Shown here piece after piece: positions 1 through 64,000 of a stretch of 64,000 nucleotides of DNA. Under the pieces are notes generated by a model. That model was not told the DNA's origin and did no database searches. It saw only the letters and a program-made list of their open reading frames with translations. Within the stretch, counting starts at the first letter, position 1. Every line of letters starts with the position of its first letter. Origin of the DNA: Brachyspira murdochii DSM 12563. Its GTDB lineage: Bacteria; Spirochaetota; Brachyspiria; Brachyspirales; Brachyspiraceae. The translations under genes were made by a program, and so were the position numbers. The stretch covers positions 1,636,919-1,700,918 of the forward strand of contig NC_014150.1 in NCBI RefSeq assembly GCF_000092845.1, given 5' to 3'.

Positions 1-429
1 TATATAGTTATTCCAATAGATGTATATATTAAACTTCAAGGCTTATTCAGATTATTTTCTAATTATATATCAATGATTGGAAATGATGCCAACGGAAAAT
101 ATAAAGCATTCAGACCAGATATTTTTAATGCGGTAACAAGCGGAATAACTGTTGTAGGCACAGCATTCAGAGTTGCAGATGATCATGAAGTGGATCAAAT
201 ATATCAGCTAGAAAATCTTACAGATATATGGACAGGCTCATCAATTTATATGTTTACAACTTCATCTAATATACTTGATATGGCTTCAATAAAAGAGGTA
301 GTATATTTAAATCATGATATAAGAGAAGTTGATATATTGGGCAATAATTTGTGGAGAACAAGAACAAAGAGATGCACAGTAGCTTCCAACCCTTACGGCT
401 TCTGTAAAATAGACTTGAGCTTGTCTTAA
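1..429 (+). CDS. C-terminal part of a probable phage major capsid protein (5' end outside window)
   Basis: The reading frame is open from the first base and ends at 429, so this is the last 142 residues of a longer protein; the ATG at 73 is internal. I do not recognise a specific family. The tail of the protein (a W-x-G-S-S segment, an N-x-L-W-R-T-R stretch and an N-P-x-G ending about ten residues before the stop) resembles the C-terminus of phage capsid proteins. The position, immediately ahead of connector, tail-tube, chaperone and tape-measure-like genes, fits the usual head-to-tail gene order. The capsid assignment is an inference from order and ending; phage structural origin is more secure than the exact role. 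Confidence 0.5.
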   Translation, partial: YIVIPIDVYIKLQGLFRLFSNYISMIGNDANGKYKAFRPDIFNAVTSGITVVGTAFRVADDHEVDQIYQLENLTDIWTGSSIYMFTTSSNILDMASIKEVVYLNHDIREVDILGNNLWRTRTKRCTVASNPYGFCKIDLSLS

Positions 430-1091
430 TATAATTAATTTCTAGAAATTTATATTGTAAAAATATGTATTAATCATGGTAATACCTGAAATTTAAACTG
501 CTACTTGCTAAAGGCACGCATAGTGAGGCGGACTTTGTCAAATGCAGTTCTTTTGGTTCTTTTATACCAATAAAAGAACTGGGGTGCTGCGTAGCACACA
601 GAGTGGTGGGCAAAGCCCTGCAAATATTAAAATTATGAATATATACTAAAAAATTTTAAGTTTGTAAATTTTTATTCAACTTTTTCCCGCCGCAAAAAGT
701 TGCAAAAAGTGCAAGTATTTAAATTATTATTAAATCGTACTAATCATTTATTACATGTGGTATAAATTGTTAAATTTAGTATAATATATAGCCTTTCGCT
801 GCCGAAGGCACGCAGAGCGGCGGGCTGTGCCTGCTTCTTTGTGGCACGCCACAGGCGGACAGCGTCAAAAAGAAGTGGGGTTTGGCACGACTGTGTACTT
901 CGCAGCAAAGCCACAAATATAATAAAAAAATACTAAAATAAAAAACTATTAGTGTTAAAAAAATTTAGTTTTGAAACAAGTTTAATATAAATTAAATATT
1001 TATTTTGTATTTATATAATAGGAAGATTTGAATTTAATAATTACAATAAATTAATATTTAAGTAAAAGTTTTACTATAAAAAAGAGGCGTT
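430..1091. repeat. Gene-free stretch of dispersed GC-richer hairpin repeats inside the prophage block
   Basis: No coding region is seen. The stretch is locally much richer in G+C than its surroundings and is a patchwork of pieces found elsewhere in the window. A 34-bp segment at about 678-712 (CCCGCCGCAAAAAG core) recurs inverted at 22659-22693. The CTGCCGAAGGCAC piece near 800 recurs near 13155. A TATATA/TTTGT promoter-like piece at 630-680 is the reverse complement of the promoter-like sequence at 17656 and 17957. A perfect 10-bp hairpin (GTTCTTTTAT...ATAAAAGAAC) lies near 558-581. It separates the capsid-like gene from the connector-like genes, so it is probably an insertion. Confidence 0.7.
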
Positions 1092-1388
1092 ATGTCAAAG
1101 AAATCTTTATTATTTTTTTTAGAAAATAGCATTACTAATAAAGAAATAAAAGCTAATGATTATGTGGTATCAAGAGTGGGATATTTCTTTAGAGATGTGC
1201 ATGAGAGAAGATGCAAGGTAATAGTTGAAAGCGATTTAAATATATCTTTAAGCGATTCATTTTTGATTATAAGTAAAAATGAAGCAGAGGAGCTTATAAG
1301 AGAGAAGATGAAGCCTGATGATGTTATTAATTATCTTAAAGAAGAAAACAGAAAGTTAAAAGATAAGATAAAAGAGCTTGAGGCTTAA
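1092..1388 (+). CDS. Small phage-block protein with C-terminal coiled coil
   Basis: A 98-residue protein of unknown function. A GAGG ribosome-binding site precedes the ATG by a normal distance. The last 25 residues (K-E-E-N-R-K-L-K-D-K-I-K-E-L-E) are a short heptad-like coiled coil, suggesting oligomerisation. It sits between the capsid-like gene and connector-like genes, where many phages carry a small head or head-tail-joining protein, but no family is recognised. Its length, start signal and co-orientation with 1452-2679 support a real gene in a phage operon. Confidence 0.6.
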   Translation: MSKKSLLFFLENSITNKEIKANDYVVSRVGYFFRDVHERRCKVIVESDLNISLSDSFLIISKNEAEELIREKMKPDDVINYLKEENRKLKDKIKELEA

Positions 1389-1451
1389 TTTATTTTTATG
1401 TGCTGTATTATATTTTAAGGCAGTACATAAAAACTAAAAAAGGAAATTAAT

Positions 1452-1835
1452 ATGCATGAATATATTTACGAGCCTGATATAAATTATTTTAAAAGCATAT
1501 TTAAAATGTTTAACTATGATGATATTGATACAGACTTTTTAGAAGAACAGCTTAAAAGTTATACTATTCAGTTTAGAAGAATGATTTTGAATATGAATTA
1601 TACAGAGCCTACGGAAGAAAACGGACTTCCATATATATCTATAAAAAATTATATATGCTATGAGGCAGCAAGGCTTTTGACTGTTAATTTTGTATCAAAC
1701 AGCGACTTGATAAACTTTATTCGTACAGAGAGTCTGCGTTTAAAAGAGCTTGCTATAAAAGATTTATCAAGCATTGTAGTTGGAGAAAATAGTTATGATA
1801 GTGTTAGTTTAGAAGGCAAAATAAAAAAGCCTTAG
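1452..1835 (+). CDS. Probable phage head-tail connector-like protein
   Basis: A 127-residue, acidic, mostly helical-looking protein with an AGGA Shine-Dalgarno just before the ATG. The size, the tyrosine-rich N-terminus and the position directly downstream of the capsid-like region fit the small adaptor (gp6/gp15-type) proteins that join portal and tail. I cannot see a diagnostic motif, so the connector call rests on gene order. It is followed 30 bases later by another co-oriented gene. Confidence 0.5.
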   Translation: MHEYIYEPDINYFKSIFKMFNYDDIDTDFLEEQLKSYTIQFRRMILNMNYTEPTEENGLPYISIKNYICYEAARLLTVNFVSNSDLINFIRTESLRLKELAIKDLSSIVVGENSYDSVSLEGKIKKP

Positions 1836-1865
1836 ATCGTACTAAAAAATATAAAAAGGTTTATT

Positions 1866-2423
1866 ATGATACATTTTAAAAACAGCGTTATATATGTTTT
1901 AGATAATTTTATGAACTTTATGGCTGATGAATATATTGATTTGTCTGGAAATAAAGTTGAAGGCGATAATCAATTAAATAAACTTTTAGATGATAAATTA
2001 AAAATAGAATATTTCAGTTTAGGAGCTTTGAGGTCTATGAGCAAATCATTTCTTTGGGCTTCAATAGCAGAAGGTGAGAGCAGGGGAAGCAATTCATATA
2101 TAGGGGACTCTGCAGGTTTTGCTGATGATATATGTTTAAAAGCAACAGTATATAAAGAGCTTAAAGCTGGAGAATCATTTTTGGCTTATAATATTATACC
2201 TTTAGCACTCAATCAGGCAGCACGTTATTGGATATCAAAACTCAATGATGAGGGTGAGCGTATAGCGTTATCTCCTATTATAAAATGGGAAGCCCCTTCA
2301 TTTGACAGTGAAAACAGCAAAAGACAGTTTAATGATTTTTCATCTATAAGGGGAGTTAATTTTTCTCTTAATATTAATTTCAAGATTATGACAGGGAGTT
2401 ATTTAAATGAAGTTCTTTACTAA
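1866..2423 (+). CDS. Phage neck or tail-completion-like protein, unknown family
   Basis: A 185-residue protein with an AAAGG ribosome-binding site. It contains no signal peptide or membrane segment. Its 3' end overlaps the start of the next gene by 17 bases, which indicates translational coupling within one operon. In tailed phages this slot (after the connector, before the tail tube) is used by the head-closure or tail-terminator proteins. That role is an inference from position only. Confidence 0.5.
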   Translation: MIHFKNSVIYVLDNFMNFMADEYIDLSGNKVEGDNQLNKLLDDKLKIEYFSLGALRSMSKSFLWASIAEGESRGSNSYIGDSAGFADDICLKATVYKELKAGESFLAYNIIPLALNQAARYWISKLNDEGERIALSPIIKWEAPSFDSENSKRQFNDFSSIRGVNFSLNINFKIMTGSYLNEVLY

Positions 2424-2679
2424 TTTAATCAATAATTCATTTAATAAAAAAGTTTATGATTATGTTCAAAACAGAGATAAACTTTATAAAGTAAAAATCA
2501 CTTCTTCTCCAGAGAATGCCAAAATAATAATGAATGAAGAAGAAAAATATTTTGGTGCTTATAAGAATGCTGAAGTGATAAATTATCAGGTTAGTCTTGA
2601 AGGCTACAGTACTAAAGAGGGAAGCATAACAGTTGATAACAGAGATGTTTTGGAGAATGTTGTTTTAGATATAATTTAA
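2407..2679 (+). CDS. Small phage-block protein with a PEGA-like segment
   Basis: A 90-residue protein starting inside the previous gene, with GGGAG eight bases before its ATG. The second half (Y-Q-V-S-L-E-G-Y followed by G-S-I-T-V) looks like the beta-sandwich PEGA or Ig-like surface domains, where a Y-x-V-x-x-x-G-Y pattern is typical. In a phage context this could be a tail decoration or joining protein. The domain resemblance is weak and no specific function is proposed. Confidence 0.5.
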   Translation: MKFFTNLINNSFNKKVYDYVQNRDKLYKVKITSSPENAKIIMNEEEKYFGAYKNAEVINYQVSLEGYSTKEGSITVDNRDVLENVVLDII

Positions 2680-2700
2680 TATTATTAATAATTTTTTTAT

Positions 2701-2834
2701 CCACGCGTTGAACGGAATTTTATATATAGTTGGTATTAGAATTATTATTTTATTTATATTGTATGGGTTAAGTTTAACGCGTGTTAATTTATACATTTTG
2801 CGTAGAGTATATTTTGGGTCGGGTGGGCGGGAAT
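2701..2834. repeat. Divergent member of the ACGCACG repeat family
   Basis: Bounded by ACGCGT at 2703-2708 and at 2777-2782 and followed by a GGGTGGGCGGG tract ending near 2831. The interior (TTAGAATTATTA and GGTTAAGTTTAA) matches the interior of the ACGCACG...CGTGCGT units found elsewhere in the window, but the ends carry ACGCGT instead. It lies between two phage genes. Confidence 0.55.
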
Positions 2835-2886
2835 GTATAAAATATTTTTTACGTAAAATAATTTTTAAAATTGTGAGTGTATAATA

Positions 2887-4284
2887 ATGAGCATTTTTGA
2901 TTTAAAAGGTAATTTAATGAATGATGAGGACGGTTTAAAAGTTGTAAGTGGTTCTAGTTATAAAGTAAGAATAGCAAAAACAAAAAATAGAAATGAGAAA
3001 ATAGATTTCTCTTCTGATGATGTTAAAGGAAAATATTTAATATATCCTTCTCAAGTGGGACTTACTCCTGCTACAGAATCAATGAGTAAGGAATATATAG
3101 GATCTCCTTCTTCTGAAAGTTATGCTGGAGCTACCACTTATGCAGGAGATATTTCCTACGGGGCTTTTCCAAATTCTAATGCATACTATGCGAGTTTAAT
3201 ATGGGCTAATGTGCATACAAAAGAAACATCTGGAAATCTACTATGCATTAACTCTTTTAATAATTTTGCCATTAGATTTAATAAGTCTTCAGAAGATGAA
3301 AGTATTAATATGCTTGAAATTATAATAGAAGAAGATGATGGTTATAGCAGTAATTTTATTGATATTTATACTTCTATGAAGCAGAAAGATTTGATTGATG
3401 CTTTAAATAAAATAACAAATGTAAAAGCATTTTTAATAACAGGAAGCGAAGAAGAAGAGATTGATTTTACCAATATAATAAATGAATTAAAAGAGTATAA
3501 TACGGAAAACAATAAAACAGAATATTTACTTAGTTTTAAAAGAGTAGGACTCATAGAGAGCGGAGTATTTACAGAAGAGAGTAAAAAGAAATATCCAAAA
3601 TATCAAAGCATAATACACCCGCGATTTGGAGAGGCACAATATTATAATATAGCTTTGTATGACAGTTCAAAGAATATGGACGGAAATCAATATATAGGCT
3701 GCGAAAGTAAATCAATTAATTTTAATTTTGCAAATAAGGCTATGACAGAAATAAGTTCTTCATTATGGGCTTTGGACGAAGAAAAAATAGATAAAGATGC
3801 AGTTTTATATGAAGAGAGAGCAGAAGAAAGAGATGTTGTAATGGCACAGACTTCTAAATATCCTACTAAACTTTTTATTAATGGAACAGAGGCTTCTTCT
3901 GTAAGTGATGTTGCTTTATTATTTGAATGGACTAAAGAAGAGAAGTTTAATATTTCAGCAAAGAGATATGGTTTTCCAAATTCAAAGTTTACACTTAGTT
4001 TTTCAGGCAATGCAGTTTTTAATGCTCAGTCAAAAGAGCTTTTTTATGACAGGGTTTTAAATGGAGACAAGCAGTCATTTATAATATCATCAAAAACAAG
4101 ATTTAAAAATAAAGATTATCCATTTGTGTTTGTAAGTTCAGATGTAGGAGGAAGCCCTTCATTTCCAGCAATAGAGCCTAAAGAGCTTTCAATATCTTTA
4201 AATAATTTTAAGGCAGCAGAGCAGTCAAATGATATGAACAGTAATTATTTGATAGCATTTACAGATAGGGAGGATTTATTTTGA
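2887..4284 (+). CDS. Probable phage tail tube (major tail) protein
   Basis: A 465-residue soluble protein. The stretch near residues 55-95 (V-G-L-T-P-A-T-E-S-M followed by a G-A-T-T-Y-A-G-D-I-S-Y-G segment and a P-N-S-N-A-Y-Y-A-S-L segment) has the layout of the Phage_tube_2 type of tail-tube protein, in which an early G-S-I/L strand precedes the first inter-subunit beta-hairpin. It is directly upstream of the putative tail-chaperone frameshift pair and the tape-measure-like gene, the normal phage order. It is longer than typical 200-350 residue tube proteins, so an added surface domain is possible. No strong Shine-Dalgarno is seen. Confidence 0.6.
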   Translation: MSIFDLKGNLMNDEDGLKVVSGSSYKVRIAKTKNRNEKIDFSSDDVKGKYLIYPSQVGLTPATESMSKEYIGSPSSESYAGATTYAGDISYGAFPNSNAYYASLIWANVHTKETSGNLLCINSFNNFAIRFNKSSEDESINMLEIIIEEDDGYSSNFIDIYTSMKQKDLIDALNKITNVKAFLITGSEEEEIDFTNIINELKEYNTENNKTEYLLSFKRVGLIESGVFTEESKKKYPKYQSIIHPRFGEAQYYNIALYDSSKNMDGNQYIGCESKSINFNFANKAMTEISSSLWALDEEKIDKDAVLYEERAEERDVVMAQTSKYPTKLFINGTEASSVSDVALLFEWTKEEKFNISAKRYGFPNSKFTLSFSGNAVFNAQSKELFYDRVLNGDKQSFIISSKTRFKNKDYPFVFVSSDVGGSPSFPAIEPKELSISLNNFKAAEQSNDMNSNYLIAFTDREDLF

Positions 4285-4290
4285 TGTAAT

Positions 4291-4626
4291 TTACCTTTTT
4301 ATTAATGAATTATATTTATCTTTTTCTAGTGTTATTATATTTGATAGAAATGTACTGTTTGAATATTCAAAATTAATTTTATTTGGTTTGTATTTAAATT
4401 CAAAAGTATTTTTGGAGAATGAATATAAATTATAATATATATTTGATTGATTATGTATAGGATTTTTTTCAGTTAAAATATTTTTATTATAAGTGATATC
4501 AAATATAGAAAAATAATTATTTATATTTTGTGAAAAGAAAATATTATTAAAATTGAAAGAATATAATTTTAAACAGTAAAAAATTAATATAATAACTTTT
4601 ATTTTCATGAAAATATTATAAAACAA
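4291..4626 (-). CDS. Doubtful small exported protein, opposite strand in the phage block
   Basis: An open frame of 111 codons; the second methionine (codon at 4606-4608) would give a 105-residue protein beginning with a hydrophobic, signal-like stretch after M-K-I-K. There is no ribosome-binding site and composition is dominated by N, I, F, Y and K, as expected for chance frames in such AT-rich DNA. It fills an otherwise empty 340-base gap between the tail-tube gene and the tandem repeats, which is the main reason for listing it. Confidence 0.25.
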   Translation of the reverse strand: MFYNIFMKIKVIILIFYCLKLYSFNFNNIFFSQNINNYFSIFDITYNKNILTEKNPIHNQSNIYYNLYSFSKNTFEFKYKPNKINFEYSNSTFLSNIITLEKDKYNSLIKR

Positions 4627-4676
4627 AAATTAATTATATCAATATAAGATATTTATTTTTTATAATATTATGATTA

Positions 4677-4950
4677 TAAATTGTCATAAACTTTTGGTGA
4701 AAAAATTAAGGAGTATATAAAATCTCCTTATATTTTTGAACCTATGACAATGTAATTGTCATAGCCTATCAGTAAAAAAAATTAAGGAGTATATAAAATC
4801 TCCTTATATTTTTTGAACCTATGACAATGTAATTGTCATAGCCTATCAGTGAAAAAAATTAAGGAGTATATAAAATCTCCTTATATTTTTTGAACCTATG
4901 ACAATGTAATTGTCATAGCCTATCAGTGAAAAAAATTAAGGAGTATATAA
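4677..4950 (+). repeat. Tandem 76-77 bp leader repeat carrying ribosome-binding sites and two hairpins per unit
   Basis: AAGGAG occurs at 4708, 4784, 4861 and 4938, giving a period of 76, 77 and 77 bp over three full units plus a partial one. Each full unit holds a 7-bp stem pairing TAAGGAG with CTCCTTA followed by a T-run, and a perfect 10-bp inverted repeat CTATGACAAT/ATTGTCATAG. In the last copy the CTCCTTA arm is missing and AAGGAG instead serves as the ribosome-binding site of the gene at 4951. The first three copies are therefore decoy sites inside terminator-like hairpins. Confidence 0.9.
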
Positions 4951-5307
4951 ATGGAAAAGTTAGAATTTAAATGCATTGACTTTTTTAATAGATATATTGT
5001 AGAAGAAATTGTTTATAAAGATGACGGAGAAAATATTGTACCTGTTAAGATCTTTAGCCGTTCTACTTTAGGCAGTAAGTTTAAAAGTGATGATGTTATA
5101 AGTATTAATCGTCCTAGCTTTAATGAAAATATCAAATATGTAAGAGAGAAAGAAGAGAAGATTATTGATGATGATATTTTTAAATGGCTTGATGTTAGAA
5201 TAAATGGTGTTCTTGCGGTAAGTCTTCTTGATGAATGGAGTACAAAGGATATTAATGAGTTCGCTCAAGTGATAAAAAGTTTTTTGCTAGAGAGAAGAAT
5301 TATGTAG
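4951..5307 (+). CDS. Probable phage tail assembly chaperone (gpG-like)
   Basis: A 118-residue acidic protein between the tail-tube-like and tape-measure-like genes, the fixed position of lambda gpG-type tail assembly chaperones, which bind the tape measure during tail assembly. AAGGAG at 4938 is its ribosome-binding site. Twenty-one bases before its stop codon, the in-frame heptamer T TTT TTG (5280-5286) would allow -1 slippage into the next ORF, giving a 219-residue fusion. The chaperone assignment comes from position plus the slippery site; the sequence itself is not recognised. Confidence 0.6.
   Translation: MEKLEFKCIDFFNRYIVEEIVYKDDGENIVPVKIFSRSTLGSKFKSDDVISINRPSFNENIKYVREKEEKIIDDDIFKWLDVRINGVLAVSLLDEWSTKDINEFAQVIKSFLLERRIM
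5280..5286 (+). promoter_or_regulatory. T TTT TTG slippery heptamer for -1 ribosomal frameshifting
   Basis: The heptamer has the X XXY YYZ form in the phase of the upstream ORF (codons AGT TTT TTG). A -1 slip would continue as GCT AGA GAG and so on, open to the stop at 5609. The downstream frame is open from 5259, so the two ORFs overlap across the site exactly as a programmed frameshift needs. Confidence 0.6.
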
Positions 5308-5609
5308 CAAGTAATTTGTCTCATTTCTCTATAATAGAGCAGACAGAAATTGATAATCTTACCCATTATGCTTTTAATAATAGAGAAGTTAAATATGATG
5401 ACTTTTGTTATTTTGATAATGGGCTTATAAGTTTGTATACAGCTTCTTTGTTTTGGAATAAAATAATACTTGAGGCTTGGTATCAGATAATAAGCGGAAG
5501 ATTTGTATATTGCCGTTATGATGACGATGATTATTTGAGATTAGGTCTTAATTATGCTATTTTTAGATTTAAGATTTTGATAGATAAAACATTAAATAAT
5601 AATAATTGA
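5286..5609 (+). CDS. Downstream half of the tail assembly chaperone, probably made only as a frameshift fusion (gpGT-like)
   Basis: About 107 codons in the -1 frame relative to the upstream gene. The only internal starts are a TTG at 5316 and later codons, with no ribosome-binding site ahead of them, so independent translation is unlikely. As a -1 fusion it extends the upstream protein to 219 residues, comparable in plan to lambda gpGT. The T-domain of such fusions recruits tail tube subunits. Function is inferred from position and architecture. Confidence 0.55.
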   Translation, partial: AREKNYVASNLSHFSIIEQTEIDNLTHYAFNNREVKYDDFCYFDNGLISLYTASLFWNKIILEAWYQIISGRFVYCRYDDDDYLRLGLNYAIFRFKILIDKTLNNNN

Positions 5610-5664
5610 TTTAATATATAAAATAATGTATTATAGGAAATAATATTAATTATATGAGGGAATG

Positions 5665-5979
5665 ATGAAAAAGTTAATTATATTATTTTTATTATCAATA
5701 GTATTCATATCTTGCCGCTATGGTTTTACATTTTATGATTTGGGCGGAACTTGGAAAAAAAATGGAAGTACTGAAACATTTATAGTTGATACATCATCTA
5801 AAACTATAGTAAAAGGAAATTTAACTTGTACTATTAATGGTGAAATACCAGAAACAAAGTCAAATATATTTAAAGTAATTCTTATATCTGGCAGCATTAA
5901 TGTAGGAAGCATAACATTTACAAGTAAAACAGAAGCTAATGGAACTGATGATTTTTATGGAAATTGGACTAAGCAATAA
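5665..5979 (+). CDS. Small predicted lipoprotein within the phage block
   Basis: A 104-residue protein with a lysine-started hydrophobic leader and a lipobox ending F-I-S-C, so it should be lipid-anchored. GAGGG at 5656-5660 favours the second of two adjacent ATGs (5665). The mature part is short, with a G-T-W and a closing Y-G-N-W pair that resemble a small beta-barrel. A similar ending W-x-x-x-x-G pattern occurs in the lipoprotein at 56976. Lysogenic conversion genes are often placed inside tail modules, but a chromosomal gene stranded by decay is equally possible. Confidence 0.65.
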   Translation: MKKLIILFLLSIVFISCRYGFTFYDLGGTWKKNGSTETFIVDTSSKTIVKGNLTCTINGEIPETKSNIFKVILISGSINVGSITFTSKTEANGTDDFYGNWTKQ

Positions 5980-6006
5980 TTGTTGAATACTTTATATAAC
6001 ATACAA

Positions 6007-6039
6007 GGGCTTAAATATTTTTTATTTAAGCCCTTTTTT
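6007..6039 (+). terminator. Intrinsic terminator after the lipoprotein gene
   Basis: GGGCTTAAAT pairs with ATTTAAGCCC around a short T-rich loop and is followed by a run of T. It lies 28 bases after the lipoprotein stop and only 17 bases before the tape-measure-like start. Confidence 0.75.
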
Positions 6040-6055
6040 ATGGGGTAATTATATT

Positions 6056-7204
6056 ATGAATAAAAATATTTATGATACAAATAAAGAATTACAGAATATA
6101 GAAGAAAGTATAAAGAAAATAAATTCGGCATATGAAAAATCTTCATTTTTTAGTTCAAAAGATTCTTTTGATGAGTTTTCAAGTTCAGCAGCGGAGGCAA
6201 AAACTTCAATAGACAATATAGAAACTTCTATAAACTCACTTGATAATAGTATAAATAAAGCTGATATAAAAAGCTTTTCTAGTGAAATAAAAGACTCTCT
6301 CTCAAGCATATCAAGTATATATAAGGATTTAAGTGCTAGTTTTTCAGATTTTTTTCATTATGATTTAAGCTCTTATGATAATGCAATAGAAGAAGCTAAG
6401 AATAAGTTACAGGAGTTTGATGATTATCAAAAAGAGTTAAGAGAAAATAAAAAAACTCAAGATGCTGAGGATTATGAAAATTATTTATCAAGGCTTGATG
6501 AAGAGCTTGAACTTGCTATTGAAAGCAAAGATGTCATGAGTGCTGAAGCTATACGCATAAAGCAGGAAGAGTTAAAAAAGAAACAAGAAAAGGAAAAAGA
6601 AGATTTACAGAAAGAAAAAGAGATAGAAGTTCAAAGAGAATTGCTTGAAAAACAGCTTGCACAGGCAGAGTATAATAAAGCATATGCCGAGTGGGATAAT
6701 GAAGTAAAACTAGCAGAAATGGAGAAGTCAAAGGCAATAGCGGATGCTGTGTTGATACCTTCGCTTGCTATAGCACAATCTGCTTTGGGAGTTGCATCTT
6801 CATTTGCTCAGGGCGGACCTGTTGGTTTTGCCGCTGGGCTTGTAATATCGGCTACTGCAATATCATCTGCCATTTCTGCAGCTTCTGGTATAGTGTCATC
6901 AGCTAATGCTTTAGACAGTGTAAAATCTAATCCGCCTAAGGCTCCGCAGTTTGCATTTGGTACAACAGGATACATTATTCCAGACGGAGGTTCTGCTATA
7001 GTAGGGGAGATGGGAGCAGAGATTGTAACAAATAAAGCTGGTAAAATACAAGTTCAAAGTAATGCTCAGTTACAGGAGAGAGGTTTTTCTAAAGGTGATA
7101 TTTGGAATGTTACTATTAATGTTGAACAGGCTTTAAATCCTGATGAGGTTTATAAACTTATGAATAGTTATAAGGCAAGAAACAGTCAGATGTATGCTAG
7201 ATAA
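6056..7204 (+). CDS. Short tail tape-measure-like protein
   Basis: A 382-residue protein. Residues 1-200 are largely alpha-helical with long coiled coils (many E-L/K-E repeats). Residues 225-285 form an alanine/serine/glycine-rich hydrophobic patch. Residues 300-335 carry the typical C-terminal tape-measure motif (F-G-T-T-G-Y followed by G-G-S-A-I-V-G-E-M-G-A-E and a V-T-N sequence). Tape measure proteins set tail length and are threaded through the tube. This one is much shorter than most, so it may be an internally deleted gene or belong to a short tail. It is the last recognisable phage gene in the block. Confidence 0.65.
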   Translation: MNKNIYDTNKELQNIEESIKKINSAYEKSSFFSSKDSFDEFSSSAAEAKTSIDNIETSINSLDNSINKADIKSFSSEIKDSLSSISSIYKDLSASFSDFFHYDLSSYDNAIEEAKNKLQEFDDYQKELRENKKTQDAEDYENYLSRLDEELELAIESKDVMSAEAIRIKQEELKKKQEKEKEDLQKEKEIEVQRELLEKQLAQAEYNKAYAEWDNEVKLAEMEKSKAIADAVLIPSLAIAQSALGVASSFAQGGPVGFAAGLVISATAISSAISAASGIVSSANALDSVKSNPPKAPQFAFGTTGYIIPDGGSAIVGEMGAEIVTNKAGKIQVQSNAQLQERGFSKGDIWNVTINVEQALNPDEVYKLMNSYKARNSQMYAR

Positions 7205-7494
7205 TTTTGTATTATTTATTAAAAAATAAATTAAAAATTAGTTTTTTATATTTTTTTATTTTAAAAATATTTTACATGATATTTTGTTTTTTTATTATTT
7301 GTAAATATAATTTATTTTAAGTCTTTAGTAATATGCGTGTTTTGTAAAAAATATTTGGTATTATTTTTTTATTATGATATTTAGGTAAAGTTATATAAAT
7401 AAATATTTTTATAACTTTATATTATAAAGGTTTGTCTTTTTATATAAAAATATTATATTTAATTTGTAATAAAAAAAGCATAAGGAAATAAAAA

Positions 7495-8046
7495 ATGAAA
7501 ACAAAAATATTTTTAATACTAATGGTGATAATATTTGCAGTATCATGTACAAAAAATAATCCGGTAAATCCTGTAAATATTTCAAACAATGGCGGAGAAA
7601 ATAATAAAATAGAAAGCGGCAATAATTTTGAAACAAAGGATAATACATCATCTTCACAAGGTTCAGATGGTTCAGAAAATGAAGTTAATACAAAGGCTTC
7701 TAATGTTAACGAAGATATAGAAGATATATATATAAAAGAACCGATATCAATATTTGAGGGAGAAGGTGAATATTCAATAGATGGTGCAAAATTTCAAGAT
7801 AAAGAAAATATCAAAATAGAAATTTATGATGATTGTATAGAGGTATACAGATCAGCTAAGTATTTTAGATTTGATATAACTGAACAAGATAATAAATATA
7901 ATTTAGAGAAGTATCAAGGTTCAGAAAGACATACTTTAGATATGACAATTAACGGAAATACAGCTTCAGTTACTTATACTATTACTGTACAAGGACATAG
8001 AAATGAAAATTATCATTTCCATTCTGATAGTTTGACTAAAAAATAA
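7495..8046 (+). CDS. Predicted lipoprotein, tandem paralogue 1
   Basis: A 183-residue protein with a K-T-K-I-F leader and a lipobox ending A-V-S-C, then a long N/S/G/E/D-rich linker (residues 20-75) and a C-terminal beta-rich domain. AAGGA precedes the start. It shares its leader, the C-T-K-N-N-P signature, the linker style and the final domain pattern (M-T-I-x-G near the end and a Q-G motif) with the next gene, so the two are a tandem duplication. The function of this family is unknown. The preceding 290 bases (7205-7494) hold only AT-rich sequence. Confidence 0.75.
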   Translation: MKTKIFLILMVIIFAVSCTKNNPVNPVNISNNGGENNKIESGNNFETKDNTSSSQGSDGSENEVNTKASNVNEDIEDIYIKEPISIFEGEGEYSIDGAKFQDKENIKIEIYDDCIEVYRSAKYFRFDITEQDNKYNLEKYQGSERHTLDMTINGNTASVTYTITVQGHRNENYHFHSDSLTKK

Positions 8047-8069
8047 TAAAATATTAAGGAAATAAAAAA

Positions 8070-8612
8070 ATGAAAACAAAAATATTTTTAATACTAATAA
8101 TGATAATACTTGTAGTATCGTGTACAAAAAATAATCCTGCAAACCCAGTTAATGTTTCAGGAAATAGTAGCGGCAATACTGAAATAAAAGATACATCCTC
8201 TTCAGATAATCAAAAAAATTCAGATAATAATACAGCTAATGATAACGGTGCGGAAAATTCAGATACTAAAAGTTATGAAAATCATTATAATGATAGAGCT
8301 TCTGTATATAAAGGTACGGCAAAACATACTATAAGAATTGAAAATGTTACTACACAGCCTGAAGATGTTGAAATATATGCTGATATATATGAAGATGAAA
8401 ATACTATTGAATTGTATGTACCAAAAAGAATATTATTTGAAAATGCCAAAAAAGAAAACGGCAAGTATAACTTAATGAAAACAGAAGACGGAAAAACGTA
8501 TATATTGTCTATGACTATTTCAGGCGATTCTATATCTAATTTTGATCTTACTATACAAGGACAAGGAGAGACAGCATATATCAAAGCTGATAAATTGAAT
8601 AAAACAGAATAA
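8070..8612 (+). CDS. Predicted lipoprotein, tandem paralogue 2
   Basis: A 180-residue lipoprotein (lipobox V-V-S-C) starting 24 bases after its paralogue, with the same AAGGAAATAAAAAA-ATG start context. The leader and the first 15 mature residues are nearly identical to the upstream copy, whereas the charged linker and C-terminal domain have diverged. Likely surface or periplasmic facing and co-transcribed with its neighbour. No function is recognised. Confidence 0.75.
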   Translation: MKTKIFLILIMIILVVSCTKNNPANPVNVSGNSSGNTEIKDTSSSDNQKNSDNNTANDNGAENSDTKSYENHYNDRASVYKGTAKHTIRIENVTTQPEDVEIYADIYEDENTIELYVPKRILFENAKKENGKYNLMKTEDGKTYILSMTISGDSISNFDLTIQGQGETAYIKADKLNKTE

Positions 8613-8638
8613 TTATCATATATTCTATCTTTTTATTT

Positions 8639-8680
8639 GAAAATGCTAAAACTTTATTATTTTAGCATTTTCTTTTTTAT
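8639..8680. terminator. Bidirectional terminator between the lipoprotein pair and folD
   Basis: AAAATGCTAAAA pairs with TTTTAGCATTTT across a 9-base loop, with T-runs on the right and A-runs on the left. It can end transcription from both convergent sides. Confidence 0.75.
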
Positions 8681-8689
8681 TTATAAGTT

Positions 8690-9526
8690 TTATATATTAT
8701 TATATTTCTTATGAAGATAAAGCACATTACTTAAAAGCATAGCTACAGTTACACTTCCAACCCCATTAGGTACAGGTGTAATACTTGAAGCTATTTTTGA
8801 AGCCTCTTCAAAGTTTACATCACCTTTTAAAGATCCGTCTTCCATTACATTAATACCTATATCTATAACAACAGCATTTTCTTTAATATAATCTCCAGTA
8901 ATAAACTCTGATTTTCCTATTGATACGCATAATATATCAGCATTTTTGCAAATCTCTTTTAAATTTTTAGTTTTTGAATGAGCTATTGTTACAGTAGCAG
9001 ATTTTTGAAGAAGTAAATGAGCTAAAGGTTTTCCTACTATCTCACTTCTTCCTATTACAACAGCATTTGCACCTTCTATATTTATGCCCGATTTTTCTAT
9101 TAAAGCCATTGCACTTTTTGCTGTGCAAGGAGCTAAATCATTTTCTCCCATCAATATCCTTCCCAAATTAATATGTGATATAGCATCAGCATCTTTTTCT
9201 ACTGATATAGTTTCATATACTCTCTTTTTGCTTATATGTTTAGGCAGAGGCATTTGTATCATTATTCCGCTTGTTTCTTTTTCTTTATTTAAATATTCTA
9301 TTAAAGTAAGAAAATCTTCTTCTGTAGTACTTACCGGCAGATTATGAAGAGAACCTATCATTCCTACACTTTCCGCCTGCTTTTTGGCTCTTGTAAAATA
9401 TACTTCTGTTGACTTATCATCATCAAAATATATAAAGTCTATTCTTGGTTTTTTTTGAAGCGTTTCTACATCTTTTTTAATATTTTCTTTTATACTTTTT
9501 GATAGTTCTCTTCCGTCTAATATCAT
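8690..9526 (-). CDS. folD: Methylenetetrahydrofolate dehydrogenase/cyclohydrolase FolD
   Basis: A 278-residue protein of normal length for FolD, which interconverts 5,10-methylene- and 10-formyl-tetrahydrofolate with NAD(P). The family signatures are present: I-Q-M-P-L-P-K-H (residues 90-97), the nucleotide-binding G-R-S-x-I-V-G-K-P (159-167), and the C-terminal I-T-P-V-P-N-G-V-G. AGGAG precedes the start. Oddities: in the Y-x-x-x-K active-site motif (Y43) the lysine position (47) is alanine, with lysine at 48, and the usual P-C-T-P is P-C-T-A. Since that lysine is central to the cyclohydrolase reaction in characterised enzymes, the second activity may be altered. Confidence 0.93.
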   Translation of the reverse strand: MILDGRELSKSIKENIKKDVETLQKKPRIDFIYFDDDKSTEVYFTRAKKQAESVGMIGSLHNLPVSTTEEDFLTLIEYLNKEKETSGIMIQMPLPKHISKKRVYETISVEKDADAISHINLGRILMGENDLAPCTAKSAMALIEKSGINIEGANAVVIGRSEIVGKPLAHLLLQKSATVTIAHSKTKNLKEICKNADILCVSIGKSEFITGDYIKENAVVIDIGINVMEDGSLKGDVNFEEASKIASSITPVPNGVGSVTVAMLLSNVLYLHKKYNNI

Positions 9527-9619
9527 ATAATCTCCTATTATAATTTTTTATAATAATATAGTGTTCATAAATAAAATACAAGTATGGATTTTTTTATATT
9601 TATATTGTATATTTTTTAA

Positions 9620-10816
9620 ATGATAAAAAAAATTATTATTTTATTTTTAATTACTTTTTTGTACGCTTCAGCAGAGAAAAGAATTATTATATTTGAAACT
9701 TCTTACTCTAATAATTATACTCTATATGCTGTAAATGACCTTGTAAGGAAGAATATATTTTTGTATTCTGATTTTGATATAGTTCCTAATGATAATATAA
9801 AAGCTGATAATTATAAATCAATAAAATCAAAAATTAAAGAGCTTACTTTGATAAACAATGCCGATGTTTCTGTAACCTATGATATATTAAGATATAAGAA
9901 CGAGTTTATACTTAATTATGTGATTTTTGATAAAAGCAAATCTGATATGTGGCTTGAAAAGAGACTTTATTCTAAAGAGGATAAATTGTTTGAATCTATT
10001 AATCAAATGCTTAAAGATATATACGATTATACTTCTGTACACAATGACAAAGTATATATTAAAGAAGATGAATATATTTCTTTGATAGGCTACTATTCTC
10101 AAAAGATATATGAATCAGAAGACAGCAAAAATACTTATGATATGTTTTTTAATTTTTATAAAGACAATATTTATTTTAATATAGATTATTTGGAATATTT
10201 AATATTTAGAAGTGATAGAACTGCAGTAGATAATATTAAAATAATGACTGACAATATGAATAAAAAACTTGATAAAAACAATCATTATTATTTATCAGCT
10301 TTGGGAGATTATTATTACAGCAGATATAAAGTTAATGTTATACCAGATGATATAGAGTTAAGTATAGAAAATTATATTAAGGCAATAGAGGCAAAAAAGA
10401 ATAATTATATTTATTATAAGAAATTAGCAAGTGCCTATATATTAAAAAATGATTATGAGAATGCTGCTAAAAGTTATAATAGGGCTATAGAGATATACGA
10501 TAAAGATATAGCTCTTATAAAAGATGCTGTATATTTGCTTAAAAGAGACATGAATAAAAACGGTAATATTGTAATAGAATATTTGAAAAAAATCATTGAT
10601 GTAAATAAAAATGATGATGAGGCTTTAGAGAGTCTTGCTCAAATATATGATACTTTGGGAGATAAATATAATTCAGAGATATATTATAATAAACTTCTTG
10701 ATGCTGTAAATTATAATCTCTATATTATTAATAACGAAAGTCCTAATCCTATATTATATGATAAATACATGAAAAAGCGAAATGAAGTATCAAAAAAGTT
10801 AAACAGCTTTAAATAA
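9620..10816 (+). CDS. Exported tetratricopeptide-repeat protein
   Basis: A 398-residue protein with an N-terminal signal peptide (M-I-K-K then about 14 hydrophobic residues ending A-S-A). Residues 30-130 resemble a spirochaetal periplasmic domain. TPR-like helix pairs appear from about residue 220 to 365 (for example Y-Y-K-K-L-A-S-A-Y with N-A-A-K-S-Y-N-R-A). Such proteins act as scaffolds in the periplasm or envelope. It is divergent from folD across a 90-base gap. No specific partner can be named. Confidence 0.75.
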   Translation: MIKKIIILFLITFLYASAEKRIIIFETSYSNNYTLYAVNDLVRKNIFLYSDFDIVPNDNIKADNYKSIKSKIKELTLINNADVSVTYDILRYKNEFILNYVIFDKSKSDMWLEKRLYSKEDKLFESINQMLKDIYDYTSVHNDKVYIKEDEYISLIGYYSQKIYESEDSKNTYDMFFNFYKDNIYFNIDYLEYLIFRSDRTAVDNIKIMTDNMNKKLDKNNHYYLSALGDYYYSRYKVNVIPDDIELSIENYIKAIEAKKNNYIYYKKLASAYILKNDYENAAKSYNRAIEIYDKDIALIKDAVYLLKRDMNKNGNIVIEYLKKIIDVNKNDDEALESLAQIYDTLGDKYNSEIYYNKLLDAVNYNLYIINNESPNPILYDKYMKKRNEVSKKLNSFK

Positions 10817-10888
10817 TAATATATGTTATCATTTGCACATTATAAGTATTTGATATATAATAAAAAAATACTATAATGGGGATAAAAA

Positions 10889-12301
10889 ATGGATATTATT
10901 AATAATATAATCACATCAGTAAATAATGTAATGTATGGTTATTTGCTTCTTATTGTGTTTTTGGTTGTTTCTATATTTTTTACTTTCAGATTAAGGGCAA
11001 TACAAATTTCTCATTCTATACATGCTCTAAAACTTTTACTTTCCACGCATGAAAAAGGAGATGGTGTTTCTGGGTTTGCTAGTTTTTGTATAAGTACAGC
11101 CTCAAGGGTGGGAACTGGCAATATTACTGGGGTTATGGCGGCAGTTTCTGCAGGAGGACCTGGAGCATTATTTTGGATGTGGCTTATGGCTATACTTGGA
11201 GGAAGTTTAGCTTTTACTGAAAGCACTTTAGCTCAGCTCTATAAAGAAAAAGATTCTCAAGGTAAGTTTATAGGAGGAGCTTCTTTTTATATAAAAAGTA
11301 AATTGAAAAAGCCAATACTTGCGGCAGTATTTGCTGTTTGTATGATATTTACTTATACCACATTTAACGGCATGCAGGCTAATACTATATCAGGTGCTTT
11401 ATCAAAATACAATATATCTGTTACAATTACCGCTGTAATTTTAACGGTTATAACTGGATTAATTTTATTCAGCAAAAGAAGAGATACTATAACTCATGCA
11501 TGCGTATTTATAGTACCAGTAATGGCAATACCTTATATACTTATAGGTCTTTATATATTTGTTGCCAATTTGCCGTCTGTACCTAGCGTATTTCAAACTA
11601 TTTTTGTTCAGGCATTTAAACCTAGTGCATTTTTCGGAGGTGCTATAGGTACTACAATTTCTAACGGATTAAAAAGAGGATTATTTTCAAATGAGGCTGG
11701 TATGGGAGGTGCTCCTCATGCAGCAGCTGCAGCACATTCTTCGCACCCTTGCAAACAAGGACTTATACAAATGTTCTCAGTATTCACTGATACTATATTA
11801 ATCTGTTCTATATCTGGATTTATACTTCTATTATCTCCAGAAGCTATGAAGGCAATAAAAGATATGGAAGGAATTAATTTATTTCAGTATGCTATGGAAT
11901 CGCATCTTGGAAGTTTCGGTTCTTATTTTATAACAGTATGTATATTGTTTTTCTCTTACAGTTCTATACTTGGTAATTTCTTCTATATAAAAACAGGAGC
12001 CTTTGCTTTGAAAGACAGTATAGTTTCGTATATAATAGTTGGAGCTATGACGGTGATAATGGTATTTGCAGGTTCTCTTGCCGATTTTAAAACTATATGG
12101 GGAGCAGGAGATATGTTTATGGGATTTATGGCTTTACTCAATATTATTGTTATAGTGATACTCAATAAACCGGTATATTTACTGACTAAGCATTATGTAA
12201 GCAAATTGAAATATCATAAAGACCCTGTTTTTAATAAGAACTCCATTGAAGAGTTGTCTAATGATGATGCTGTAACTCAGTGGAATGAAAATATACAATA
12301 A
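10889..12301 (+). CDS. Sodium/alanine (AGCS family) symporter
   Basis: A 470-residue integral membrane protein of typical AGCS length, which imports alanine or glycine with Na+. The family hallmarks are visible: S-T-A-S-R-V-G-T-G-N-I-T-G-V near residue 71, a G-G-P-G-A-L-F-W-M-W-L stretch, and the strongly conserved S-N-E-A-G-M-G-G-A-P-H-A-A-A-A block near residue 270. About ten hydrophobic segments are seen. GGGG lies before the start. It appears monocistronic, followed by the tRNA gene. The substrate (alanine, glycine or serine) cannot be decided from sequence. Confidence 0.92.
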   Translation: MDIINNIITSVNNVMYGYLLLIVFLVVSIFFTFRLRAIQISHSIHALKLLLSTHEKGDGVSGFASFCISTASRVGTGNITGVMAAVSAGGPGALFWMWLMAILGGSLAFTESTLAQLYKEKDSQGKFIGGASFYIKSKLKKPILAAVFAVCMIFTYTTFNGMQANTISGALSKYNISVTITAVILTVITGLILFSKRRDTITHACVFIVPVMAIPYILIGLYIFVANLPSVPSVFQTIFVQAFKPSAFFGGAIGTTISNGLKRGLFSNEAGMGGAPHAAAAAHSSHPCKQGLIQMFSVFTDTILICSISGFILLLSPEAMKAIKDMEGINLFQYAMESHLGSFGSYFITVCILFFSYSSILGNFFYIKTGAFALKDSIVSYIIVGAMTVIMVFAGSLADFKTIWGAGDMFMGFMALLNIIVIVILNKPVYLLTKHYVSKLKYHKDPVFNKNSIEELSNDDAVTQWNENIQ

Positions 12302-12327
12302 AATTCTGATTTTTTGTTTTTTGGGTA

Positions 12328-12355
12328 TTGACATTTTTTGAGTTTTTTGTATAAT
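12328..12355 (+). promoter_or_regulatory. Promoter of the tRNA gene
   Basis: A consensus -35 TTGACA (12328-12333) and consensus -10 TATAAT (12350-12355) are separated by 16 bases. Transcription should start near 12362, about 19 bases before the tRNA. Confidence 0.85.
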
Positions 12356-12380
12356 ACTTAAATCTAATGACAAAATTTAG

Positions 12381-12454
12381 GGGCCAGTAGCTCAGTCGGT
12401 TAGAGCAGATGACTCATAATCATCGGGTCCGGGGTTCAAGTCCCTGCTGGCCCA
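12381..12454 (+). tRNA. tRNA with CAU anticodon (elongator Met, or Ile2)
   Basis: A 74-base cloverleaf. The acceptor stem is GGGCCAG/CTGGCCC with discriminator A at 12454. The anticodon stem is GATGA/TCATC around CTCATAA with anticodon CAT at 12415-12417. The T arm carries GGTTCAAGTCC. No 3' CCA is encoded. The acceptor begins with paired G1-C72, so it is not initiator tRNA. A CAU anticodon can be elongator Met or lysidine-modified Ile2 (AUA); the sequence alone does not separate these. It is isolated, with its own promoter. Confidence 0.95.
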
Positions 12455-12532
12455 ATCCCCTTAATTTTTTTCCTTATTATATTTATTATTATCTCCTTTA
12501 ATTTGACTTATAAGGTTAATTTTTTGGGGCTT

Positions 12533-12568
12533 AAAAAAGACACTTTATATCTTTCAGTGTCTTTTTTT
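12533..12568. terminator. Bidirectional intrinsic terminator
   Basis: AAAAAAGACACT pairs with AGTGTCTTTTTTT over an 11-base loop. It can terminate the tRNA transcript on the + strand and the small gene 12584-12901 on the - strand. Confidence 0.75.
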
Positions 12569-12583
12569 ATTTTTCTAAAATTA

Positions 12584-12901
12584 TTATACTCTATTTAGCG
12601 TTACATTTCTTGTTACTATTAAACTGCCGCTTATATTTTCCGGAAGTTCTATATTTATAGATTCATTAGAATTAAATTTTATATAAAAATTATCTTCATT
12701 GAATTTCATATTATAATCATCTTTATCATAATCAGAACCCAAAGATATGCTATGACTTAATTTGCCTACTATTGGTGCTAATGTATTAACTGTAATATCT
12801 CCCTGTTCTGAGATAATAGCCTCTAAATCTATATCTAATTTTACGAAATTTTTAATTGTAGCTTTCCCTTTATAAACACCATTTCTATCTTTTAATAACA
12901 T
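12584..12901 (-). CDS. Hypothetical 105-residue protein
   Basis: An unrecognised soluble protein. The frame extends to an ATG at 12919, but GGAG lies 8 bases before the internal ATG at 12901, so I chose the shorter form (start M-L-L-K-D-R-N-G). The pattern of alternating hydrophobic residues (I-K-N-F-V-K-L-D-I-D-L-E-A-I, then I-N-I-E-L-P-E-N-I-S-G-S-L-I-V) suggests an all-beta fold. There is no signal peptide. A terminator follows its 3' end. Confidence 0.55.
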   Translation of the reverse strand: MLLKDRNGVYKGKATIKNFVKLDIDLEAIISEQGDITVNTLAPIVGKLSHSISLGSDYDKDDYNMKFNEDNFYIKFNSNESINIELPENISGSLIVTRNVTLNRV

Positions 12902-12919
12902 AAAATAATCTCCATACAT

Positions 12920-13320
12920 AATATTTATATATTATATAATAACATTTTTTAGAAAAAAGACAAATTTTAATAAATGTCTATATTATCTAAAAGTATTAAT
13001 TCTAACCTCACACCTTCCTCATTATGGATTTCATAAAAGCTGCAAAGGTTCAAAACTACTTGACAAGATTGAGTATGAAATTATTTACTTTTAAAATTAT
13101 AAACATGATGTTTTACATGCTGTATAATTTATTATTTTAGTATATAAATACGCAGTCTTTCGCTGCCGAAGGCACATTCTTTATGCCAGCGTTATAAAAG
13201 AACTGGTGGTGCGGCACAATTATAAATAAAATTAGTTTTGAAACAAATCTATTATTTTATAATAAAAAAGAGCCTCTAAATGTAGAAGCCCTTTTTATTT
13301 TATAATGATATTAATAGAAA
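12920..13320. other. Intergenic region with dispersed-repeat fragments
   Basis: No gene is seen. At 13155-13255 there is a short copy of the GC-richer repeat also found at 780-960 (CTTTCGCTGCCGAAGGCAC, then GTGCGGCAC, then TTAGTTTTGAAACAA). At 13266-13298 an imperfect hairpin with a T/A-rich tail probably terminates the oppA-like gene on the - strand. Confidence 0.6.
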
Positions 13321-14928
13321 TTATTTATCCAACTTTGCATAGAAGAACTTATGAGAGCCTAGAGGATCAAAAACAACATCTGATAATTTTTTACTAATCA
13401 TAATAGGATCAGTATAAAAATAAATTGGTATTAATCCCATATCATTCATAAGTATATCTTCAGCTTCATGCATAGCTTTCATTCTTATATTCTGATCTAT
13501 AGTAGACATAGCCAATTTTAATTTATCATCATAGGCCTTATTTGAATATCCTCCGTTATTTTGAACACTGTAGCTTAAAAATACTCCCAAAAAGCTCATA
13601 GGGTCATTATAATCAGCAATCCAGCCATGACGGGCTATAACAAAGTTTTTATGCTGTCTTGTATCTTGGAAAGTAGCCCACTCCTCCTGTGATATAGTGG
13701 AATCTATACCCAAACCTTCTTTCCACATCTGCTGTACGGCTTCAAATATCTGTATATGTTCTCCAGAATTGGATTTAAACTCTATTACTGGAAAACCTGC
13801 ACCATTAGTGTATCCTGCCTCTTCCATAAGTTTTTTAGCCTCTTCAAGATTTTTTTGATAATCTTCAGGCTTTACACTATAATAATCACCGCCTACTTTT
13901 CTAAAATCAGCATCATCAATATCACTTACTCCGCTAGGAACCCAAGCACTTGCAGGAAGCTGTCCGCCTCTTGTTACCTGCTCTGTCAAATAGTTTCTAT
14001 CTATTGCAAGTGTTAATGCTTTACGTACTCTCTCATCTTTTAATGCTTCATTTGTGATATTAAGGCAATAATAATATGTACCTAAGTATGGTGATATATG
14101 CATTAAACCTTCACTTTTTAAGTTTTCAATATCCTGAAGCGGAGGATTATTAGCAAAATGTATAGAGCCTTCTTTTATACCAGCAACTGCAGCAGTACCA
14201 TTTTGCATAAGAATAAATACTAATTTTTCAGGTACTATACTTGATGAATTCCAGTAATTAGTATTTTTTGACATTATTAATCTGTCATCAGTTCTTCTTT
14301 CAGTCATTACAAAAGGACCGTTTCCTATATAAGTTTCAGGAGATAAAGTCCAGTTATCGCCGTTCTCTTCTATTATATCTTTTCTAATAGGGTAGAAAGT
14401 AGGAAATGCAGCAAGCTCTAAAAAATAAGCTGTAGGAGCATTTAATTTTACCTCCAAAGTATTTTCATCTATTGCTTTTACTCCCAATTCAGAAACTTCT
14501 TTTTTGCCGGAATTAATATCCATAGCATTTAATACAGGTTCAAACTGATAAGCATATTCACATGCTGTTACAGGGTCTACTGCTCTTTGCCAAGCATAAA
14601 CAAAGTCTTCAGCAGTTACTTTTTTACCGTCTGACCATTTGGCATTATCTCTTATATGAAATGTATAAGTTAAACCATCTTCGCTTATATCCCAGCTTTC
14701 AGCAACACCGCCTACTATTTTATTATCCTTATCTCTTGTCGCTAATCCTTCAAAAGCATGCTGAATATAAATGCTTCCGTCAACTGTAGAGTTTAAAGCA
14801 GGGTCTATAGTTTTTGGTTCCGGACCAACATTGATATATATTGCTCCTTCATCAGTTTTACTTCCGCCGCATGATAATACAAATATCATTAGGGCAAAAG
14901 AGAGTATTAATAATAATTTACGCTTCAT
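13321..14928 (-). CDS. Oligopeptide ABC transporter substrate-binding lipoprotein (OppA family)
   Basis: A 535-residue SBP_bac_5 family protein that captures peptides (or a related solute) for an ABC importer. The N-terminus is a lipoprotein signal with lipobox V-L-S-C at residues 17-20. The family motif follows: P-E-P-K-T-I-D-P-A-L-N near residue 37, W-S-D-G-K-K-V-T-A-E-D-F-V-Y-A-W-Q-R near 103, and the C-terminal P-I-Y-F-Y segment. AGGAC precedes the start. The permease and ATPase genes are not adjacent, so it works with components encoded elsewhere, as is common for duplicated spirochaetal OppA proteins. Confidence 0.92.
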   Translation of the reverse strand: MKRKLLLILSFALMIFVLSCGGSKTDEGAIYINVGPEPKTIDPALNSTVDGSIYIQHAFEGLATRDKDNKIVGGVAESWDISEDGLTYTFHIRDNAKWSDGKKVTAEDFVYAWQRAVDPVTACEYAYQFEPVLNAMDINSGKKEVSELGVKAIDENTLEVKLNAPTAYFLELAAFPTFYPIRKDIIEENGDNWTLSPETYIGNGPFVMTERRTDDRLIMSKNTNYWNSSSIVPEKLVFILMQNGTAAVAGIKEGSIHFANNPPLQDIENLKSEGLMHISPYLGTYYYCLNITNEALKDERVRKALTLAIDRNYLTEQVTRGGQLPASAWVPSGVSDIDDADFRKVGGDYYSVKPEDYQKNLEEAKKLMEEAGYTNGAGFPVIEFKSNSGEHIQIFEAVQQMWKEGLGIDSTISQEEWATFQDTRQHKNFVIARHGWIADYNDPMSFLGVFLSYSVQNNGGYSNKAYDDKLKLAMSTIDQNIRMKAMHEAEDILMNDMGLIPIYFYTDPIMISKKLSDVVFDPLGSHKFFYAKLDK

Positions 14929-15162
14929 AATAATGTCCTATGATTTTTTTTATTTATATAAAATTATATTTTATATAATATATTAGTCAATGATTTTTTA
15001 AGTTAATATTAATATATTTAATATTTATAAAGATAATAGAATTATTTAAAAAATAGACGGAATTACAAATATTTATTAATTATTTTACATTATGCATAAA
15101 AAAGTTTATTTCAAATCTATTTTTAATATGAAGTCTATATATAATTAAATAAAATATAAAAG

Positions 15163-15918
15163 TTAAAGCCTTACATTGATATTATTTTTATTTAGATATT
15201 CTTTTAAATCTTTTATATCTATTTCTTTATAATGAAATATAGAAGCAGCAAGACCAGCATCAACACCTTTTACAGAAAATACATCTTTGAAATGCTCCAT
15301 ATTACCAGCCCCGCCTGAAGCTATTAAGGGTATAGATACATGATCAGATATTTCTTTTAATAGTTCTATATCAAAACCGTTTTTTACTCCGTCTGTATCT
15401 ATACTATTTATAACTAGCTCCCCAGCACCATTTTTCTCTCCATCAATAGCCCATTTAACAGCATCAATTCCTGTATCTTCTCTTCCGCCTTTTGCAAATA
15501 CAGAGTATTTACCATTAACTCTTTTTATATCTATTGAAAGAACAACACATTGATTACCATATTTTTCTGCAGCTTCTTTTATAAGATTAGGATTTTTTAT
15601 TGCACCTGAATTTACGCTTACTTTATCAGCTCCTGATTTTAAAACTATATCAAAATCTTTTATACTATTTATGCCGCCTCCTACAGTAAGAGGAATGAAT
15701 ATTTCTTTAGCTACATTTTCAAGTACATTTACGAATAAACTTCTGTCTTCATAAGAAGCGGTTATATCATAAAATACAAGTTCATCTGCTAATGAATTAT
15801 TATAATATTTGGCAAGTTCTACTGGGTCATCAACATCTTTCAAGCCTTCAAAATTTGTACCCTTTACAACTCTGCCGTCTCTTACATCCAAGCAAGGTAT
15901 AATTCTTTTTGTTATCAT
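15163..15918 (-). CDS. hisF: Imidazole glycerol phosphate synthase cyclase subunit HisF
   Basis: A 251-residue (beta/alpha)8 barrel of standard length. HisF uses ammonia from HisH to convert PRFAR to imidazole-glycerol phosphate and AICAR in histidine synthesis. The two catalytic aspartates are present: D11 (C-L-D-V-R-D-G-R-V-V-K-G) and D130 (S-I-D-I-K-R). The phosphate-binding loops T-V-G-G-G-I and A-S-G-G-A-G are intact. No other his gene is adjacent, so either the pathway is dispersed or the protein partners a HisH-like amidotransferase in surface-sugar synthesis; the intact canonical C-terminus favours the former. Confidence 0.92.
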   Translation of the reverse strand: MITKRIIPCLDVRDGRVVKGTNFEGLKDVDDPVELAKYYNNSLADELVFYDITASYEDRSLFVNVLENVAKEIFIPLTVGGGINSIKDFDIVLKSGADKVSVNSGAIKNPNLIKEAAEKYGNQCVVLSIDIKRVNGKYSVFAKGGREDTGIDAVKWAIDGEKNGAGELVINSIDTDGVKNGFDIELLKEISDHVSIPLIASGGAGNMEHFKDVFSVKGVDAGLAASIFHYKEIDIKDLKEYLNKNNINVRL

Positions 15919-16022
15919 AATAAAAAACCTAATTTGATATATTAAAAAAATTATATAATAAAATTATTATTTCGTAAAGGGAGATATTGCATTTTATTAA
16001 CATTATTGAGTGTTATTATTTA

Positions 16023-16448
16023 ACGCACGTTTAATCGATTTTTGTAATAACTAAATATGCGTTCTAATTTGTATCGTATATAAATGTTTCATGCTGCGTG
16101 CGTAGTATAAATGCCAATTTAAATAAAGCTAGGGTGGGGTGCTTTTGATGGGGAGGCTTATATATTTAATTAAATATAATAAAAAAATAAAGCTTTTAAA
16201 TCTGAAAGGGAGGGGATTAAGATAAAGTTAAAAATTTATTTTAATTCCCGCCCTCTAAATTCTTTAATCCCATACTATTATTTTTAGACAATTTTTATTT
16301 CTTTATATTTTACTGTTACTATAGCTGCCCGCCCAAGTGCTTTTTTTATTTATAATATTCCTAAACGCACGTTTAACTTAATTTTTTTATTTTGATAAAA
16401 ATTGAATTGTTGATTAGACTGTATCTTAAAAATACATTCTGCGTGCGT
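16023..16448 (+). repeat. Composite ACGCACG repeat, forward: unit-L-R-unit
   Basis: Two units of 81 and 84 bp (16023-16103 and 16365-16448), each starting ACGCACG and ending CGTGCGT, lie in the same orientation. Between them are a left part with a purine-rich GGGAGGGGATT end and a right part with CCCGCCCTC and CTGCCCGCCCAAGTGC, which together form a loose GC-rich hairpin. The same arrangement is at 34563-34995. There is no coding sequence. The region 15919-16022 upstream holds only AT-rich DNA. Confidence 0.8.
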
Positions 16449-16503
16449 ATAGTAAAAGTTAAAATTAATTTCTTAAATATTAATTTATGTAATTGTTTTG
16501 TTT

Positions 16504-17265
16504 ATGATAGATTTTACCATTTATTTAATTATATTGTTTATAGCGTATAAAATATATATATTATATACTAAAACATTTATGAAAGATTTTTTTGAAGCGA
16601 GTAAAAACGGCAGTATTAATAAACTTATAGAATGCATTGAAAAAAACATTGATATAAATAAATTTGATGATGAGGGTTTTAGTGCATTAATGCTTGCTTG
16701 TATTTTTAATAAATATGATTCGGCAGAAGTATTAATAAAAAATAAAGCAGATATTAATTTAAAAACTTCAGAGAATTGGACAGCTTTAATGTTTGCTTCA
16801 TTTTACGGTAACTACAAAATAGCAGAGCTATTATTAAAAAATAATGCTTGCTTTAATATTAAAAATAAACAAGGCTTTGATGCTTTGCTCATATCATTAT
16901 TCTATAAAAGAGAAGATATTGCAGAACTTTTAATAAATTATGGAGCTGATGTAAACACCAAAAATAATGAAGGATATACTCCGTTAATTTATTCATGTAA
17001 TTATAATAATTCTAAAATAATAAAAATGCTTATAAATAACAATGCCGATGTAAATGCCTACAATAATAACGGCACTACAGCATTAATGTATGCATGCTTA
17101 ATGCTTAAAGAAGATATTATAACGGAGCTTCTAAAACATAATGCTGATATTAATAAAAAAGATAATAACGGTGATAATGCTTTTGATTATTTAAATAGTA
17201 ATGGAAAAAGGGAAGAAACAGAGAGAATATACAAAATGATTATGTCGTTTAATAATAAAAAATAA
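16504..17265 (+). CDS. Membrane-anchored ankyrin-repeat protein
   Basis: A 253-residue protein. The first 25 residues are a hydrophobic segment without a clear cleavage site, so it is probably membrane-anchored with the rest facing either side. From about residue 33 there are six to seven ankyrin repeats (G-x-T/S-A-L-M-x-A or T-P-L-I-x-S, with L-L-x-N-x-A-D-I/V-N). Ankyrin repeats bind protein partners. An in-frame TTG at 16498 is an alternative start; no ribosome-binding site is evident. The gene sits exactly between a forward and an inverted copy of the ACGCACG repeat, which suggests it is an accessory or mobile cassette. Confidence 0.8.
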   Translation: MIDFTIYLIILFIAYKIYILYTKTFMKDFFEASKNGSINKLIECIEKNIDINKFDDEGFSALMLACIFNKYDSAEVLIKNKADINLKTSENWTALMFASFYGNYKIAELLLKNNACFNIKNKQGFDALLISLFYKREDIAELLINYGADVNTKNNEGYTPLIYSCNYNNSKIIKMLINNNADVNAYNNNGTTALMYACLMLKEDIITELLKHNADINKKDNNGDNAFDYLNSNGKREETERIYKMIMSFNNKK

Positions 17266-17291
17266 ATAGAAATATATAAAATTTTATTTAC

Positions 17292-17612
17292 ATTCCCCCC
17301 CTTTTAGATTGAGTGCTTTATTTTTCTTATTAGGTTTTAATTAAATATAAAAGCCTATATTTTTTAAGCACACCCGCCCAAAACGTAATTTAAATTTGCA
17401 CTTCCTCTACGCACGTAAAGCTAATTTTTAAAATATAGGTTAATTAATAATTCTAATTTTGCCATATATAAGAATCAATTAAACGTGCGTTGGTCATAAT
17501 TATAAAATTTACAACGCACTTGGGTGGGCAGCCAAAAATAACAGTAAAAGTTAAAAAATAAAAATCATACAGAAATAACAGATAGTATTAAAAAAATTTA
17601 AAGGGTGGGGAA
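17292..17612 (-). repeat. Composite ACGCACG repeat, inverted: R-unit-L
   Basis: Read on the - strand: CCCCACCCTTTAA and CTGCCCACCCAAGTGCG (right part), then a unit ACGCACG...CGTGCGT (17490 down to 17409), then GGGCGGGTGTGCTT and the A-A-T-C-T-A-A-A-A-G-G-G-G end (left part). It lies 27 bases after the ankyrin gene and mirrors the copy at 16023-16448. Confidence 0.8.
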
Positions 17613-17655
17613 TGAAAATAATTTTAAAATAAAAATACGATTATAAATCTCACAG

Positions 17656-17684
17656 TTGACAAACTTAAAAATTTTCATTATATA
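17656..17684 (+). promoter_or_regulatory. Promoter-like sequence in a dispersed repeat
   Basis: TTGACA (17656-17661), 17-base spacer, TATATA (17679-17684). The same 29-base pattern with minor changes recurs at 17957-17985, and its reverse complement at about 630-680. No gene starts close downstream of this copy. The stretch 17613-18037 is otherwise gene-free and contains a GC-rich hairpin block at about 17810-17955. Confidence 0.45.
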
Positions 17685-17956
17685 CCTAAACAAATACAGT
17701 TTGCCAAATATTAGTTACTTATAAATGTAATTATAATATATTATTGTTAATCAATAAAATATGTTTTATATGTATAGTAAATTACTTGTTTTGTATAATA
17801 ATAGGTAATCAGCCGCATACCCTTGCCACAGGCGGACTTCGTCTCGGGTACTTCCTTACTTCGTTCGGTAGCGTTGACATTTGATATAGAGTAGATAATA
17901 CCGTGCTGTAAGGTGCCCGCGAAGCGTCCCGAACGAAGATGAGGGAGAGCTCGCTG

Positions 17957-17985
17957 TTGACAAACTTAAGAATTTTTAGTATATA
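17957..17985 (+). promoter_or_regulatory. Probable promoter of the radical SAM gene
   Basis: TTGACA and TATATA with a 17-base spacer, about 45 bases before the ATG at 18038. It is the second copy of the promoter-like repeat at 17656 and sits at the right edge of a GC-rich repeat block. Confidence 0.6.
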
Positions 17986-18037
17986 TTAATAAAAACTATT
18001 TTAAATATTAATAAAGATTTATAAAAAATACATATAT

Positions 18038-18979
18038 ATGCAAAAAACATACTATTCATTTTCAGACTATGTAAAAAATAAATTTGGTGTTAAGGTAGGA
18101 AAAATTTCTATAGATACAGATTTCGGCTGTGCTCATAAAACTAATGACGGAGGATGCAGATTCTGTAATTTAAATAGCTATAAACCGCCTTATATAATAG
18201 AGGAAAATATCAATAAGCAATGGATAAACGGTGTGGAAAATTATAAAAGAAGATACCAAAAGTTTTACGCTTATTTTCAGCTAGGCACTCCATTATCTCC
18301 GCTTGCCTCAAAAGAGTCCTTACTTTATGCTAATAAGTTAATACATTTTGATAACTGCGTGGGACTTATGTTTGGGGCAAGGAGTGATATGCTTGAAGAT
18401 AATGTTTTAAAAGAGCTTAATGATTTATCTTCTTCTTTTAATAAAGAGATTTGGCTTGAAATGGGGCTTCAGTCTTCCAATGATGAAACTTCTCTTTTTA
18501 TAAACAGAGGTCATAATTATAAATCATTTGCAGATACTGTAAAACATATAAAGAAAAATTATCCTAATCTTATAATATGTACGCATGTAATATTCGGTCT
18601 TCCTAAAAAGTTTATAGATGAAAAAAATATAGAGCTTGAAAGAAGAGAGGATATGCTTCAAACTGTCAAAGATATTTCTTCTATTGAAATAGATGCTGTA
18701 AAGTTTCATCAGCTTGATATAGTAAAAGGTTCTTATTTTGAGAATATGTATAAAGAATATCATTTTCCTGTTTTAGATGAAGATTTTTATATAGATTTGA
18801 TGTGCGAGGCTATTTCTTTAACTAGAGAAAACATTATAATAGCGAGATTAATGGGCGACAGTTTAGGTGACACATTAATAGCCCCTAAGTGGAAGAAATC
18901 CAAGGGCGAGATAATAAATCTTATAAACAAAAATATGAAGCTAAAAAATCTTTATCAGGGCAGCAATTTTATTTTGTAA
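18038..18979 (+). CDS. YhcC-type radical SAM protein (TIGR01212 family)
   Basis: A 313-residue protein of normal length for this family. The [4Fe-4S] cluster cysteines are C31, C40 and C43 in the extended spacing C-x8-C-x2-C typical of TIGR01212 rather than the classical C-x3-C-x2-C. The following R-F-C-N-L-N-S-Y-K-P-P and the H-V-I-F-G-L-P segment near residue 183 agree. YhcC-type proteins are radical-SAM enzymes of unknown substrate, found beside respiration or envelope genes in other bacteria. A promoter lies upstream; no clear ribosome-binding site is seen. Confidence 0.88.
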   Translation: MQKTYYSFSDYVKNKFGVKVGKISIDTDFGCAHKTNDGGCRFCNLNSYKPPYIIEENINKQWINGVENYKRRYQKFYAYFQLGTPLSPLASKESLLYANKLIHFDNCVGLMFGARSDMLEDNVLKELNDLSSSFNKEIWLEMGLQSSNDETSLFINRGHNYKSFADTVKHIKKNYPNLIICTHVIFGLPKKFIDEKNIELERREDMLQTVKDISSIEIDAVKFHQLDIVKGSYFENMYKEYHFPVLDEDFYIDLMCEAISLTRENIIIARLMGDSLGDTLIAPKWKKSKGEIINLINKNMKLKNLYQGSNFIL

Positions 18980-19058
18980 TTAGAATTATTATACTATATT
19001 TGGTTTAATTTTTATATAAATATAGTATAATTCATAGATGAAGTTTTAGGAGTAAGTT

Positions 19059-20015
19059 ATGACATACTATGATGCAGCAAAAAAAGTTTTGGATCAAAGC
19101 GATGTTCCTATGAAAGTTGATGAAATATGGGAAAAGGCTATTGAGTTAGGTTATGATAAAATTATAGCTGAAACTCTAAACGGAAAAATGAGTAAAACAC
19201 CTATTGCCAGTTTGGGTGCTGTAATATATACAGATATAAAGTTTAATCCAGACACTACAATATTTGTAAAAGTTGGAAAATGAAAGTTTTTATTAAAAAG
19301 TAAAATAAATAATTCTAATCAAAATTTGATAAATGAAATTAATAATTTAAGCGAAGAAGAAGATACAGAAGATATCATTGAAAATACAATTACAAATAAA
19401 AAAATATTAGAAGAAGATTTGCATACACCTCTTACAAAATATTTATATTCAAGAAAAATATATTCTAAAACTATAAATGCAAATGCTACAGATGTAAACT
19501 TAAAAGGAAAAATGAAATGGGGTACTCCTGATATAGTAGGAGTTACATTTAAAGACTATATTAATAAATCAGTTTTAGAATTATTTAATCATATAAACTT
19601 GCCAACTACAGAAATTTATGCTTATGAATTAAAATTAAAAATTACACTTGGAAGTTTGACAGAATATTATTTTCAGGCATTATCAAATTCCGGCTGGGCT
19701 AATGAGGCTTGGCTTGCTGCTATGCAAATAGATGAAAATAATTATGATGAACTTATGGAAGAGATGAAAAGGCTTAATCAGTCTTTTGGTGTTGGTATAA
19801 TGAAATTAAATTATGATAATCCCGAAGATTCAGAAATATTATTTTCAGCACAGAAGAGGAATTATTTAGATATAGACACTATGCATAAACTTTGCTATAA
19901 CAGACAGTTTCAGGATTTTATTAATGATGTTAATAAAATCCTAAAAAATAACGAAGCAAAAAATGATATAATATCAAATTTGATAAACAGCAAGAGATTT
20001 AATAGTCCAAATTAA
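19059..20015 (+). pseudogene. HARE-HTH plus PD-(D/E)XK nuclease-like protein, split by one in-frame TGA
   Basis: Two ORFs (19059-19283 and 19326-20015) are in the same frame, separated only by a TGA at 19281-19283; the intervening codons are open. Together they would give 318 residues. Residues 1-74 match the HARE-HTH winged helix (Y-Y-D-A-A-x-x-V-L, then I-W-E-K-A-I-E-L-G, then S-L-G-A-V-I-Y-T-D-I). The C-terminal part has G-T-P-D-I-V-G and Y-E-L-K, the spacing of a PD-(D/E)XK nuclease. AGGAG precedes the first start. This is a COG2958-like restriction or modification-associated protein. A CGA-to-TGA change would explain the break. Confidence 0.7.
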
Positions 20016-20220
20016 AAAATAAATATTTCTGATTAGTATTGATAATCATTAATTATACTACACACACCTATATTGACTTTTTTGCTTTAATGTTTTATCT
20101 TATAAGTAAGAGAGGTTTATATTATTTTTTTTGAAAAATTGTATTATGTCGTTAGTGCCATATTATATCAATGTAATCAATATAAAATAATTTAAATCTT
20201 AAAATTAATTTATCATTTAG

Positions 20221-20250
20221 CTAATAACAATTTTTATTAGTAATAATAAG
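20221..20250 (+). promoter_or_regulatory. Upstream box shared with the 33170 lipoprotein gene
   Basis: CTAATAACAATTTTTATTAG contains an inverted repeat (CTAATAA/TTATTAG) and is followed by TAATAATAAG. A near-identical box (AACAATTTTTATTAGTGATAATAAG) lies at about 33118-33142, ahead of another exported-protein gene. It may be an operator or shared promoter element. The rest of 20016-20263 is AT-rich without a visible gene. Confidence 0.35.
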
Positions 20251-20263
20251 CGAGTAAACGAAA

Positions 20264-21298
20264 ATGTTAAAAAAATATATTGTGTTAATGATTATAGGAT
20301 TAGTTTTTATGGTGAATAATTCTTATGGTATATCTCAAGATGAAAACATTTTTCTGAATGCATGCCGTTATGGTCAAGTTTATAGAATTGAAGAATTAAT
20401 TGATAAAGTTAATATCAATGTTCAAGATGAAGAAGAAGGATATACTCCTTTAATGAATGCTATAAGAGGAAGAGAAATAGAGGCTGTTAAAATTTTATTA
20501 GAGCATAATGCTGATGTTACTAAAATAAAAGATAATAGCGGAAGAAATGCATTTTTCTGGGCGGCTGCTTTAGATGAACTTGAAATGCTAAAACTATTTG
20601 AAAAATACAATCCTGATTTTAATACTGTAGATAATAACGGTTCTACTGCTTTATTTTATGCTAGTAAAATAGAAACTATGTATTATCTAATAAAAAACGG
20701 TATTGATGTTAATAAAAAAGATATAACTGGAAGAACTGCTTTAATACAATATTCGTTAGCATACCAAAGTCAAAATATTGTAAAGTTTTTAATTGAAAAC
20801 GGAGCAGATGTTAATGCTCAGGATAATGAAGGAATAACAACATTAATGTTTGCTGTTAAGGATTATAATATTGAAATAGTAAATATGTGTTTATCAGCAA
20901 ATGCCAATCTTCATATAAAAGACAAAGAAGGAAAAACTGCTTTATTCTATACATTATTATATTTTCATGCAATAGATTATGGTAAAAATATGACATATAA
21001 TATGTTTGGAAAAATTAACACTGAGATAACTGAATTGATAACAGGAAATAGAAAAAAAGAACAAGAAGAAGCAACTAAAAACGTTATTAAATTTGTAAAG
21101 CTATTAATAGATAATGGGGCAGATATCAATGCACAGGATAACAAAGGAAACACTTTATTAATGTATGCTATAACCTTTAAATATAAACCTCTTGTAGATG
21201 AGATATTAAAATTAAATCCTGATGTGAATATAAAAAATAAAGAAGGTAAAACAGCTAATGATATAGCGAGTATGTACGGTTATAAAATAGTAAAATAG
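20264..21298 (+). CDS. Exported ankyrin-repeat protein
   Basis: A 344-residue protein with a signal peptide (L-K-K-Y then a hydrophobic core ending N-S-Y-G). From residue 30 to the end there are about eight ankyrin repeats (for example E-G-Y-T-P-L-M-N-A with L-L-E-H-N-A-D-V, and E-G-I-T-T-L-M-F-A-V with C-L-S-A-N-A-N-L), interrupted near residue 230 by a 45-residue non-ankyrin insert. It likely acts as a periplasmic interaction scaffold. It belongs to the same family as 16504-17265 and 31135-32211. Confidence 0.82.
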   Translation: MLKKYIVLMIIGLVFMVNNSYGISQDENIFLNACRYGQVYRIEELIDKVNINVQDEEEGYTPLMNAIRGREIEAVKILLEHNADVTKIKDNSGRNAFFWAAALDELEMLKLFEKYNPDFNTVDNNGSTALFYASKIETMYYLIKNGIDVNKKDITGRTALIQYSLAYQSQNIVKFLIENGADVNAQDNEGITTLMFAVKDYNIEIVNMCLSANANLHIKDKEGKTALFYTLLYFHAIDYGKNMTYNMFGKINTEITELITGNRKKEQEEATKNVIKFVKLLIDNGADINAQDNKGNTLLMYAITFKYKPLVDEILKLNPDVNIKNKEGKTANDIASMYGYKIVK

Positions 21299-21448
21299 TA
21301 AGTATTTTATAAATTTGTAATATTTATGTTTTAATTTAAATATAAGGATAATAAAAATTATATAGAACTAATAAAAAACTTGTGAGTGTAGTAAAAAATA
21401 AGTTTTTTATATATAATAAAAAATGTAGGTAAGACACCATTACGGGTG

Positions 21449-21551
21449 GCATAACAACAAGCAAGTGATCCGAGCACAGACATGCTTATTCACTGCTTTA
21501 AGGCGGCTGCACCTGCTTCGCAATGTGGACTTCGTCGCGAGCATAGCAACA
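21449..21551 (+). repeat. Hairpin-module repeat (GCATAACAA...AGCATAGCAACA)
   Basis: The module starts GCATAACAACAA, contains AGTGA...TCACT with an inner GCAC/ATGC hairpin, then a TGCTTCGCAATGTGGACTTCGTCGCGA block, and ends GCATAGCAACA. The same modules recur at 22515-22590 and three times at 23700-23958. The remainder of the 343-base gap 21299-21641 holds the large inverted repeat listed next. Confidence 0.7.
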
Positions 21552-21555
21552 GAAT

Positions 21556-21621
21556 AAAAAATTACGAGCCTCTAGCAACTGACAAAGGAAGTTGCTAGAG
21601 CTTATTAGCGAGTAATTTTTT
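21556..21621. repeat. Two-tier inverted repeat upstream of the SH3b gene
   Basis: The outer arms AAAAAATTAC (21556-21565) and GTAATTTTTT (21612-21621) and the inner arms CTCTAGCAACT (21570-21580) and AGTTGCTAGAG (21590-21600) are both perfect. With its A- and T-rich ends it could terminate transcription in both directions. It ends 20 bases before the start of the gene at 21642. Confidence 0.7.
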
Positions 21622-21641
21622 ATATATTAACAGGAGTTATT

Positions 21642-22511
21642 ATGAAGAAAATTATTTTATTTCTTTTAAGCATTAATTTATTATGGGCATTTCCGCCTAG
21701 TGAAGCGTATTTTTCTGAACTTTTAAGCGATAATGGTAAAGTGACAAAAAATACAATGCAAGCTTATGATGTAAACGATTATGGTATGGTTTATTTTGAT
21801 GGAGAGATTACATTAACAGGAGTTCTTGAAAGATCTGATAATGAAGATATGGGAGATAATTATACTGCTTTGAGATTTTATCCTGATAATAATGTAGATC
21901 TTCCTTTTTTATATGCTTCATTTGAAATGGGTTTGAAAAATCAAGGTGCTTCTAAATATGGTGATTCTTGGGATTTTAGCGGCGTTGAATTTGACAGATT
22001 GGATTTCGGTGTTTTATTAAAAAATATTGAAGTAAAATTACCAGAACCTTTGAATAAAAGATTTTTAGGTGTTTCTGCTGTAAGAGCTGAAGTTACAATT
22101 AAAAATTATCGTTTTTATGAAGAAGGTGATGCAGGAAGAGAGGCTTACGGTGATATTGTAGGTTTTAAGGCTTTAGGTGATGTAGAAACAAAGTATTTTA
22201 GTAAAAATAATTATAATTCAGGAAATGTTTCTTACAACGAACTTCAATATAATTCTCAAGACAATTATGTGAATATAAGAGATAAAGCAAATGGAAAAAT
22301 AATAGGAAAGATTTTGAAAAGAGATATGATTTATAATGGGGGAGTTTTATTATCTATCAATGGAGCAGGTATTGATTATGAGAATTATAAAGATATCGAA
22401 ACAAAGTGGCTTGAAGTATTTTATCTTCCTCCAGAGGCTGAAGACGGAAAAGATGCAATTCATGGCTTTGTGCATGGTTCGCAGGTAAAACTTGAAAATG
22501 TAGGCTATTAA
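21642..22511 (+). CDS. Exported SH3b-domain protein, paralogue 1
   Basis: A 289-residue protein with a clear signal peptide (M-K-K-I-I-L-F-L-L-S, cleavage probably after W-A). Residues 20-175 form a domain found in both tandem paralogues (I-T-L-T-G-V-L-E-R, then L-R-F-Y-P-D-N-N, then L-P-E-P-L-N-K-R-F-L-G). The C-terminal 80 residues contain a bacterial SH3 domain (V-N-I-R-D-K-A-N-G-K-I-I-G-K-I-L), which usually binds peptidoglycan or envelope ligands. GGAG precedes the start. Function is unknown; it is probably periplasmic or surface-exposed. Confidence 0.8.
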   Translation: MKKIILFLLSINLLWAFPPSEAYFSELLSDNGKVTKNTMQAYDVNDYGMVYFDGEITLTGVLERSDNEDMGDNYTALRFYPDNNVDLPFLYASFEMGLKNQGASKYGDSWDFSGVEFDRLDFGVLLKNIEVKLPEPLNKRFLGVSAVRAEVTIKNYRFYEEGDAGREAYGDIVGFKALGDVETKYFSKNNYNSGNVSYNELQYNSQDNYVNIRDKANGKIIGKILKRDMIYNGGVLLSINGAGIDYENYKDIETKWLEVFYLPPEAEDGKDAIHGFVHGSQVKLENVGY

Positions 22512-22514
22512 AAG

Positions 22515-22590
22515 AGCATAACAATACCAAGTGAGCCGAAGCAGCCAGTAACTTTAGTTGCTGGCTTATATTAGCGAAGGCGAACATAAC
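22515..22590 (+). repeat. Hairpin-module repeat between the SH3b paralogues
   Basis: The module GCATAACAATACCAAG...GCGAACATAACAA contains a 10-bp hairpin (AGCCAGTAAC at 22543-22552 with GTTGCTGGCT at 22557-22566). An almost identical copy is at about 23885-23958. A separate 34-bp dispersed piece with GCGGCGGGAAAAAG is at 22659-22693, inverted relative to the copy at 678-712. The rest of the 22512-22779 gap is AT-rich. Confidence 0.75.
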
Positions 22591-22779
22591 AAAAGAATAA
22601 AAAATTACTAGCTTTAGACTAACAAGTTTTTACATTTAATAAATAGGTTTTTAATATGCACTTTTTGCAACTTTTTGCGGCGGGAAAAAGTTGAAAGAAT
22701 ATAAAATTTATTGATTCTTATAATTTTAATCAGTAGTAAGAATTGAATAATTATTATTTATAAACAAGGAGCTATTGCA

Positions 22780-23616
22780 ATGAAAAAAATTATTTTATTT
22801 CTTTTAAGCATTAATTTCTTATGGGCATTTCCGCCTGATGCAGCATACTTCAATGAACTTTTAAGCGATAATGGTAAAGTAATAAAAAATACACTTAAAG
22901 TAAAAAAAATTGACGGCGGCAATTATTCTGCTTATTTTGATGGTGAAATTACATTAACAGGAGTTCTTGAAAGAGCTGATAATTCTGATATTGATACTAT
23001 TTATAGTGCTTTAAGATTTTATCCTGATAATAATATTGATTTGCCTTTTTTATTTAGTATATATTCAGATAATATGGAGGATTATAAAGAATTTGAAAGA
23101 TTGGAATTTGGGGTTTTATTAGAAAATATTAAAGTAAAATTACCAGAACCTTTAAATAAAAGATTTTTAGGTGCTGCTGCTGTAAGGGCGGAGGTAACAA
23201 TAAGAAACTATTCTATTTTTTGTGAAGGTGAAGCAGGAAGAGAGGCTTATGGCGATCTTGTAAATATTAAATTACTTGATGATGTACAAATAGAATATTT
23301 TTCTAAAGATAATTCTGCAGACAGTTATTATCATGCTGGAAATTCTTATTATACTAAACTTAAATATAATTCTAAAGACGATTATGTGAATATAAGAGAT
23401 AAAGCAAATGGAAAAATAATAGGAAAGATTTTGAAAAACGATATGATTAATAATGGAGGAGTTTTATTAGCTATTGATAATTATTATTATTATGAAATAG
23501 ATGATAAAGGTTGGTGTGAAGTATATTATATGCCTCCGAATGCTAAAGATGGAAAAGATGCAATTCATGGCTTTGTGCATAATTCACAGATAAAAATTGA
23601 AAATGGAGACTATTAA
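22780..23616 (+). CDS. Exported SH3b-domain protein, paralogue 2
   Basis: A 278-residue paralogue of the gene at 21642, with a nearly identical signal peptide, the same conserved block L-P-E-P-L-N-K-R-F-L-G near residue 123, and the same V-N-I-R-D-K-A-N-G-K-I-I-G SH3b motif near residue 205. AAGGAG lies before the start. The two genes are separated by hairpin repeats rather than by a simple operon spacer, which suggests duplication through or with the repeats. Divergence is concentrated in the linker segments. Confidence 0.8.
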   Translation: MKKIILFLLSINFLWAFPPDAAYFNELLSDNGKVIKNTLKVKKIDGGNYSAYFDGEITLTGVLERADNSDIDTIYSALRFYPDNNIDLPFLFSIYSDNMEDYKEFERLEFGVLLENIKVKLPEPLNKRFLGAAAVRAEVTIRNYSIFCEGEAGREAYGDLVNIKLLDDVQIEYFSKDNSADSYYHAGNSYYTKLKYNSKDDYVNIRDKANGKIIGKILKNDMINNGGVLLAIDNYYYYEIDDKGWCEVYYMPPNAKDGKDAIHGFVHNSQIKIENGDY

Positions 23617-23640
23617 AAGAGAATAGCAATAATAAAAAAA

Positions 23641-23958
23641 GTGGGCCTACCTGCCGAAGTTCACTTATGGTGTTGGCAGGTGTATGCAAGGCACCCTTAT
23701 TGGTGAGATAACAATACCAAGTGAGCCGAGCACAGATGTGCTTATTCACTCTTTAAGGCGGCACCTTGCTTCGCAATGTGGACTTCGTCGCGAACATAGC
23801 AACAACCAAGCGAGCTAAGCCAGCCCCACAGGCCACAGAAGTGTGAGTGAGTTTACTCACTAGCTTATTTAAGGCGAAGTGAGCATAGCAACAACTAATG
23901 AGCCGAAGCAGCCAGTAACTTTAGTTGCTGGCTTATATTAGCGAAGGCGAACATAACA
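23641..23958 (+). repeat. Array of three hairpin modules plus a GC-rich leader
   Basis: Three modules run head to tail, each opening with (C/A)ATA(A/G)CAACAA or AGATAACAATACCAAG and closing with GGCGAA(G/C). Their inner hairpins differ: GCACAGATGTGC, AGTGAGTTTACTCACT, and AGCCAGTAAC/GTTGCTGGCT. A larger hairpin, CCTACCTGCCGAAG with CTTATGGTGTTGGCAGG, starts the block. The last module ends three bases before the ATG of the next gene. Confidence 0.7.
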
Positions 23959-23961
23959 ATA

Positions 23962-24531
23962 ATGGAAAACAATATGAATATAGGGGTTATAAGATCTATC
24001 CCAACAATGTTTATTCTAAACTTCATAACTTTAGGAATATATCATTACTATTGGGTTTATTATATTACTTTAGAAGTTGTAAAGTTTACAAAAAGAAAAG
24101 ATATATCCCCTGCTTTGGAGCTTTTACTTTCTGTTATGACTTGTAATCTCTATACAATATATTGGTATAATAAATACGGAAATATTATTCATAAAGAAAT
24201 AGCGTTAAAAATAGATGAAAATGATAAAGATGATAAAACTCAAATAGTTATGACTGCAAGTATTATTGTATTATTAGCAGGAGTTCCTATTATAGGAGCT
24301 TTAATATTTGCTTTTGTTATGGGGGCATTAGTAAGCGGTATGTCTTTAGTTTATAGTGATTTCAACTTTATTGATTTGATTGATAAGCCTGAAGCATTAT
24401 TAATATTTTTGGGTACTATATTGCTTGGTTTTATTATTCTTTTTGTGATTATTTCCTCTTTGCTCATTCCAGATATAATTATGCAGAAAAAATTAAACTC
24501 TATATGGGAAAAAATTAGAAGTAAAAAGTAA
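23962..24531 (+). CDS. DUF4234-like membrane protein
   Basis: A 189-residue integral membrane protein with about four hydrophobic helices. The N-terminal R-S-I-P-T-M-F-I-L-N-F-I-T-L-G-I-Y-H-Y-Y-W pattern is the hallmark of DUF4234 (R-x-I-x-x-x-I-L-L-x-x-x-T-x-G-I-Y). The T-C-N-L-Y-T-I-Y-W-Y segment near residue 62 is a second copy of this motif. Function of the family is not known. The start follows directly on the hairpin array, which supplies no ribosome-binding site. Confidence 0.65.
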   Translation: MENNMNIGVIRSIPTMFILNFITLGIYHYYWVYYITLEVVKFTKRKDISPALELLLSVMTCNLYTIYWYNKYGNIIHKEIALKIDENDKDDKTQIVMTASIIVLLAGVPIIGALIFAFVMGALVSGMSLVYSDFNFIDLIDKPEALLIFLGTILLGFIILFVIISSLLIPDIIMQKKLNSIWEKIRSKK

Positions 24532-24645
24532 TTTATTTTATATTATAAAGTCATAAAACATAACTAATAATGCTAATATATTGCATGTAATCATAAACAA
24601 ATATATAATATATATAAATAAAAAATTAAGAGAATTAAAATAAAA

Positions 24646-25689
24646 ATGTTAGAAAGTTTAGAGATAGAAAATTTCAGAGGAATAAAGAAATTAAAAATAG
24701 ACAATTTCAAAAATATTAATTTCTTTATAGGCAATGCTAACACTTCAAAGACTTCTCTTCTTGAGGCCATATACACGGGATTTTCAAGAAATGCTTTATC
24801 TTTTTTAAATTTATTAGATGCAAGAGATATTGCAAAAGATGATGATGCATTTGAGGCATTATTTTATGACCATAATTCAGATAATACTATAAAAATTAAT
24901 TCTTTAATAGATAATGAGTTTTTTGAACTTGAAATAAGTTCAGATTATAAAGATTATGATAAACTTACTGTGTCAATAAATAATATAGAAGCTGTAAATA
25001 AACTAAATTATCTTGTTTATAAAATAAAAAATAAAAAAGGATATGATACAAGTATAAATAGAATTGAAGAAAAAAATGATTATAAATTTGAATTTAAAGT
25101 TCTAAATAAAAAAGAAGAAAATATACAAATAAAAAAACATGATGTAGAATTTATTTCTGTATTTCATTATACAATGAGCATTCTATTTATTTTAAAAGCA
25201 ATTTTTGCAGATAATGAAAAAAGAAATATTTTAAAAAATATATGCCGCCAATTTGATTCTAAAATTAATGATATTATATTTGTTGATGATAGGTTAATGA
25301 TTGAAATAAAAGATTTAAAACATACTATTAATATAAAGAATATGGGGCAGGGATTTCAGAAATATTTAACCATAATAGCTTCTATAATATATCAAAAAAA
25401 ATATATTATAATTGATGAAATAGAAAATGGAATGCATTTTGAAAGCGTAAAAATAATGCTTGAAAATATTTTATCTCTATCTAAAGAATACGGGCTTCAG
25501 TTTTTTATAACCACTCATAATAAAGAACTGCTTGAAATTTTAAATGACTGTTTAATAGAAAAAGATTATAAAGATATGCTTTCGGTTTATAATTTATATT
25601 ACAATAAAGAAAATAACATTGACGTGATAAATTATAGTCAGGAAAATTTTTCAAACCTCATAGAAAATAATAATGAGATGAGGGACTAA
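24646..25689 (+). CDS. AAA/ABC-type ATPase (OLD/RecF-like), partner of a TOPRIM protein
   Basis: A 347-residue protein starting with the typical L-E-S-L-E-I-E-N-F-R-G-I-K-K-L of AAA_15/AAA_21 (RecF/OLD-like) ATPases. The Walker A region is G29-N-A-N-T-S-K35-T-S, in which the glycine normally before the lysine is serine. Walker B is I-I-I-D-E-I-E-N-G and the H-loop T-T-H-N-K-E-L follows about 60 residues later. The Q/C-loop region G-Q-G-F-Q-K-Y is present. The next gene, two bases downstream, encodes a TOPRIM-like protein, so the pair resembles a split OLD nuclease or PARIS-type abortive-infection module. Confidence 0.8.
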   Translation: MLESLEIENFRGIKKLKIDNFKNINFFIGNANTSKTSLLEAIYTGFSRNALSFLNLLDARDIAKDDDAFEALFYDHNSDNTIKINSLIDNEFFELEISSDYKDYDKLTVSINNIEAVNKLNYLVYKIKNKKGYDTSINRIEEKNDYKFEFKVLNKKEENIQIKKHDVEFISVFHYTMSILFILKAIFADNEKRNILKNICRQFDSKINDIIFVDDRLMIEIKDLKHTINIKNMGQGFQKYLTIIASIIYQKKYIIIDEIENGMHFESVKIMLENILSLSKEYGLQFFITTHNKELLEILNDCLIEKDYKDMLSVYNLYYNKENNIDVINYSQENFSNLIENNNEMRD

Positions 25690-25691
25690 TA

Positions 25692-26228
25692 ATGAGAATT
25701 ATTGTTGAAGGTGATTCAGATAAAAAATTTTTAGAATGCTATTTAAAATATTTAAATATTACGAATTATACTAAAATAGTAGCAATAGGCGGAAAGAATA
25801 ATATTATAAATCATATTGAATTAAAAAAAGAAGATTTTATAATAATATTCGATGCTGATGATGATTATAATAAATCAAAAATTAATATAGAAAATCAGCT
25901 TGATAAATTAAATATAAAAAATGATAAAATATTTCTATTTCCAAACAACAAAGACAATGGCGATTTGGAAACATTAATTGAAAAAATAGCAATACATAAA
26001 GAAGTGATTCATTGTTATGATAATTATACAATCTGTATAGATTCTTTAATTAATAAAATACCAAATTTAAAACATCAGGCTAAAAAATCAAAAGTATTTG
26101 CATATATGAGCGGATTTGGTTTTAAAAATAATATTAAAGCAGAAGAGTTTGATTTAACTCCTTATGCTGATTTTGATAATATTTATTTGAATGATTTAAA
26201 AGAATTTTTACTAAATATTTTTAAATGA
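25692..26228 (+). CDS. TOPRIM-domain protein (DUF3226-like), probable effector of the ATPase
   Basis: A 178-residue protein with a TOPRIM core: the glutamate in I-I-V-E6-G-D-S-D and the D-x-D in I-F-D54-A-D56-D-D. G-D-L-E-T-L-I-E-K-I-A near residue 95 matches the family's second conserved block. The GAGGG ribosome-binding site lies inside the end of the ATPase gene, so the two are translationally linked. TOPRIM domains in OLD/GajA/AriB-type systems act as nucleases; whether this one cuts DNA, RNA or tRNA is unknown. Confidence 0.75.
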   Translation: MRIIVEGDSDKKFLECYLKYLNITNYTKIVAIGGKNNIINHIELKKEDFIIIFDADDDYNKSKINIENQLDKLNIKNDKIFLFPNNKDNGDLETLIEKIAIHKEVIHCYDNYTICIDSLINKIPNLKHQAKKSKVFAYMSGFGFKNNIKAEEFDLTPYADFDNIYLNDLKEFLLNIFK

Positions 26229-26276
26229 ATAATAATTAAAATTTATTTAAATCATAAAATAATAAACTAAAAAATA

Positions 26277-28448
26277 ATGGAAAATAACTTGAATATAAAA
26301 ACTCAAAACAAAAAAATAGAATTACTCGCACCTGTTGGAGATGAAAGAGCTTTGAAGGCTGCTGTTAATGCTGGGGCTGATGCGGTGTATTTTGGTACTA
26401 AAAGTTTTAATGCCAGAGTTGGTGCTGCTGAAAACTTTGGTGAAAAGGCACTTGAAGAGAATATAAGATTTGCTAAATTAAGAGATGTTAATGTTTATAT
26501 AACTGTTAATACTTTAGTTTATAATGATGAAATTGATAAAGTGCTTCCTCTTATAAAAAGTGTTTATAATATGGGAGCTGATGCTATTATAGTGCAGGAC
26601 TTGGGTATTATTGATATAGTAAGAAATAATTTAAATATTGCTATGCATGCAAGTACGCAGATGTCTTGTAATAATTTAGACAGCGTAAAACTTTTAAAAA
26701 GTATTGGACTTGATAGAGTAGTTTTAGCCCGTGAAATGAGTTTGGATAATATAAAATATATTAGAGACAATACTGATATAGAGCTTGAAACTTTTGTGCA
26801 TGGGGCTTTATGTGTAAGTTTTTCAGGTCAATGTGCTTATTCATATTTGCATGGAGGAAGAAGTGCCAATAGAGGAGCATGTGCTCAGCCTTGCAGAATG
26901 GAATACACAGGAGGTAAAACTAATTATCCTTTAAGCACAAAAGATTTGATGACTATTGATATAATTCCTAATTTACTTGAAAGCGGAATAACATCTTTTA
27001 AAATAGAAGGACGTGCTAAAAGAAGCGAATATGCCGCAATTACAACTTCTATATATAGGCATGCTATTGATTTGGCTTTGGAAAATAAGGATATACCAAT
27101 TGAAAAGTATAGAGAAAGTCTGATGAAGATTTTTAATAGGGGAGGTTTTTCTCAAGGGTATTATTATAATTCAAAGGATATTTTTGAAAATTATAAACCT
27201 AGCCATGATGGTGAATATATAGGAGAGGTTACAGCATACAAGAAAAATAAAATATATATACATGCGGATAAAGAATTAAATGTTTATGACGGGCTTTCGT
27301 TCGGAGAGAGCGGAACAGTTGGAATGCAGATTTCTGATTTGTATAAAGATAATGAGAGGGTAAAAAGAGCTAAAGGAAATTTGAGTTTTTCTGCTGTTAT
27401 AAAAAATGTCAATGTAGGCGATAAAGTTTATAGGACTACAGACAAACTGCAGATTGATGAGGCAAACAAAATAATTGAAAATGATAGTTTTAAACATATT
27501 CTTGATTTGAAATGCATAATCGGTTTTAATAATGACAAAATAAAATTGGAAGTTCATAGCAAATACAATGATAGATTAAACAATATAGAATACATAAGCG
27601 ATTATATTATTCAAGATGCCAAAACAAAATCAACTACTAAAGAAGATATTTTTAATTCTCTTTCAAAGACTGGTGGTACAGTATTTGAATTTGAAGATAT
27701 TATTATAGAAGAGAATTTTAAAAATCCTTTTATACCTGTAAAAGTTTTAAATGAAGCTAGGAGAGGATTAATAGAAAAATTGGAAAATATCTTGATTAAG
27801 CCTAAAGAAATACATTATGATAAAAATATTTTTAATAATATTAATTATCCTAATACTGATATAAAAGTTTTGATTGTAAACAGCGAAGAGAAATTAAAAT
27901 TATATTCTGATATTCATTATGATAAAAGAATATTATTTCCAAGTGTTTATGATGAAAATATAATAACGCTTTTTGAAAATAAAAAAATAGATGGTATAAT
28001 ACTTCCTCATGTAACATTTGACAAGGATATTGAAGTTATAAAAAGCATAGTAGAAAAAACATACGGCATGATAGTAATATGCAATAATTTGGGGCATATT
28101 GAGGCATTAAAAGGAAAAGCTCTATTATGGTCTGGAATAGGACTTAATGCCATTAATAATTATAGCGTAAACTTTTTATATAAGTTAGGAGTAAATACTG
28201 TAATATCTGCCATTGAAGCGGGTAAAAAATTAAAAAACACTATAAGCATAAAAGAAGGTTTTATACCTGCTATGAACTTTGCCTTCTGTCCAAAAAGCAT
28301 GTCGGTTGGCTGCTCTAAATGCAAAGAAGAGGATATTATTGACCACAAAGGAAATACTGTAATATTTGACTGCGTGAAGATGTATAATAAAACTAGCTTT
28401 ATATTAGAAAATATAAAAAATAAAAACGGTAATATTTATTGTTATTAG
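26277..28448 (+). CDS. Peptidase U32 family protein (RlhA/YhbU-like RNA hydroxylation enzyme)
   Basis: A 723-residue protein. Residues 13-270 are the U32 barrel (L-A-P-V-G-D-E-R-A-L-K-A-A-V-N-A-G-A-D-A-V-Y-F-G at the start) with the signature around E-x-F-V-H-G-A-L-C-V-S-F-S-G-Q-C and the cysteines C-A-Q-P-C-R near residue 200. Long C-terminal collagenase-like (DUF3656) and further domains follow, ending with a C-x6-C-x2-C cluster near residue 670. The length and extra domains point to the RlhA branch (23S rRNA C2501 hydroxylation with prephenate and Fe-S) rather than the short TrhP branch. No clear ribosome-binding site is seen. Confidence 0.85.
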   Translation: MENNLNIKTQNKKIELLAPVGDERALKAAVNAGADAVYFGTKSFNARVGAAENFGEKALEENIRFAKLRDVNVYITVNTLVYNDEIDKVLPLIKSVYNMGADAIIVQDLGIIDIVRNNLNIAMHASTQMSCNNLDSVKLLKSIGLDRVVLAREMSLDNIKYIRDNTDIELETFVHGALCVSFSGQCAYSYLHGGRSANRGACAQPCRMEYTGGKTNYPLSTKDLMTIDIIPNLLESGITSFKIEGRAKRSEYAAITTSIYRHAIDLALENKDIPIEKYRESLMKIFNRGGFSQGYYYNSKDIFENYKPSHDGEYIGEVTAYKKNKIYIHADKELNVYDGLSFGESGTVGMQISDLYKDNERVKRAKGNLSFSAVIKNVNVGDKVYRTTDKLQIDEANKIIENDSFKHILDLKCIIGFNNDKIKLEVHSKYNDRLNNIEYISDYIIQDAKTKSTTKEDIFNSLSKTGGTVFEFEDIIIEENFKNPFIPVKVLNEARRGLIEKLENILIKPKEIHYDKNIFNNINYPNTDIKVLIVNSEEKLKLYSDIHYDKRILFPSVYDENIITLFENKKIDGIILPHVTFDKDIEVIKSIVEKTYGMIVICNNLGHIEALKGKALLWSGIGLNAINNYSVNFLYKLGVNTVISAIEAGKKLKNTISIKEGFIPAMNFAFCPKSMSVGCSKCKEEDIIDHKGNTVIFDCVKMYNKTSFILENIKNKNGNIYCY

Positions 28449-28468
28449 ATAAAGTTTCAATCTATTTA

Positions 28469-29160
28469 TTATAGTTTTCCTATTTTCTCTATACTTAAGC
28501 CTGTATATTTTGAAATGCTGCTCAAATCTACTTTATCATTTTTCATATTTTTAGCTAATGAAATTTTTTATTTTTCTATACCTTCTTTAACACCTTCTTC
28601 TATTACTAATCTCCTCTCTTCTTCAAGCATTATTTGATTACCATATAAATAAGCCTCTCTTTTATTGTACTCATTCATCATAAGTCTATCTTTAATAAAA
28701 TTATTATATCTTTTTTGTACTTCTTCCATTATAGGTTTTTCTTTTACTAATTCTGACATAATTTCCTCCTTGCTGTCTTTCTCTTTCATAGTAAAAAATT
28801 TAAGCCAACAGTTTAAATTATATTCCAATAAATTATATTTAAATTTTTTAAGTTCAATTATATGAATTTGTAAATGATCTGTTATAAGTTTTTTATTATT
28901 TATTTTATAAATCATATAACATGAATGTATATTATTAGTATCGTCTAAATTAAAATCTAATAAATTTATACTTATAACTGGTGTTAAAGCATCATATTTT
29001 TCTCCATGCTTTAAGAGTTTACTATAATTTTATTCCAATAATATAATATTCTTTCTGGAAATCTTGAATTACCTTGAAACTGTATTTCTATTATAACAAC
29101 AGTACCATTTTGTGTAATACATTTCATCTCTATATGTCCACCTTCGGTGCTATTGTTTCT
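28469..29160 (-). pseudogene. Broken Rpn-family (PD-(D/E)XK) nuclease gene
   Basis: This region is clearly homologous to the intact gene at 57705-58613 but lacks its first 70 or so codons. Internal damage is visible: a frameshift near 29020 (the W-S-V-N-Y-S-K-L-L region becomes out of frame) and an in-frame TAA at about 28568 after G-I-E-K. The final codons (K-N-M-K-N...T-G-L-S-I-E-K-I-G-K-L) still match. A 115-codon open remnant spans 28568-28915. The family has many near-identical copies in spirochaetes and is linked to recombination. Confidence 0.85.
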
Positions 29161-29172
29161 TTATTTAAATTT

Positions 29173-30747
29173 TTATTCTAAAAAAGAGCAGTCCTTGCTG
29201 AATTTATGCATATCAGAGTAATAGAAAGGCATTTTATCTATTCTATAAATACCCCAAGTTTTTATGCCAAATTCCAAATGATAATAAACTTCTTTTGTTT
29301 CTTTATTTACTTCCATTATTTGACAATTATTCCCAAAGTCAAGAAGCATATTTCCATTGCTTAAAAAATCTATATCTGATATATAGTGAGAATATAATTT
29401 ATTTTCGGTTTTATATTCATAAATTTTTTCAGCTTTCCAATTTCCATGTGAACCAGTAATTTTATATTCAACATATCTTGAGCCATTAGGATTAATATCT
29501 TCATCGCCCTGATTATCAAACATGCCTATTACATTAGTAGATATCAGAAATAAAGCATGCTGGCTTTTAGGTCCGTCTGTATTTCCATCGCCTAAAACTT
29601 TATAAGGATCAAATGATTTTAATTCTTTTAAGTATCTTCCATATGGATTATATGCTTCCATAGTATCTAATGTATCATCAGCCATATACCAAATAAGTTC
29701 CCATTCACTGTAATCAATTGCCATAACCGCCAAACTTCTTACAGATAAATAAAGTATATCATTAGCCTCATCATAAACTAAAGAATTACAATGTGCCCAG
29801 TCCATAGGAAAATCTCTTTTTCTTCCTATACTGTAGTATTTATTATCTTCATCAAATATTAACTTTTTCAAATACTCTTTTTCTCTCTCATCTCCATTTT
29901 TGTTAACTATCTTTTTTATCAAATCTCCTACATATAAGTCTCTTATTAAGTCTCCGTTATTATCAACTTCGCAAATCCTGTCTTCAACGCCCCAATCAGA
30001 ATTGGCAAGCATTATATAATTACTATCAGATTTTTTTCTTATAGTGTCATGATGAACTCCTATATCGAGTTTTGTAATGTCTAATTTGGCATTTCCAAGC
30101 AAGCCGCTTACTCCCATAGTATCATAAATAACTATATCATTATCTTCATCAATAACCTTTGCTATTTCATTAGTAAGATAGAAGTTGGAATAATTAACAT
30201 ATCGTAAATTACCGTTTCTGCTTACCCCCATTAGGAAAAGCCCTTTCCAGCTTCTGTTTATAACAGGGCTTGCAAAATATATCTCTTCATTATTGTCTTT
30301 TAAATTGCTTATTGAATTTTTATCATTAATACTATTAAAATATATATTTTCTTCAGGAATTAAATTTTTTATAACTCTGTTAGTAGCTGGTATATATATA
30401 CCGTCAATATAAAGTTTGTCTATTATTATATTAGTAGCTATTCTATTAGTGCCGTTAATAATATAAATAGTATTTGTATTTTCAGAGTACATGCCATGTA
30501 TAGCAAAATTAGATCCGTAATTTTTAGGGTAAGTAAATATTATATCATTATCGCCGAGCATTCCTTTTGTTATCACTGTAACGGGGTAATTATTATTCGT
30601 TTCTGTTTTGTATACTAATGATAATGGTGTTTGTCCAGTAGGGTTTAGTATAATCTTTCCGATTTTATCATCAGGAAGCGGATTTTCATTTCTAGAACAT
30701 GAAAATATTAAAATCAAAATAAAAATATTAAATAAAAATTTTGTCAT
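29173..30747 (-). CDS. Arylsulfate sulfotransferase (ASST) family lipoprotein
   Basis: A 524-residue protein. A short leader ends with the lipobox I-F-S-C, giving a lipid anchor. The N-terminal block N-P-T-G-Q-T-P-L-S-L-V-Y-K-T (residues 35-48) is typical of the ASST N-terminal domain, followed by a six-bladed propeller. Candidate catalytic residues are the histidines in H-H-D-T-I, W-A-H-C-N-S-L and S-Q-H-A-L-F. ASST enzymes transfer sulfate between phenolic compounds without PAPS, in the periplasm. No DsbL/DsbI-type partner genes are adjacent. The 387-base stretch 30748-31134 upstream of the next gene contains only AT-rich DNA and the promoter below. Confidence 0.85.
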   Translation of the reverse strand: MTKFLFNIFILILIFSCSRNENPLPDDKIGKIILNPTGQTPLSLVYKTETNNNYPVTVITKGMLGDNDIIFTYPKNYGSNFAIHGMYSENTNTIYIINGTNRIATNIIIDKLYIDGIYIPATNRVIKNLIPEENIYFNSINDKNSISNLKDNNEEIYFASPVINRSWKGLFLMGVSRNGNLRYVNYSNFYLTNEIAKVIDEDNDIVIYDTMGVSGLLGNAKLDITKLDIGVHHDTIRKKSDSNYIMLANSDWGVEDRICEVDNNGDLIRDLYVGDLIKKIVNKNGDEREKEYLKKLIFDEDNKYYSIGRKRDFPMDWAHCNSLVYDEANDILYLSVRSLAVMAIDYSEWELIWYMADDTLDTMEAYNPYGRYLKELKSFDPYKVLGDGNTDGPKSQHALFLISTNVIGMFDNQGDEDINPNGSRYVEYKITGSHGNWKAEKIYEYKTENKLYSHYISDIDFLSNGNMLLDFGNNCQIMEVNKETKEVYYHLEFGIKTWGIYRIDKMPFYYSDMHKFSKDCSFLE

Positions 30748-31073
30748 ATAATGAAATAACCTATTAATTATATAAATAATTAGTTATTTTAAATAATAAT
30801 TTCTTTTTATGCAACAAATTATGCATCAAAAAAATTAATAATATTAGCTTTATCTTTGTTATTTTAGAATAAAAAAGTATTACTCTTCATTAAGAATATG
30901 AAAAATATAAATAATTAATAGTATCATAGTAAAAAATATAATTAATATAATGTTTTTTGATATTTTTAATATATTAAAATATATGTAATAATATTATTAT
31001 ATAATACCTTTTGTATAAAATAATTTAATTTCAAAAAATACAAATATATTTTATGTTTTAAAATATTTAATAG

Positions 31074-31102
31074 TTGACTTTTTATGTATATTTTTGTATT
31101 AT
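31074..31102 (+). promoter_or_regulatory. Promoter of the ankyrin gene
   Basis: TTGACT (31074-31079), a 17-base spacer and TATTAT (31097-31102), 33 bases before the ATG. AAGGAG follows, ahead of the start codon. Confidence 0.65.
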
Positions 31103-31134
31103 AAAGCATGTAAATATATTGTTAAGGAGAGCCT

Positions 31135-32211
31135 ATGAAAATTACTAAAATATTAATAATCATAATATTTTCATTAGCTTTATTTAATTCATTAGCATTC
31201 ACTCAATATAATGAAAAAGAGTTAATAGAGGCTTGTAAAAATGGAGATTTAGAAACCGCAAAAAAATTAATAAGAACAGGAACTGATGTTAATACTAAAG
31301 ATGGTGAAAAAGTAAGTGCATTAATGTATGCTGTTAAAAGCGGGAATTTAGACTTAATAAAAGAATTAGTAAGATTTGGTGCTGATATAGGTTATTATTA
31401 TGGTTCTTATAATGACAGAGGTAAAAGTGTTAATATTGATATTGCATTCTTTGCTATTGAAAACGGCAATAATGATATTATTGAATATTTATTAAGTAAG
31501 GGAGATAATCCTAATGATTTTTTATTTTTTGCTATATACAAAAATTATATAAATAGAGTGAAAGAATTTATAAAAAAAGGAGCTGATGCTGATTATTATC
31601 TTCCTTATGCATCTGAAAGAGGTAATGTTCTTATAATGCCGGAACTTATAAAAGCAGGTGCTGATGATTTTAACAATTTTTTAAGAAGGGCAATATTTGA
31701 ATATATTTATCAGGACATTGATAATAGTGAAGCCATAATTGAATTGATAAAAAGAAATGCTGACATTAAGTGTAGATATATCAGAAACAGACAACTACTC
31801 AGGATATGTTCAAGTACCAATATTCTTTTACGCTATACAAACAAAAAATTATAATATCGTTAAGGCTTTTTTAGATAAAGGGGTAAAACTTGAAGGTACA
31901 AATTCGGATAATCAAACTGTAATAATGGCTGCAATAATAACTAATAATGCTGATATAGTAAGAGAGATATTAAAAAAGATAAAAGTTTATTGGAAGAAAA
32001 AATTGAAGATGAGACACTATTAACTTGGGCTATAAAGAATAATAAAGGTTTTCGTTATAATTATAGTGTAGATGTAAAAGTTATTGATGCTCTCTTAGAA
32101 GCAGGGGCTGATTATGAAGCAAAAAATTCTGATGGTAAAAATGCTTTAATGGTGGCAGCTTCTATGGGCAGAGAAGATATTATTGAATTGTTGGAAAAAT
32201 ACGGGGCTTAA
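31135..32211 (+). pseudogene. Exported ankyrin-repeat protein gene with two frameshifts
   Basis: Three overlapping ORFs in frames 1, 2 and 1 together read as one signal-peptide ankyrin protein of about 358 residues. The first frame (31135-31854) runs through L-I-K-R-N-A-D-I-K, then continues sensibly only in the +1 frame (V-D-I-S-E-T-D-N-Y-S-G-Y) from about 31770. Near 31970, in a run of six A, it returns to the original frame (D-K-S-L-L-E-E-K-I-E-D-E). The end has classical ankyrin motifs (N-S-D-G-K-N-A-L-M-V-A-A). The two shifts cancel. Sequencing error at the A-run is possible. Confidence 0.8.
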
Positions 32212-32241
32212 AATTATAAAATATATTTTAGGAGATTAAAT

Positions 32242-33021
32242 ATGTTATGCAAAAAATGTTTAAAAGAAATTAAAGATGATTCTATATTTTGCAGTTATTG
32301 CGGAGTAAAATTGGAAGATATAGAAAATATGTCAGATGTAAAAAGTTCTATTAATGAAGAGTCTACTATTAACAAAGAAGCTAATAGTAATAAAGAGTCT
32401 ACTATTAACAAAGAAGCTAATAGTAATGAAAAGTCTAATATTAACGAACAAGATAATAGTAATAATAGTTTTTATATTCCAATATCTGGTATAAAATCAA
32501 AATTTGATCATGGTTATGAACATATGTTGTTTTCGGCATTTATATTACCTATTGTTATAATGTTACTAATGATGACAATGAATGTTAATTTTCCATTTAT
32601 AGCTATTGTTGTTCCGTTTATTTTTGTTATTTTAGCTATAAAAATGAATCCAAGAGGAGTTTATATAGATGTTAGAGAAGGACGTTTAGTAAAAAATCAT
32701 AATGCTAAATTTGGTTTTTTAAAAGATGTTTTATATTTAAAAGAAGTATTTTTTATAGAAGTAAAGAGTTTTCAAATAGATGCTATACCATTTCCAAAAG
32801 GTAATTTTTTTAATGCATTATTGGGAAGCGGTACTTTTTACAAATTCTCATTTTTTAATAAAGATGGATATAAAATATTATCTTTATGCGTTTCAAATAT
32901 AAATGAGAAAAATAAATTATTAGATGCTCTTTCAAAAACTTTGATTTCATTAAATAAAGCTGATATTAAAGTAGATATTATTGATTCTGTAAGCAGAGAT
33001 TTTGATGAATTAGCTAAATAA
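32242..33021 (+). CDS. Zinc-ribbon membrane protein with an internal repeat linker
   Basis: A 259-residue protein. It begins with a zinc ribbon (C3-x2-C6 and C17-x2-C20). Residues 40-75 are a low-complexity linker made of a 12-residue repeat (E-S-T-I-N-K-E-A-N-S-N-K) present about 2.6 times, encoded by a 36-bp tandem repeat at 32359-32467. Two adjacent hydrophobic helices (about 90-130) follow, then a 120-residue soluble domain that looks like a PH-like fold. AGGAG precedes the start. Function unknown. The repeat unit is a multiple of three, so copy changes would alter only linker length. Confidence 0.7.
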   Translation: MLCKKCLKEIKDDSIFCSYCGVKLEDIENMSDVKSSINEESTINKEANSNKESTINKEANSNEKSNINEQDNSNNSFYIPISGIKSKFDHGYEHMLFSAFILPIVIMLLMMTMNVNFPFIAIVVPFIFVILAIKMNPRGVYIDVREGRLVKNHNAKFGFLKDVLYLKEVFFIEVKSFQIDAIPFPKGNFFNALLGSGTFYKFSFFNKDGYKILSLCVSNINEKNKLLDALSKTLISLNKADIKVDIIDSVSRDFDELAK

Positions 33022-33169
33022 TTTATATAACTTTATATTATACTATAAATGCTATTAATTTGTAATTATTGCATTATACTCTCTTATAGTAAAACACTAT
33101 TGACAGGTACTTAGAGCGAACAATTTTTATTAGTGATAATAAGAAATAATAATTTTACAAGGAATATTT

Positions 33170-33503
33170 ATGAAAAAAATAATGATGATTTTTTTCATTT
33201 TATTTTTGATGATAGGATGCAGTAAAAAAAATAAAATAGAAACATATATAGACGATAAAAAAAACAGTGATATAATTTTCAGTTATGATGAAATGATTAT
33301 ATCAAAATCATCTCCTTCGTTAAGGTATAAAATTAAAACCTGTAGAGACTGATAAGGATATAAATTTACTGCCGTCAGATTTTGCAATAATTCCGAATTA
33401 TACATTAAACCTAAAAAAAGGTGAAGAAAAAATTATGGAAGTAGCAATAAATAAAAATGGTTTGAAAAAAATATACGATAAAGATTTAAAAAAATTAATT
33501 TAA
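33170..33503 (+). pseudogene. Small lipoprotein gene with a frameshift
   Basis: The first 50 codons give a lipoprotein start (M-K-K-I-M-M-I-F-F, lipobox M-I-G-C) and end prematurely at 33352. Reading on in the +1 frame from about 33330 gives a sensible continuation (K-L-K-P-V-E-T-D-K-D-I-N-L-L-P-S-D-F and so on) to a stop at 33501-33503, for a total of about 111 residues. A one-base insertion (or two-base loss) around the AAGGTATAAAATTAAAA stretch explains this. AAGGA precedes the start. Confidence 0.7.
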
Positions 33504-33696
33504 AATTAAAAATTAAATCTAATTTAAATACAGGAGAAAGCAGTAATAAAACTTCTATTATGTATTATTGCTCTTTTTGCTATGTTTTTAGTACCGCTTT
33601 TTTTGTTTGAATTATTATTTGAGTTAATATAGTTTCTAATTATTGCATTATGCTGTTTTTATAGTAAAATAGTTTCATTACTTAGGACTATTGATA

Positions 33697-34077
33697 ATGA
33701 AAAAAACATATAATAAAAATAAAGATTATATAGAAATACCTGATGAAGATTTGGAGATACTAGGAAAAGATGGTATATACAGAAAATACAGCACATATAA
33801 AAAAAATAATAGAAAAAGCAAATTAATATATTGGATTCCTTTTTTACTTGCTGTTATTTATACTATATCTCCTATAGATTTAGTTCCAGACAGGATACCT
33901 ATAGGAAAATTAGATGATATAATACTGCTTGCTATAACGCTTTATTACGGATTAAAAAAAGCTGACTTTTCAGACAATCCCATTATCAATGTAATAATAA
34001 GAAATATCATACTCTCTACAACTATCACAGTATTTGTTATGATGATTATCATATACTGTTTGGCAGTTTTTCTATAA
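33697..34077 (+). CDS. YkvA-family (DUF1232) membrane protein
   Basis: A 126-residue protein with the DUF1232 signature I-Y-T-I-S-P-I-D-L-V-P-D-R-I-P-I-G-K-L-D-D near residue 62, lying between two hydrophobic helices. A second transmembrane segment is at the C-terminus. AGGAC lies before the ATG at 33697; the in-frame TTG at 33691 is a less likely start. The family is widespread, with no established function. Confidence 0.8.
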   Translation: MKKTYNKNKDYIEIPDEDLEILGKDGIYRKYSTYKKNNRKSKLIYWIPFLLAVIYTISPIDLVPDRIPIGKLDDIILLAITLYYGLKKADFSDNPIINVIIRNIILSTTITVFVMMIIIYCLAVFL

Positions 34078-34105
34078 TCAAATTATTATAAACGGAGAAT
34101 TTTTT

Positions 34106-34513
34106 ATGAAAAGAATATCATCTGATAATATAACTAAATTAGAAGATAATGAAGTTTTTGTTTTTGGAAGCAATACTCAAGGGGCACATGGCGGCGGTGC
34201 GGCAAGATTCGCTATGAATTTTGGGGCAGTGTATGGTCAGGCATTTGGACTTCAGGGTAAGACATTTGCTATACCTACTGTGGATTATACTAAAAGCGGT
34301 AAAATGAAAGTATCAGAAATAAAAGAATATGTTGATAAGTTTTTGGACTTTACTTTAAATCATAAAGATAAAAAATTTCTTGTAACGGAAATAGGATGCG
34401 GTATAGCAGGATTTAAAGTAGAAGAGATGGCGGAGCTTTTCAGAGCATCTTTAGAGTATGATAATGTTTATCTTCCTAAAAGGTTTTATGATTATTTAAC
34501 TTCAAATAAATAA
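34106..34513 (+). CDS. A1S_2505-type hypothetical protein
   Basis: A 135-residue soluble protein with the strongly conserved pattern V-F-V-F-G-S-N-T-Q-G-A-H-G-G-G-A-A-R-F-A near residue 18, G-L-Q-G-K-T-F-A-I-P-T near 50, and E-I-G-C-G-I-A-G-F near 98. These glycine-rich loops recall macro-like nucleotide-binding folds. The family occurs in phages and accessory regions of many bacteria and is uncharacterised. GGAG precedes the start. It directly abuts a composite ACGCACG repeat. Confidence 0.75.
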   Translation: MKRISSDNITKLEDNEVFVFGSNTQGAHGGGAARFAMNFGAVYGQAFGLQGKTFAIPTVDYTKSGKMKVSEIKEYVDKFLDFTLNHKDKKFLVTEIGCGIAGFKVEEMAELFRASLEYDNVYLPKRFYDYLTSNK

Positions 34514-34562
34514 AAAAATTACAATGTTGCTAAAGTGATTTTAAAATTGATAATATTATTCA

Positions 34563-34995
34563 ACGCACGTTAAACTTAATTCTTATATATAATGAAATTA
34601 AAATTATTAATTAATTTGTATTTAAAAAATCCATTCTGCGTGCGTTTTGAAAAGTATTAAATTTAAATAACGCTTGGGCGGGAGTGCTTGAAAAAATATA
34701 TACTCATAGATTTAATCAAAGTCCATATAAAAAAACAAAGCTTTTAAATCTAAAAGGGCGGGGATTTAAATAAAGTTTAAAAATCTATTCTCACTCCCCA
34801 CCCTCCAAATTTTAAAATATTATCTTTTATTTATAAATCGTTTTTAGTACTTTACTTTTACTGTTATTCTGGCTGCCCACCCAAGTGCGTTTTTTATTTA
34901 TAATATTATATAACGCACGTTAAACTTAATTTTTATATATAATTAAATTAGAATTATTAATTAATCTATATTAAAAAAATACTCTCTGCGTGCGT
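34563..34995 (+). repeat. Composite ACGCACG repeat, forward: unit-L-R-unit, empty
   Basis: Units at 34563-34645 and 34913-34995, both 83 bp, start ACGCACG and end CGTGCGT in direct orientation. Between them, the left part ends AAAAGGGCGGGGATT and the right part begins CACTCCCCACCCTCC, an imperfect hairpin whose loop is the place occupied by a gene in the copy at 57480-58876. The right part carries GGCTGCCCACCCAAGTGCG just before the second unit. Nothing coding is seen in 34514-35076. Confidence 0.85.
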
Positions 34996-35076
34996 TTTGG
35001 AAAGTGTTAAATTTAGATGGAGCATTAGTAATATTTAACTTTAAATCCTAAATACTGTTATAATAAAATATAAAAA

Positions 35077-37485
35077 ATGAATAATTTAAACATGAATAAA
35101 AAAATATTTTTATTATCATACATAATATTTATATCATCTATAGTTGTTTTTATAATTATTTTTTTCTTACTTGGAAATGTTGAAAGAAAAGGATATTTAT
35201 CAAATTTTAATCATATAATTGAGAATAAATATTATTTTACACTAAAATTTGAAAGTAAGCTTTTTCAAAATAACCAAATATACAGAGTATTCCCAAATAC
35301 AAATGAAATGCCTGATAATGTTGCTAATATTATATGGAGCGGAAGTTATTATGGGAATTTAGTTCTTGATAATGATCATATTCAATTAAAAGAAAATGAT
35401 AAAATAGAAAATATCAAATATAAATTAAGAATAAAAAAAGATGTATTTTTATTTTTGATATTTATTATAATACTTTTTCCAATACTCTATCTTTATATAA
35501 TACCTAATATTTATCATCATTATAAAGTATATATATTATTTTTTATATTAAATTCATTTTTGTATTTAATAACTTCAAATTTCATAATGCCTTTATTTTC
35601 TATGATAAGGCTTGATTTTAATGTACGCGATTTTTTATATACATACTTATTCGTAATGCTTGCTTATAATTTACTAGCGTATTATCCATTTAATTTAAGA
35701 TGTATAAAAAATATTAGAATAATACTTACTTCTTTATTTTGTGTTGTATCAATATTCTCATTTTTTGTAATAGAGTCTATCAGTTTAACAGTACTAAGTA
35801 TGGTAATAGTTTTTTCAGATATTGCCAATCTTTATGCCTCTCTTATTACTGTTCTTCCTGTTTATCTAAAAATTATTACTATTGCTGTAAGTATAATATA
35901 TTTTTCTTCCATAGTAATATTTATATTATTATTTATTTTTAATTTATATAAGATGTTTATAAGAAATAAGACATCATCATTAATTATGACTTCTTGTATA
36001 ATATTTATTTCATTTTATTTATTTTTAATACCAAAAAATATAGATATATGGAGTATAGACTTTGTAAGAAATGCTAGAAGAAAAGGAATAATAAATACTA
36101 TAAACTATAGAATTAATTATGACAGATTAAATAATATAAAACCAAGTAAAGAACTTGTAGAAGATTCTATTAATTTACTTAAAGAATATGAATTGAAAAG
36201 AGATGTATCAAAACTTTATTTGAAATCTACAAAAGATATTTTTAATAATATAAGAAAATTAGAAGAAGATATTAATTCTATATTAATAAATGCTTCTAAT
36301 GATAGTTTTGTTTATAATAATGAAAGAATAGATTATGATTATATAGAAAAGTTAAAAAATAATTATGCCGATGTATATAGCAATATAGGCACTTCAATCA
36401 CAAATGATTTAGAAAAAATAGAAAACTTAAAGCATAGTTTAAAAAGAGATGTGTATTTAATATTTTTGGAATCATTTTATGATTATTCACATTTTAAAAT
36501 ATTATTTGAAAAAGATCCGTTTACAAAAGAGTATAGGAACTGGGCTTATAATTCAAGAAAAATAGCACCTAATGTTAATAACGGAAGTTTTTATGCAAGG
36601 CTCTCAGGACTTACAGCTTCATCTCCTCTTTATCCGAAAACACAGTCAGAAAAAATAGAAAATACTCTTCCAGATTTACTTTCAAAAAATGGGTATAATA
36701 CTATAGCTTTAGAGGAGGCACTTAACACTTATAACTTAAAAACTTTTTATCCGTCTATAGGTTTTTCTTCTCAAGTATTCGGACTAGGAACTACTAATAT
36801 TAATACATATTTATCTACAAATATACAAAATTTAAAGAGTCCTATATTTGCATCTGGTTTTACTATATTGGGGCATACTGATTCGCATTTGGATAATAAT
36901 TTAAATATAGCAGAAAATAACAAAGAGTTTCTTAACTATTTTGAAGGTAACGATAAACTCCATATAATGGAAACACTTGATAACTCAGCTATGACAGCCA
37001 TTGAAATAATAAAGATAAGAGATACTATATTAAAACATTCTCCAAATGCCATTATAATATTTAAGCATGATCATCTATATCCTTATCTTAAAGCTATAAT
37101 ACAGCGTTCAAATATAGATGAAAAAATAAAAAACAACTTTTTAAATGATTACAAACCTTCACCAATACTAATATGGGACGGTACTAATGGGGCATACAAA
37201 GCAGATAAAAATTTTACTCCGGAAAATATACCTCTATTTATAGCTGTAAACTTAAATATTGACTATACTAACAGTATAATATCACTGTTATATAAAGAAG
37301 AAATCGAAAATACAATAAGCACTTACAACAGATTTTATTATACTACCAACAATATTCAAATAAATCAAAATGAAGTTTCCAACCTCACAATATTTAAATA
37401 CGAAAATGCTCAGCGAATATTATCTCAGGATATTTTTCAAGGTAAAAAATATTATTATGATTTAATAAATAACTCTAATAAATAA
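35077..37485 (+). CDS. Membrane sulfatase-like / LTA synthase-like phosphotransferase
   Basis: An 802-residue protein with a membrane N-terminal half (six or so hydrophobic helices up to about residue 330) and an extracytoplasmic C-terminal alkaline-phosphatase-fold domain. D-V-Y-L-I-F-L-E-S-F-Y near residue 460 matches the metal-binding strand of the LtaS/OpgB type, S-G-L-T-A-S-S-P the nucleophile threonine/serine region, and K-H-D-H near residue 666 the late metal ligands. These enzymes move phosphoglycerol or phosphoethanolamine onto surface glycans. Residues 1-120 are homologous to the start of the next gene. No ribosome-binding site is seen. It opens the glycan locus. Confidence 0.75.
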   Translation: MNNLNMNKKIFLLSYIIFISSIVVFIIIFFLLGNVERKGYLSNFNHIIENKYYFTLKFESKLFQNNQIYRVFPNTNEMPDNVANIIWSGSYYGNLVLDNDHIQLKENDKIENIKYKLRIKKDVFLFLIFIIILFPILYLYIIPNIYHHYKVYILFFILNSFLYLITSNFIMPLFSMIRLDFNVRDFLYTYLFVMLAYNLLAYYPFNLRCIKNIRIILTSLFCVVSIFSFFVIESISLTVLSMVIVFSDIANLYASLITVLPVYLKIITIAVSIIYFSSIVIFILLFIFNLYKMFIRNKTSSLIMTSCIIFISFYLFLIPKNIDIWSIDFVRNARRKGIINTINYRINYDRLNNIKPSKELVEDSINLLKEYELKRDVSKLYLKSTKDIFNNIRKLEEDINSILINASNDSFVYNNERIDYDYIEKLKNNYADVYSNIGTSITNDLEKIENLKHSLKRDVYLIFLESFYDYSHFKILFEKDPFTKEYRNWAYNSRKIAPNVNNGSFYARLSGLTASSPLYPKTQSEKIENTLPDLLSKNGYNTIALEEALNTYNLKTFYPSIGFSSQVFGLGTTNINTYLSTNIQNLKSPIFASGFTILGHTDSHLDNNLNIAENNKEFLNYFEGNDKLHIMETLDNSAMTAIEIIKIRDTILKHSPNAIIIFKHDHLYPYLKAIIQRSNIDEKIKNNFLNDYKPSPILIWDGTNGAYKADKNFTPENIPLFIAVNLNIDYTNSIISLLYKEEIENTISTYNRFYYTTNNIQINQNEVSNLTIFKYENAQRILSQDIFQGKKYYYDLINNSNK

Positions 37486-37486
37486 T

Positions 37487-37515
37487 TTGACTATTTAAAT
37501 TAATTGTGATATAAT
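37487..37515 (+). promoter_or_regulatory. Promoter of the phase-variable glycosyltransferase gene
   Basis: TTGACT (37487-37492), 17-base spacer, TATAAT (37510-37515). Transcription would start about 20 bases before the ATG at 37543. Confidence 0.7.
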
Positions 37516-37542
37516 AGTGAAATATTATATTGGATTTTATTT

Positions 37543-39658
37543 ATGAAGCAACAAGCAACAAGCAACAAGCAACAAGCAACAAGCAACAAGCAACAAGCAA
37601 CAAGCAACAAGCAACAAGCAACAAGCAACAAGCAACAAGCAACAAGATTCTAACTTATTAACATCTTTATTTAATAATCTCTATAGCTATTGCAAAAATA
37701 AAAAAATTAAAATATACATAATATTATTAATTATTATATTTATAAGTATAATAATACTTTCTATTCTTGGTAAAAAAACTAGAGTTGGATATTTATCTGA
37801 GTTTAATTTAATTATAGATGACACATTAAAATTAAATAATCTTAACATAGAAAAAACTAAATATTTATTTACTATAGATAATGAATTAGATAATAATTCT
37901 ATAATAAATTATATTTTCACTAATGAAGCTATTACAAATTATAGTTATAATTTCAGAATAAAATATTATTCTAAAGTTTTTAGAAATAGCGATATTTATA
38001 GTGTTTACATAGATGCTAATAAAATACTTAAAGAAAATAATTTCATTAAAGAAATAAAAATGTATGGAGATGGAAGTCCTTTCGGTAATTTAGTGTCTAA
38101 TAAAAAAATAGATTTAGATAAAATTGAAAATATTGAATATAAATTAAAAATAAAATATTATCTTATTGCTATCGTATTAATTATATTATTAATTATAGAT
38201 CTCATTTATATTTTCTCAAAACAATATTATAAATTGCTTAATATAGAATTAAGTAAGCCATTAAAGTTAGAATATATTATATATTCTATCATAGTATTTT
38301 TATGTTATGTAATGTACATATATTCTGATGTTCTTATCCATGTTCCTTTTAGTGTAAATTTATGGAATGTACATCCATTTAATTTTAATTATGAAGTTTA
38401 TATGAAAGTAGGTTCATATCATTATAGTCATTGGCCTTATTTAGCTTATATAATATATTCTATACTATTTTTTCCTATATGGGTTTATACAAAATTAAAA
38501 GGTTTTACTTTTTATACTTGGCATCATGAAGCATTTTCTATAGATATATTTGAATTAATGTATATAAAAACTATACTATTTATATTTGTATTAGTATCTG
38601 CTCGTACAGTATATAAAATATCTAAAGAATTTAAACTATCTGATAATAATTCAAAATTATCAGAATATCTATTTTTATCATCCCCATTTACTATATTGCC
38701 AGCCCTTTTTATATCTCAAATGGACATTATTACAATATATTTCATGTTACTTGGAATTTTGTCTTATATAAAACATGATAAGAAATATTTAATGTGGTTT
38801 GCCTTATCTATATGTCTAAAAAATTATCCTATTTTTATATTATTTCCTTTAATTTTACTTAGAGAAAAAAAATTAAAAGAAATAATACTATACAATATAA
38901 TAGCAATAGCACCATTTATAATTACAAATTCAATAACAAAAGTTGCTGACTTATTGTATTATCATAATCCTCCATTACCATATATTCCTGCTAAGGATAT
39001 TTATGGTGAAGTATTTAGTCTGTTATTATTGAATAAAATAGCAAATTTACCAGTATTTTTAATATTATATTCTATTATTTGTATCTATTGTTTTTTCACT
39101 CCTAAAAAAGATGATGATAAAATATTATCTATAAATATTATATTTGTAACTTTTGTAAGTTTTTTATTCGGTCATTCAGAAATTGTACCTTTATATCGTT
39201 TAGTTGTACTATCTCCTTTTATACCATTACTATTGTTTACAACAAATTTAAAATATTTAAAATTTAATATTTTTATAGAATTTATATCTCTAACTTTTTA
39301 TAGTATTTATTTATTAATTAGACATACTTATGTATCTCTTTCAGAAGCAACTCGAACATATTCTATACCATTAATTAAATTTTTCTATAAAGAAAAATCA
39401 TTCAAGTATAATAACATAAGAGACCTAATACCTATTTTATCTACTGAATATATTAATAATTTTATATACTCATTTATGTTTATAGGATTATTAATATTAG
39501 CTTATTTATTTTCTTATTATTCATATAAAAATAATTTTCAATCATATTATAGTGAAGAAATACAGATAAAAAGATATCTCATCCTTATTAGATATATACC
39601 TGTTCTAGTTGTTATGATTGGATTTATTATTCTATTATTTGTTAATAAATCATTTTAA
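37543..39658 (+). CDS. Membrane glycosyltransferase with a heptamer repeat after its start codon (currently out of frame)
   Basis: The body of the gene is open from 37547 to 39658 in one frame, but the only good start, ATG 37543, is in another frame. Between them lies a pure heptamer array (AAGCAAC, 14.4 copies). From ATG the current reading stops at 37651; losing one copy or gaining two would give a 702-residue protein. The part before the internal ATG at 38060 is real coding, because it matches the N-terminus of the 35077 protein (G-Y-L-S-x-F-N, I-E-N-I-x-Y-K-L-x-I-K). The rest has about ten membrane helices with F-I-S-Q-M-D near residue 340, as in GT-C mannosyl/glucosyltransferases. Confidence 0.8.
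37546..37646 (+). repeat. Pure heptanucleotide repeat AAGCAAC x 14.4
   Basis: The 7-bp unit is repeated without a single error over 101 bases starting directly after the ATG at 37543. The unit length is not a multiple of three, so each copy change shifts the frame of the following gene. Purity suggests recent or ongoing slippage. Confidence 0.95.
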
Positions 39659-39668
39659 AGGGTTTGAC

Positions 39669-40625
39669 ATGTATGATATAGGCTTAATAAAAGTAAATAT
39701 TCCAACTTATGATAAACATATATTTTTTGAAAAGAAAAATAAATACGCTTTATTAATACCTGTTTTAAATGAAGGAGAAAGATTTATATCGCAAATGAAT
39801 AAAATGAAAAATGCTAATATATTTAGTATTTGTGATGTATATATATGTGATGGTGGAAGTAAAGATAATTCATCTAATCCGGACTTTATAAAAGAATATG
39901 GATGTAAGGGGCTTTTAATAAATACAAGTGATAAAAAAGGACAAGGTGTACAATTAAAGCAAGGTTTTTATGAAGCTATAAAATATGGATATGATGGTGC
40001 TATTATGGTTGATGGTAATGATAAAGATAATGTCCATGAAAGTTTGCCATTATTTATAGAAAAATTGGAAGAGGGTTATGATGTTGTTCAGGCTACAAGA
40101 TTTACTTTAGGCGGTAAAGAAGAAAATACCCCTCTTTTAAGAAATATTGGTATAAGATTAATAGCTTCTCCTCTAATTAGTTTAACTTCAGGTTTTCATT
40201 ATGATGATGTTTGTAATGGATATAAAGGGTTTTCGAGAAAGTATATTGTAGATGAAAGAATGGATTGGTTTAGAGAAGATTTTAATACTTATGAATATTG
40301 TTATTATCCATTAATACATGTTAAAAAATTAGGTTATAAAGTTTGTCAAGTTCCTACAACAAGAATTTATCCAAAAAATGAAGTTCCATCAAAAATAAAA
40401 GGCTTTTCGTCTAATTTAAAATTATTAAAAGAAATATTTAATTTAGCTTATAGTAAGACCAGACCAGACCAGACCAGACCAGACCAGACCAGACCAGACC
40501 AGACCAGACCAGAATTAATATATACAGCGATTGCATATGCTTTTATAATAATTCAAAATATCAAAAATTACAACCTATGCTGCAGCAATATAAAATTGCA
40601 GCATAGGTTTTTTGTGTTTAACTAA
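39669..40625 (+). CDS. GT2-family glycosyltransferase 1, with a pentamer-repeat tail
   Basis: A 318-residue protein in the current frame. GT-A core motifs: P-V-L-N-E-G-E near residue 31, C-D-G-G-S-K-D-N-S near 60, V-D-G-N-D-K-D near 114, resembling dolichol-phosphate-mannose-synthase-like enzymes. AAAGGG and the ATG at 39669 are preferred over the upstream in-frame ATG at 39618, which lies inside the previous gene. The conserved domain ends at L-L-K-E-I-F-N-L-A-Y; after that comes (T-R-P-D-Q)n from the AGACC array and about 40 residues translated through a terminator hairpin, which is not a natural tail. Paralogues are at 42663 and 46353. Confidence 0.85.
   Translation: MYDIGLIKVNIPTYDKHIFFEKKNKYALLIPVLNEGERFISQMNKMKNANIFSICDVYICDGGSKDNSSNPDFIKEYGCKGLLINTSDKKGQGVQLKQGFYEAIKYGYDGAIMVDGNDKDNVHESLPLFIEKLEEGYDVVQATRFTLGGKEENTPLLRNIGIRLIASPLISLTSGFHYDDVCNGYKGFSRKYIVDERMDWFREDFNTYEYCYYPLIHVKKLGYKVCQVPTTRIYPKNEVPSKIKGFSSNLKLLKEIFNLAYSKTRPDQTRPDQTRPDQTRPELIYTAIAYAFIIIQNIKNYNLCCSNIKLQHRFFVFN
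40456..40513 (+). repeat. Pure pentanucleotide repeat AGACC x 11.6
   Basis: Eleven perfect 5-bp copies plus AGA, at the 3' end of the GT2 gene. One of the other two frames stops at 40516-40518 immediately after the array; the third continues to about 40606. Confidence 0.95.
40574..40613 (+). terminator. Intrinsic terminator overlapped by the extended GT2 reading frame
   Basis: CCTATGCTGCA pairs with TGCAGCATAGG, followed by six T. In the current repeat phase the GT2 frame runs straight through this hairpin, arguing that the ancestral stop lay upstream. Confidence 0.85.
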
Positions 40626-40640
40626 TTTTAGGAATATATT

Positions 40641-41762
40641 ATGGTATATGATTATATAATAATAGGTGCAGGTATTTACGGGTTTTATTCAGCTGACATT
40701 TTATCTGATAAATATAAGAATTCTAAAATTTTAATAATAGAAAAGGATAATAAAGTATTTTCAAGAGCCTCTTATGTTAATCAGGCAAGATTACATAATG
40801 GTTATCATTATCCTAGGTCATTGCATACTGCTATAAAATGTTCTCATTACTTTGATAGGTTTATTAAAGACTTTCCATTTTCAATAGTTTCAGATTATAC
40901 TAAGATTTATGCAGTATCATCAAAATTTGGTATGGCTACTCCTAATAATTTTGAGCTTTTTTGTGATAATGCCAATATACCTTATGAAAGAATAGATGAA
41001 AGCATATTTTTTAATAAAAATACTGTAGATGCATGCTATAAAACAAAAGAATATACTATAGACACGCTAAAAATAAAGCATTTTTATTTAGAAAAATTAA
41101 AAGAAAAATTAAATATTACCATCATTTATAATGATTACATAAAAGATGCTGTTATTAATAATGACATATGGGTATTAAAATTAAATTCAAATAAAGTTAT
41201 AAGTACTAATTTTGTTATTAATACTTCTTATGCTTCTTTAAACAGCATATTAAAAATATTTCACTTAAATACATTATCTATGAAATTTGAATTAGCAGAG
41301 ATGATACTTTGCAATCCATCTGAAAGTTTAAAAGGTTTCGGAATAACATTGATGGATGGTCCGTTTTTTTCTGTAATGCCTTTTGATAGTCATGGTATGT
41401 ATTCTCTATCATCAGTAAGATATACACCGCATCAAAATTGTTTTTCAGAATTGCCGCAATTTACCTGTCAGGAAAAATCCGAAACCTGCTGCGGACTATT
41501 TTTAGATAATTGTAATGCCTGCAAAGTAAGACCTAATACAGCTTGGATGCATATGTTTCAGCTAGCTAAAAAATATTTAAAATCAGAATTTTTACCAGAA
41601 TTTAGAGAAAGTATTTTTGCTATAAAGGCATTAATGCAGTCCTCTTCAACATCTGATTCAAGACCAGTTATTATTATAGAAAATAATAAAGATCCAAAAT
41701 TTATTAGTATTCTTGGCGGAAAATTAAATACTATATATGAATTAAATGAGGTACTTTTATGA
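40641..41762 (+). CDS. FAD-dependent oxidoreductase (DAO-like)
   Basis: A 373-residue protein with an N-terminal dinucleotide fold (I-I-I-G-A-G-I-Y-G-F-Y followed by I-I-E-K-D), the signature of FAD-dependent D-amino-acid-oxidase-type or UDP-galactopyranose-mutase-like proteins. R-L-H-N-G-Y-H-Y-P-R near residue 50 probably contacts the flavin. Near residue 270-295 a cysteine-rich insert (C, C-C, C, C) could bind metal. TAGGAA precedes the start. In this locus it is likely to modify a sugar or sugar precursor; the exact reaction is unknown. It overlaps the next gene by four bases (ATGA). Confidence 0.75.
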   Translation: MVYDYIIIGAGIYGFYSADILSDKYKNSKILIIEKDNKVFSRASYVNQARLHNGYHYPRSLHTAIKCSHYFDRFIKDFPFSIVSDYTKIYAVSSKFGMATPNNFELFCDNANIPYERIDESIFFNKNTVDACYKTKEYTIDTLKIKHFYLEKLKEKLNITIIYNDYIKDAVINNDIWVLKLNSNKVISTNFVINTSYASLNSILKIFHLNTLSMKFELAEMILCNPSESLKGFGITLMDGPFFSVMPFDSHGMYSLSSVRYTPHQNCFSELPQFTCQEKSETCCGLFLDNCNACKVRPNTAWMHMFQLAKKYLKSEFLPEFRESIFAIKALMQSSSTSDSRPVIIIENNKDPKFISILGGKLNTIYELNEVLL

Positions 41763-42637
41763 AAGATAAAAATTATGCTAGTTTTATTATAGCTAAAATT
41801 GACAGCAAAGAAAATTATAAAATATTAGAAAATTATATATTAAATAAATTTGAGTATAGTGAAATAATTATATTAATAAATGATCATAATATTAAAAATA
41901 TTAAAGAATATTTAAATCCTTCTTCTGATAATGTATTATGCCTTAATTTAGGTCAAAATACAGATGAAGATAATTCTATAAGGGCAGGATTAGAATTTTC
42001 AAAAGGAGATGTAGTTTTTGTAATTAAAGATTTATCTATTAGTAATATAGAAGATTATTTAGATAATCTTTATGAATCAAATAAGAAAGGTGTAGATGCC
42101 TCATTTTTAACTTCTAAATATTACAGGTTTAAGGATAAATTAACTATTAATTTAATATCATCATTTTCTAAACATAAATTAAAAAATGTATATGATATTT
42201 TATTTTTGGTTACAAGGCGAGTTATAAATGCTATTACAGAAGACAGTAGTAAAACAACTCCTATATCGTACATTATTCGTGATATTGGATATAGTTATAA
42301 TGAACTTGAATACAATATAAAAAATAAAAAATATTATATGTCAAAACAAACTAGAAGTGTTTATTTATTACTATTTTCAGAAGCTTCTTCAAATTTTACA
42401 GCATCATTATCTTTATTAAGTGCTTTAATTGCTGTAGTGACAGGAATATATGCTTTAATTATATATTTATCTGATAATAAGCCAGTTGAAGGGTGGACTA
42501 CAACGTTTTTATTTTTATCATTTAGTTTCACTATGATATTTGCTATATTTAGTCTTATCATAAGATATTTAAGTGTAATACAAAAAGAATTATATAATAA
42601 ACCAAATTTTAGAGTAAAGTCAGTTTTTAAATTATAA
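41759..42637 (+). CDS. Degenerate GT2-like protein with two C-terminal membrane helices
   Basis: A 292-residue protein coupled by an ATGA overlap to the upstream oxidoreductase. The first 190 residues follow the order of a GT-A fold (strand-helix pattern, then G-D-V-V-F-V-I-K-D) but lack the D-x-D and D-G-G-S motifs seen in the neighbours. Two hydrophobic helices at about 212-232 and 247-270 resemble those at the end of bactoprenol glucosyltransferases (GtrB/DPM1-like). It may be a non-catalytic partner or a divergent enzyme. Confidence 0.6.
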   Translation: MKDKNYASFIIAKIDSKENYKILENYILNKFEYSEIIILINDHNIKNIKEYLNPSSDNVLCLNLGQNTDEDNSIRAGLEFSKGDVVFVIKDLSISNIEDYLDNLYESNKKGVDASFLTSKYYRFKDKLTINLISSFSKHKLKNVYDILFLVTRRVINAITEDSSKTTPISYIIRDIGYSYNELEYNIKNKKYYMSKQTRSVYLLLFSEASSNFTASLSLLSALIAVVTGIYALIIYLSDNKPVEGWTTTFLFLSFSFTMIFAIFSLIIRYLSVIQKELYNKPNFRVKSVFKL

Positions 42638-42662
42638 ATAATATGATAGGGGATAAAATTGT

Positions 42663-43457
42663 ATGAATTTTGAAGAAATAAAAAAAAGAATTCCAGAATA
42701 TACATATATTTCTTTTTTTGAAAAAAGAAATAAATATGCCTCTGTAATTCCAGTTTTAAATGAAGGTCAGAGATTTTTCAATCAATTAGATAAAATGAAA
42801 AGTAAGGATATATTCAGAATATCTGATATATTTATATGCGATGGAGGAAGTAGTGATTCTTCATCAAATCCAGAAATTATTAAAAACTATGGTTGCAAAG
42901 GATTAATAATTAATAAAAGTAATATTAAAGGTCATGGTACTCAATTAAAACAAGGGTATTATGAAGCATTAAAAGAAGGTTATGATGGTATAATAACTTT
43001 TGATGGTAATAATAAAGATAATGTAGAAGATACTTTGGAGTTATTTATAAAAAAATTTGATGAAGGATATGATGTAATACAAGCTACTAGATTTTCAATG
43101 GGAGGGAAAGGAGTAAATACACCATTATCAAGATATTTGGCAATTAAGTTGATAGCTTCTCCTTTAGTAAGTCTATGTTCTGGATATCACTATACTGATC
43201 CTACAAATGGATATAAAGCATTTTCAAGAAGATACATGACAGATGATAGAATAGATTGGTTTAAGGCGGAATATTCTAAATATGAATATGGTTATTTTCC
43301 GCTAGTGCATGCTAAAAAACTTGGATATAGAATTACTCAAGTTCCAACTATTAGGGAATATCCTATTGGAGAAATACCTTCAAAAATAAAAGGATTTAGC
43401 TCTAATTTGAAATTATTGAAACAGATGCTTAATAGTTTATTTAATAGTCCAAAATAG
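42663..43457 (+). CDS. GT2-family glycosyltransferase 2
   Basis: A 264-residue GT-A glycosyltransferase closely related to 39669-40625 along its whole length (P-V-L-N-E-G-Q, C-D-G-G-S-S-D-S-S, F-D-G-N-N-K-D, and the C-terminal P-S-K-I-K-G-F-S-S-N-L-K-L-L-K). It ends naturally 14 residues after the conserved K-G-F-S-S-N-L-K-L-L-K block, showing where the repeat-extended paralogue should end. AGGGG lies before the start. Probably transfers a sugar in surface-glycan assembly. Confidence 0.87.
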   Translation: MNFEEIKKRIPEYTYISFFEKRNKYASVIPVLNEGQRFFNQLDKMKSKDIFRISDIFICDGGSSDSSSNPEIIKNYGCKGLIINKSNIKGHGTQLKQGYYEALKEGYDGIITFDGNNKDNVEDTLELFIKKFDEGYDVIQATRFSMGGKGVNTPLSRYLAIKLIASPLVSLCSGYHYTDPTNGYKAFSRRYMTDDRIDWFKAEYSKYEYGYFPLVHAKKLGYRITQVPTIREYPIGEIPSKIKGFSSNLKLLKQMLNSLFNSPK

Positions 43458-43474
43458 TAAAAGAGGTTATCTAT

Positions 43475-44587
43475 ATGAAAAATATAAAAATAGGATTTAT
43501 TGGAGCAGGTCATATATCTAATTCGATGTCTAATGCTATAGATAATATCGAAGGTATAGAAAAATATGCTGTATCTTCTAGGGATATAAATAAAGCAAAA
43601 GAGTTTTCAAAATATCATAATTTTAAAAAGAGCTATGGTTCATACATAGAAATGTTGGAAGATGAAAATGTAGAATTAGTTTACGTAGCTACACCAGTAT
43701 CGCATCATTACAAACATGTTAAAATAGCATTGGAACATAATAAACATGTACTATGTGAAAAAACTTTTACTTCAAATTACAAAGAGGCAAAAGAACTAAT
43801 TACTATTTCTAAAAATAAAAATCTTTTATTAGCAGATGCTATGTGGACTAGATATATGCCTTCGAGATATAAAATAGAAGAGTTTTTAAATAGCGGTATT
43901 ATTGGTATTCCTAAGATGCTAGAAGCAAATTTAGGATATATACTTACAAATAAAGATAGACTATTTAATAAAGAATTGTCAGGAGGTGCTTTGTATGAAA
44001 TTGGTATATATACTATTAATTTAGCTTTATCAGTGTTAGGGCATAATATAAAAGGAATAAATGTTAATTCTATAATAGATTGCAACGGTATAGATTTACA
44101 AAGTTCAATCACATTAAATTATAGTAATGATGTAATAGCTACTTTAATATATTCAATAAACTCAATTACGGATAGCAGAGCTGTTATAGCTGGTACGGAT
44201 GGTTATATTGTTATTGAAAATGTTAATAATCCTCAGAATATATATGTTTTTTCAAAAGAAAGGAAATTATTAGATAGTTATTATAAAAATGATGGTATTA
44301 AAGGTTATGAATATCAATTAAAATCAATTGTAAAATCTATAAGTAATGGAGAAATAGAATGCAAAGATATGCCGCATAATGAAATTTTAGAAGAAATGAA
44401 ATTAGTTGATATTATCACAGAACAGAACAGAAACAGAACAGAACAGAACAGAACAGAACAGAACAGAACAGAACAGAACAGAACTAATATAATTATTTTA
44501 ACTATATATTATTCTATTAAAAAGTCAATACATAAAAAACGTATTGACTTTTTTTATTTTAAAAATTCAGGAGTAAATTATGAATAA
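43475..44587 (+). CDS. Gfo/Idh/MocA-family oxidoreductase with a pentamer-repeat tail
   Basis: A 370-residue protein in the current frame. NAD(P)-binding motif I-G-F-I-G-A-G-H-I at the start; V-A-T-P-V-S-H-H and C-E-K-T (usually E-K-P) near residue 95. These enzymes oxidise or reduce sugar or inositol derivatives, here probably a nucleotide-sugar step. The conserved domain ends near I-L-E-E-M-K-L-V-D-I-I; the rest is (T-E-Q-N-R)n from the ACAGA array plus about 30 residues translated through a terminator. Both other frames stop within ten bases after the array. It overlaps the next start by eight bases. Confidence 0.85.
   Translation: MKNIKIGFIGAGHISNSMSNAIDNIEGIEKYAVSSRDINKAKEFSKYHNFKKSYGSYIEMLEDENVELVYVATPVSHHYKHVKIALEHNKHVLCEKTFTSNYKEAKELITISKNKNLLLADAMWTRYMPSRYKIEEFLNSGIIGIPKMLEANLGYILTNKDRLFNKELSGGALYEIGIYTINLALSVLGHNIKGINVNSIIDCNGIDLQSSITLNYSNDVIATLIYSINSITDSRAVIAGTDGYIVIENVNNPQNIYVFSKERKLLDSYYKNDGIKGYEYQLKSIVKSISNGEIECKDMPHNEILEEMKLVDIITEQNRNRTEQNRTEQNRTEQNRTNIIILTIYYSIKKSIHKKRIDFFYFKNSGVNYE
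44417..44482 (+). repeat. Pentanucleotide repeat ACAGA (3 copies, one extra A, 10 copies)
   Basis: Three perfect copies (44417-44431), an inserted A at 44432, then ten perfect copies (44433-44482). It lies at the 3' end of the oxidoreductase gene, in the same relative place as the AGACC array at 40456. The inserted A shows that slippage has combined with a point indel. Confidence 0.93.
44519..44556 (+). terminator. Intrinsic terminator overlapped by the oxidoreductase frame
   Basis: AAAGTCAATAC pairs with GTATTGACTTT, followed by a T-run. The current oxidoreductase frame passes through it, and the next gene's ribosome-binding site (AGGAG) follows. Confidence 0.8.
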
Positions 44588-45515
44588 GTGTTTAATAGGT
44601 TATACAGGTTTTGTAGGAAGTAACATATTGCTTAAATCAGATTTTGAATTCAAATATAATTCAAAAAATATAAATGATATTAAAAATAAAAAATTTGATT
44701 TATTAATCTGTTCATCAATACCAGCCGATATGCAGCTTGCTAATACTAATCCAGAAAAAGATTTATCAAATATTAAAGAATTACTAAATATATTAAGCAC
44801 TGTAAAAGCTAATAAAGCTGTATTAATATCAACTATAGCAGTATATCCTCAGCCTGCTATTTATGATGAAAATAGTAATGATTTTATTAGTGATTCTGAT
44901 TACGGAAAAAATAGAAAAATAGCAGAAGATGAATTTGCTAATATTTTTAATAATTCTCATATAATAAGATTGCCTGCATTATTTGGTAGAAATTTAAAAA
45001 AGAATTTTATATATGATATAATAAATCCTGAGCCAGCATTTTTTACAGAAAAAAAAATTGAAACAATAAAAGATAAGATAGTTTTTTCAAAAAGATATTA
45101 TAAATTTGACTTAGAAAAAAAGAGATATGTATTTGATAAAAATAGTGCAATTGAAGATAAGGTATTAAATATAATAAGAAAAGAGTTATTTGATATCAAT
45201 GAAACATCATTGCAATTTACTAATTCTGAAAGCACTTTTCAATTTTACAATTTAGATAATTTGTATAGTGATATATTAAAATCAATAGAATATAATATTT
45301 ATAGGCTTAATATATGTTCTGCCCCTATTTCAGCAAGAGATCTTATGAAAAATATTTTTAATAAAGAATTTATTTCCAACAATGCAAAATTATATAATTA
45401 TAATATGAAAAGTATATATGCTGATAAATGGGAAAATGATAAACAGTATTTATACAGTGAAAAAAATATATATGATGATTTAAGAGAATTTTTTAAATTA
45501 AATGGAGTATTATGA
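44580..45515 (+). CDS. NAD-dependent epimerase/dehydratase-like protein (SDR)
   Basis: A 311-residue extended-SDR protein. The cofactor motif is I-G-Y-T-G-F-V-G-S-N (residues 6-15), the S-T-I-A-V-Y strand is near 84-89, and the catalytic Y-x-x-x-K region reads Y-G-K-N-R-K, so the position normally lysine is arginine. Such enzymes act on nucleotide sugars. AGGAG precedes the start, and the end overlaps the next gene by four bases (ATGA). Activity could be reduced by the arginine substitution. Confidence 0.78.
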   Translation: MNKCLIGYTGFVGSNILLKSDFEFKYNSKNINDIKNKKFDLLICSSIPADMQLANTNPEKDLSNIKELLNILSTVKANKAVLISTIAVYPQPAIYDENSNDFISDSDYGKNRKIAEDEFANIFNNSHIIRLPALFGRNLKKNFIYDIINPEPAFFTEKKIETIKDKIVFSKRYYKFDLEKKRYVFDKNSAIEDKVLNIIRKELFDINETSLQFTNSESTFQFYNLDNLYSDILKSIEYNIYRLNICSAPISARDLMKNIFNKEFISNNAKLYNYNMKSIYADKWENDKQYLYSEKNIYDDLREFFKLNGVL

Positions 45516-46336
45516 TGAAATTATGTATATCTGCTTTAGCTTGGAATATAAAAAATAAAGACAAGGTTTATAATTTTTTATCGAAAAAAGGAATAAAATT
45601 TATAGAAATAGTACCGTTTAAAATATCAAAATTAGGTTTATATGATGAGTACAATAATTATATTAAATTAAAAAGAGAATGGGAAAATTTTGGATTACAA
45701 GCCGTCTCTATGCAAAGTTTGCATTTTGGATTAAGTAATTGTTCATTATTCAATTCTGAAATTGAAAGAAAAAAACTATATGAATATACATTAAAGTCTA
45801 TAGAGATTGCTTCTACATGTGGTATAGAGCATATAGTATTTGGTTCTCCAAAATTGAGAGTTATTCCTTATAATATGCCCTATGATAAAGCTAATGATAT
45901 AGCTTTGGAATTCTTTACAAAATTAAATGATGATGCTATTAAATATAATGTTGTAATTGGTTTAGAGCCTAATTCTAAAGAATATGGTACTAATTTTTTA
46001 ACTAATACTAAAGATACATTTGATTTTATCAAAAAAATAAATTTAAAAAATATAAAAATAAATTTAGATTTAAGTACTATAATTTTAGAAAATGAAAATA
46101 TATCACAATCCATAGATTTAGTAAATTCATTGAATTATAGCTTTCATTGTCATATAAGCATACCTTATTTAAAAAATAATTATGTAGATTATAAAAATAA
46201 TTTAATAGAATATTTTTCAAAATTAAAAAATTCTAGAGTTAATCACTGTTCAATAGAAACTGTAATAAATAATGATAGTGAGATAGAAAATATTAATATT
46301 ATAAATAAAATAATTGATTTTATAGAATCAATATAA
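45512..46336 (+). CDS. Sugar phosphate isomerase/epimerase-like TIM barrel
   Basis: A 274-residue AP_endonuc_2 (xylose-isomerase-like) barrel: L-C-I-S-A-L-A-W at the first strand, F-I-E-I-V-P-F-K-I at the second, H-I-V-F-G-S-P-K at the fifth, and I-G-L-E-P-N-S with the metal-ligand glutamate near residue 151. The start overlaps the preceding gene. In this cluster it presumably isomerises or epimerises a sugar precursor. The substrate is unknown. Confidence 0.78.
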   Translation: MMKLCISALAWNIKNKDKVYNFLSKKGIKFIEIVPFKISKLGLYDEYNNYIKLKREWENFGLQAVSMQSLHFGLSNCSLFNSEIERKKLYEYTLKSIEIASTCGIEHIVFGSPKLRVIPYNMPYDKANDIALEFFTKLNDDAIKYNVVIGLEPNSKEYGTNFLTNTKDTFDFIKKINLKNIKINLDLSTIILENENISQSIDLVNSLNYSFHCHISIPYLKNNYVDYKNNLIEYFSKLKNSRVNHCSIETVINNDSEIENINIINKIIDFIESI

Positions 46337-46352
46337 AAGGAAACAATTTAAT

Positions 46353-47138
46353 ATGTTGAGAGAAATACCCTATTATAAAATAGAAGAATTTTTTAATAAA
46401 AAACATAAATATTGTGTAGGTATTCCATTATTGAATGAGGGTGAAAGAATACAAAAAGAATTGAAATCTATGTTAGATAATGATATACCAAATATAGCAG
46501 ATATTATTATATTTGATGGCGGCAGTAATGACGGATCTACTAATGAAGATTTTCTAAAAAGTGTAAATGTAAGAACTCTTCTTATAAAAACTGGTGAAGG
46601 AAAACAAGGAGCACAGTTTAGGATGGGATTTGATTATATTTTAAATCAAGGATATGAAGGTATAATAACTATAGATGGAAATAATAAAGATGGGGTGGAA
46701 TATATAAAAGATTTTATTAAAAAATTAGAAGAAGGATATGATTTTATACAAGGTTCAAGATTTATAAAAGGAGGTATTCATAAAAATACACCAATATCAA
46801 GATATTTAGCTGTTAAATTAGTGCATGCTCCTTGGATTAGTTTTATGTCAGGTTTTAAATATACTGACACTACATCAGCATACAGAGGTATTTCTAAAAA
46901 ATTATTATTAGATGAAAATATTAATATATTTAGAAATATATTTTCAGGATATGAATTATTATTTTATATGTCTGTAATGGCACCAAAATTAAATTATAAA
47001 GTTTGTGAAATTCCTGTATCAAGGATATACCCTAAAAATATTAAAACTCCTACAAAAATAACTTTTTCAGGTAATTTTAATATCATTAAAACTTTATATA
47101 AAATACATATGGGTTTTTATAATATTATAATAAAATAG
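46353..47138 (+). CDS. GT2-family glycosyltransferase 3
   Basis: A 261-residue GT-A glycosyltransferase, the third of the paralogous set (P-L-L-N-E-G-E-R, F-D-G-G-S-N-D-G-S, I-D-G-N-N-K-D). It is more divergent than the other two, and its C-terminus lacks the K-G-F-S-S-N block (it has T-F-S-G-N-F-N-I-I-K). AAGGAA precedes the start. It closes the glycan locus on the right; the gap to the transaldolase gene shows no terminator that I can see. Confidence 0.85.
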   Translation: MLREIPYYKIEEFFNKKHKYCVGIPLLNEGERIQKELKSMLDNDIPNIADIIIFDGGSNDGSTNEDFLKSVNVRTLLIKTGEGKQGAQFRMGFDYILNQGYEGIITIDGNNKDGVEYIKDFIKKLEEGYDFIQGSRFIKGGIHKNTPISRYLAVKLVHAPWISFMSGFKYTDTTSAYRGISKKLLLDENINIFRNIFSGYELLFYMSVMAPKLNYKVCEIPVSRIYPKNIKTPTKITFSGNFNIIKTLYKIHMGFYNIIIK

Positions 47139-47292
47139 TTATTAGATAAAATTGATTAATTAAAAAAGTAATATTAGAAAATAGAAGATTTAAGTATAAT
47201 TCTATTAATTAATAATATATTAAAATAATATTGATAAAATATAATCTAGGCTATATAATATAAGCAATAATAATTTTAAGGAGATTTTATTA

Positions 47293-47946
47293 ATGAAGTT
47301 TTTTATAGATACTGCTAATGTTGATGAAATTAGAAAAGCTAATGATATGGGAGTTATTTGCGGAGTTACTACAAACCCTTCTCTAATAGCTAAAGAGGGA
47401 AGAGATTTTAAAAAAACTATAGAAGAAATTACTACTATAGTTGACGGACCTATATCTGGTGAAGTGAAAGCTACTACTGAAAAAGCGGAAGATATGATAA
47501 TAGAAGCCAGAGAAATTGCTAAAATACACAAAAATATGGTAGTAAAAATTCCTATGACATCAGAAGGATTAAAAGCAGTTAAAGTACTTTCTAAAGAAGG
47601 AATAAAAACAAATGTTACTTTAATCTTTTCTGCTAATCAGGCACTTTTGGCAGCAAGAGCAGGTGCAGCTTATGTTTCACCATTTATAGGAAGACTAGAT
47701 GATATATCAATCGACGGACTTGAACTTATAAGAACTATTTCTGATATTTTTGCAACTCATGCAATAGAAACAGAAATTATTTCAGCAAGCGTACGCCATC
47801 CTATACATGTTACTGAATGTGCATTAGCTGGTGCTGATATTGCTACTGTACCATATAGTGTAATAGTACAGATGACTAAACACCCATTAACTGATCAAGG
47901 TATAGAAAAATTCAAAAAAGATTATGAGGCAGTTTTCGGAAAATAA
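47293..47946 (+). CDS. tal: Transaldolase (small TalC/MipB-type)
   Basis: A 217-residue class I aldolase of the small transaldolase/fructose-6-phosphate aldolase subfamily. The Schiff-base lysine is K85 (V-V-K-I-P-M-T) and D6 is conserved. The residues that separate the two activities point to transaldolase: E57 where FSA has Gln59, and F131 (A-Y-V-S-P-F-I-G-R) where FSA has Tyr131. It works in the non-oxidative pentose phosphate pathway, moving a dihydroxyacetone unit. AAGGAG precedes the start and an intrinsic terminator follows. Confidence 0.92.
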
Positions 47947-47967
47947 TTTATTATAATTATATTTTGT

Positions 47968-48005
47968 AAAGAGAGGTATTTTATTATAATACTTCTCTTT
48001 TTTGT
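47968..48005 (+). terminator. Intrinsic terminator after the transaldolase gene
   Basis: AAAGAGAGGTATT pairs with AATACTTCTCTTT (one mismatch), followed by a T-run. Confidence 0.75.
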
Positions 48006-48013
48006 TTTTTATT

Positions 48014-48215
48014 AAATCCCCGCCCTTTTAGATTTAAAAGCTTTATTTTTTTAATAGGTTTTAATTAAATTTATAAGTTTGTATTTTTTAAGCATACCCG
48101 CCCAAGCGTAATTTAAATTTGCACTTTACTCCACGCACGTAGAGATGATTTTTTAATACAGATTAATTAATAATTCTAACTTTACTAATATATAAGAATT
48201 AAGTTTAACGTGCGT
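48014..48215 (-). repeat. ACGCACG repeat, inverted, unit plus left part only
   Basis: On the - strand: a unit ACGCACG...CGTGCGT (48215 down to 48133), then GGGCGGGTATGCTT and the AAAGCTTTTAAATCTAAAAGGGCGGGGATT end. The right part is missing. It stands directly downstream of the transaldolase terminator. Confidence 0.8.
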
Positions 48216-48267
48216 TTAATGATACCTAAATATAATCTAATGATGATGTTAAAATAATATAATAAAT

Positions 48268-48420
48268 TTAAAACCAATCTACGAACTGTACTGAATTTAA
48301 TAATTTTAACTGCTCTTCTCTTCTAGCAATCTCTTTTTTTACTTCAGCAATGCATTCCTCAATTTTATATTTGTTTTTTTGATATTTGAAGATTTTATTT
48401 TGCTTTTGTTTGTCTGTCAT
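48268..48420 (-). pseudogene. Gene remnant, small open frame of 50 codons
   Basis: On the - strand an ATG at 48420 opens a 50-codon frame (M-T-D-K-Q-K-Q-N-K-I-F-K-Y to V-D-W-F) without a ribosome-binding site. Upstream in the same frame, after a TAA, there are another 30 protein-like codons (S-F-K-I-P-I-E-L-A-I-F-K-L-N), to about 48525. I read it as the C-terminal end of a longer, now broken gene, perhaps a glycosyltransferase given its composition and neighbours; that identity is a guess. Nothing else is seen between 48421 and 48580. Confidence 0.45.
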
Positions 48421-48584
48421 TTTAGAAAATTTAGCTTATAATTTTTTTAAGAATATTTTATCTCTAATTAATTTTCTTTTCACATTTAACTTAAATATAG
48501 CTAGTTCAATAGGGATCTTAAAGGATTAATAATCATATAAATACCCACGAATTATTTTTTAGAATTATATATTATTTTACCAAA

Positions 48585-48620
48585 AAATAAAGACTGTGAT
48601 ATTTACAGCCTTTATTTATC
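48585..48620. terminator. Terminator of ligA (- strand)
   Basis: AATAAAGACTGT pairs with ACAGCCTTTATT over a short loop, with an A-rich left flank that reads as a T-run on the - strand. Confidence 0.65.
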
Positions 48621-48645
48621 CATTTATTATTTTTTATTTAATATT

Positions 48646-50664
<2,019 letters not shown>

Positions 50665-50674
50665 TTATATAAAT

Positions 50675-50869
50675 TTACTTTTTCATTTTATGTCTTATTA
50701 TTAAATCTTCTAGCATTATTTTTATAAATTTGTATCCGTCTTCAGTATGTTCATTTAAATTGACTTCTTTTTCCTGATGTTTTCCATCATCTGATTTTAT
50801 AACTTCTACTAATTTAGCCTGACCATTTTTTAATAATTCATCTACTTTAAATTTATAATCTTTGTCCAT
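50675..50869 (-). CDS. Small hypothetical protein upstream of ligA
   Basis: A 64-residue charged protein with GAGG just before its ATG, co-oriented with ligA 37 bases away. Sequence features are a lysine-rich N-terminus and an E-D-G-Y-K-F-I-K-I-M-L-E-D segment. No family is recognised. The clean ribosome-binding site and operon-like spacing support a real gene. Confidence 0.65.
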   Translation of the reverse strand: MDKDYKFKVDELLKNGQAKLVEVIKSDDGKHQEKEVNLNEHTEDGYKFIKIMLEDLIIRHKMKK

Positions 50870-50946
50870 TAAAACCTCTATATTGTAATTTATACTATTA
50901 TAATATAAAATGGCTTGAATTCAATACTTAAATTTAGGGGATAAAT

Positions 50947-51162
50947 ATGGTATTAGAACTTCCTTCAACACTAAAAAAAAATATAGAAAATATTGCCAAA
51001 GAAAAGAATATATCTGAAAGTAAATTGATAGAAAATGCTATTATAGAATATTTAGAAGATTATTATGATTATAAAATTATTTTAGAAGCAGAAGAAAGAT
51101 TAAAAAAAGGTGAAGAATTATATTCTATTGATGAAGTAAAAAAAGATTTAAATATAAAATGA
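50947..51162 (+). CDS. Ribbon-helix-helix antitoxin of a RelBE-type pair
   Basis: A 71-residue protein. The N-terminal V-L-E-L-P-S-T-L-K-K-N-I-E-N-I-A-K-E-K-N-I-S is a ribbon-helix-helix DNA-binding motif, which would bind the operon's own promoter; the acidic C-terminus (E-E-L-Y-S-I-D-E-V-K-K-D-L) is the usual toxin-binding region. AGGGG precedes the start. The stop overlaps the toxin start (ATGA), so synthesis is coupled. Confidence 0.85.
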   Translation: MVLELPSTLKKNIENIAKEKNISESKLIENAIIEYLEDYYDYKIILEAEERLKKGEELYSIDEVKKDLNIK

Positions 51163-51419
51163 AAGTAAGCATTACAAAAACATCTAAAAAATCATTGGAG
51201 AAATTAGACAATACTATTCAAAAAAGAATATTAGATTTTTTATCTGATTTAGAAACATTAGAAAATCCTAGAATAAAAGGTAAATCTTTAAAAGGTGAGT
51301 TAAAAGAGTATTGGCGTTATAGAGTAGGTGATTATAGAATTCTAAGTAAAATTATTGATAACGAATTAATTATTCTAGTTATAGATATTGGTCATAGAAA
51401 AAATATTTATAATAATTAA
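51159..51419 (+). CDS. RelE/ParE-family toxin
   Basis: An 86-residue basic protein with the RelE fold pattern (K-T-S-K-K-S-L-E-K-L-D then Y-W-R-Y-R-V-G-D-Y-R-I-L). The W-R-Y-R-V-G-D-Y-R block and the C-terminal I-G-H-R-K-N-I-Y match RelE-type mRNA interferases that cut mRNA in the ribosomal A site. It overlaps the antitoxin gene by four bases. The module is intact and lies between ligA and aspS. Confidence 0.85.
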   Translation: MKVSITKTSKKSLEKLDNTIQKRILDFLSDLETLENPRIKGKSLKGELKEYWRYRVGDYRILSKIIDNELIILVIDIGHRKNIYNN

Positions 51420-51537
51420 CCATAAACTACAATTTAAAGAATATGAATTATTATAGTCTTTTAACAAAGCAAAACTGATTTATATTATAATACATTAAAT
51501 AATTATGAAATATAATTGTTTAGCTATATATAATAAT

Positions 51538-51572
51538 AAAGCCCCATTATAATAATGAGGCTTTTATTTTTT
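51538..51572. terminator. Terminator between the toxin gene and aspS
   Basis: AAAGCCCCATTAT pairs imperfectly with ATAATGAGGCTTT, with T- or A-rich flanks; it probably serves aspS on the - strand and the toxin operon on the + strand. Confidence 0.7.
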
Positions 51573-51587
51573 ATTAAATATTAAAAA

Positions 51588-53351
51588 TTATTCTTCAACT
51601 TTTAAGTGAAGCTCTTCAAGCTGATCATCATCTACAGTAGAAGGACAGCCGCTCATCAAACATTGACCTTTCTGAGTTTTAGGGAATGCTATAACTTCTC
51701 TAATACTGTCTTGCTTTTGTAGAAGCATAATAACTCTGTCTATACCAAAAGCCATACCGCACATAGGAGGAGCTCCGTATTTTAAAGCATCTAGTAAGAA
51801 TCCAAATCTTATTTTAGCCTTTTCATCATCTATACCTAAAAGACTGAATATTTTAGCCTGTACTTTGCTGTCATATATACGCTGACCGCCGCCGCCTATT
51901 TCGTTGCCATTTAATACCAAGTCATAAGTATCGCTTCTTACTTTTAACACATCTGTATCTAATAAAGGAACATCTTCAGGTACTGGAGCTGTGAATGGGT
52001 GGTGAGTAGCAGATATTCTTTTTTCTTTATGATCATATTCAAATAATGGAAACTCTACTACCCAAAGGAAGTTTAATTTATCTTTATCTATTAAGTTTAA
52101 TTTTTCACCTACTTTTAATCTCAAATTACCTAATGCATCATAAGTAACTTTCGGAGTATCAGCAACAAAGAATAGTAGGTCTCCTTTTTCTGCTTTAGTA
52201 ACTTCTAATATTTTTTTCTGATTGTCTTCAGAGAAGAATTTAACTATGTTAGATTCAAGTCCGTTTTCAGTAACTCTCATCCAAGCAAGTCCTTTAGCTC
52301 CGAATATACCTACATATTTTGTGAAGTCATCAATATCTTTTCTGCTTAATTTATCAACGCCGCCTTTAGCATTCAAACATCTTATTATAAATTTATTATC
52401 CAAAGCATTTTTAAATACTGCAAAATCACAGCCTCTAACAGCTTCTTCAACATTAATAAGTTTTAATTCAAATCTAGTATCAGGCTTATCGCTTCCGTAC
52501 ATTTCCATAGCATCATAATAATTCAATCTAGGAAAAGGAGTAGGTAGGTCAATACCATAAACATCTTTAACTATATTAGCAGTAACACTTTCCATAATGG
52601 ATAAAAACTCATCAGTATTAAGGAAAGAAGTTTCAATATCTACTTGAGTAAACTCAGGCTGTCTGTCTGCTCTCAAGTCTTCATCACGGAAACATTTAGC
52701 TACTTGATAGTATCTGTCAAAACCGCCTATCATAAGTATTTGTTTGAATATTTGAGGAGACTGAGGAAGTGCATAAAAATCACCTGCATTTAATCTTGAA
52801 GGAACAAGGAAGTCTCTTGCACCTTCCGGAGTGCTTTTATTTAATATAGGAGTTTCTACATCTATAAAGCCGTTATCAGCTAAATGTTTTCTAAAGGCAT
52901 TAGTAATTTGAAATCTTTTATATAGGTTATTAAATACTTTAGGTCTTCTTAAATCTAAGTATCTGTATTTAAGTCTTATATCTTCTCCAGTATCAATATC
53001 ATCTTCAAGAAGGAAAGGAGGAGTTTCAGAGGTATTAAGAAGTTCCATTTTTTCAACCATAACTTCTATTTCGCCAGTAGGAATTTTTGGGTTAATCATC
53101 TCTTCGCTTCTAGCTCTAACTTTTCCTTCTACACTAATAACGTATTCGCTTCTTAAATCCTGAGCGTCATTATGTGCTTCTTTGCTTATTTCTGGATTGA
53201 ATACTATTTGTACAAATCCTGTTCTGTCTCTTAAATCTACAAATATTACTCCGCCATGATCTCTTCTTCTTAAAACCCAACCAGCTAGTTTTACTTCTTT
53301 GCCGATATCATTTTTGCTTAATATTCCATTATAGGCACTTTTAAAACGCAT
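51588..53351 (-). CDS. aspS: Aspartyl-tRNA synthetase
   Basis: A 587-residue class II synthetase of bacterial length, including the GAD insertion domain. The N-terminal OB fold has L-A-G-W-V-L-R-R-R-D-H-G-G-V-I-F-V-D-L-R-D. Motif 2 reads F-R-D-E-D-L-R-A-D-R-Q-P-E-F-T-Q-V-D and motif 3 G-x-A-F-G-I-D-R. It charges tRNA-Asp; whether it also charges tRNA-Asn depends on whether the genome has AsnRS or GatCAB, not visible here. GAGGG precedes the start. Confidence 0.97.
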   Translation of the reverse strand: MRFKSAYNGILSKNDIGKEVKLAGWVLRRRDHGGVIFVDLRDRTGFVQIVFNPEISKEAHNDAQDLRSEYVISVEGKVRARSEEMINPKIPTGEIEVMVEKMELLNTSETPPFLLEDDIDTGEDIRLKYRYLDLRRPKVFNNLYKRFQITNAFRKHLADNGFIDVETPILNKSTPEGARDFLVPSRLNAGDFYALPQSPQIFKQILMIGGFDRYYQVAKCFRDEDLRADRQPEFTQVDIETSFLNTDEFLSIMESVTANIVKDVYGIDLPTPFPRLNYYDAMEMYGSDKPDTRFELKLINVEEAVRGCDFAVFKNALDNKFIIRCLNAKGGVDKLSRKDIDDFTKYVGIFGAKGLAWMRVTENGLESNIVKFFSEDNQKKILEVTKAEKGDLLFFVADTPKVTYDALGNLRLKVGEKLNLIDKDKLNFLWVVEFPLFEYDHKEKRISATHHPFTAPVPEDVPLLDTDVLKVRSDTYDLVLNGNEIGGGGQRIYDSKVQAKIFSLLGIDDEKAKIRFGFLLDALKYGAPPMCGMAFGIDRVIMLLQKQDSIREVIAFPKTQKGQCLMSGCPSTVDDDQLEELHLKVEE

Positions 53352-53502
53352 ATTAATTCCCTCTTAAAAAATTATTTATTTAATTAAGTTATTTTTTATT
53401 TAGTTTGAATAAACATAATTATTATATTATATATATGTATAAAAATCAATTACTTTAATCGTATTTTGGTAAGTACTCTTTGATATATTTATAGCTTAAA
53501 AA

Positions 53503-56361
53503 TTATTCATTGGTAACTAGCTTATCTTCGCTTCCATTAACTTTGCCGTCTTTATCTACTTTTACAGTAAATATTTTAGACACTCCTTTCTCTTCGGCAG
53601 TTATTCCATAATAGGCATCTGCTATTGTGGCAGCTACTTCATCATGCGTAATGATTAAAAACTGAGTATTATTAGATAGATTTTTAACCATGTTCTTGTA
53701 TCTTATAATATTAGCTCCGTCAAGTGCAGCGTCCACCTCATCTAATATACAGAAAGGACTAGGTCTGTACAAAAATATTGCAAATACCAAAGCAAGCCCT
53801 GTCATAGTAAGCTCTCCTCCTGAATATGACACTATATTTTCCATCTTTTTGCCCGGAGGCTGAGCGAATATATCTATAGGGCTGTTTAATAGATCCTCTT
53901 CATTTTGTATTTTTAATCCTGCATTACCGCCGCCGAATAATATTTTAAAAGTCTCTGAGAATTTTTTATTTATTTCATTAAATGTTTTTAAGAAATCCTC
54001 TCCTGCCTTTTTATTGGCGTCTGCTATAATTTTTAATATTTCTTCTTTTGATTTCTCTAAGTCTTCTTTTTGTTTGCTCAAAAACTCAAATTTATTTTTA
54101 GCTTCCTGATATTCGTCCAAAGCCATTTCATTAATATGACCTAGATTTTTTATTTTTTCATTGATAGAGTTTAATTTATTTTTAAATGCATCTTCATCTA
54201 TAAGATTTTGAGTATTCTCTTCAAACTCTTTCAAATTAAGAGCATAATTTTCATAGAAATGAGTATATATATCATTAATTTTATCTTTGCTCTGATTTAT
54301 TCTCTCGCTTACTCTTGTAATGTTTTCATTTGTTTCATTTAATTTTCTAACTCGTTTTGCATGGCTTACTTCAAAATTAGATAATGCCGATTCTGCCTTT
54401 TTTATTTCATTAGCTTTATGTCTTGATTCGCTTTCTGTTTTTGATTTTTTCTTTTCTAATTCTTTATAGCTTATAGAGTTTTGTTTGTATTCTTCATTAA
54501 GTTTTTTATAATCTTCTTCAAGTCTTGCTATTTTTTCATTGAGCGTTGCAAACTCATCTTCTATTATTTTCATGCTTTTTATTATCATCTCTTTTCTGTC
54601 TTCAGAGGCTTTTTTGTTAGTTTCGTATTTAGCCCTTTCTATTGTAAGAGTAGTAAGCATCGCATTAGATTTATTAATATTATCAGTGGATAATTTTATT
54701 TCATTATTTAAATCTTCCATTTTTTCTATATTGCTTTTAATAAAGTTTTCCAAATCGGCAATCTCTTTATCTATTGCCTCCTTTTGCATATATGTACCTT
54801 CTTTATCAAAAAGCAAATCAACGAAAGGGTCTTTTATTTTAGTATATTCTTTAAAAATGCCCTGTAAAAATAATGCATCTTTTTTTTCTATTTCTAAACT
54901 CTCTCCCAAATTTTTTATAAAGCCGCATAATGAATTAAAGCTAAGTTCATTTAAACTTGATAATACGCCTTCTTCTTCAAATTCTTTTATAGTTTTCATC
55001 TTTGTATTTATCGCATTAAGTAAATTATTAAAGCCTATATCAATATCACTTTCATGTTTTCCTATATTCTGATAAAAGCTGTTTCCCATAACATCTTTTT
55101 TCTTTTCATCAATCTCGCTTATAATTTTATTTATTACGTCAAGCTGTCTTTCTCTTGCGTCTGCAATTTTTAAAGTAGCGTTTTGATTTTCTTCTGTCAT
55201 AGAAGATATTTTATCATTTAAACTTGCTATTTTATTTTGTTCATTTGCTATATTGGTTTCTTCAATTTCCTGTTCTTTTAATGATCTCTCTATATTTTCA
55301 GCTATATTTTTAACTTCTTCTTCAAGTTCTGCTATTTGAGTTTTATCTTCTTCTATTCTTTTTAAGAGAGTATTTTTTCTGTTAAGAGTCTCTTCTTTTT
55401 CTTTGCCTGCATTGTCAAGCTGATTCTTTAATTGGTTCGACATCTTCTCTATATGCGTAAGTTCCGTAACTATTAATGATACCTGTTTATCAAGCTCTAT
55501 AGACAAACTTCTTGTCTCTTCAAATTTTAAAAGTTCCTGCTGTTTCTGATTGTCCAAATCTTGAAGTTCTTTTTCTAATTCCTGTTTTTTATTATTATGC
55601 TCTTCAAGGCTTTTATTCTGCTCTTCTAAAGTAATTTTTAATTTTTTTACCTGATTAACATTCAAGCTAATACTTATTTTTTTCTGTTCATCTTTAAGAT
55701 TATAATATTTTTCTGTTCTTGCTGCCTGTTCTTTTAAGGATTTATAATGTTTTTCAGATTCTTTGATTTGTATTTTTACATTGTCAAGATTTCTTTCGGA
55801 TTCTTCAAGTTTTTTGGCAGCCTCTCTTCTTCTTTCAAGATATTTACTAATTCCAGCTGCATTTTCTATAATGCTTCTTCTCTCTTCTGGCTTTTGTTTT
55901 GCTATTTCAGAAACTGTACCCTGCTTAATAACAGAGTAGGCATTTTTACCAAGTCCAGTATCCAAAAACATATCAACTATATCTTTTAAACGTACCTGCT
56001 CATCATTAATATAATATTCTGACAAGCCTTTTCTATAATATTTACGAGTAACAACAACCTCGTCTGTATCGTATTTTTTTATCCATCTTGATTTATTATC
56101 TAGCGTGAGTGCAACTTGTGCTAGTGAAGAAGGTTTTCTAGTATCAGTACCATGAAAAATTACGCTTTCAAGACCTTTTGAGCTGTCTATTCTTAATCTG
56201 CTTGCAGACTGCTCGCCCATAACCCATAGAAAAGCCTCTACTATATTACTTTTACCTATTCCGTTTGGTCCAAGTACTACAGTAACACCTTCATTAAACT
56301 CTATATTGGTTTCTATGGCAAATGATTTGAATCCGTGCAAATTAAGATTCTTTATATACAT
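53503..56361 (-). CDS. smc: Chromosome segregation protein SMC, short form
   Basis: A 952-residue SMC ATPase. Walker A is G-P-N-G-I-G-K-S-N near residue 32, the N-terminal block V-M-G-E-Q-S-A follows, the signature S-Y-S-G-G-E-L lies near 845, and Walker B F-C-I-L-D-E-V-D-A-A-L-D near 870. Two long coiled coils span about 170-420 and 540-800. The central 420-540 segment lacks the glycine-rich motifs of the standard hinge, and the protein is about 200 residues shorter than typical bacterial SMC. It condenses and segregates the chromosome with ScpAB. AGGA precedes the start. Confidence 0.9.
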   Translation of the reverse strand: MYIKNLNLHGFKSFAIETNIEFNEGVTVVLGPNGIGKSNIVEAFLWVMGEQSASRLRIDSSKGLESVIFHGTDTRKPSSLAQVALTLDNKSRWIKKYDTDEVVVTRKYYRKGLSEYYINDEQVRLKDIVDMFLDTGLGKNAYSVIKQGTVSEIAKQKPEERRSIIENAAGISKYLERRREAAKKLEESERNLDNVKIQIKESEKHYKSLKEQAARTEKYYNLKDEQKKISISLNVNQVKKLKITLEEQNKSLEEHNNKKQELEKELQDLDNQKQQELLKFEETRSLSIELDKQVSLIVTELTHIEKMSNQLKNQLDNAGKEKEETLNRKNTLLKRIEEDKTQIAELEEEVKNIAENIERSLKEQEIEETNIANEQNKIASLNDKISSMTEENQNATLKIADARERQLDVINKIISEIDEKKKDVMGNSFYQNIGKHESDIDIGFNNLLNAINTKMKTIKEFEEEGVLSSLNELSFNSLCGFIKNLGESLEIEKKDALFLQGIFKEYTKIKDPFVDLLFDKEGTYMQKEAIDKEIADLENFIKSNIEKMEDLNNEIKLSTDNINKSNAMLTTLTIERAKYETNKKASEDRKEMIIKSMKIIEDEFATLNEKIARLEEDYKKLNEEYKQNSISYKELEKKKSKTESESRHKANEIKKAESALSNFEVSHAKRVRKLNETNENITRVSERINQSKDKINDIYTHFYENYALNLKEFEENTQNLIDEDAFKNKLNSINEKIKNLGHINEMALDEYQEAKNKFEFLSKQKEDLEKSKEEILKIIADANKKAGEDFLKTFNEINKKFSETFKILFGGGNAGLKIQNEEDLLNSPIDIFAQPPGKKMENIVSYSGGELTMTGLALVFAIFLYRPSPFCILDEVDAALDGANIIRYKNMVKNLSNNTQFLIITHDEVAATIADAYYGITAEEKGVSKIFTVKVDKDGKVNGSEDKLVTNE

Positions 56362-56547
56362 CTTGTTTCCTATCTTACCTTAATATATCTTTATAATTAT
56401 ACAATTCTATTAAAAAATAATCAATTAATTTAATCTATAATATATAATATATAAAAATACTATAAATTTATTTTAATTTTATTGATAAAAATATAATTAC
56501 GATAACAAATTTTCGGTATAGTTATTTGTTATTTTAATCAAATAATA

Positions 56548-56576
56548 TTGACATAAATGATTTAATATTTTATAAT
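56548..56576 (+). promoter_or_regulatory. Consensus promoter ending 6 bases before a start codon
   Basis: TTGACA (56548-56553), 17-base spacer, TATAAT (56571-56576): both boxes are perfect. The ATG at 56583 is where transcription would begin, implying a leaderless transcript. The rest of 56362-56547 is AT-rich without a visible gene. Confidence 0.8.
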
Positions 56577-56582
56577 AGCGTT

Positions 56583-56974
56583 ATGAAAGCAATATTTACT
56601 TTATTGAATAATACACTCGACACTCGACACTCGACACTCGACACTCGACACTCGACACTCGACACTCGACACTCGACACTCGACACTCGACTAATAATTT
56701 AAACCTTTCAAAAAAATCAATATCATCTGAAAATTATAATAATTATAAAAAAATATATTTTTCTTTATACGCATTTCAGTCAATATTTTCATTGCAAATA
56801 ATTTTAAAACTTTATTTATTTAATTCAATCAAAAAACAATTATTTATAATAAGAAATTATCAAAGATTCATTATTATATATTTTCTCAATTTTTTGAGAA
56901 TATTTTTTAACTATGATAAAAGCATTTTAAATAATGTTTTTTATAAAAATTATCATTTACACAAGGAGTTCTAA
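56583..56974 (+). CDS. Small repeat-started protein, currently out of frame (possible gene fragment)
   Basis: From the ATG at 56583 ten codons lead into a pure ACACTCG array. In the present copy number the frame stops at 56700. One more copy (or two fewer) would join it to a frame that is open to 56974, giving 132 residues. The tail is rich in I, F, Y, N and K with a hydrophobic, possibly membrane-associated centre, and is much shorter than the glycosyltransferase that carries the analogous array at 37546. It may be the truncated remnant of a similar gene. No function is recognised. Confidence 0.5.
56613..56691 (+). repeat. Pure heptanucleotide repeat ACACTCG x 11
   Basis: Eleven perfect copies (56613-56689) plus two bases. 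It lies 30 bases after a start codon that directly follows a consensus promoter. The unit sequence differs from the CTT/AAG-type heptamer at 37546, but the design is the same. Confidence 0.95.
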
Positions 56975-56975
56975 T

Positions 56976-57395
56976 ATGAACAAAAAATTATTATCTATTC
57001 TTTTTACTTTATTTTTATCAGGCATTTTATCTGTAAGCTGTTCAAATGCAGATAAAACAGCTCAAGGAACAGGTATAGACAGCAAATATGCAGGTACTTG
57101 GTTAGGAGGCGGAGATTTAGCAGGTCAAACAATTATTATAAATGCAGACGGTTCAGCACAAAATCAAACTGAGGGTGTTGATATGCCTGCTTCAAGTATA
57201 ACTAAAAATTCTGATACTTCATATACAGTAAATTATACTCTTAATCCTAGCAGTGGATTTACAGTAAAAGGCACTATGAATATAGAATTTACTACTGATA
57301 CTTCTGCTAATGTTACAGGTCAAAATATAATTACTTACCAAGGCGGAAGTGAAACTCAAAACATTAATGGTACTTTAACTAAGCAGCAACAATAA
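56976..57395 (+). CDS. Predicted lipoprotein
   Basis: A 139-residue protein starting at the ATG with AAGGAG 10 bases upstream; an ATG at 56934 in frame is less likely because it lies inside the preceding frame. The leader N-K-K-L-L-S-I-L-F-T ends with the lipobox S-V-S-C. The mature part begins N-A-D-K-T-A-Q and contains G-T-W-L-G-G-G and a G-T-L-T-K ending, which resembles small spirochaetal lipoproteins such as that at 5665 (G-T-W start, W-T-K end). Function unknown. Confidence 0.8.
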   Translation: MNKKLLSILFTLFLSGILSVSCSNADKTAQGTGIDSKYAGTWLGGGDLAGQTIIINADGSAQNQTEGVDMPASSITKNSDTSYTVNYTLNPSSGFTVKGTMNIEFTTDTSANVTGQNIITYQGGSETQNINGTLTKQQQ

Positions 57396-57415
57396 TCAAT
57401 CATATTCTTTTAATT

Positions 57416-57466
57416 AATGCTTAAACTATTTAAAAGTTATTAATTAGTTTAAGCATTTTATTTTTT
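57416..57466 (+). terminator. Intrinsic terminator after the lipoprotein gene
   Basis: AATGCTTAAACTA pairs perfectly with TAGTTTAAGCATT over a 16-base loop, followed by T-rich sequence. Confidence 0.75.
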
Positions 57467-57479
57467 AATTTCTTAATTA

Positions 57480-57680
57480 CCGCACGCAGAATAGATTTTA
57501 AAATTAACTTTATTAATAATTCTAAACTTATGTGCACAAATAAAATTTTGCTATACGTGCGTGATTGAACGTATAAAATTTAAATCGCATTAGGGTGGGT
57601 ATGCCCAAAAATAGTAGGTTTATAATTTTAATCAAAGTATATATAAAAAATAAAGCTTTTAAATCTAAAAGGGTGGGGAT
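57480..57680 (+). repeat. ACGCACG repeat, left part with its unit flipped
   Basis: The unit (57480-57562) reads CGCACGCAGAAT...TACGTGCGTG, which is reversed relative to the left part that follows in normal orientation (TTAGGGTGGGTATGCC, then AAAGCTTTTAAATCTAAAAGGGTGGGGATT). In all other copies unit and left part share one orientation. The Rpn-type nuclease gene follows. Confidence 0.75.
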
Positions 57681-57704
57681 TAAAGTAAAATTTTTATATT
57701 TTTA

Positions 57705-58613
57705 TTATAGTTTCTCTACTTCTTCTATACTTAATCCTGTTAATTCACTGATAAGACTTATATCCATATTTTTATTTTTCATATTTTTAGCCATAGATAT
57801 TTGGGTTTCTTTAATACCTTCTTTAATACCTTTTTCAATTCCTTGTTCTATACCTTCTTTCAATCCTTCTTCCCTTCCTAATTTTCTTTCCTCATCAAGC
57901 ATTATTTGATTACCATATAAATAAGTCTCTTTTTTCTCATATTCCATCATCATCAATCTGCTTTTCACAAAATTATTATATTTTTTCTGCACTTCCTCCA
58001 TTATAGGTTTTTCTTTTACTATTTCAGACATAGACGCCTCCAAATTTTTACTTGTAAATACTTTTAGCCAGCAATTTAAATCTTTTGATAAAATATTTTT
58101 CTTAAATTTTTTTAACTCTATTATATGTATCTGTAGATGGTCAGTTAATAACTTTTTATTATTCATCTCATAGAGCATATAACATGAATGTATATTTTTA
58201 GTTTTATCTAAATTGAAATTAAGAAGATTAATACTTATCACTGGAGTAAGTTCATCATATCTTTCTCCATGCTTTAATAATTTACTGTAATTAACTGACC
58301 AATAATAAAGTATTCGTTCTGGAAATCTTGAATTGCCTTGTAATTGTATTTCTATTATAACAACAGATCCATTCTGAGTGATACATTTAACATCTACTAT
58401 TGTTTCTTTTAAATTCCTATTTTTTTTTAAATTAAATGGAGTAAGAATTTCAACAGAACGAAAAGTCTTCATATTAGCATTAATCATTATAGAATTAATA
58501 AAGTCTAAAAGTATAGACTCGCTACTTCCTTTATCAGTAAAAAGATAACGTATGAAATAATCATTTAAAGGATTAAAATATTTTATTTGTTTTGTATTTA
58601 ATTTCTTTTTCAT
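57705..58613 (-). CDS. Rpn-family recombination-promoting nuclease (PD-(D/E)XK transposase-like)
   Basis: A 302-residue protein. The start F-N-P-L-N-D-Y-F-I-R-Y-L-F-T-D-K-G-S, the block V-D-V-K-C-I-T-Q-N-G-S-V-V-I-I-E-I-Q (D and E-x-Q of the PD-(D/E)XK core), and the G-R-E-E-G-L-K-E-G-I-E-Q-G repeat tail near residue 245 identify the Rpn/PDDEXK_2 family. Members promote RecA-independent recombination and occur in multiple copies. A broken paralogue is at 28469-29160. This intact copy lies between the left and right parts of an ACGCACG composite repeat. No ribosome-binding site is apparent. Confidence 0.85.
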   Translation of the reverse strand: MKKKLNTKQIKYFNPLNDYFIRYLFTDKGSSESILLDFINSIMINANMKTFRSVEILTPFNLKKNRNLKETIVDVKCITQNGSVVIIEIQLQGNSRFPERILYYWSVNYSKLLKHGERYDELTPVISINLLNFNLDKTKNIHSCYMLYEMNNKKLLTDHLQIHIIELKKFKKNILSKDLNCWLKVFTSKNLEASMSEIVKEKPIMEEVQKKYNNFVKSRLMMMEYEKKETYLYGNQIMLDEERKLGREEGLKEGIEQGIEKGIKEGIKETQISMAKNMKNKNMDISLISELTGLSIEEVEKL

Positions 58614-58659
58614 AAATATATTATAATTAAATAATGTATAAATGTCAAAGTATAATTTT

Positions 58660-58876
58660 TAGATTTTATTTTCACACCCACCCTTTAAATTTTTTTATAC
58701 GATTTGTTATTTATAAATTATTTTTCTTCTTTAGCTTTTGCTGTTACTCTGGCTGCCCACCCAAGTGCATTTTTAATTTATAATGCTAATCAACGCACGT
58801 TTAGTTTTATTCTTATAAGAAGTTAAAATTGCAATTATAAATTAGTTAATATTTTAAAAATCTGCTCTGCGTGCGA
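58660..58876 (+). repeat. ACGCACG repeat, right part plus unit
   Basis: CACACCCACCCTTTAAATTT, a GGCTGCCCACCCAAGTGC tract, then a unit ACGCACG (58793) to CGTGCG (58875). It is in the same orientation as the left part at 57566-57680, so together they form the filled version of the composite seen empty at 34563-34995. Its end abuts the uvrD-like stop codon (58878-58880). Confidence 0.8.
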
Positions 58877-58877
58877 A

Positions 58878-60857
58878 TTAATAATCAAAAGCATCTTCAT
58901 CTATATCCATGTAATTGCCGGAGTAATAATTAGCCTTTTCTTTTATAAGCATTAAACGCTTTGGTATTTCCATCAAAAATGATGAAGGTATCTGCTCCAT
59001 TATGCCAGAACTTATTCTTCTTTTTTTGGAGTAGGTGAGATAAAGTTTTCTTTTAGCCCTTGTTATTGCTACATAAAGAAGCCTTCTCTCTTCATCAATG
59101 CCCCCTTCCTCTTCAAGCGAGAAATAATGAGGAAAAACTCCCTGCTCTAAACCAGTTATAAATACAGCATCAAATTCCAGCCCCTTTGCATTATGCACAG
59201 TCATAAGAGTAATGTAATCTTCATTTTCGTTTTCTGTGTTAATGTCTCTATATAAAGTGTTTTCTTCCAAAAATGTTATCAGCGATGCATTAGGCTCTGT
59301 ATTTTTGTAGTCGTAAAAACCTCTGAAAAGCTCTTTTATATTCTCTTCTGCTGTTATTATTCTTTCATTGCCTTCGCTTTTAAATATTGAAAAATAATCT
59401 ATATCTTTTAAAAAATTAAAAAATATCTCTTCTATATGTATACCGTCTTCGTTTGAAATATCTTCTTTTATTTTTATGCCGTATTCTTCTATTATGCTTT
59501 TGTATGCCTTAATCGATGAAGCAACCTTTTTGCTTAATGATATTTCATCAGCATAATCAATAGCTTCATAAAGACTTATTTTTCTGGTATTAGCAAAGGT
59601 TTCTATACTGTTAAAACTCTTCTCTCCTATTCCTCTAGGAGGCACATTAACAGTACGCCTTACGCTGAAATTATCCCCAAACCCCATCATAAGCCTTAAA
59701 AAAGAAATAGAATCTTTTATCTCAATGCGTTCAAAAAATCCTACGCCTCCTACTATTTTATAGTTTATAGAATGAAGTTTTAATTCTTTTTCATATGCTC
59801 TTGATTGGCTGTTAGTCCTAAATAGTATTACTATGTCTTTAGCCTCAAATCCATTATCAAATAAACTCTCTATTTCATTAACTACACTTCTTGCCTCTTC
59901 CAAATCACTATAGCAAATCCAATTTTCTATTTTAAATTCGTTTGGTTTGTTTGAAAATACATTTTTTTCATGACGATTGGTATTATTTTTTATAATGCTT
60001 AAAGCTGCTTCCACTACATCTTTCGGACATCTGTAATTTTCTTCAAGACGCACTATTTTTGTATTAGGATAGTCTTTCTCAAAATCAAGTATATTAAGAA
60101 CATCAGCACCCCTAAATGCATATATACTCTGGTCATCATCGCCTACAACTGTTAAATCATTATCAGCGTTCTGTGTTAATAATTTTATGAGTTTGTACTG
60201 CTGAGGGTTCGTATCCTGAAACTCATCTACCAAAACATATTTGAATCTGTTTCTATAGAAGTTAAGAACTTTTTTCTCCTCTTCAAATAATTTTATGGTG
60301 TTTAATATAAGGTCGTCAAAATCCATCACATTTTCATTTAATTCATGCTCTGTATATTTTTTGTATACATTTTCAAAAATATCCCTGTCAAAAGTAATTC
60401 CGTCATCCATATTGTTTTTTACAGCGGATATAAATTTGTTTATCATTTTTGGAGTAATACTTTTTGGAACTTTCTCTTCTTTCATTATTCTTTTAATAAC
60501 GGATAATTTATCACCCTCATCTAATATAAGAAAATTAGACTTATAACCTAAAAAATGAGCATTCTCTTTTAATATCCTAAGACATGCGGAGTGAAAAGTT
60601 CTTATAAATAATCTGCTAGGCTTTATATCAGGTACAAGAGCAGATACTCTTTCTTTCATCTCATAAGCGGCTTTATTAGTAAAAGTAACAGCGATTATAT
60701 TTTCGGGCGGAGTTTCAAGCTCATTAATAAGATAGGCAATTTTTCTCGTAATCACCAAAGTTTTACCGCTTCCAGCCCCAGAAAGAAGAAGAAGAGGGCT
60801 TCCCCTATGCAAAATACCTTCTCTCTGAACCTCGCTCACATTTTGAAGTATATCCAT
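58878..60857 (-). CDS. UvrD/PcrA-type superfamily I DNA helicase
   Basis: A 659-residue 3'-5' helicase. Motif I is L-L-L-S-G-A-G-S-G-K-T near residue 25; motif Ia T-F-T-N-K-A-A follows; motif II is V-L-V-D-E-F-Q-D-T-N near 215; motif III D-D-Q-S-I-Y-A-F-R-G-A; motif IV near 300; motif V L-M-T-V-H-N-A-K-G-L-E-F; motif VI L-L-Y-V-A-I-T-R-A-K. It acts in nucleotide-excision and mismatch repair or removes stalled replication and transcription complexes. AAGGTGAT precedes the start. UvrD, PcrA and Rep cannot be told apart here; PcrA-like is most likely. Confidence 0.95.
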   Translation of the reverse strand: MDILQNVSEVQREGILHRGSPLLLLSGAGSGKTLVITRKIAYLINELETPPENIIAVTFTNKAAYEMKERVSALVPDIKPSRLFIRTFHSACLRILKENAHFLGYKSNFLILDEGDKLSVIKRIMKEEKVPKSITPKMINKFISAVKNNMDDGITFDRDIFENVYKKYTEHELNENVMDFDDLILNTIKLFEEEKKVLNFYRNRFKYVLVDEFQDTNPQQYKLIKLLTQNADNDLTVVGDDDQSIYAFRGADVLNILDFEKDYPNTKIVRLEENYRCPKDVVEAALSIIKNNTNRHEKNVFSNKPNEFKIENWICYSDLEEARSVVNEIESLFDNGFEAKDIVILFRTNSQSRAYEKELKLHSINYKIVGGVGFFERIEIKDSISFLRLMMGFGDNFSVRRTVNVPPRGIGEKSFNSIETFANTRKISLYEAIDYADEISLSKKVASSIKAYKSIIEEYGIKIKEDISNEDGIHIEEIFFNFLKDIDYFSIFKSEGNERIITAEENIKELFRGFYDYKNTEPNASLITFLEENTLYRDINTENENEDYITLMTVHNAKGLEFDAVFITGLEQGVFPHYFSLEEEGGIDEERRLLYVAITRAKRKLYLTYSKKRRISSGIMEQIPSSFLMEIPKRLMLIKEKANYYSGNYMDIDEDAFDY

Positions 60858-61081
60858 ATCATCACCTTAAAAATTATTTTAGCATTCAGAATTATTTTTT
60901 ATTAGTGTTATAATTTTTTACAGTTATTATATAATATTAAGTATAAAACTCAAATATTGTTATATTAAGTTATCATAATATTTTTTGCTGTTTGTATATA
61001 TAAATTTTTTACTATTTATGTTATAATTAATTTTTATAAGGTATAAAAACAGCATATTTTTATAATTAAGGATAAAAAAAC

Positions 61082-62551
61082 ATGATAAAAAACAAAGAAA
61101 GACTTTTATGGATATTTCTTTTAATTTTTGTAGCGGCAATTTCTTTTTTCAACTTTAAAAGTCCTTCTCTTGCTATAGCCCAGCAGGGAAAGGCTCAGTC
61201 GGATAATGACTTTTACTATTACAGCCGCTTATTTCAAAAAGTATTTGCCACTTTGCAGCAGAATTTTGTTGATACCAACAGCGTAACAACAAAAAAATTA
61301 ATGTACGGTGCTATTAAAGGAATGCTTGAGGCTACAGATGATCCATTTACATTTTTACTTGATGAAGAGCTTAATCAGGCTTTAAATACAGAGATGTCTG
61401 GAAGATACGGCGGAGTGGGGCTTTCTATATCAAAAAATGCTGATAAAGGTCTTATGGTTGTTTCGCCTATAGAGGACGGTCCGGGCGAAAAAGCTGGTAT
61501 TTTATCTGGAGATATTATCACAGAAATTGATGGTAAAAGTACAAAAGACATGTCTGTTGATAATGCTGCTAATATCATGAGAGGAAAAGAAGGAACTAAA
61601 GTTACTCTGACTATAGTACGCGATGGAGTAGCAGAGCCTATTAAATATCCTCTTACAAGGGCAATAATAGAAATAAAAAGCGTTAAATATAAAATGGTTG
61701 ATGATACAGTAGGTTATATAAGAATAACTACTTTCGGCGATGATACAGCTAGAGATTTGGAAGATGCTTTAATAGATCTTAAAAAACAAGGTATGAAAAA
61801 ACTTGTATTAGACTTGAGAAATAATCCGGGCGGAAGACTTGATACAGCTATTAATATAGTAGAAGAGTTCTTAACAGAAGGAAAAATAGTATACACAAGA
61901 GGAAGAACAAAAAACGAAAATCAGGATTATTATGCTTCTAAAAAAGGCGATGAATGGCTTGAAGGCGATATGGTTGTATTAGTTAATCAGTATAGTGCTT
62001 CTGCTTCAGAAATACTTTCAGGAGCTTTGCAAGACAGCGGAAGAGCTAAACTTTTGGGTGAGACTACATTCGGAAAGTTCAGCGTTCAGTATGTACTTCC
62101 TTTAGATACCAGAGATAATACTTCTTTCAAATTTACAGTAGCCCATTACTACACTCCAAACGGAAGAAGACTTCATGGTAAAGGATTAACTCCGGACTTT
62201 GTAGTGGTAGAACCAAAATTAAGCAGTACAGATATAACAGCATTAACCGAACTTAGAAAAGGCGGACAAATATCTGCTTATGCTAAAAAATACCCTAATG
62301 AAAGTTCTGATGCTGCTGCTTTGCCTGCTTTTAAAGAAGAGCTTAGAAATCAAAACATTATGGCTAGTGATTATTTACTTGAGCGTTTAATATACAATGA
62401 ACGTAATTTGGATAATTATAAAGAGATATATGATCTTCGCTATGACAAACAGTTAAAGGCGGCTATTGAATATCTTGAAACAGGAAAAGAACCTCCGCAA
62501 GATAAAGAAGAGCCTAGAGAAAATTGGTCAAATGAAAAAGAAGAAAATTAA
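61082..62551 (+). CDS. Carboxy-terminal processing protease (CtpA/Prc, S41 family)
   Basis: A 489-residue exported protease. An N-terminal membrane segment (about residues 10-28), a PDZ domain (about 105-190, with Y-G-G-V-G-L-S-I and K-A-G-I-L-S-G-D-I-I), and an S41 peptidase domain with L-D-L-R-N-N-P-G-G, the nucleophile serine in Q-Y-S-A-S-A-S-E-I and the lysine in T-T-F-G-K-F-S-V-Q. It cleaves unstructured C-termini of envelope proteins. AAGGA precedes the start, and a terminator follows. Confidence 0.95.
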   Translation: MIKNKERLLWIFLLIFVAAISFFNFKSPSLAIAQQGKAQSDNDFYYYSRLFQKVFATLQQNFVDTNSVTTKKLMYGAIKGMLEATDDPFTFLLDEELNQALNTEMSGRYGGVGLSISKNADKGLMVVSPIEDGPGEKAGILSGDIITEIDGKSTKDMSVDNAANIMRGKEGTKVTLTIVRDGVAEPIKYPLTRAIIEIKSVKYKMVDDTVGYIRITTFGDDTARDLEDALIDLKKQGMKKLVLDLRNNPGGRLDTAINIVEEFLTEGKIVYTRGRTKNENQDYYASKKGDEWLEGDMVVLVNQYSASASEILSGALQDSGRAKLLGETTFGKFSVQYVLPLDTRDNTSFKFTVAHYYTPNGRRLHGKGLTPDFVVVEPKLSSTDITALTELRKGGQISAYAKKYPNESSDAAALPAFKEELRNQNIMASDYLLERLIYNERNLDNYKEIYDLRYDKQLKAAIEYLETGKEPPQDKEEPRENWSNEKEEN

Positions 62552-62567
62552 TAATATTTAATTATAT

Positions 62568-62606
62568 AAAAGGGTGATAGTATTATTTATATTATCACCT
62601 TTTTTA
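62568..62606 (+). terminator. Intrinsic terminator after the processing protease
   Basis: AAAAGGGTGATA pairs with TTATCACCTTTT followed by a T-run. The remaining part of the 316-base gap up to 62867 holds AT-rich sequence and the promoter below. Confidence 0.8.
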
Positions 62607-62808
62607 TATTATAATTAAATTAGCAGCAGGTATATTTTTGCGTCATTTTATAGGTAAAATAATTGACATATAAATATTTAGAAAATTTATTTTTAGGGAT
62701 ATATAAATTTTTTTTATAGCTAAAAATATAGTACAAAAAATTTATTACAAAACTTAATATAAGTCAATAAAATTATTTTGTTATAAGCTAAATAGTAAAA
62801 TATATTCA

Positions 62809-62836
62809 TTGACAAATAAATAAAAATGTATATACT
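62809..62836 (+). promoter_or_regulatory. Promoter of the gene at 62868
   Basis: TTGACA (62809-62814), 16-base spacer, TATACT (62831-62836), about 32 bases before the ATG. A strong CGGAGG ribosome-binding site lies at 62855-62860. Confidence 0.75.
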
Positions 62837-62867
62837 ATATATTAATATAGATTTCGGAGGTAAAATT

Positions 62868-64000
62868 ATGGACTTAGAAAAAAAACTTGAAGCATACTAT
62901 AAGGGCTCTCCTATAGAAGATGATATGAAGAAATGCGAATCTACAAATGATTTCAGCAAAATAAGGAAGAATTCTTATGATTATTTTTATTATAGAGATG
63001 AGTTTTTGAAAGATTATTTTACTATAGAAGATGAAGCATTAAAGAAAAGATATGAACATTTCGTTAAGATACTTCTCTACGGAAATGACAAGGAAGGAGA
63101 AGGCGGAACTAGATACGTTATTCTTGATTATATAGTCAATAAAGATTTTGAAAAGTCACTCAGATATATGGCTTACGGATATGAGAAAAGACATAAAGAG
63201 AATGTAAGAACTCTAAATGGTGAAGAATTAATATATACAGTTTTTGAAGATTTTAATAAATACTTCAGTAAAGAGTTTGAAGAATACACAGATAAATATA
63301 TTGATATTATTAATAACAATGACAATAAAAAAATACTGCATAAAATGGGAAGAGATGCTGTAATACCATTGATTGCAATATGTTCTGTTATAAAAAATAA
63401 TAAAGAATGCGATGAAAAATACATAAATGCGGCTATAAAATCATTTGATGTTTTTCCAAATCTTTATGACACTTTAAATGTGATTGCTTCTCTTTTAGAT
63501 AAAAACGAAGCTGTAAAAAATAAATTTGTAGAAGTATTAAATAATAATGAAGAATATATTATTGATATGAATATTGAAATTGGACACTATTTAAGATTAT
63601 TAGATTACAGCAATCCTTATAAAGCTAAAGATAAATTCCTAAGAGCAATAAATTATCCAAACTCTTTTATATTTATAGCAAAACATTTTGAAGATTATTT
63701 TCATTATGAGTTTATTTATGGAGCAAGAGATTTATATTTAAACTATAGAGAAGATTTTTATAAAATTTATAATTTAGTAGGAAATGATTTAAAAAATGAT
63801 AGAAACAAAAGAATATTTATAGTGCTTAGCGGTATTTTATTAGAGCATAATGATAATAAAATAGACACAAATAATTTAAAAAAGTCAATACCTGTATTTC
63901 AAACTATAGTTAATAAATTTACAGAAGATAATTCGGATAGATATAATAAAAGACCAGCATTTACCACTACAGTAAAAATAGAAGAAATATTTGATAAAGA
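62868..64000 (+). CDS. N-terminal 377 residues of a large protein of unknown function (runs off the window)
   Basis: ATG 62868 with CGGAGG and a promoter opens a frame without stop to the window end. The protein starts M-D-L-E-K-K-L-E-A-Y-Y-K-G-S-P and is acidic and helical, with no signal peptide or membrane segment. Repeated helix pairs of irregular length (for example N-L-Y-D-T-L-N-V-I-A-S-L-L and R-I-F-I-V-L-S-G-I-L-L) suggest an ARM/HEAT-like solenoid, as found in large MolR/DUF4132-like proteins. That resemblance is weak, and the missing C-terminal part should decide it. Confidence 0.8.
   Translation, partial: MDLEKKLEAYYKGSPIEDDMKKCESTNDFSKIRKNSYDYFYYRDEFLKDYFTIEDEALKKRYEHFVKILLYGNDKEGEGGTRYVILDYIVNKDFEKSLRYMAYGYEKRHKENVRTLNGEELIYTVFEDFNKYFSKEFEEYTDKYIDIINNNDNKKILHKMGRDAVIPLIAICSVIKNNKECDEKYINAAIKSFDVFPNLYDTLNVIASLLDKNEAVKNKFVEVLNNNEEYIIDMNIEIGHYLRLLDYSNPYKAKDKFLRAINYPNSFIFIAKHFEDYFHYEFIYGARDLYLNYREDFYKIYNLVGNDLKNDRNKRIFIVLSGILLEHNDNKIDTNNLKKSIPVFQTIVNKFTEDNSDRYNKRPAFTTTVKIEEIFDK

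Follow-up and report, generated by a model that had tools for sequence, protein, structure and literature searches.

A probable programmed −1 frameshift in a tail-gene pair of the Brachyspira gene transfer agent

Introduction

The use of a −1 frameshift for tail building is a textbook mechanism of tailed phages, and gene transfer agents are virus-like particles used by cells to swap DNA. In phage lambda, the proteins gpG and gpGT are made at a ratio of about 30:1 and direct tail assembly, as described in passages of PMC5009743, which also cite Xu, Hendrix and Duda 2004 for a conserved −1 frameshift in the tail genes of dsDNA phages. The gene transfer agent of Brachyspira, VSH-1/BhGTA, is described in passages of PMC4955376 and PMC9662315 as a cluster that carries a lysin, flanked by mcpB and mcpC.

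The frameshifting mechanism is thus already known; for its presence in the Brachyspira gene transfer agent we found no published report. The titles and abstracts that we found in the literature on VSH-1, Brachyspira, RcGTA and gene transfer agents describe no frameshift in the Brachyspira agent, nor is one mentioned in the available passages of PMC9662315, PMC2897892, PMC8845278, PMC3532143, PMC4603578, PMC4955376 and PMC11409702.

Here we analyse a gene pair of Brachyspira murdochii, at positions 4951–5609 of the window (the whole 64-kb stretch of DNA studied), together with its homologues in the genus. An initial annotation had proposed a programmed −1 frameshift in a prophage tail-chaperone pair at this place. 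On our comparison of sequences, a −1 slip of the ribosome very probably makes a single, longer protein from the two overlapping genes.

Results

The first gene of the pair, ORF A (4951–5307, on the plus strand, as are the heptamer, the −1 extension, the SD sequence, the leader array, the tube-like and tape-measure-like genes, the capsid-like gene and the small gene at 5662–5979 described below), starts with an ATG preceded at a distance of 7 nt by the Shine-Dalgarno (SD) sequence AAGGAG (4938–4943), and its normal reading gives a gpG-like product of 118 aa. The slippery heptamer T TTT TTG lies at 5280–5286, in phase with the zero-frame reading AGT TTT TTG, in which the last base of AGT is the first of the heptamer, and is followed after 18 nt (21 counting the stop codon) by the TAG of ORF A. 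The open −1 frame spans 5259–5609, and its T-like extension beyond the slip (5286–5609) comprises 107 codons plus the stop. The only start-type codon of this second ORF ahead of its conserved core is a TTG at 5316, which is without an SD sequence, and translation with a −1 slip at the heptamer yields a fusion of 219 aa. The bases therefore bear out what had been annotated here, namely the heptamer in correct phase near the ORF A stop, the open downstream frame, the lack of an ATG or ribosome-binding site for the second ORF, and the length of the fusion.

In a single genome such a heptamer is weak evidence and only mildly unusual, because 17.4% of 15-codon stretches of the 34 long ORFs of the window contain one or more X XXY YYZ sites in phase; TTTTTTG or TTTTTTA in phase occurs in 1.5% of these stretches in this AT-rich DNA. 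In contrast, conservation of the heptamer throughout the genus is strong evidence at the sequence level. We searched 26 Brachyspira species genomes with ORF A and with the −1 part and found ORF A in 22 of them and the −1 part in the same 22. One genome carries two copies, giving 23 loci, not counting a weak match of the −1 part that falls within an ORF of 661 aa (L047) and was dropped, and a profile search of the 26 genomes returned no further homologues of the pair. Relatives outside Brachyspira were sought among 392 Spirochaetota genomes, where the −1 part was matched in 22, all belonging to one of 167 genera.

An in-phase slippery heptamer is present inside the ORF overlap in 23 of 23 loci, and in none of them are the two parts fused in frame. 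Of the 21 close loci, 20 carry TTTTTTG and one carries TTTTTTA, while the two diverged loci (L022 and L023; identity of 29% in ORF A and 39–40% in the −1 part) have AAATTTC, also a canonical heptamer, in phase like the others and 21 nt before the stop. The slip site has thus turned over within the genus, TTTTTTG against AAATTTC. The alignment of Brachyspira homologues proposed in the initial annotation accordingly shows the heptamer and the frame relation kept or functionally replaced in every locus, with drift among the 21 close loci in the adjoining Leu codon, for which four synonyms are used. The site codons AGT and TTT are invariant in all 21 close loci, which we take as supporting evidence only, because 17 of the 61 invariant degenerate columns likewise use a single codon.

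The distance from the heptamer to the conserved E(Q/E)xE core of the −1 part is 50, 38, 35 or 32 nt and equals 2 modulo 3 in all 23 loci, so that insertions and deletions in the linker have preserved the phase that couples the two frames. In one locus (L021) the −1 frame is kept shut by a TAA and opens only 3 nt ahead of the heptamer; as no start codon follows, the heptamer is the only plausible entry to it. Relative to the B. murdochii genome, dN/dS was 0.06–0.28 for ORF A and 0.11–0.46 for the −1 extension in 20 close loci, and 0.47–0.60 in the two diverged loci, where divergence is high. As judged from these ratios, ORF A is under purifying selection, and selection acts on both parts.

A stimulatory structure or an upstream SD sequence is frequent, but not universal, in −1 frameshifts at X XXY YYZ sites, and a heptamer with Z = G offers a weaker A-site than one with Z = A. 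No conserved stimulatory RNA structure was found downstream of the heptamer, the consensus fold having an energy of −1.19 kcal/mol and no compensatory pairs. The 45-nt stretch downstream gave a mean z of −1.9 that was very uneven between loci: it folds better than shuffled sequences in the pilosicoli-like group (z of −4.1 to −5.2), z lies below −4 in four loci, and it is near 0 in several others. An upstream CAGGTGA is not strictly conserved among the loci, and a search of Rfam gave matches at chance level only.

The surroundings identify the element. The window opens with the 3' end (1–429) of a major-capsid-like gene, a weak match to a PHROG major head family, and the whole gene (L048:16305–17348) encodes 347 aa. 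Upstream of the window also lie two mcp-like genes and a GH19-type lysin gene, its family having been scored on the homologue in L071. The capsid gene was found in 21 of the 26 genomes at 48–100% identity, the 48% match (G003) being partial. Of 21 near-complete genomes, 19 have both the pair and the capsid gene, and G001 and G012 have neither. A tape-measure homologue is still present in G012. Neither the capsid gene nor ORF A had a match in the phage collection. The locus is therefore not part of an ordinary prophage, as had been annotated, but of the Brachyspira gene transfer agent of the VSH-1/BhGTA type, to which we matched it by published description: the cluster is genus-wide and vertically kept, and lysin and mcp-like genes accompany its capsid gene.

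Upstream of the pair lies a tail-tube-like gene of 465 aa (2887–4284), a weak match to Pfam Phage_tube_2 (E 0.0043, below the cut-off). Downstream follow a small lipoprotein-like gene (5662–5979), with a homologue at the same place in G021, and a tape-measure-like gene of 382 aa (6056–7204), a weak match to a PHROG tape-measure family (E 0.0033), whose 883-aa relative in L071 matches a PHROG tape measure at 5.6e-6. The pair had been placed between the tube-like and tape-measure-like genes. In the window it does lie there, with about 667 nt, including a tandem repeat array, between the tube-like gene and ORF A, and with the lipoprotein-like gene intervening on the other side. The gene position expected for gpG/gpGT is nevertheless less fixed across the genus than had been assumed, since a tape-measure gene follows nearby in only 9 of the 23 fetched stretches, some of which end at contig ends. 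In G004, G006, G007 and G025 it lies about 31–36 kb from the pair, and in the pilosicoli-like loci housekeeping genes come after the pair. Because the tape-measure gene is often distant and other genes follow, the conserved unit is the pair and not its neighbourhood.

Two adjacent paralogous lipoprotein-like genes (7495–8046 and 8070–8612) follow the tape-measure-like gene in the window, and their homologues follow it in G008 and G015. Diverged tail modules in L071 (G022:C50) and L072 (G021:C148) contain a tube gene, a pair with AAATTTC and a tape-measure gene of 883 or 801 aa, in genomes that also carry a tape-measure gene of standard size elsewhere. The module of L071 adjoins a gene transfer agent capsid gene of 93% identity, which suggests an exchange of tail modules and perhaps a longer tail. 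In G009 the tape-measure gene (C2:97986–99088) is split into two pieces with stops; the gene transfer agent of this genome may be decaying, or the split may be an assembly error.

By the tape-measure rule of 1.5 Å per residue, 382 aa would correspond to a tail of about 57 nm. The BhGTA tail is given as 65 nm, close to this value, in passages of PMC9662315, and the TP901-1 regression found in passages of PMC5099701 would give a tail shorter than the 1.5 Å rule does; as rule and regression disagree, we draw no conclusion on tail length from the 382 aa.

ORF A is preceded by a tandem leader array (4679–4951) of 3.6 copies of a 77-bp unit, in which each full unit holds an SD/anti-SD hairpin, formed from an SD copy and an anti-SD (CTCCTT plus a T run), and one palindrome (4744–4762, 4821–4839 and 4898–4916). 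The last SD copy is the real SD of ORF A, which the leader could sequester. The palindrome occurs three times in this genome, always here, with up to two mismatches allowed. The exact hairpin pattern was found 16 times in the 26 genomes, in nine of them, each time no more than about 270 nt ahead of ORF A, whereas the reversed control pattern gave no match in the same genomes. With looser matching, which left out the leader of L099, a hairpin lies within 100 nt of ORF A in 12 of the 23 loci, that of L087 being a variant nearer the start. The copy number of the unit varies between species.

When 17 units from 10 loci were aligned, the favoured structure was one in which the anti-SD pairs with the SD that lies downstream of it, so that the palindrome is enclosed; two of its base pairs show compensatory changes (A-U/G-U/G-C at one, C-G/U-A at the other). 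If the anti-SD pairs instead with the SD copy upstream, the pairing is no less complete, yet no pair has changed on both sides. In 9 of the 10 loci the energies of these two states lie within 1.5 kcal/mol of each other, a near-equality that follows in part from the repeat itself; for this reason, and because the units of one locus are not independent of each other, we offer a leader switch as a hypothesis and not as a result. Under this tentative and rather doubtful proposal the gene would be subject to two translational controls, the −1 slip setting the product ratio and the locus-specific leader acting as a bistable on/off switch, in which decoy and true SD compete for one anti-SD (CTCCTT), tuned by the repeat copy number between species. 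If true, it would give on/off control of chaperone output and hence of particle assembly.

Discussion

A programmed −1 frameshift is, on the comparative sequence data, by far the best reading of the locus, because each of the 23 loci keeps, or replaces by a functional equivalent, the slip site, the phase, the overlap and the lack of an independent start for the second ORF, a possible but unconserved start codon being present in 7. With a probability of roughly 0.87, we propose that ORF A and the −1 ORF belong to a single recoded gene of this gene transfer agent, expressed as a fusion through ribosome slippage; by analogy with lambda, it would serve as a tail chaperone. Most ribosomes would complete ORF A and release the gpG-like product of 118 aa. 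A minority would shift into the −1 frame at U UUU UUG, with both tRNAs re-pairing on UUU, and would continue to the gpGT-like fusion of 219 aa, so that the ratio of short to long form would be fixed by the slip rate. Both forms, the short one abundant and the long one rare, would then cover the tape-measure protein and bring in subunits of the tail tube, as their lambda counterparts do.

The frame break has been weighed against three other explanations. The second ORF could be a gene of its own, reached by ribosomes that reinitiate, or through coupled translation, where ORF A stops, and the heptamer a coincidence. A proper start for this ORF, which like an in-frame fusion had been named in the initial annotation as evidence against a frameshift, has a possible counterpart in 7 of the 23 loci, in the form of a start-type codon of the −1 frame ahead of the core (TTG and ATG in three loci each, GTG in one); in two of these the ATG forms TAATG with the stop of ORF A, and in L008 there is a GGAG 14 nt upstream. 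However, no ATG, GTG or TTG precedes the core in the remaining 16, and those that exist stand at differing positions, with no conservation among the 23. Moreover, reinitiation would not require the phase between the two ORFs to be kept through linker indels, as it is, and we therefore consider it improbable. Slippage of RNA polymerase on the T6 run, with the fusion made from edited transcripts, is a still weaker candidate: six consecutive T are found in 21 of the 23 loci, which is short for transcriptional slippage, and the two diverged loci have A3T3, with no homopolymer at the site that exceeds this length, yet keep the same frame relation. That a single gene has simply decayed through a frameshift mutation, or been mis-sequenced, is refuted as far as these sequence data go, since all 23 loci share the same break and dN/dS is low for ORF A and the extension alike, even if genes of these agents do decay, as in the split tape-measure gene of G009.

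There is a small but real chance that the frameshift serves not a tail chaperone but another assembly or head-tail factor. No match to known chaperone families was found with Pfam/NCBIfam for the proteins of the window or with PHROGs for the 23 members of A1 and A2, and searches of PDB sequences, the phage collection and IMG/VR with ORF A and the −1 part gave nothing usable. ORF A was modelled with a pLDDT of 90.8, and its fold search returned no match at E<=0.001 in PDB or BFVD and none with Z>=2; this search covered ORF A, the −1 part being modelled poorly (pLDDT 61.6). The downstream neighbour also varies between species. On the other hand, a gpG plus gpGT architecture with a tube-like neighbour is a hallmark of tail chaperones; such a gene lies upstream of the pair in 16 of the 23 stretches, and the diverged modules L071 and L072 keep it together with the pair and the tape-measure gene. 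We thus infer the annotated chaperone role from position and architecture, by analogy with lambda, whereas the sequence searches with the pair and the fold search with ORF A led to no known chaperone.

If the pair is indeed a recoded tail-chaperone gene, our data indicate that a domesticated gene transfer agent has retained, across the genus, the recoding by which its phage ancestor fine-tuned the assembly of tails, and this retention argues for selection on working tails. The gene pair also offers a target for work on whether the particles are still functional, for instance in B. murdochii.

Among described gene transfer agents, RcGTA likewise has two tail-chaperone genes, g10 and g10.5, according to passages of PMC11409702; unlike the Brachyspira pair they are described there as two genes, and the word frameshift is absent from the available text of that paper. 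The element itself resembles VSH-1/BhGTA (family Brachygtaviriformidae) as portrayed in passages of PMC9662315, in its genus-wide, near-single-copy capsid gene, its GH19 lysin, the mcp genes by the cluster and the rearranged gene order, and those passages make no mention of a frameshift or a tail chaperone. The Brachyspira pair differs from lambda gpG/gpGT in its heptamer, in showing no detectable similarity of sequence or fold, and in lying inside a gene transfer agent whose tape-measure gene is often elsewhere in the genome. It nevertheless shares with lambda the overlapping ORFs after a tube-like gene, the heptamer near the end of the first ORF and, as predicted, a −1 extension that gives a short and a long product.

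Follow-up and report, generated by a model that had tools for sequence, protein, structure and literature searches.

The HH junction of a terminus-clustered palindromic repeat is a recurrent docking site for rpn nuclease genes in Brachyspira

Introduction

In other bacteria, rpn genes are anti-phage genes organised as RpnL/RpnS intragenic toxin-antitoxin systems (PMC10327210). As to their movement, the same study found that they spread horizontally with variable rather than defined ends, and with neither inverted repeats nor target duplications. One member of the family, the DNA endonuclease RpnA, promotes recombination independently of RecA, and its cutting in vitro is non-specific (PMC5350276).

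Here, we describe an rpn gene of Brachyspira murdochii that occupies the middle of a palindromic composite repeat. The stretch of DNA analysed (the window, 64,000 nucleotides) corresponds to positions 1,636,919–1,700,918 in one contig of 3,241,804 bp with dnaA at position 207. The relatives compared included B. innocens, B. hampsonii, B. alvinipulli, B. pilosicoli, Brachyspira sp. G79 and three metagenome bins (G014, G022 and G024). The work is a sequence analysis of one genome per species, with draft contigs that in places end in rpn and with profiles trained on one species.

Results

In the composite repeat, two modules, A (83 bp) and H (~120 bp), alternate as A-<H·H>-A. An A is followed by 13 bp, <H, an AT-rich spacer of ~33 bp, H>, a further 13 bp and the next A; the pattern recurs every ~350 bp, and arrays end either after an A or at an HH junction. 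Module A has the ends ACGCACG and CGTGCGT, and both of its strands match A's own profile; H carries GGGNGGG boxes near each end. Modules with ACGCACG and GGGNGGG exceeded all dinucleotide shuffles, and profile searches over 760 kb around the terminus of the B. murdochii genome (the terminus zone) found ~36 copies of A and 61 of H. The HH hairpin is of modest strength (z −2.1 versus shuffles), and the idea that A forms a strong single-strand hairpin was rejected, as its fold was no better than that of shuffles (z −1.3 and 0.0). An Rfam search of the window matched no known RNA family in the repeat, a tRNA being its only match.

Two half types, HL and HR, are differentiated in the murdochii/innocens/G79 group. 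There is no such differentiation in G014 or in G022/G024, where typing the orientation of rpn by profile is impossible. In G022, an H contains a 0.7-kb insert (L307 1843–2546, contig C21) that is not rpn and encodes a small membrane-like protein; the G024 counterpart (L308, C119) is an intact empty HH. The arrays of the window that lack rpn are as follows.

34563–34995, + strand: empty unit A-<H H>-A (HL 34660–34766, HR 34778–34899)
16023–16448, + strand: empty unit A-<H H>-A (HL 16116–16218, HR 16229–16351)
17278–17626, + strand: H>-A-<H unit, open at the HH junction on both ends
48015–48215, − strand: partial array, HL plus A

The left and right parts named in the original prediction are H in opposite orientations. 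They are indeed the parts found in the empty units; they are not joined directly, as had been supposed, but across ~30–33 bp of AT-rich spacer. The coordinates given there for filled and empty units were correct. In the filled unit (57480–58876), the two H halves, the two A modules and the 13-bp gaps between H and A are all intact, and rpn is placed exactly in the AT-rich spacer that separates <H from H>.

57481–57562, + strand: A module, left outer element (CCGCACG...CGTGCGT; nhmmer, genome 1694399–1694480)
57577–57681, + strand: left H half, HL type, ending in ...AAAGGGTGGGGATT (profile search)
57682–57704, + strand: HL-side spacer remnant between HL and the rpn stop codon, AAAGTAAAATTTTTATATTTTTA
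57705–58613, − strand: rpn gene, 302 aa, PD-(D/E)XK Rpn-family nuclease (RpnL; PF12784 E 2.3e-44, TIGR01784 E 2.5e-43)
57705–58031, − strand: predicted RpnS, 108 aa, starting MSEIVKEKPIME..., with the frame and stop of rpn
58620–58649, − strand: rpn promoter TTTGACA-17-TATAAT, immediately 5' of the rpn ATG (genome 1695538–1695567)
58650–58659, + strand: HR-side spacer remnant, first part, continuing into HR
58660–58779, + strand: right H half, HR type, ...CACCCACCC...GGCTGCCCACCCAAGTG (profile search)
58793–58875, + strand: A module, right outer element

The window Rpn scores far above both family cut-offs (PF12784, 152 bits versus 27.4; TIGR01784, 148.8 versus 52.1) and contains the stretch VDVK...VVIIEIQLQ; it is a predicted nuclease. 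An internal ATG (58029–58031) follows a GGAGG Shine-Dalgarno sequence (58037–58041), the whole site reading GGAGGCGTCTATG. In an rpn-centred sample of 93 loci from 26 genomes, an internal GGAGG-N5-ATG lies ahead of the C-terminal region in 74, and the predicted RpnS lengths are mostly 92, 96, 100, 104, 108, 112, 116, 120 and 124 residues, that is, in steps of four. Because an internal start and four-residue steps are the sequence marks reported for such systems (PMC10327210), the window gene carries the hallmarks of an RpnL/RpnS intragenic toxin-antitoxin, in which RpnS would block RpnL. It resembles described Rpn toxin-antitoxin genes (COG5464; PMC10327210, PMC5350276) in its TIGR01784/PF12784 match, its internal start and Shine-Dalgarno sequence before a variable C-terminal domain, its four-residue length steps, its multicopy state and its patchy distribution. 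At one B. innocens HH copy (L177/L314, C93 13.6–14.5 kb), the long nuclease frame is broken while the internal antitoxin frame is open; this copy is possibly an antitoxin-only relic.

The original prediction read the unit at 57480–58876 as a filled version of the empty sites and proposed a search for strains with the site empty. Beside the same uvrD gene, the relative Brachyspira sp. G79 has <H H> without the gene (L107), an empty orthologous site. At the uvrD locus of B. innocens (L106), <H rpn H> is followed in tandem by an additional empty unit. Both the anatomy of the insertion site and its empty and filled states are directly visible in these sequences, and they recur elsewhere. A second filled site of B. 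innocens (C87) has an empty orthologous HH in B. murdochii at 1,614,129, and a second G79 rpn lies at an array whose B. murdochii counterpart (1,476,449–1,477,000) lacks rpn. In G79, a ~165-bp H-A segment is identical on either side of rpn.

The gene opposite uvrD across the array differs among the three species: an SMC-like gene and a small lipoprotein gene in B. murdochii (window 53503–60857), an enoyl reductase gene in B. innocens (C106, C93) and a YbaK-like gene in G79 (C8, 2340 kb and 2543 kb). These differences place the arrays at rearrangement breakpoints, as expected if arrays recombine. In B. pilosicoli, rearrangements are symmetric about the origin or terminus (PMC3532143), a pattern compatible with recombination that moves rpn, although not a test of it.

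The rpn cassettes have no terminal inverted repeats in common: inverted matches within the same locus averaged 25.2 versus 23.4 in the cross-locus control, and the best of those around rpn are self-palindromic hairpins. Direct repeats in same-locus flanks exceeded the cross-locus 99% level at 8 of 87 loci, two of which (L124 and L203) were discarded as artefacts of tandem rpn copies. At HH sites, overlapping pieces of spacer are found on both sides of rpn (p 0–0.035 versus shuffles); the spacer is AT-rich and of low complexity, and a target duplication here is suggestive only.

Two other kinds of site were found, both outside the repeat. At L188, rpn separates two terminator hairpins, arranged back to back, that adjoin each other in G014 (L317), with an overlap of ~18 bp. 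At L131, a hairpin stands on each side of rpn that occurs only once at the empty paralogous sites of three genomes; here the overlap is 57–61 bp. The overlap varies among sites, from HH spacer pieces to ~18 bp and 57–61 bp. Together, the three site types (HH, L188 and L131) suggest that rpn enters at AT-rich gaps of palindromes. When L131 (B. innocens C111) was compared with its counterparts in three other species, L325 (B. murdochii 2718900–2723000), L322 and L323, the flanks were about 90–99% identical and the rpn genes 57–64%; near-identical flanks around divergent genes indicate that rpn was exchanged in place, one subfamily for another. We also observed tandem ~75-bp modules 3' of rpn at L004, L013, L015, L118, L119, L188 and L311, in which the last codons and the terminator hairpin are repeated (AAAAACTTGTGA...CAAGTTTTTTAT). 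These modules are perhaps scars of earlier exchanges.

Among the 93 sampled loci, H was found on the rpn-facing sides of six, one of which (C87) is visible on one side only because of a contig end. A search with the promoter pattern added five loci: B. innocens C42, G014 C102, G022 C21 with its G024 orthologue, and G022 C7. The promoter is no exclusive mark of HH copies, and its use as such was rejected, since it also occurs at L306, L311 and L312 without detectable H. In all, 11 rpn copies from six genomes and three rpn subfamilies (about 87–100%, 74% and 47% identical to the query) sit at an HH junction; besides the window copy there are four in B. innocens, one in G79, two each in G014 and G022 and one in G024. 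Some are incomplete or half-flanked: contig ends cut the filled sites C42, C87 and C102, and L313 has H on one side only. The association of rpn with HH in several species and rpn subfamilies amounts to more than a one-locus coincidence, and the HH junction is a recurrent docking site for rpn. The terminus zone, which was sampled without regard to rpn, has 19 empty HH junctions, one filled with rpn at short range and one with a wide gap (2.3 kb) occupied by ordinary genes.

In a rival reading, rpn lands anywhere harmless, and a single chance insertion into an HH spacer of a gene-free array was afterwards copied across arrays and species by homologous recombination. The murdochii, innocens and G79 copies fit this, as they have one junction, one promoter and one orientation relative to the HL/HR asymmetry and fall mostly in one rpn clade. 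Because the open reading frame was demonstrably swapped at the L131 locus, the other subfamilies may also be swaps. For the same reason, the rpn tree, on which the label "in HH" has to change three times or more, is weak as proof of independent insertions. However, the probability that an intergenic insertion at random falls in an HH spacer is ~0.001, so that only 0.03–0.1 hits are expected from 24–100 rpn insertions, whereas 8–11 HH-rpn loci, not all of them independent, are observed genus-wide. Moreover, every in-array copy occupies the HH spacer, with A, the 13-bp gaps and the interior of H all free of rpn, and the copies of G014, G022 and G024 are at other loci and belong to other rpn subfamilies. 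We therefore regard chance landing followed by copying as possible but unlikely.

Repeat and gene are distributed quite differently. In B. murdochii, 31 of 32 A/H array positions fall at 1.18–1.90 Mb of 3.24 Mb, with one A match at 0.91 Mb; all arrays lie in the half of the chromosome opposite dnaA (R 0.91). A like but weaker bias was found in G004, G007, G009 and G010 (R 0.60–0.78), so that the composite palindromic repeats are concentrated around the replication terminus in five of five genomes examined. The positions of rpn, in contrast, are distributed evenly over the whole chromosome (R 0.05, p 0.93), and only one of ~25 rpn genes or fragments of the B. murdochii genome is within the repeat. 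Another copy in the window is outside it.

28469–29160, − strand: decayed rpn copy, 5' truncated, with internal stops and without A/H flanks

This distribution bears on the proposal that rpn and the repeat together form a mobile unit of which the empty arrays are non-autonomous derivatives. The recurrent co-location at HH favours it, and that part of the predicted link between nuclease and repeat holds. The copy numbers of H and rpn also correlate across genomes (Spearman 0.82), but the queries of both searches came from the B. murdochii genome and relatedness to the query confounds the comparison, so it was set aside as evidence of linkage. The link is not reciprocal: about 94% of the 93 rpn loci lack the repeat, the very pattern that the original prediction had named as refuting it, and the gene is evenly spread whereas the repeats are terminus-bound and occur without a close rpn. 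Four genomes (G010, G013, G016 and G017) have at least five H matches but lack rpn at E≤1e-100; in G001, a single H match accompanies five rpn. Furthermore, the cassettes share no terminal inverted repeats, nothing of the rpn cassette is found in the empty units, and it has been argued that Rpn is not a transposase (PMC10327210). A mobile unit of this kind, with the repeats as its derivatives, is thus highly improbable. The A/H repeats are independent of Rpn, and we infer that they are a candidate structural or fragile element of the terminus region.

Discussion

The reading we favour, with a probability of roughly 60%, is that a promoter-plus-ORF rpn cassette entered HH gaps and was then spread and exchanged by recombination between flanking repeats. 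The cassette would consist of the sigma70 promoter and the rpn ORF, and its point of entry would be the ~33-bp AT-rich spacer that separates the inverted H halves, one of several docking sites bounded by palindromes. After docking, the H-rpn-H block could spread to further HH sites, and recombination between the repeats on either side, or between the conserved cassette ends, could replace the ORF. Spread and swapping by recombination are what the dispersal of the copies, their duplicated flanks and the in-place exchange would imply. Several points count against this reading: the murdochii, innocens and G79 HH copies are not independent, swapping means that different rpn subfamilies need not represent independent insertions, the low-complexity spacer leaves target duplication only suggestive, some filled sites are cut by contig ends or half-flanked, and rpn genes of other bacteria lack target duplications (PMC10327210).

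Alternatively, Rpn itself might assist the copying, by nicking or cutting at extruded palindromes or stalled forks so that repair copies H-rpn-H into an empty HH, much as a homing endonuclease of loose specificity would. The position of rpn at palindrome centres and between terminator hairpins, the several HH sites reached and the recombination-promoting activity of RpnA (PMC5350276) are in line with such a role. Yet RpnA cuts non-specifically in vitro (PMC5350276), the HH hairpin is modest and A weak, and the majority of HH sites remain empty, which makes an active role very unlikely. A broader form of the idea, in which rpn is a homing-like passenger, strikes us as quite unlikely too: either Rpn activity or replication stalling at terminus palindromes would drive copying of the cassette into empty sites, and the same sites would allow in-place exchange of antitoxin-matched alleles. 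If true, this would be a standing mechanism that diversifies Rpn phage defence.

Several known systems invite comparison with the arrangement described here. Like the A/H repeats, the matS sites of the E. coli Ter macrodomain occur only in a region of several hundred kb that surrounds the terminus, but the A/H repeats are composite palindromes of far greater length, which evolve fast and are in part tandem. A mobile gene inside intergenic palindromic repeats is also seen with the insertion sequences whose targets are REP/BIME palindromes (PMC1525189); in contrast to these, rpn lacks terminal inverted repeats and does not encode a known transposase, and the A and H modules (83 and 120 bp) are terminus-clustered whereas REPs measure 20–40 bp. 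REP-associated tyrosine transposases and their BIMEs (PMC2817692) offer a similar picture of modules alternating in orientation, with a nuclease gene between two inverted modules. However, Rpn is a PD-(D/E)XK protein and not an HUH/Y1 enzyme, and gene and repeat are mostly found apart; a REP/BIME with its transposase was rejected as an identification on the grounds of protein family and module length.

Compared with the rpn genes of other bacteria (PMC10327210), the HH copies of Brachyspira differ in their defined position in a palindrome spacer, in the existence of both filled and empty sites and in an apparent target duplication. They allow an unusual look at how mobile genes of this kind, otherwise unexplained, become established and disseminate, and with sites in both states, docking points bounded by hairpins and a clear case of in-place exchange, the movement of rpn becomes testable in strain collections.
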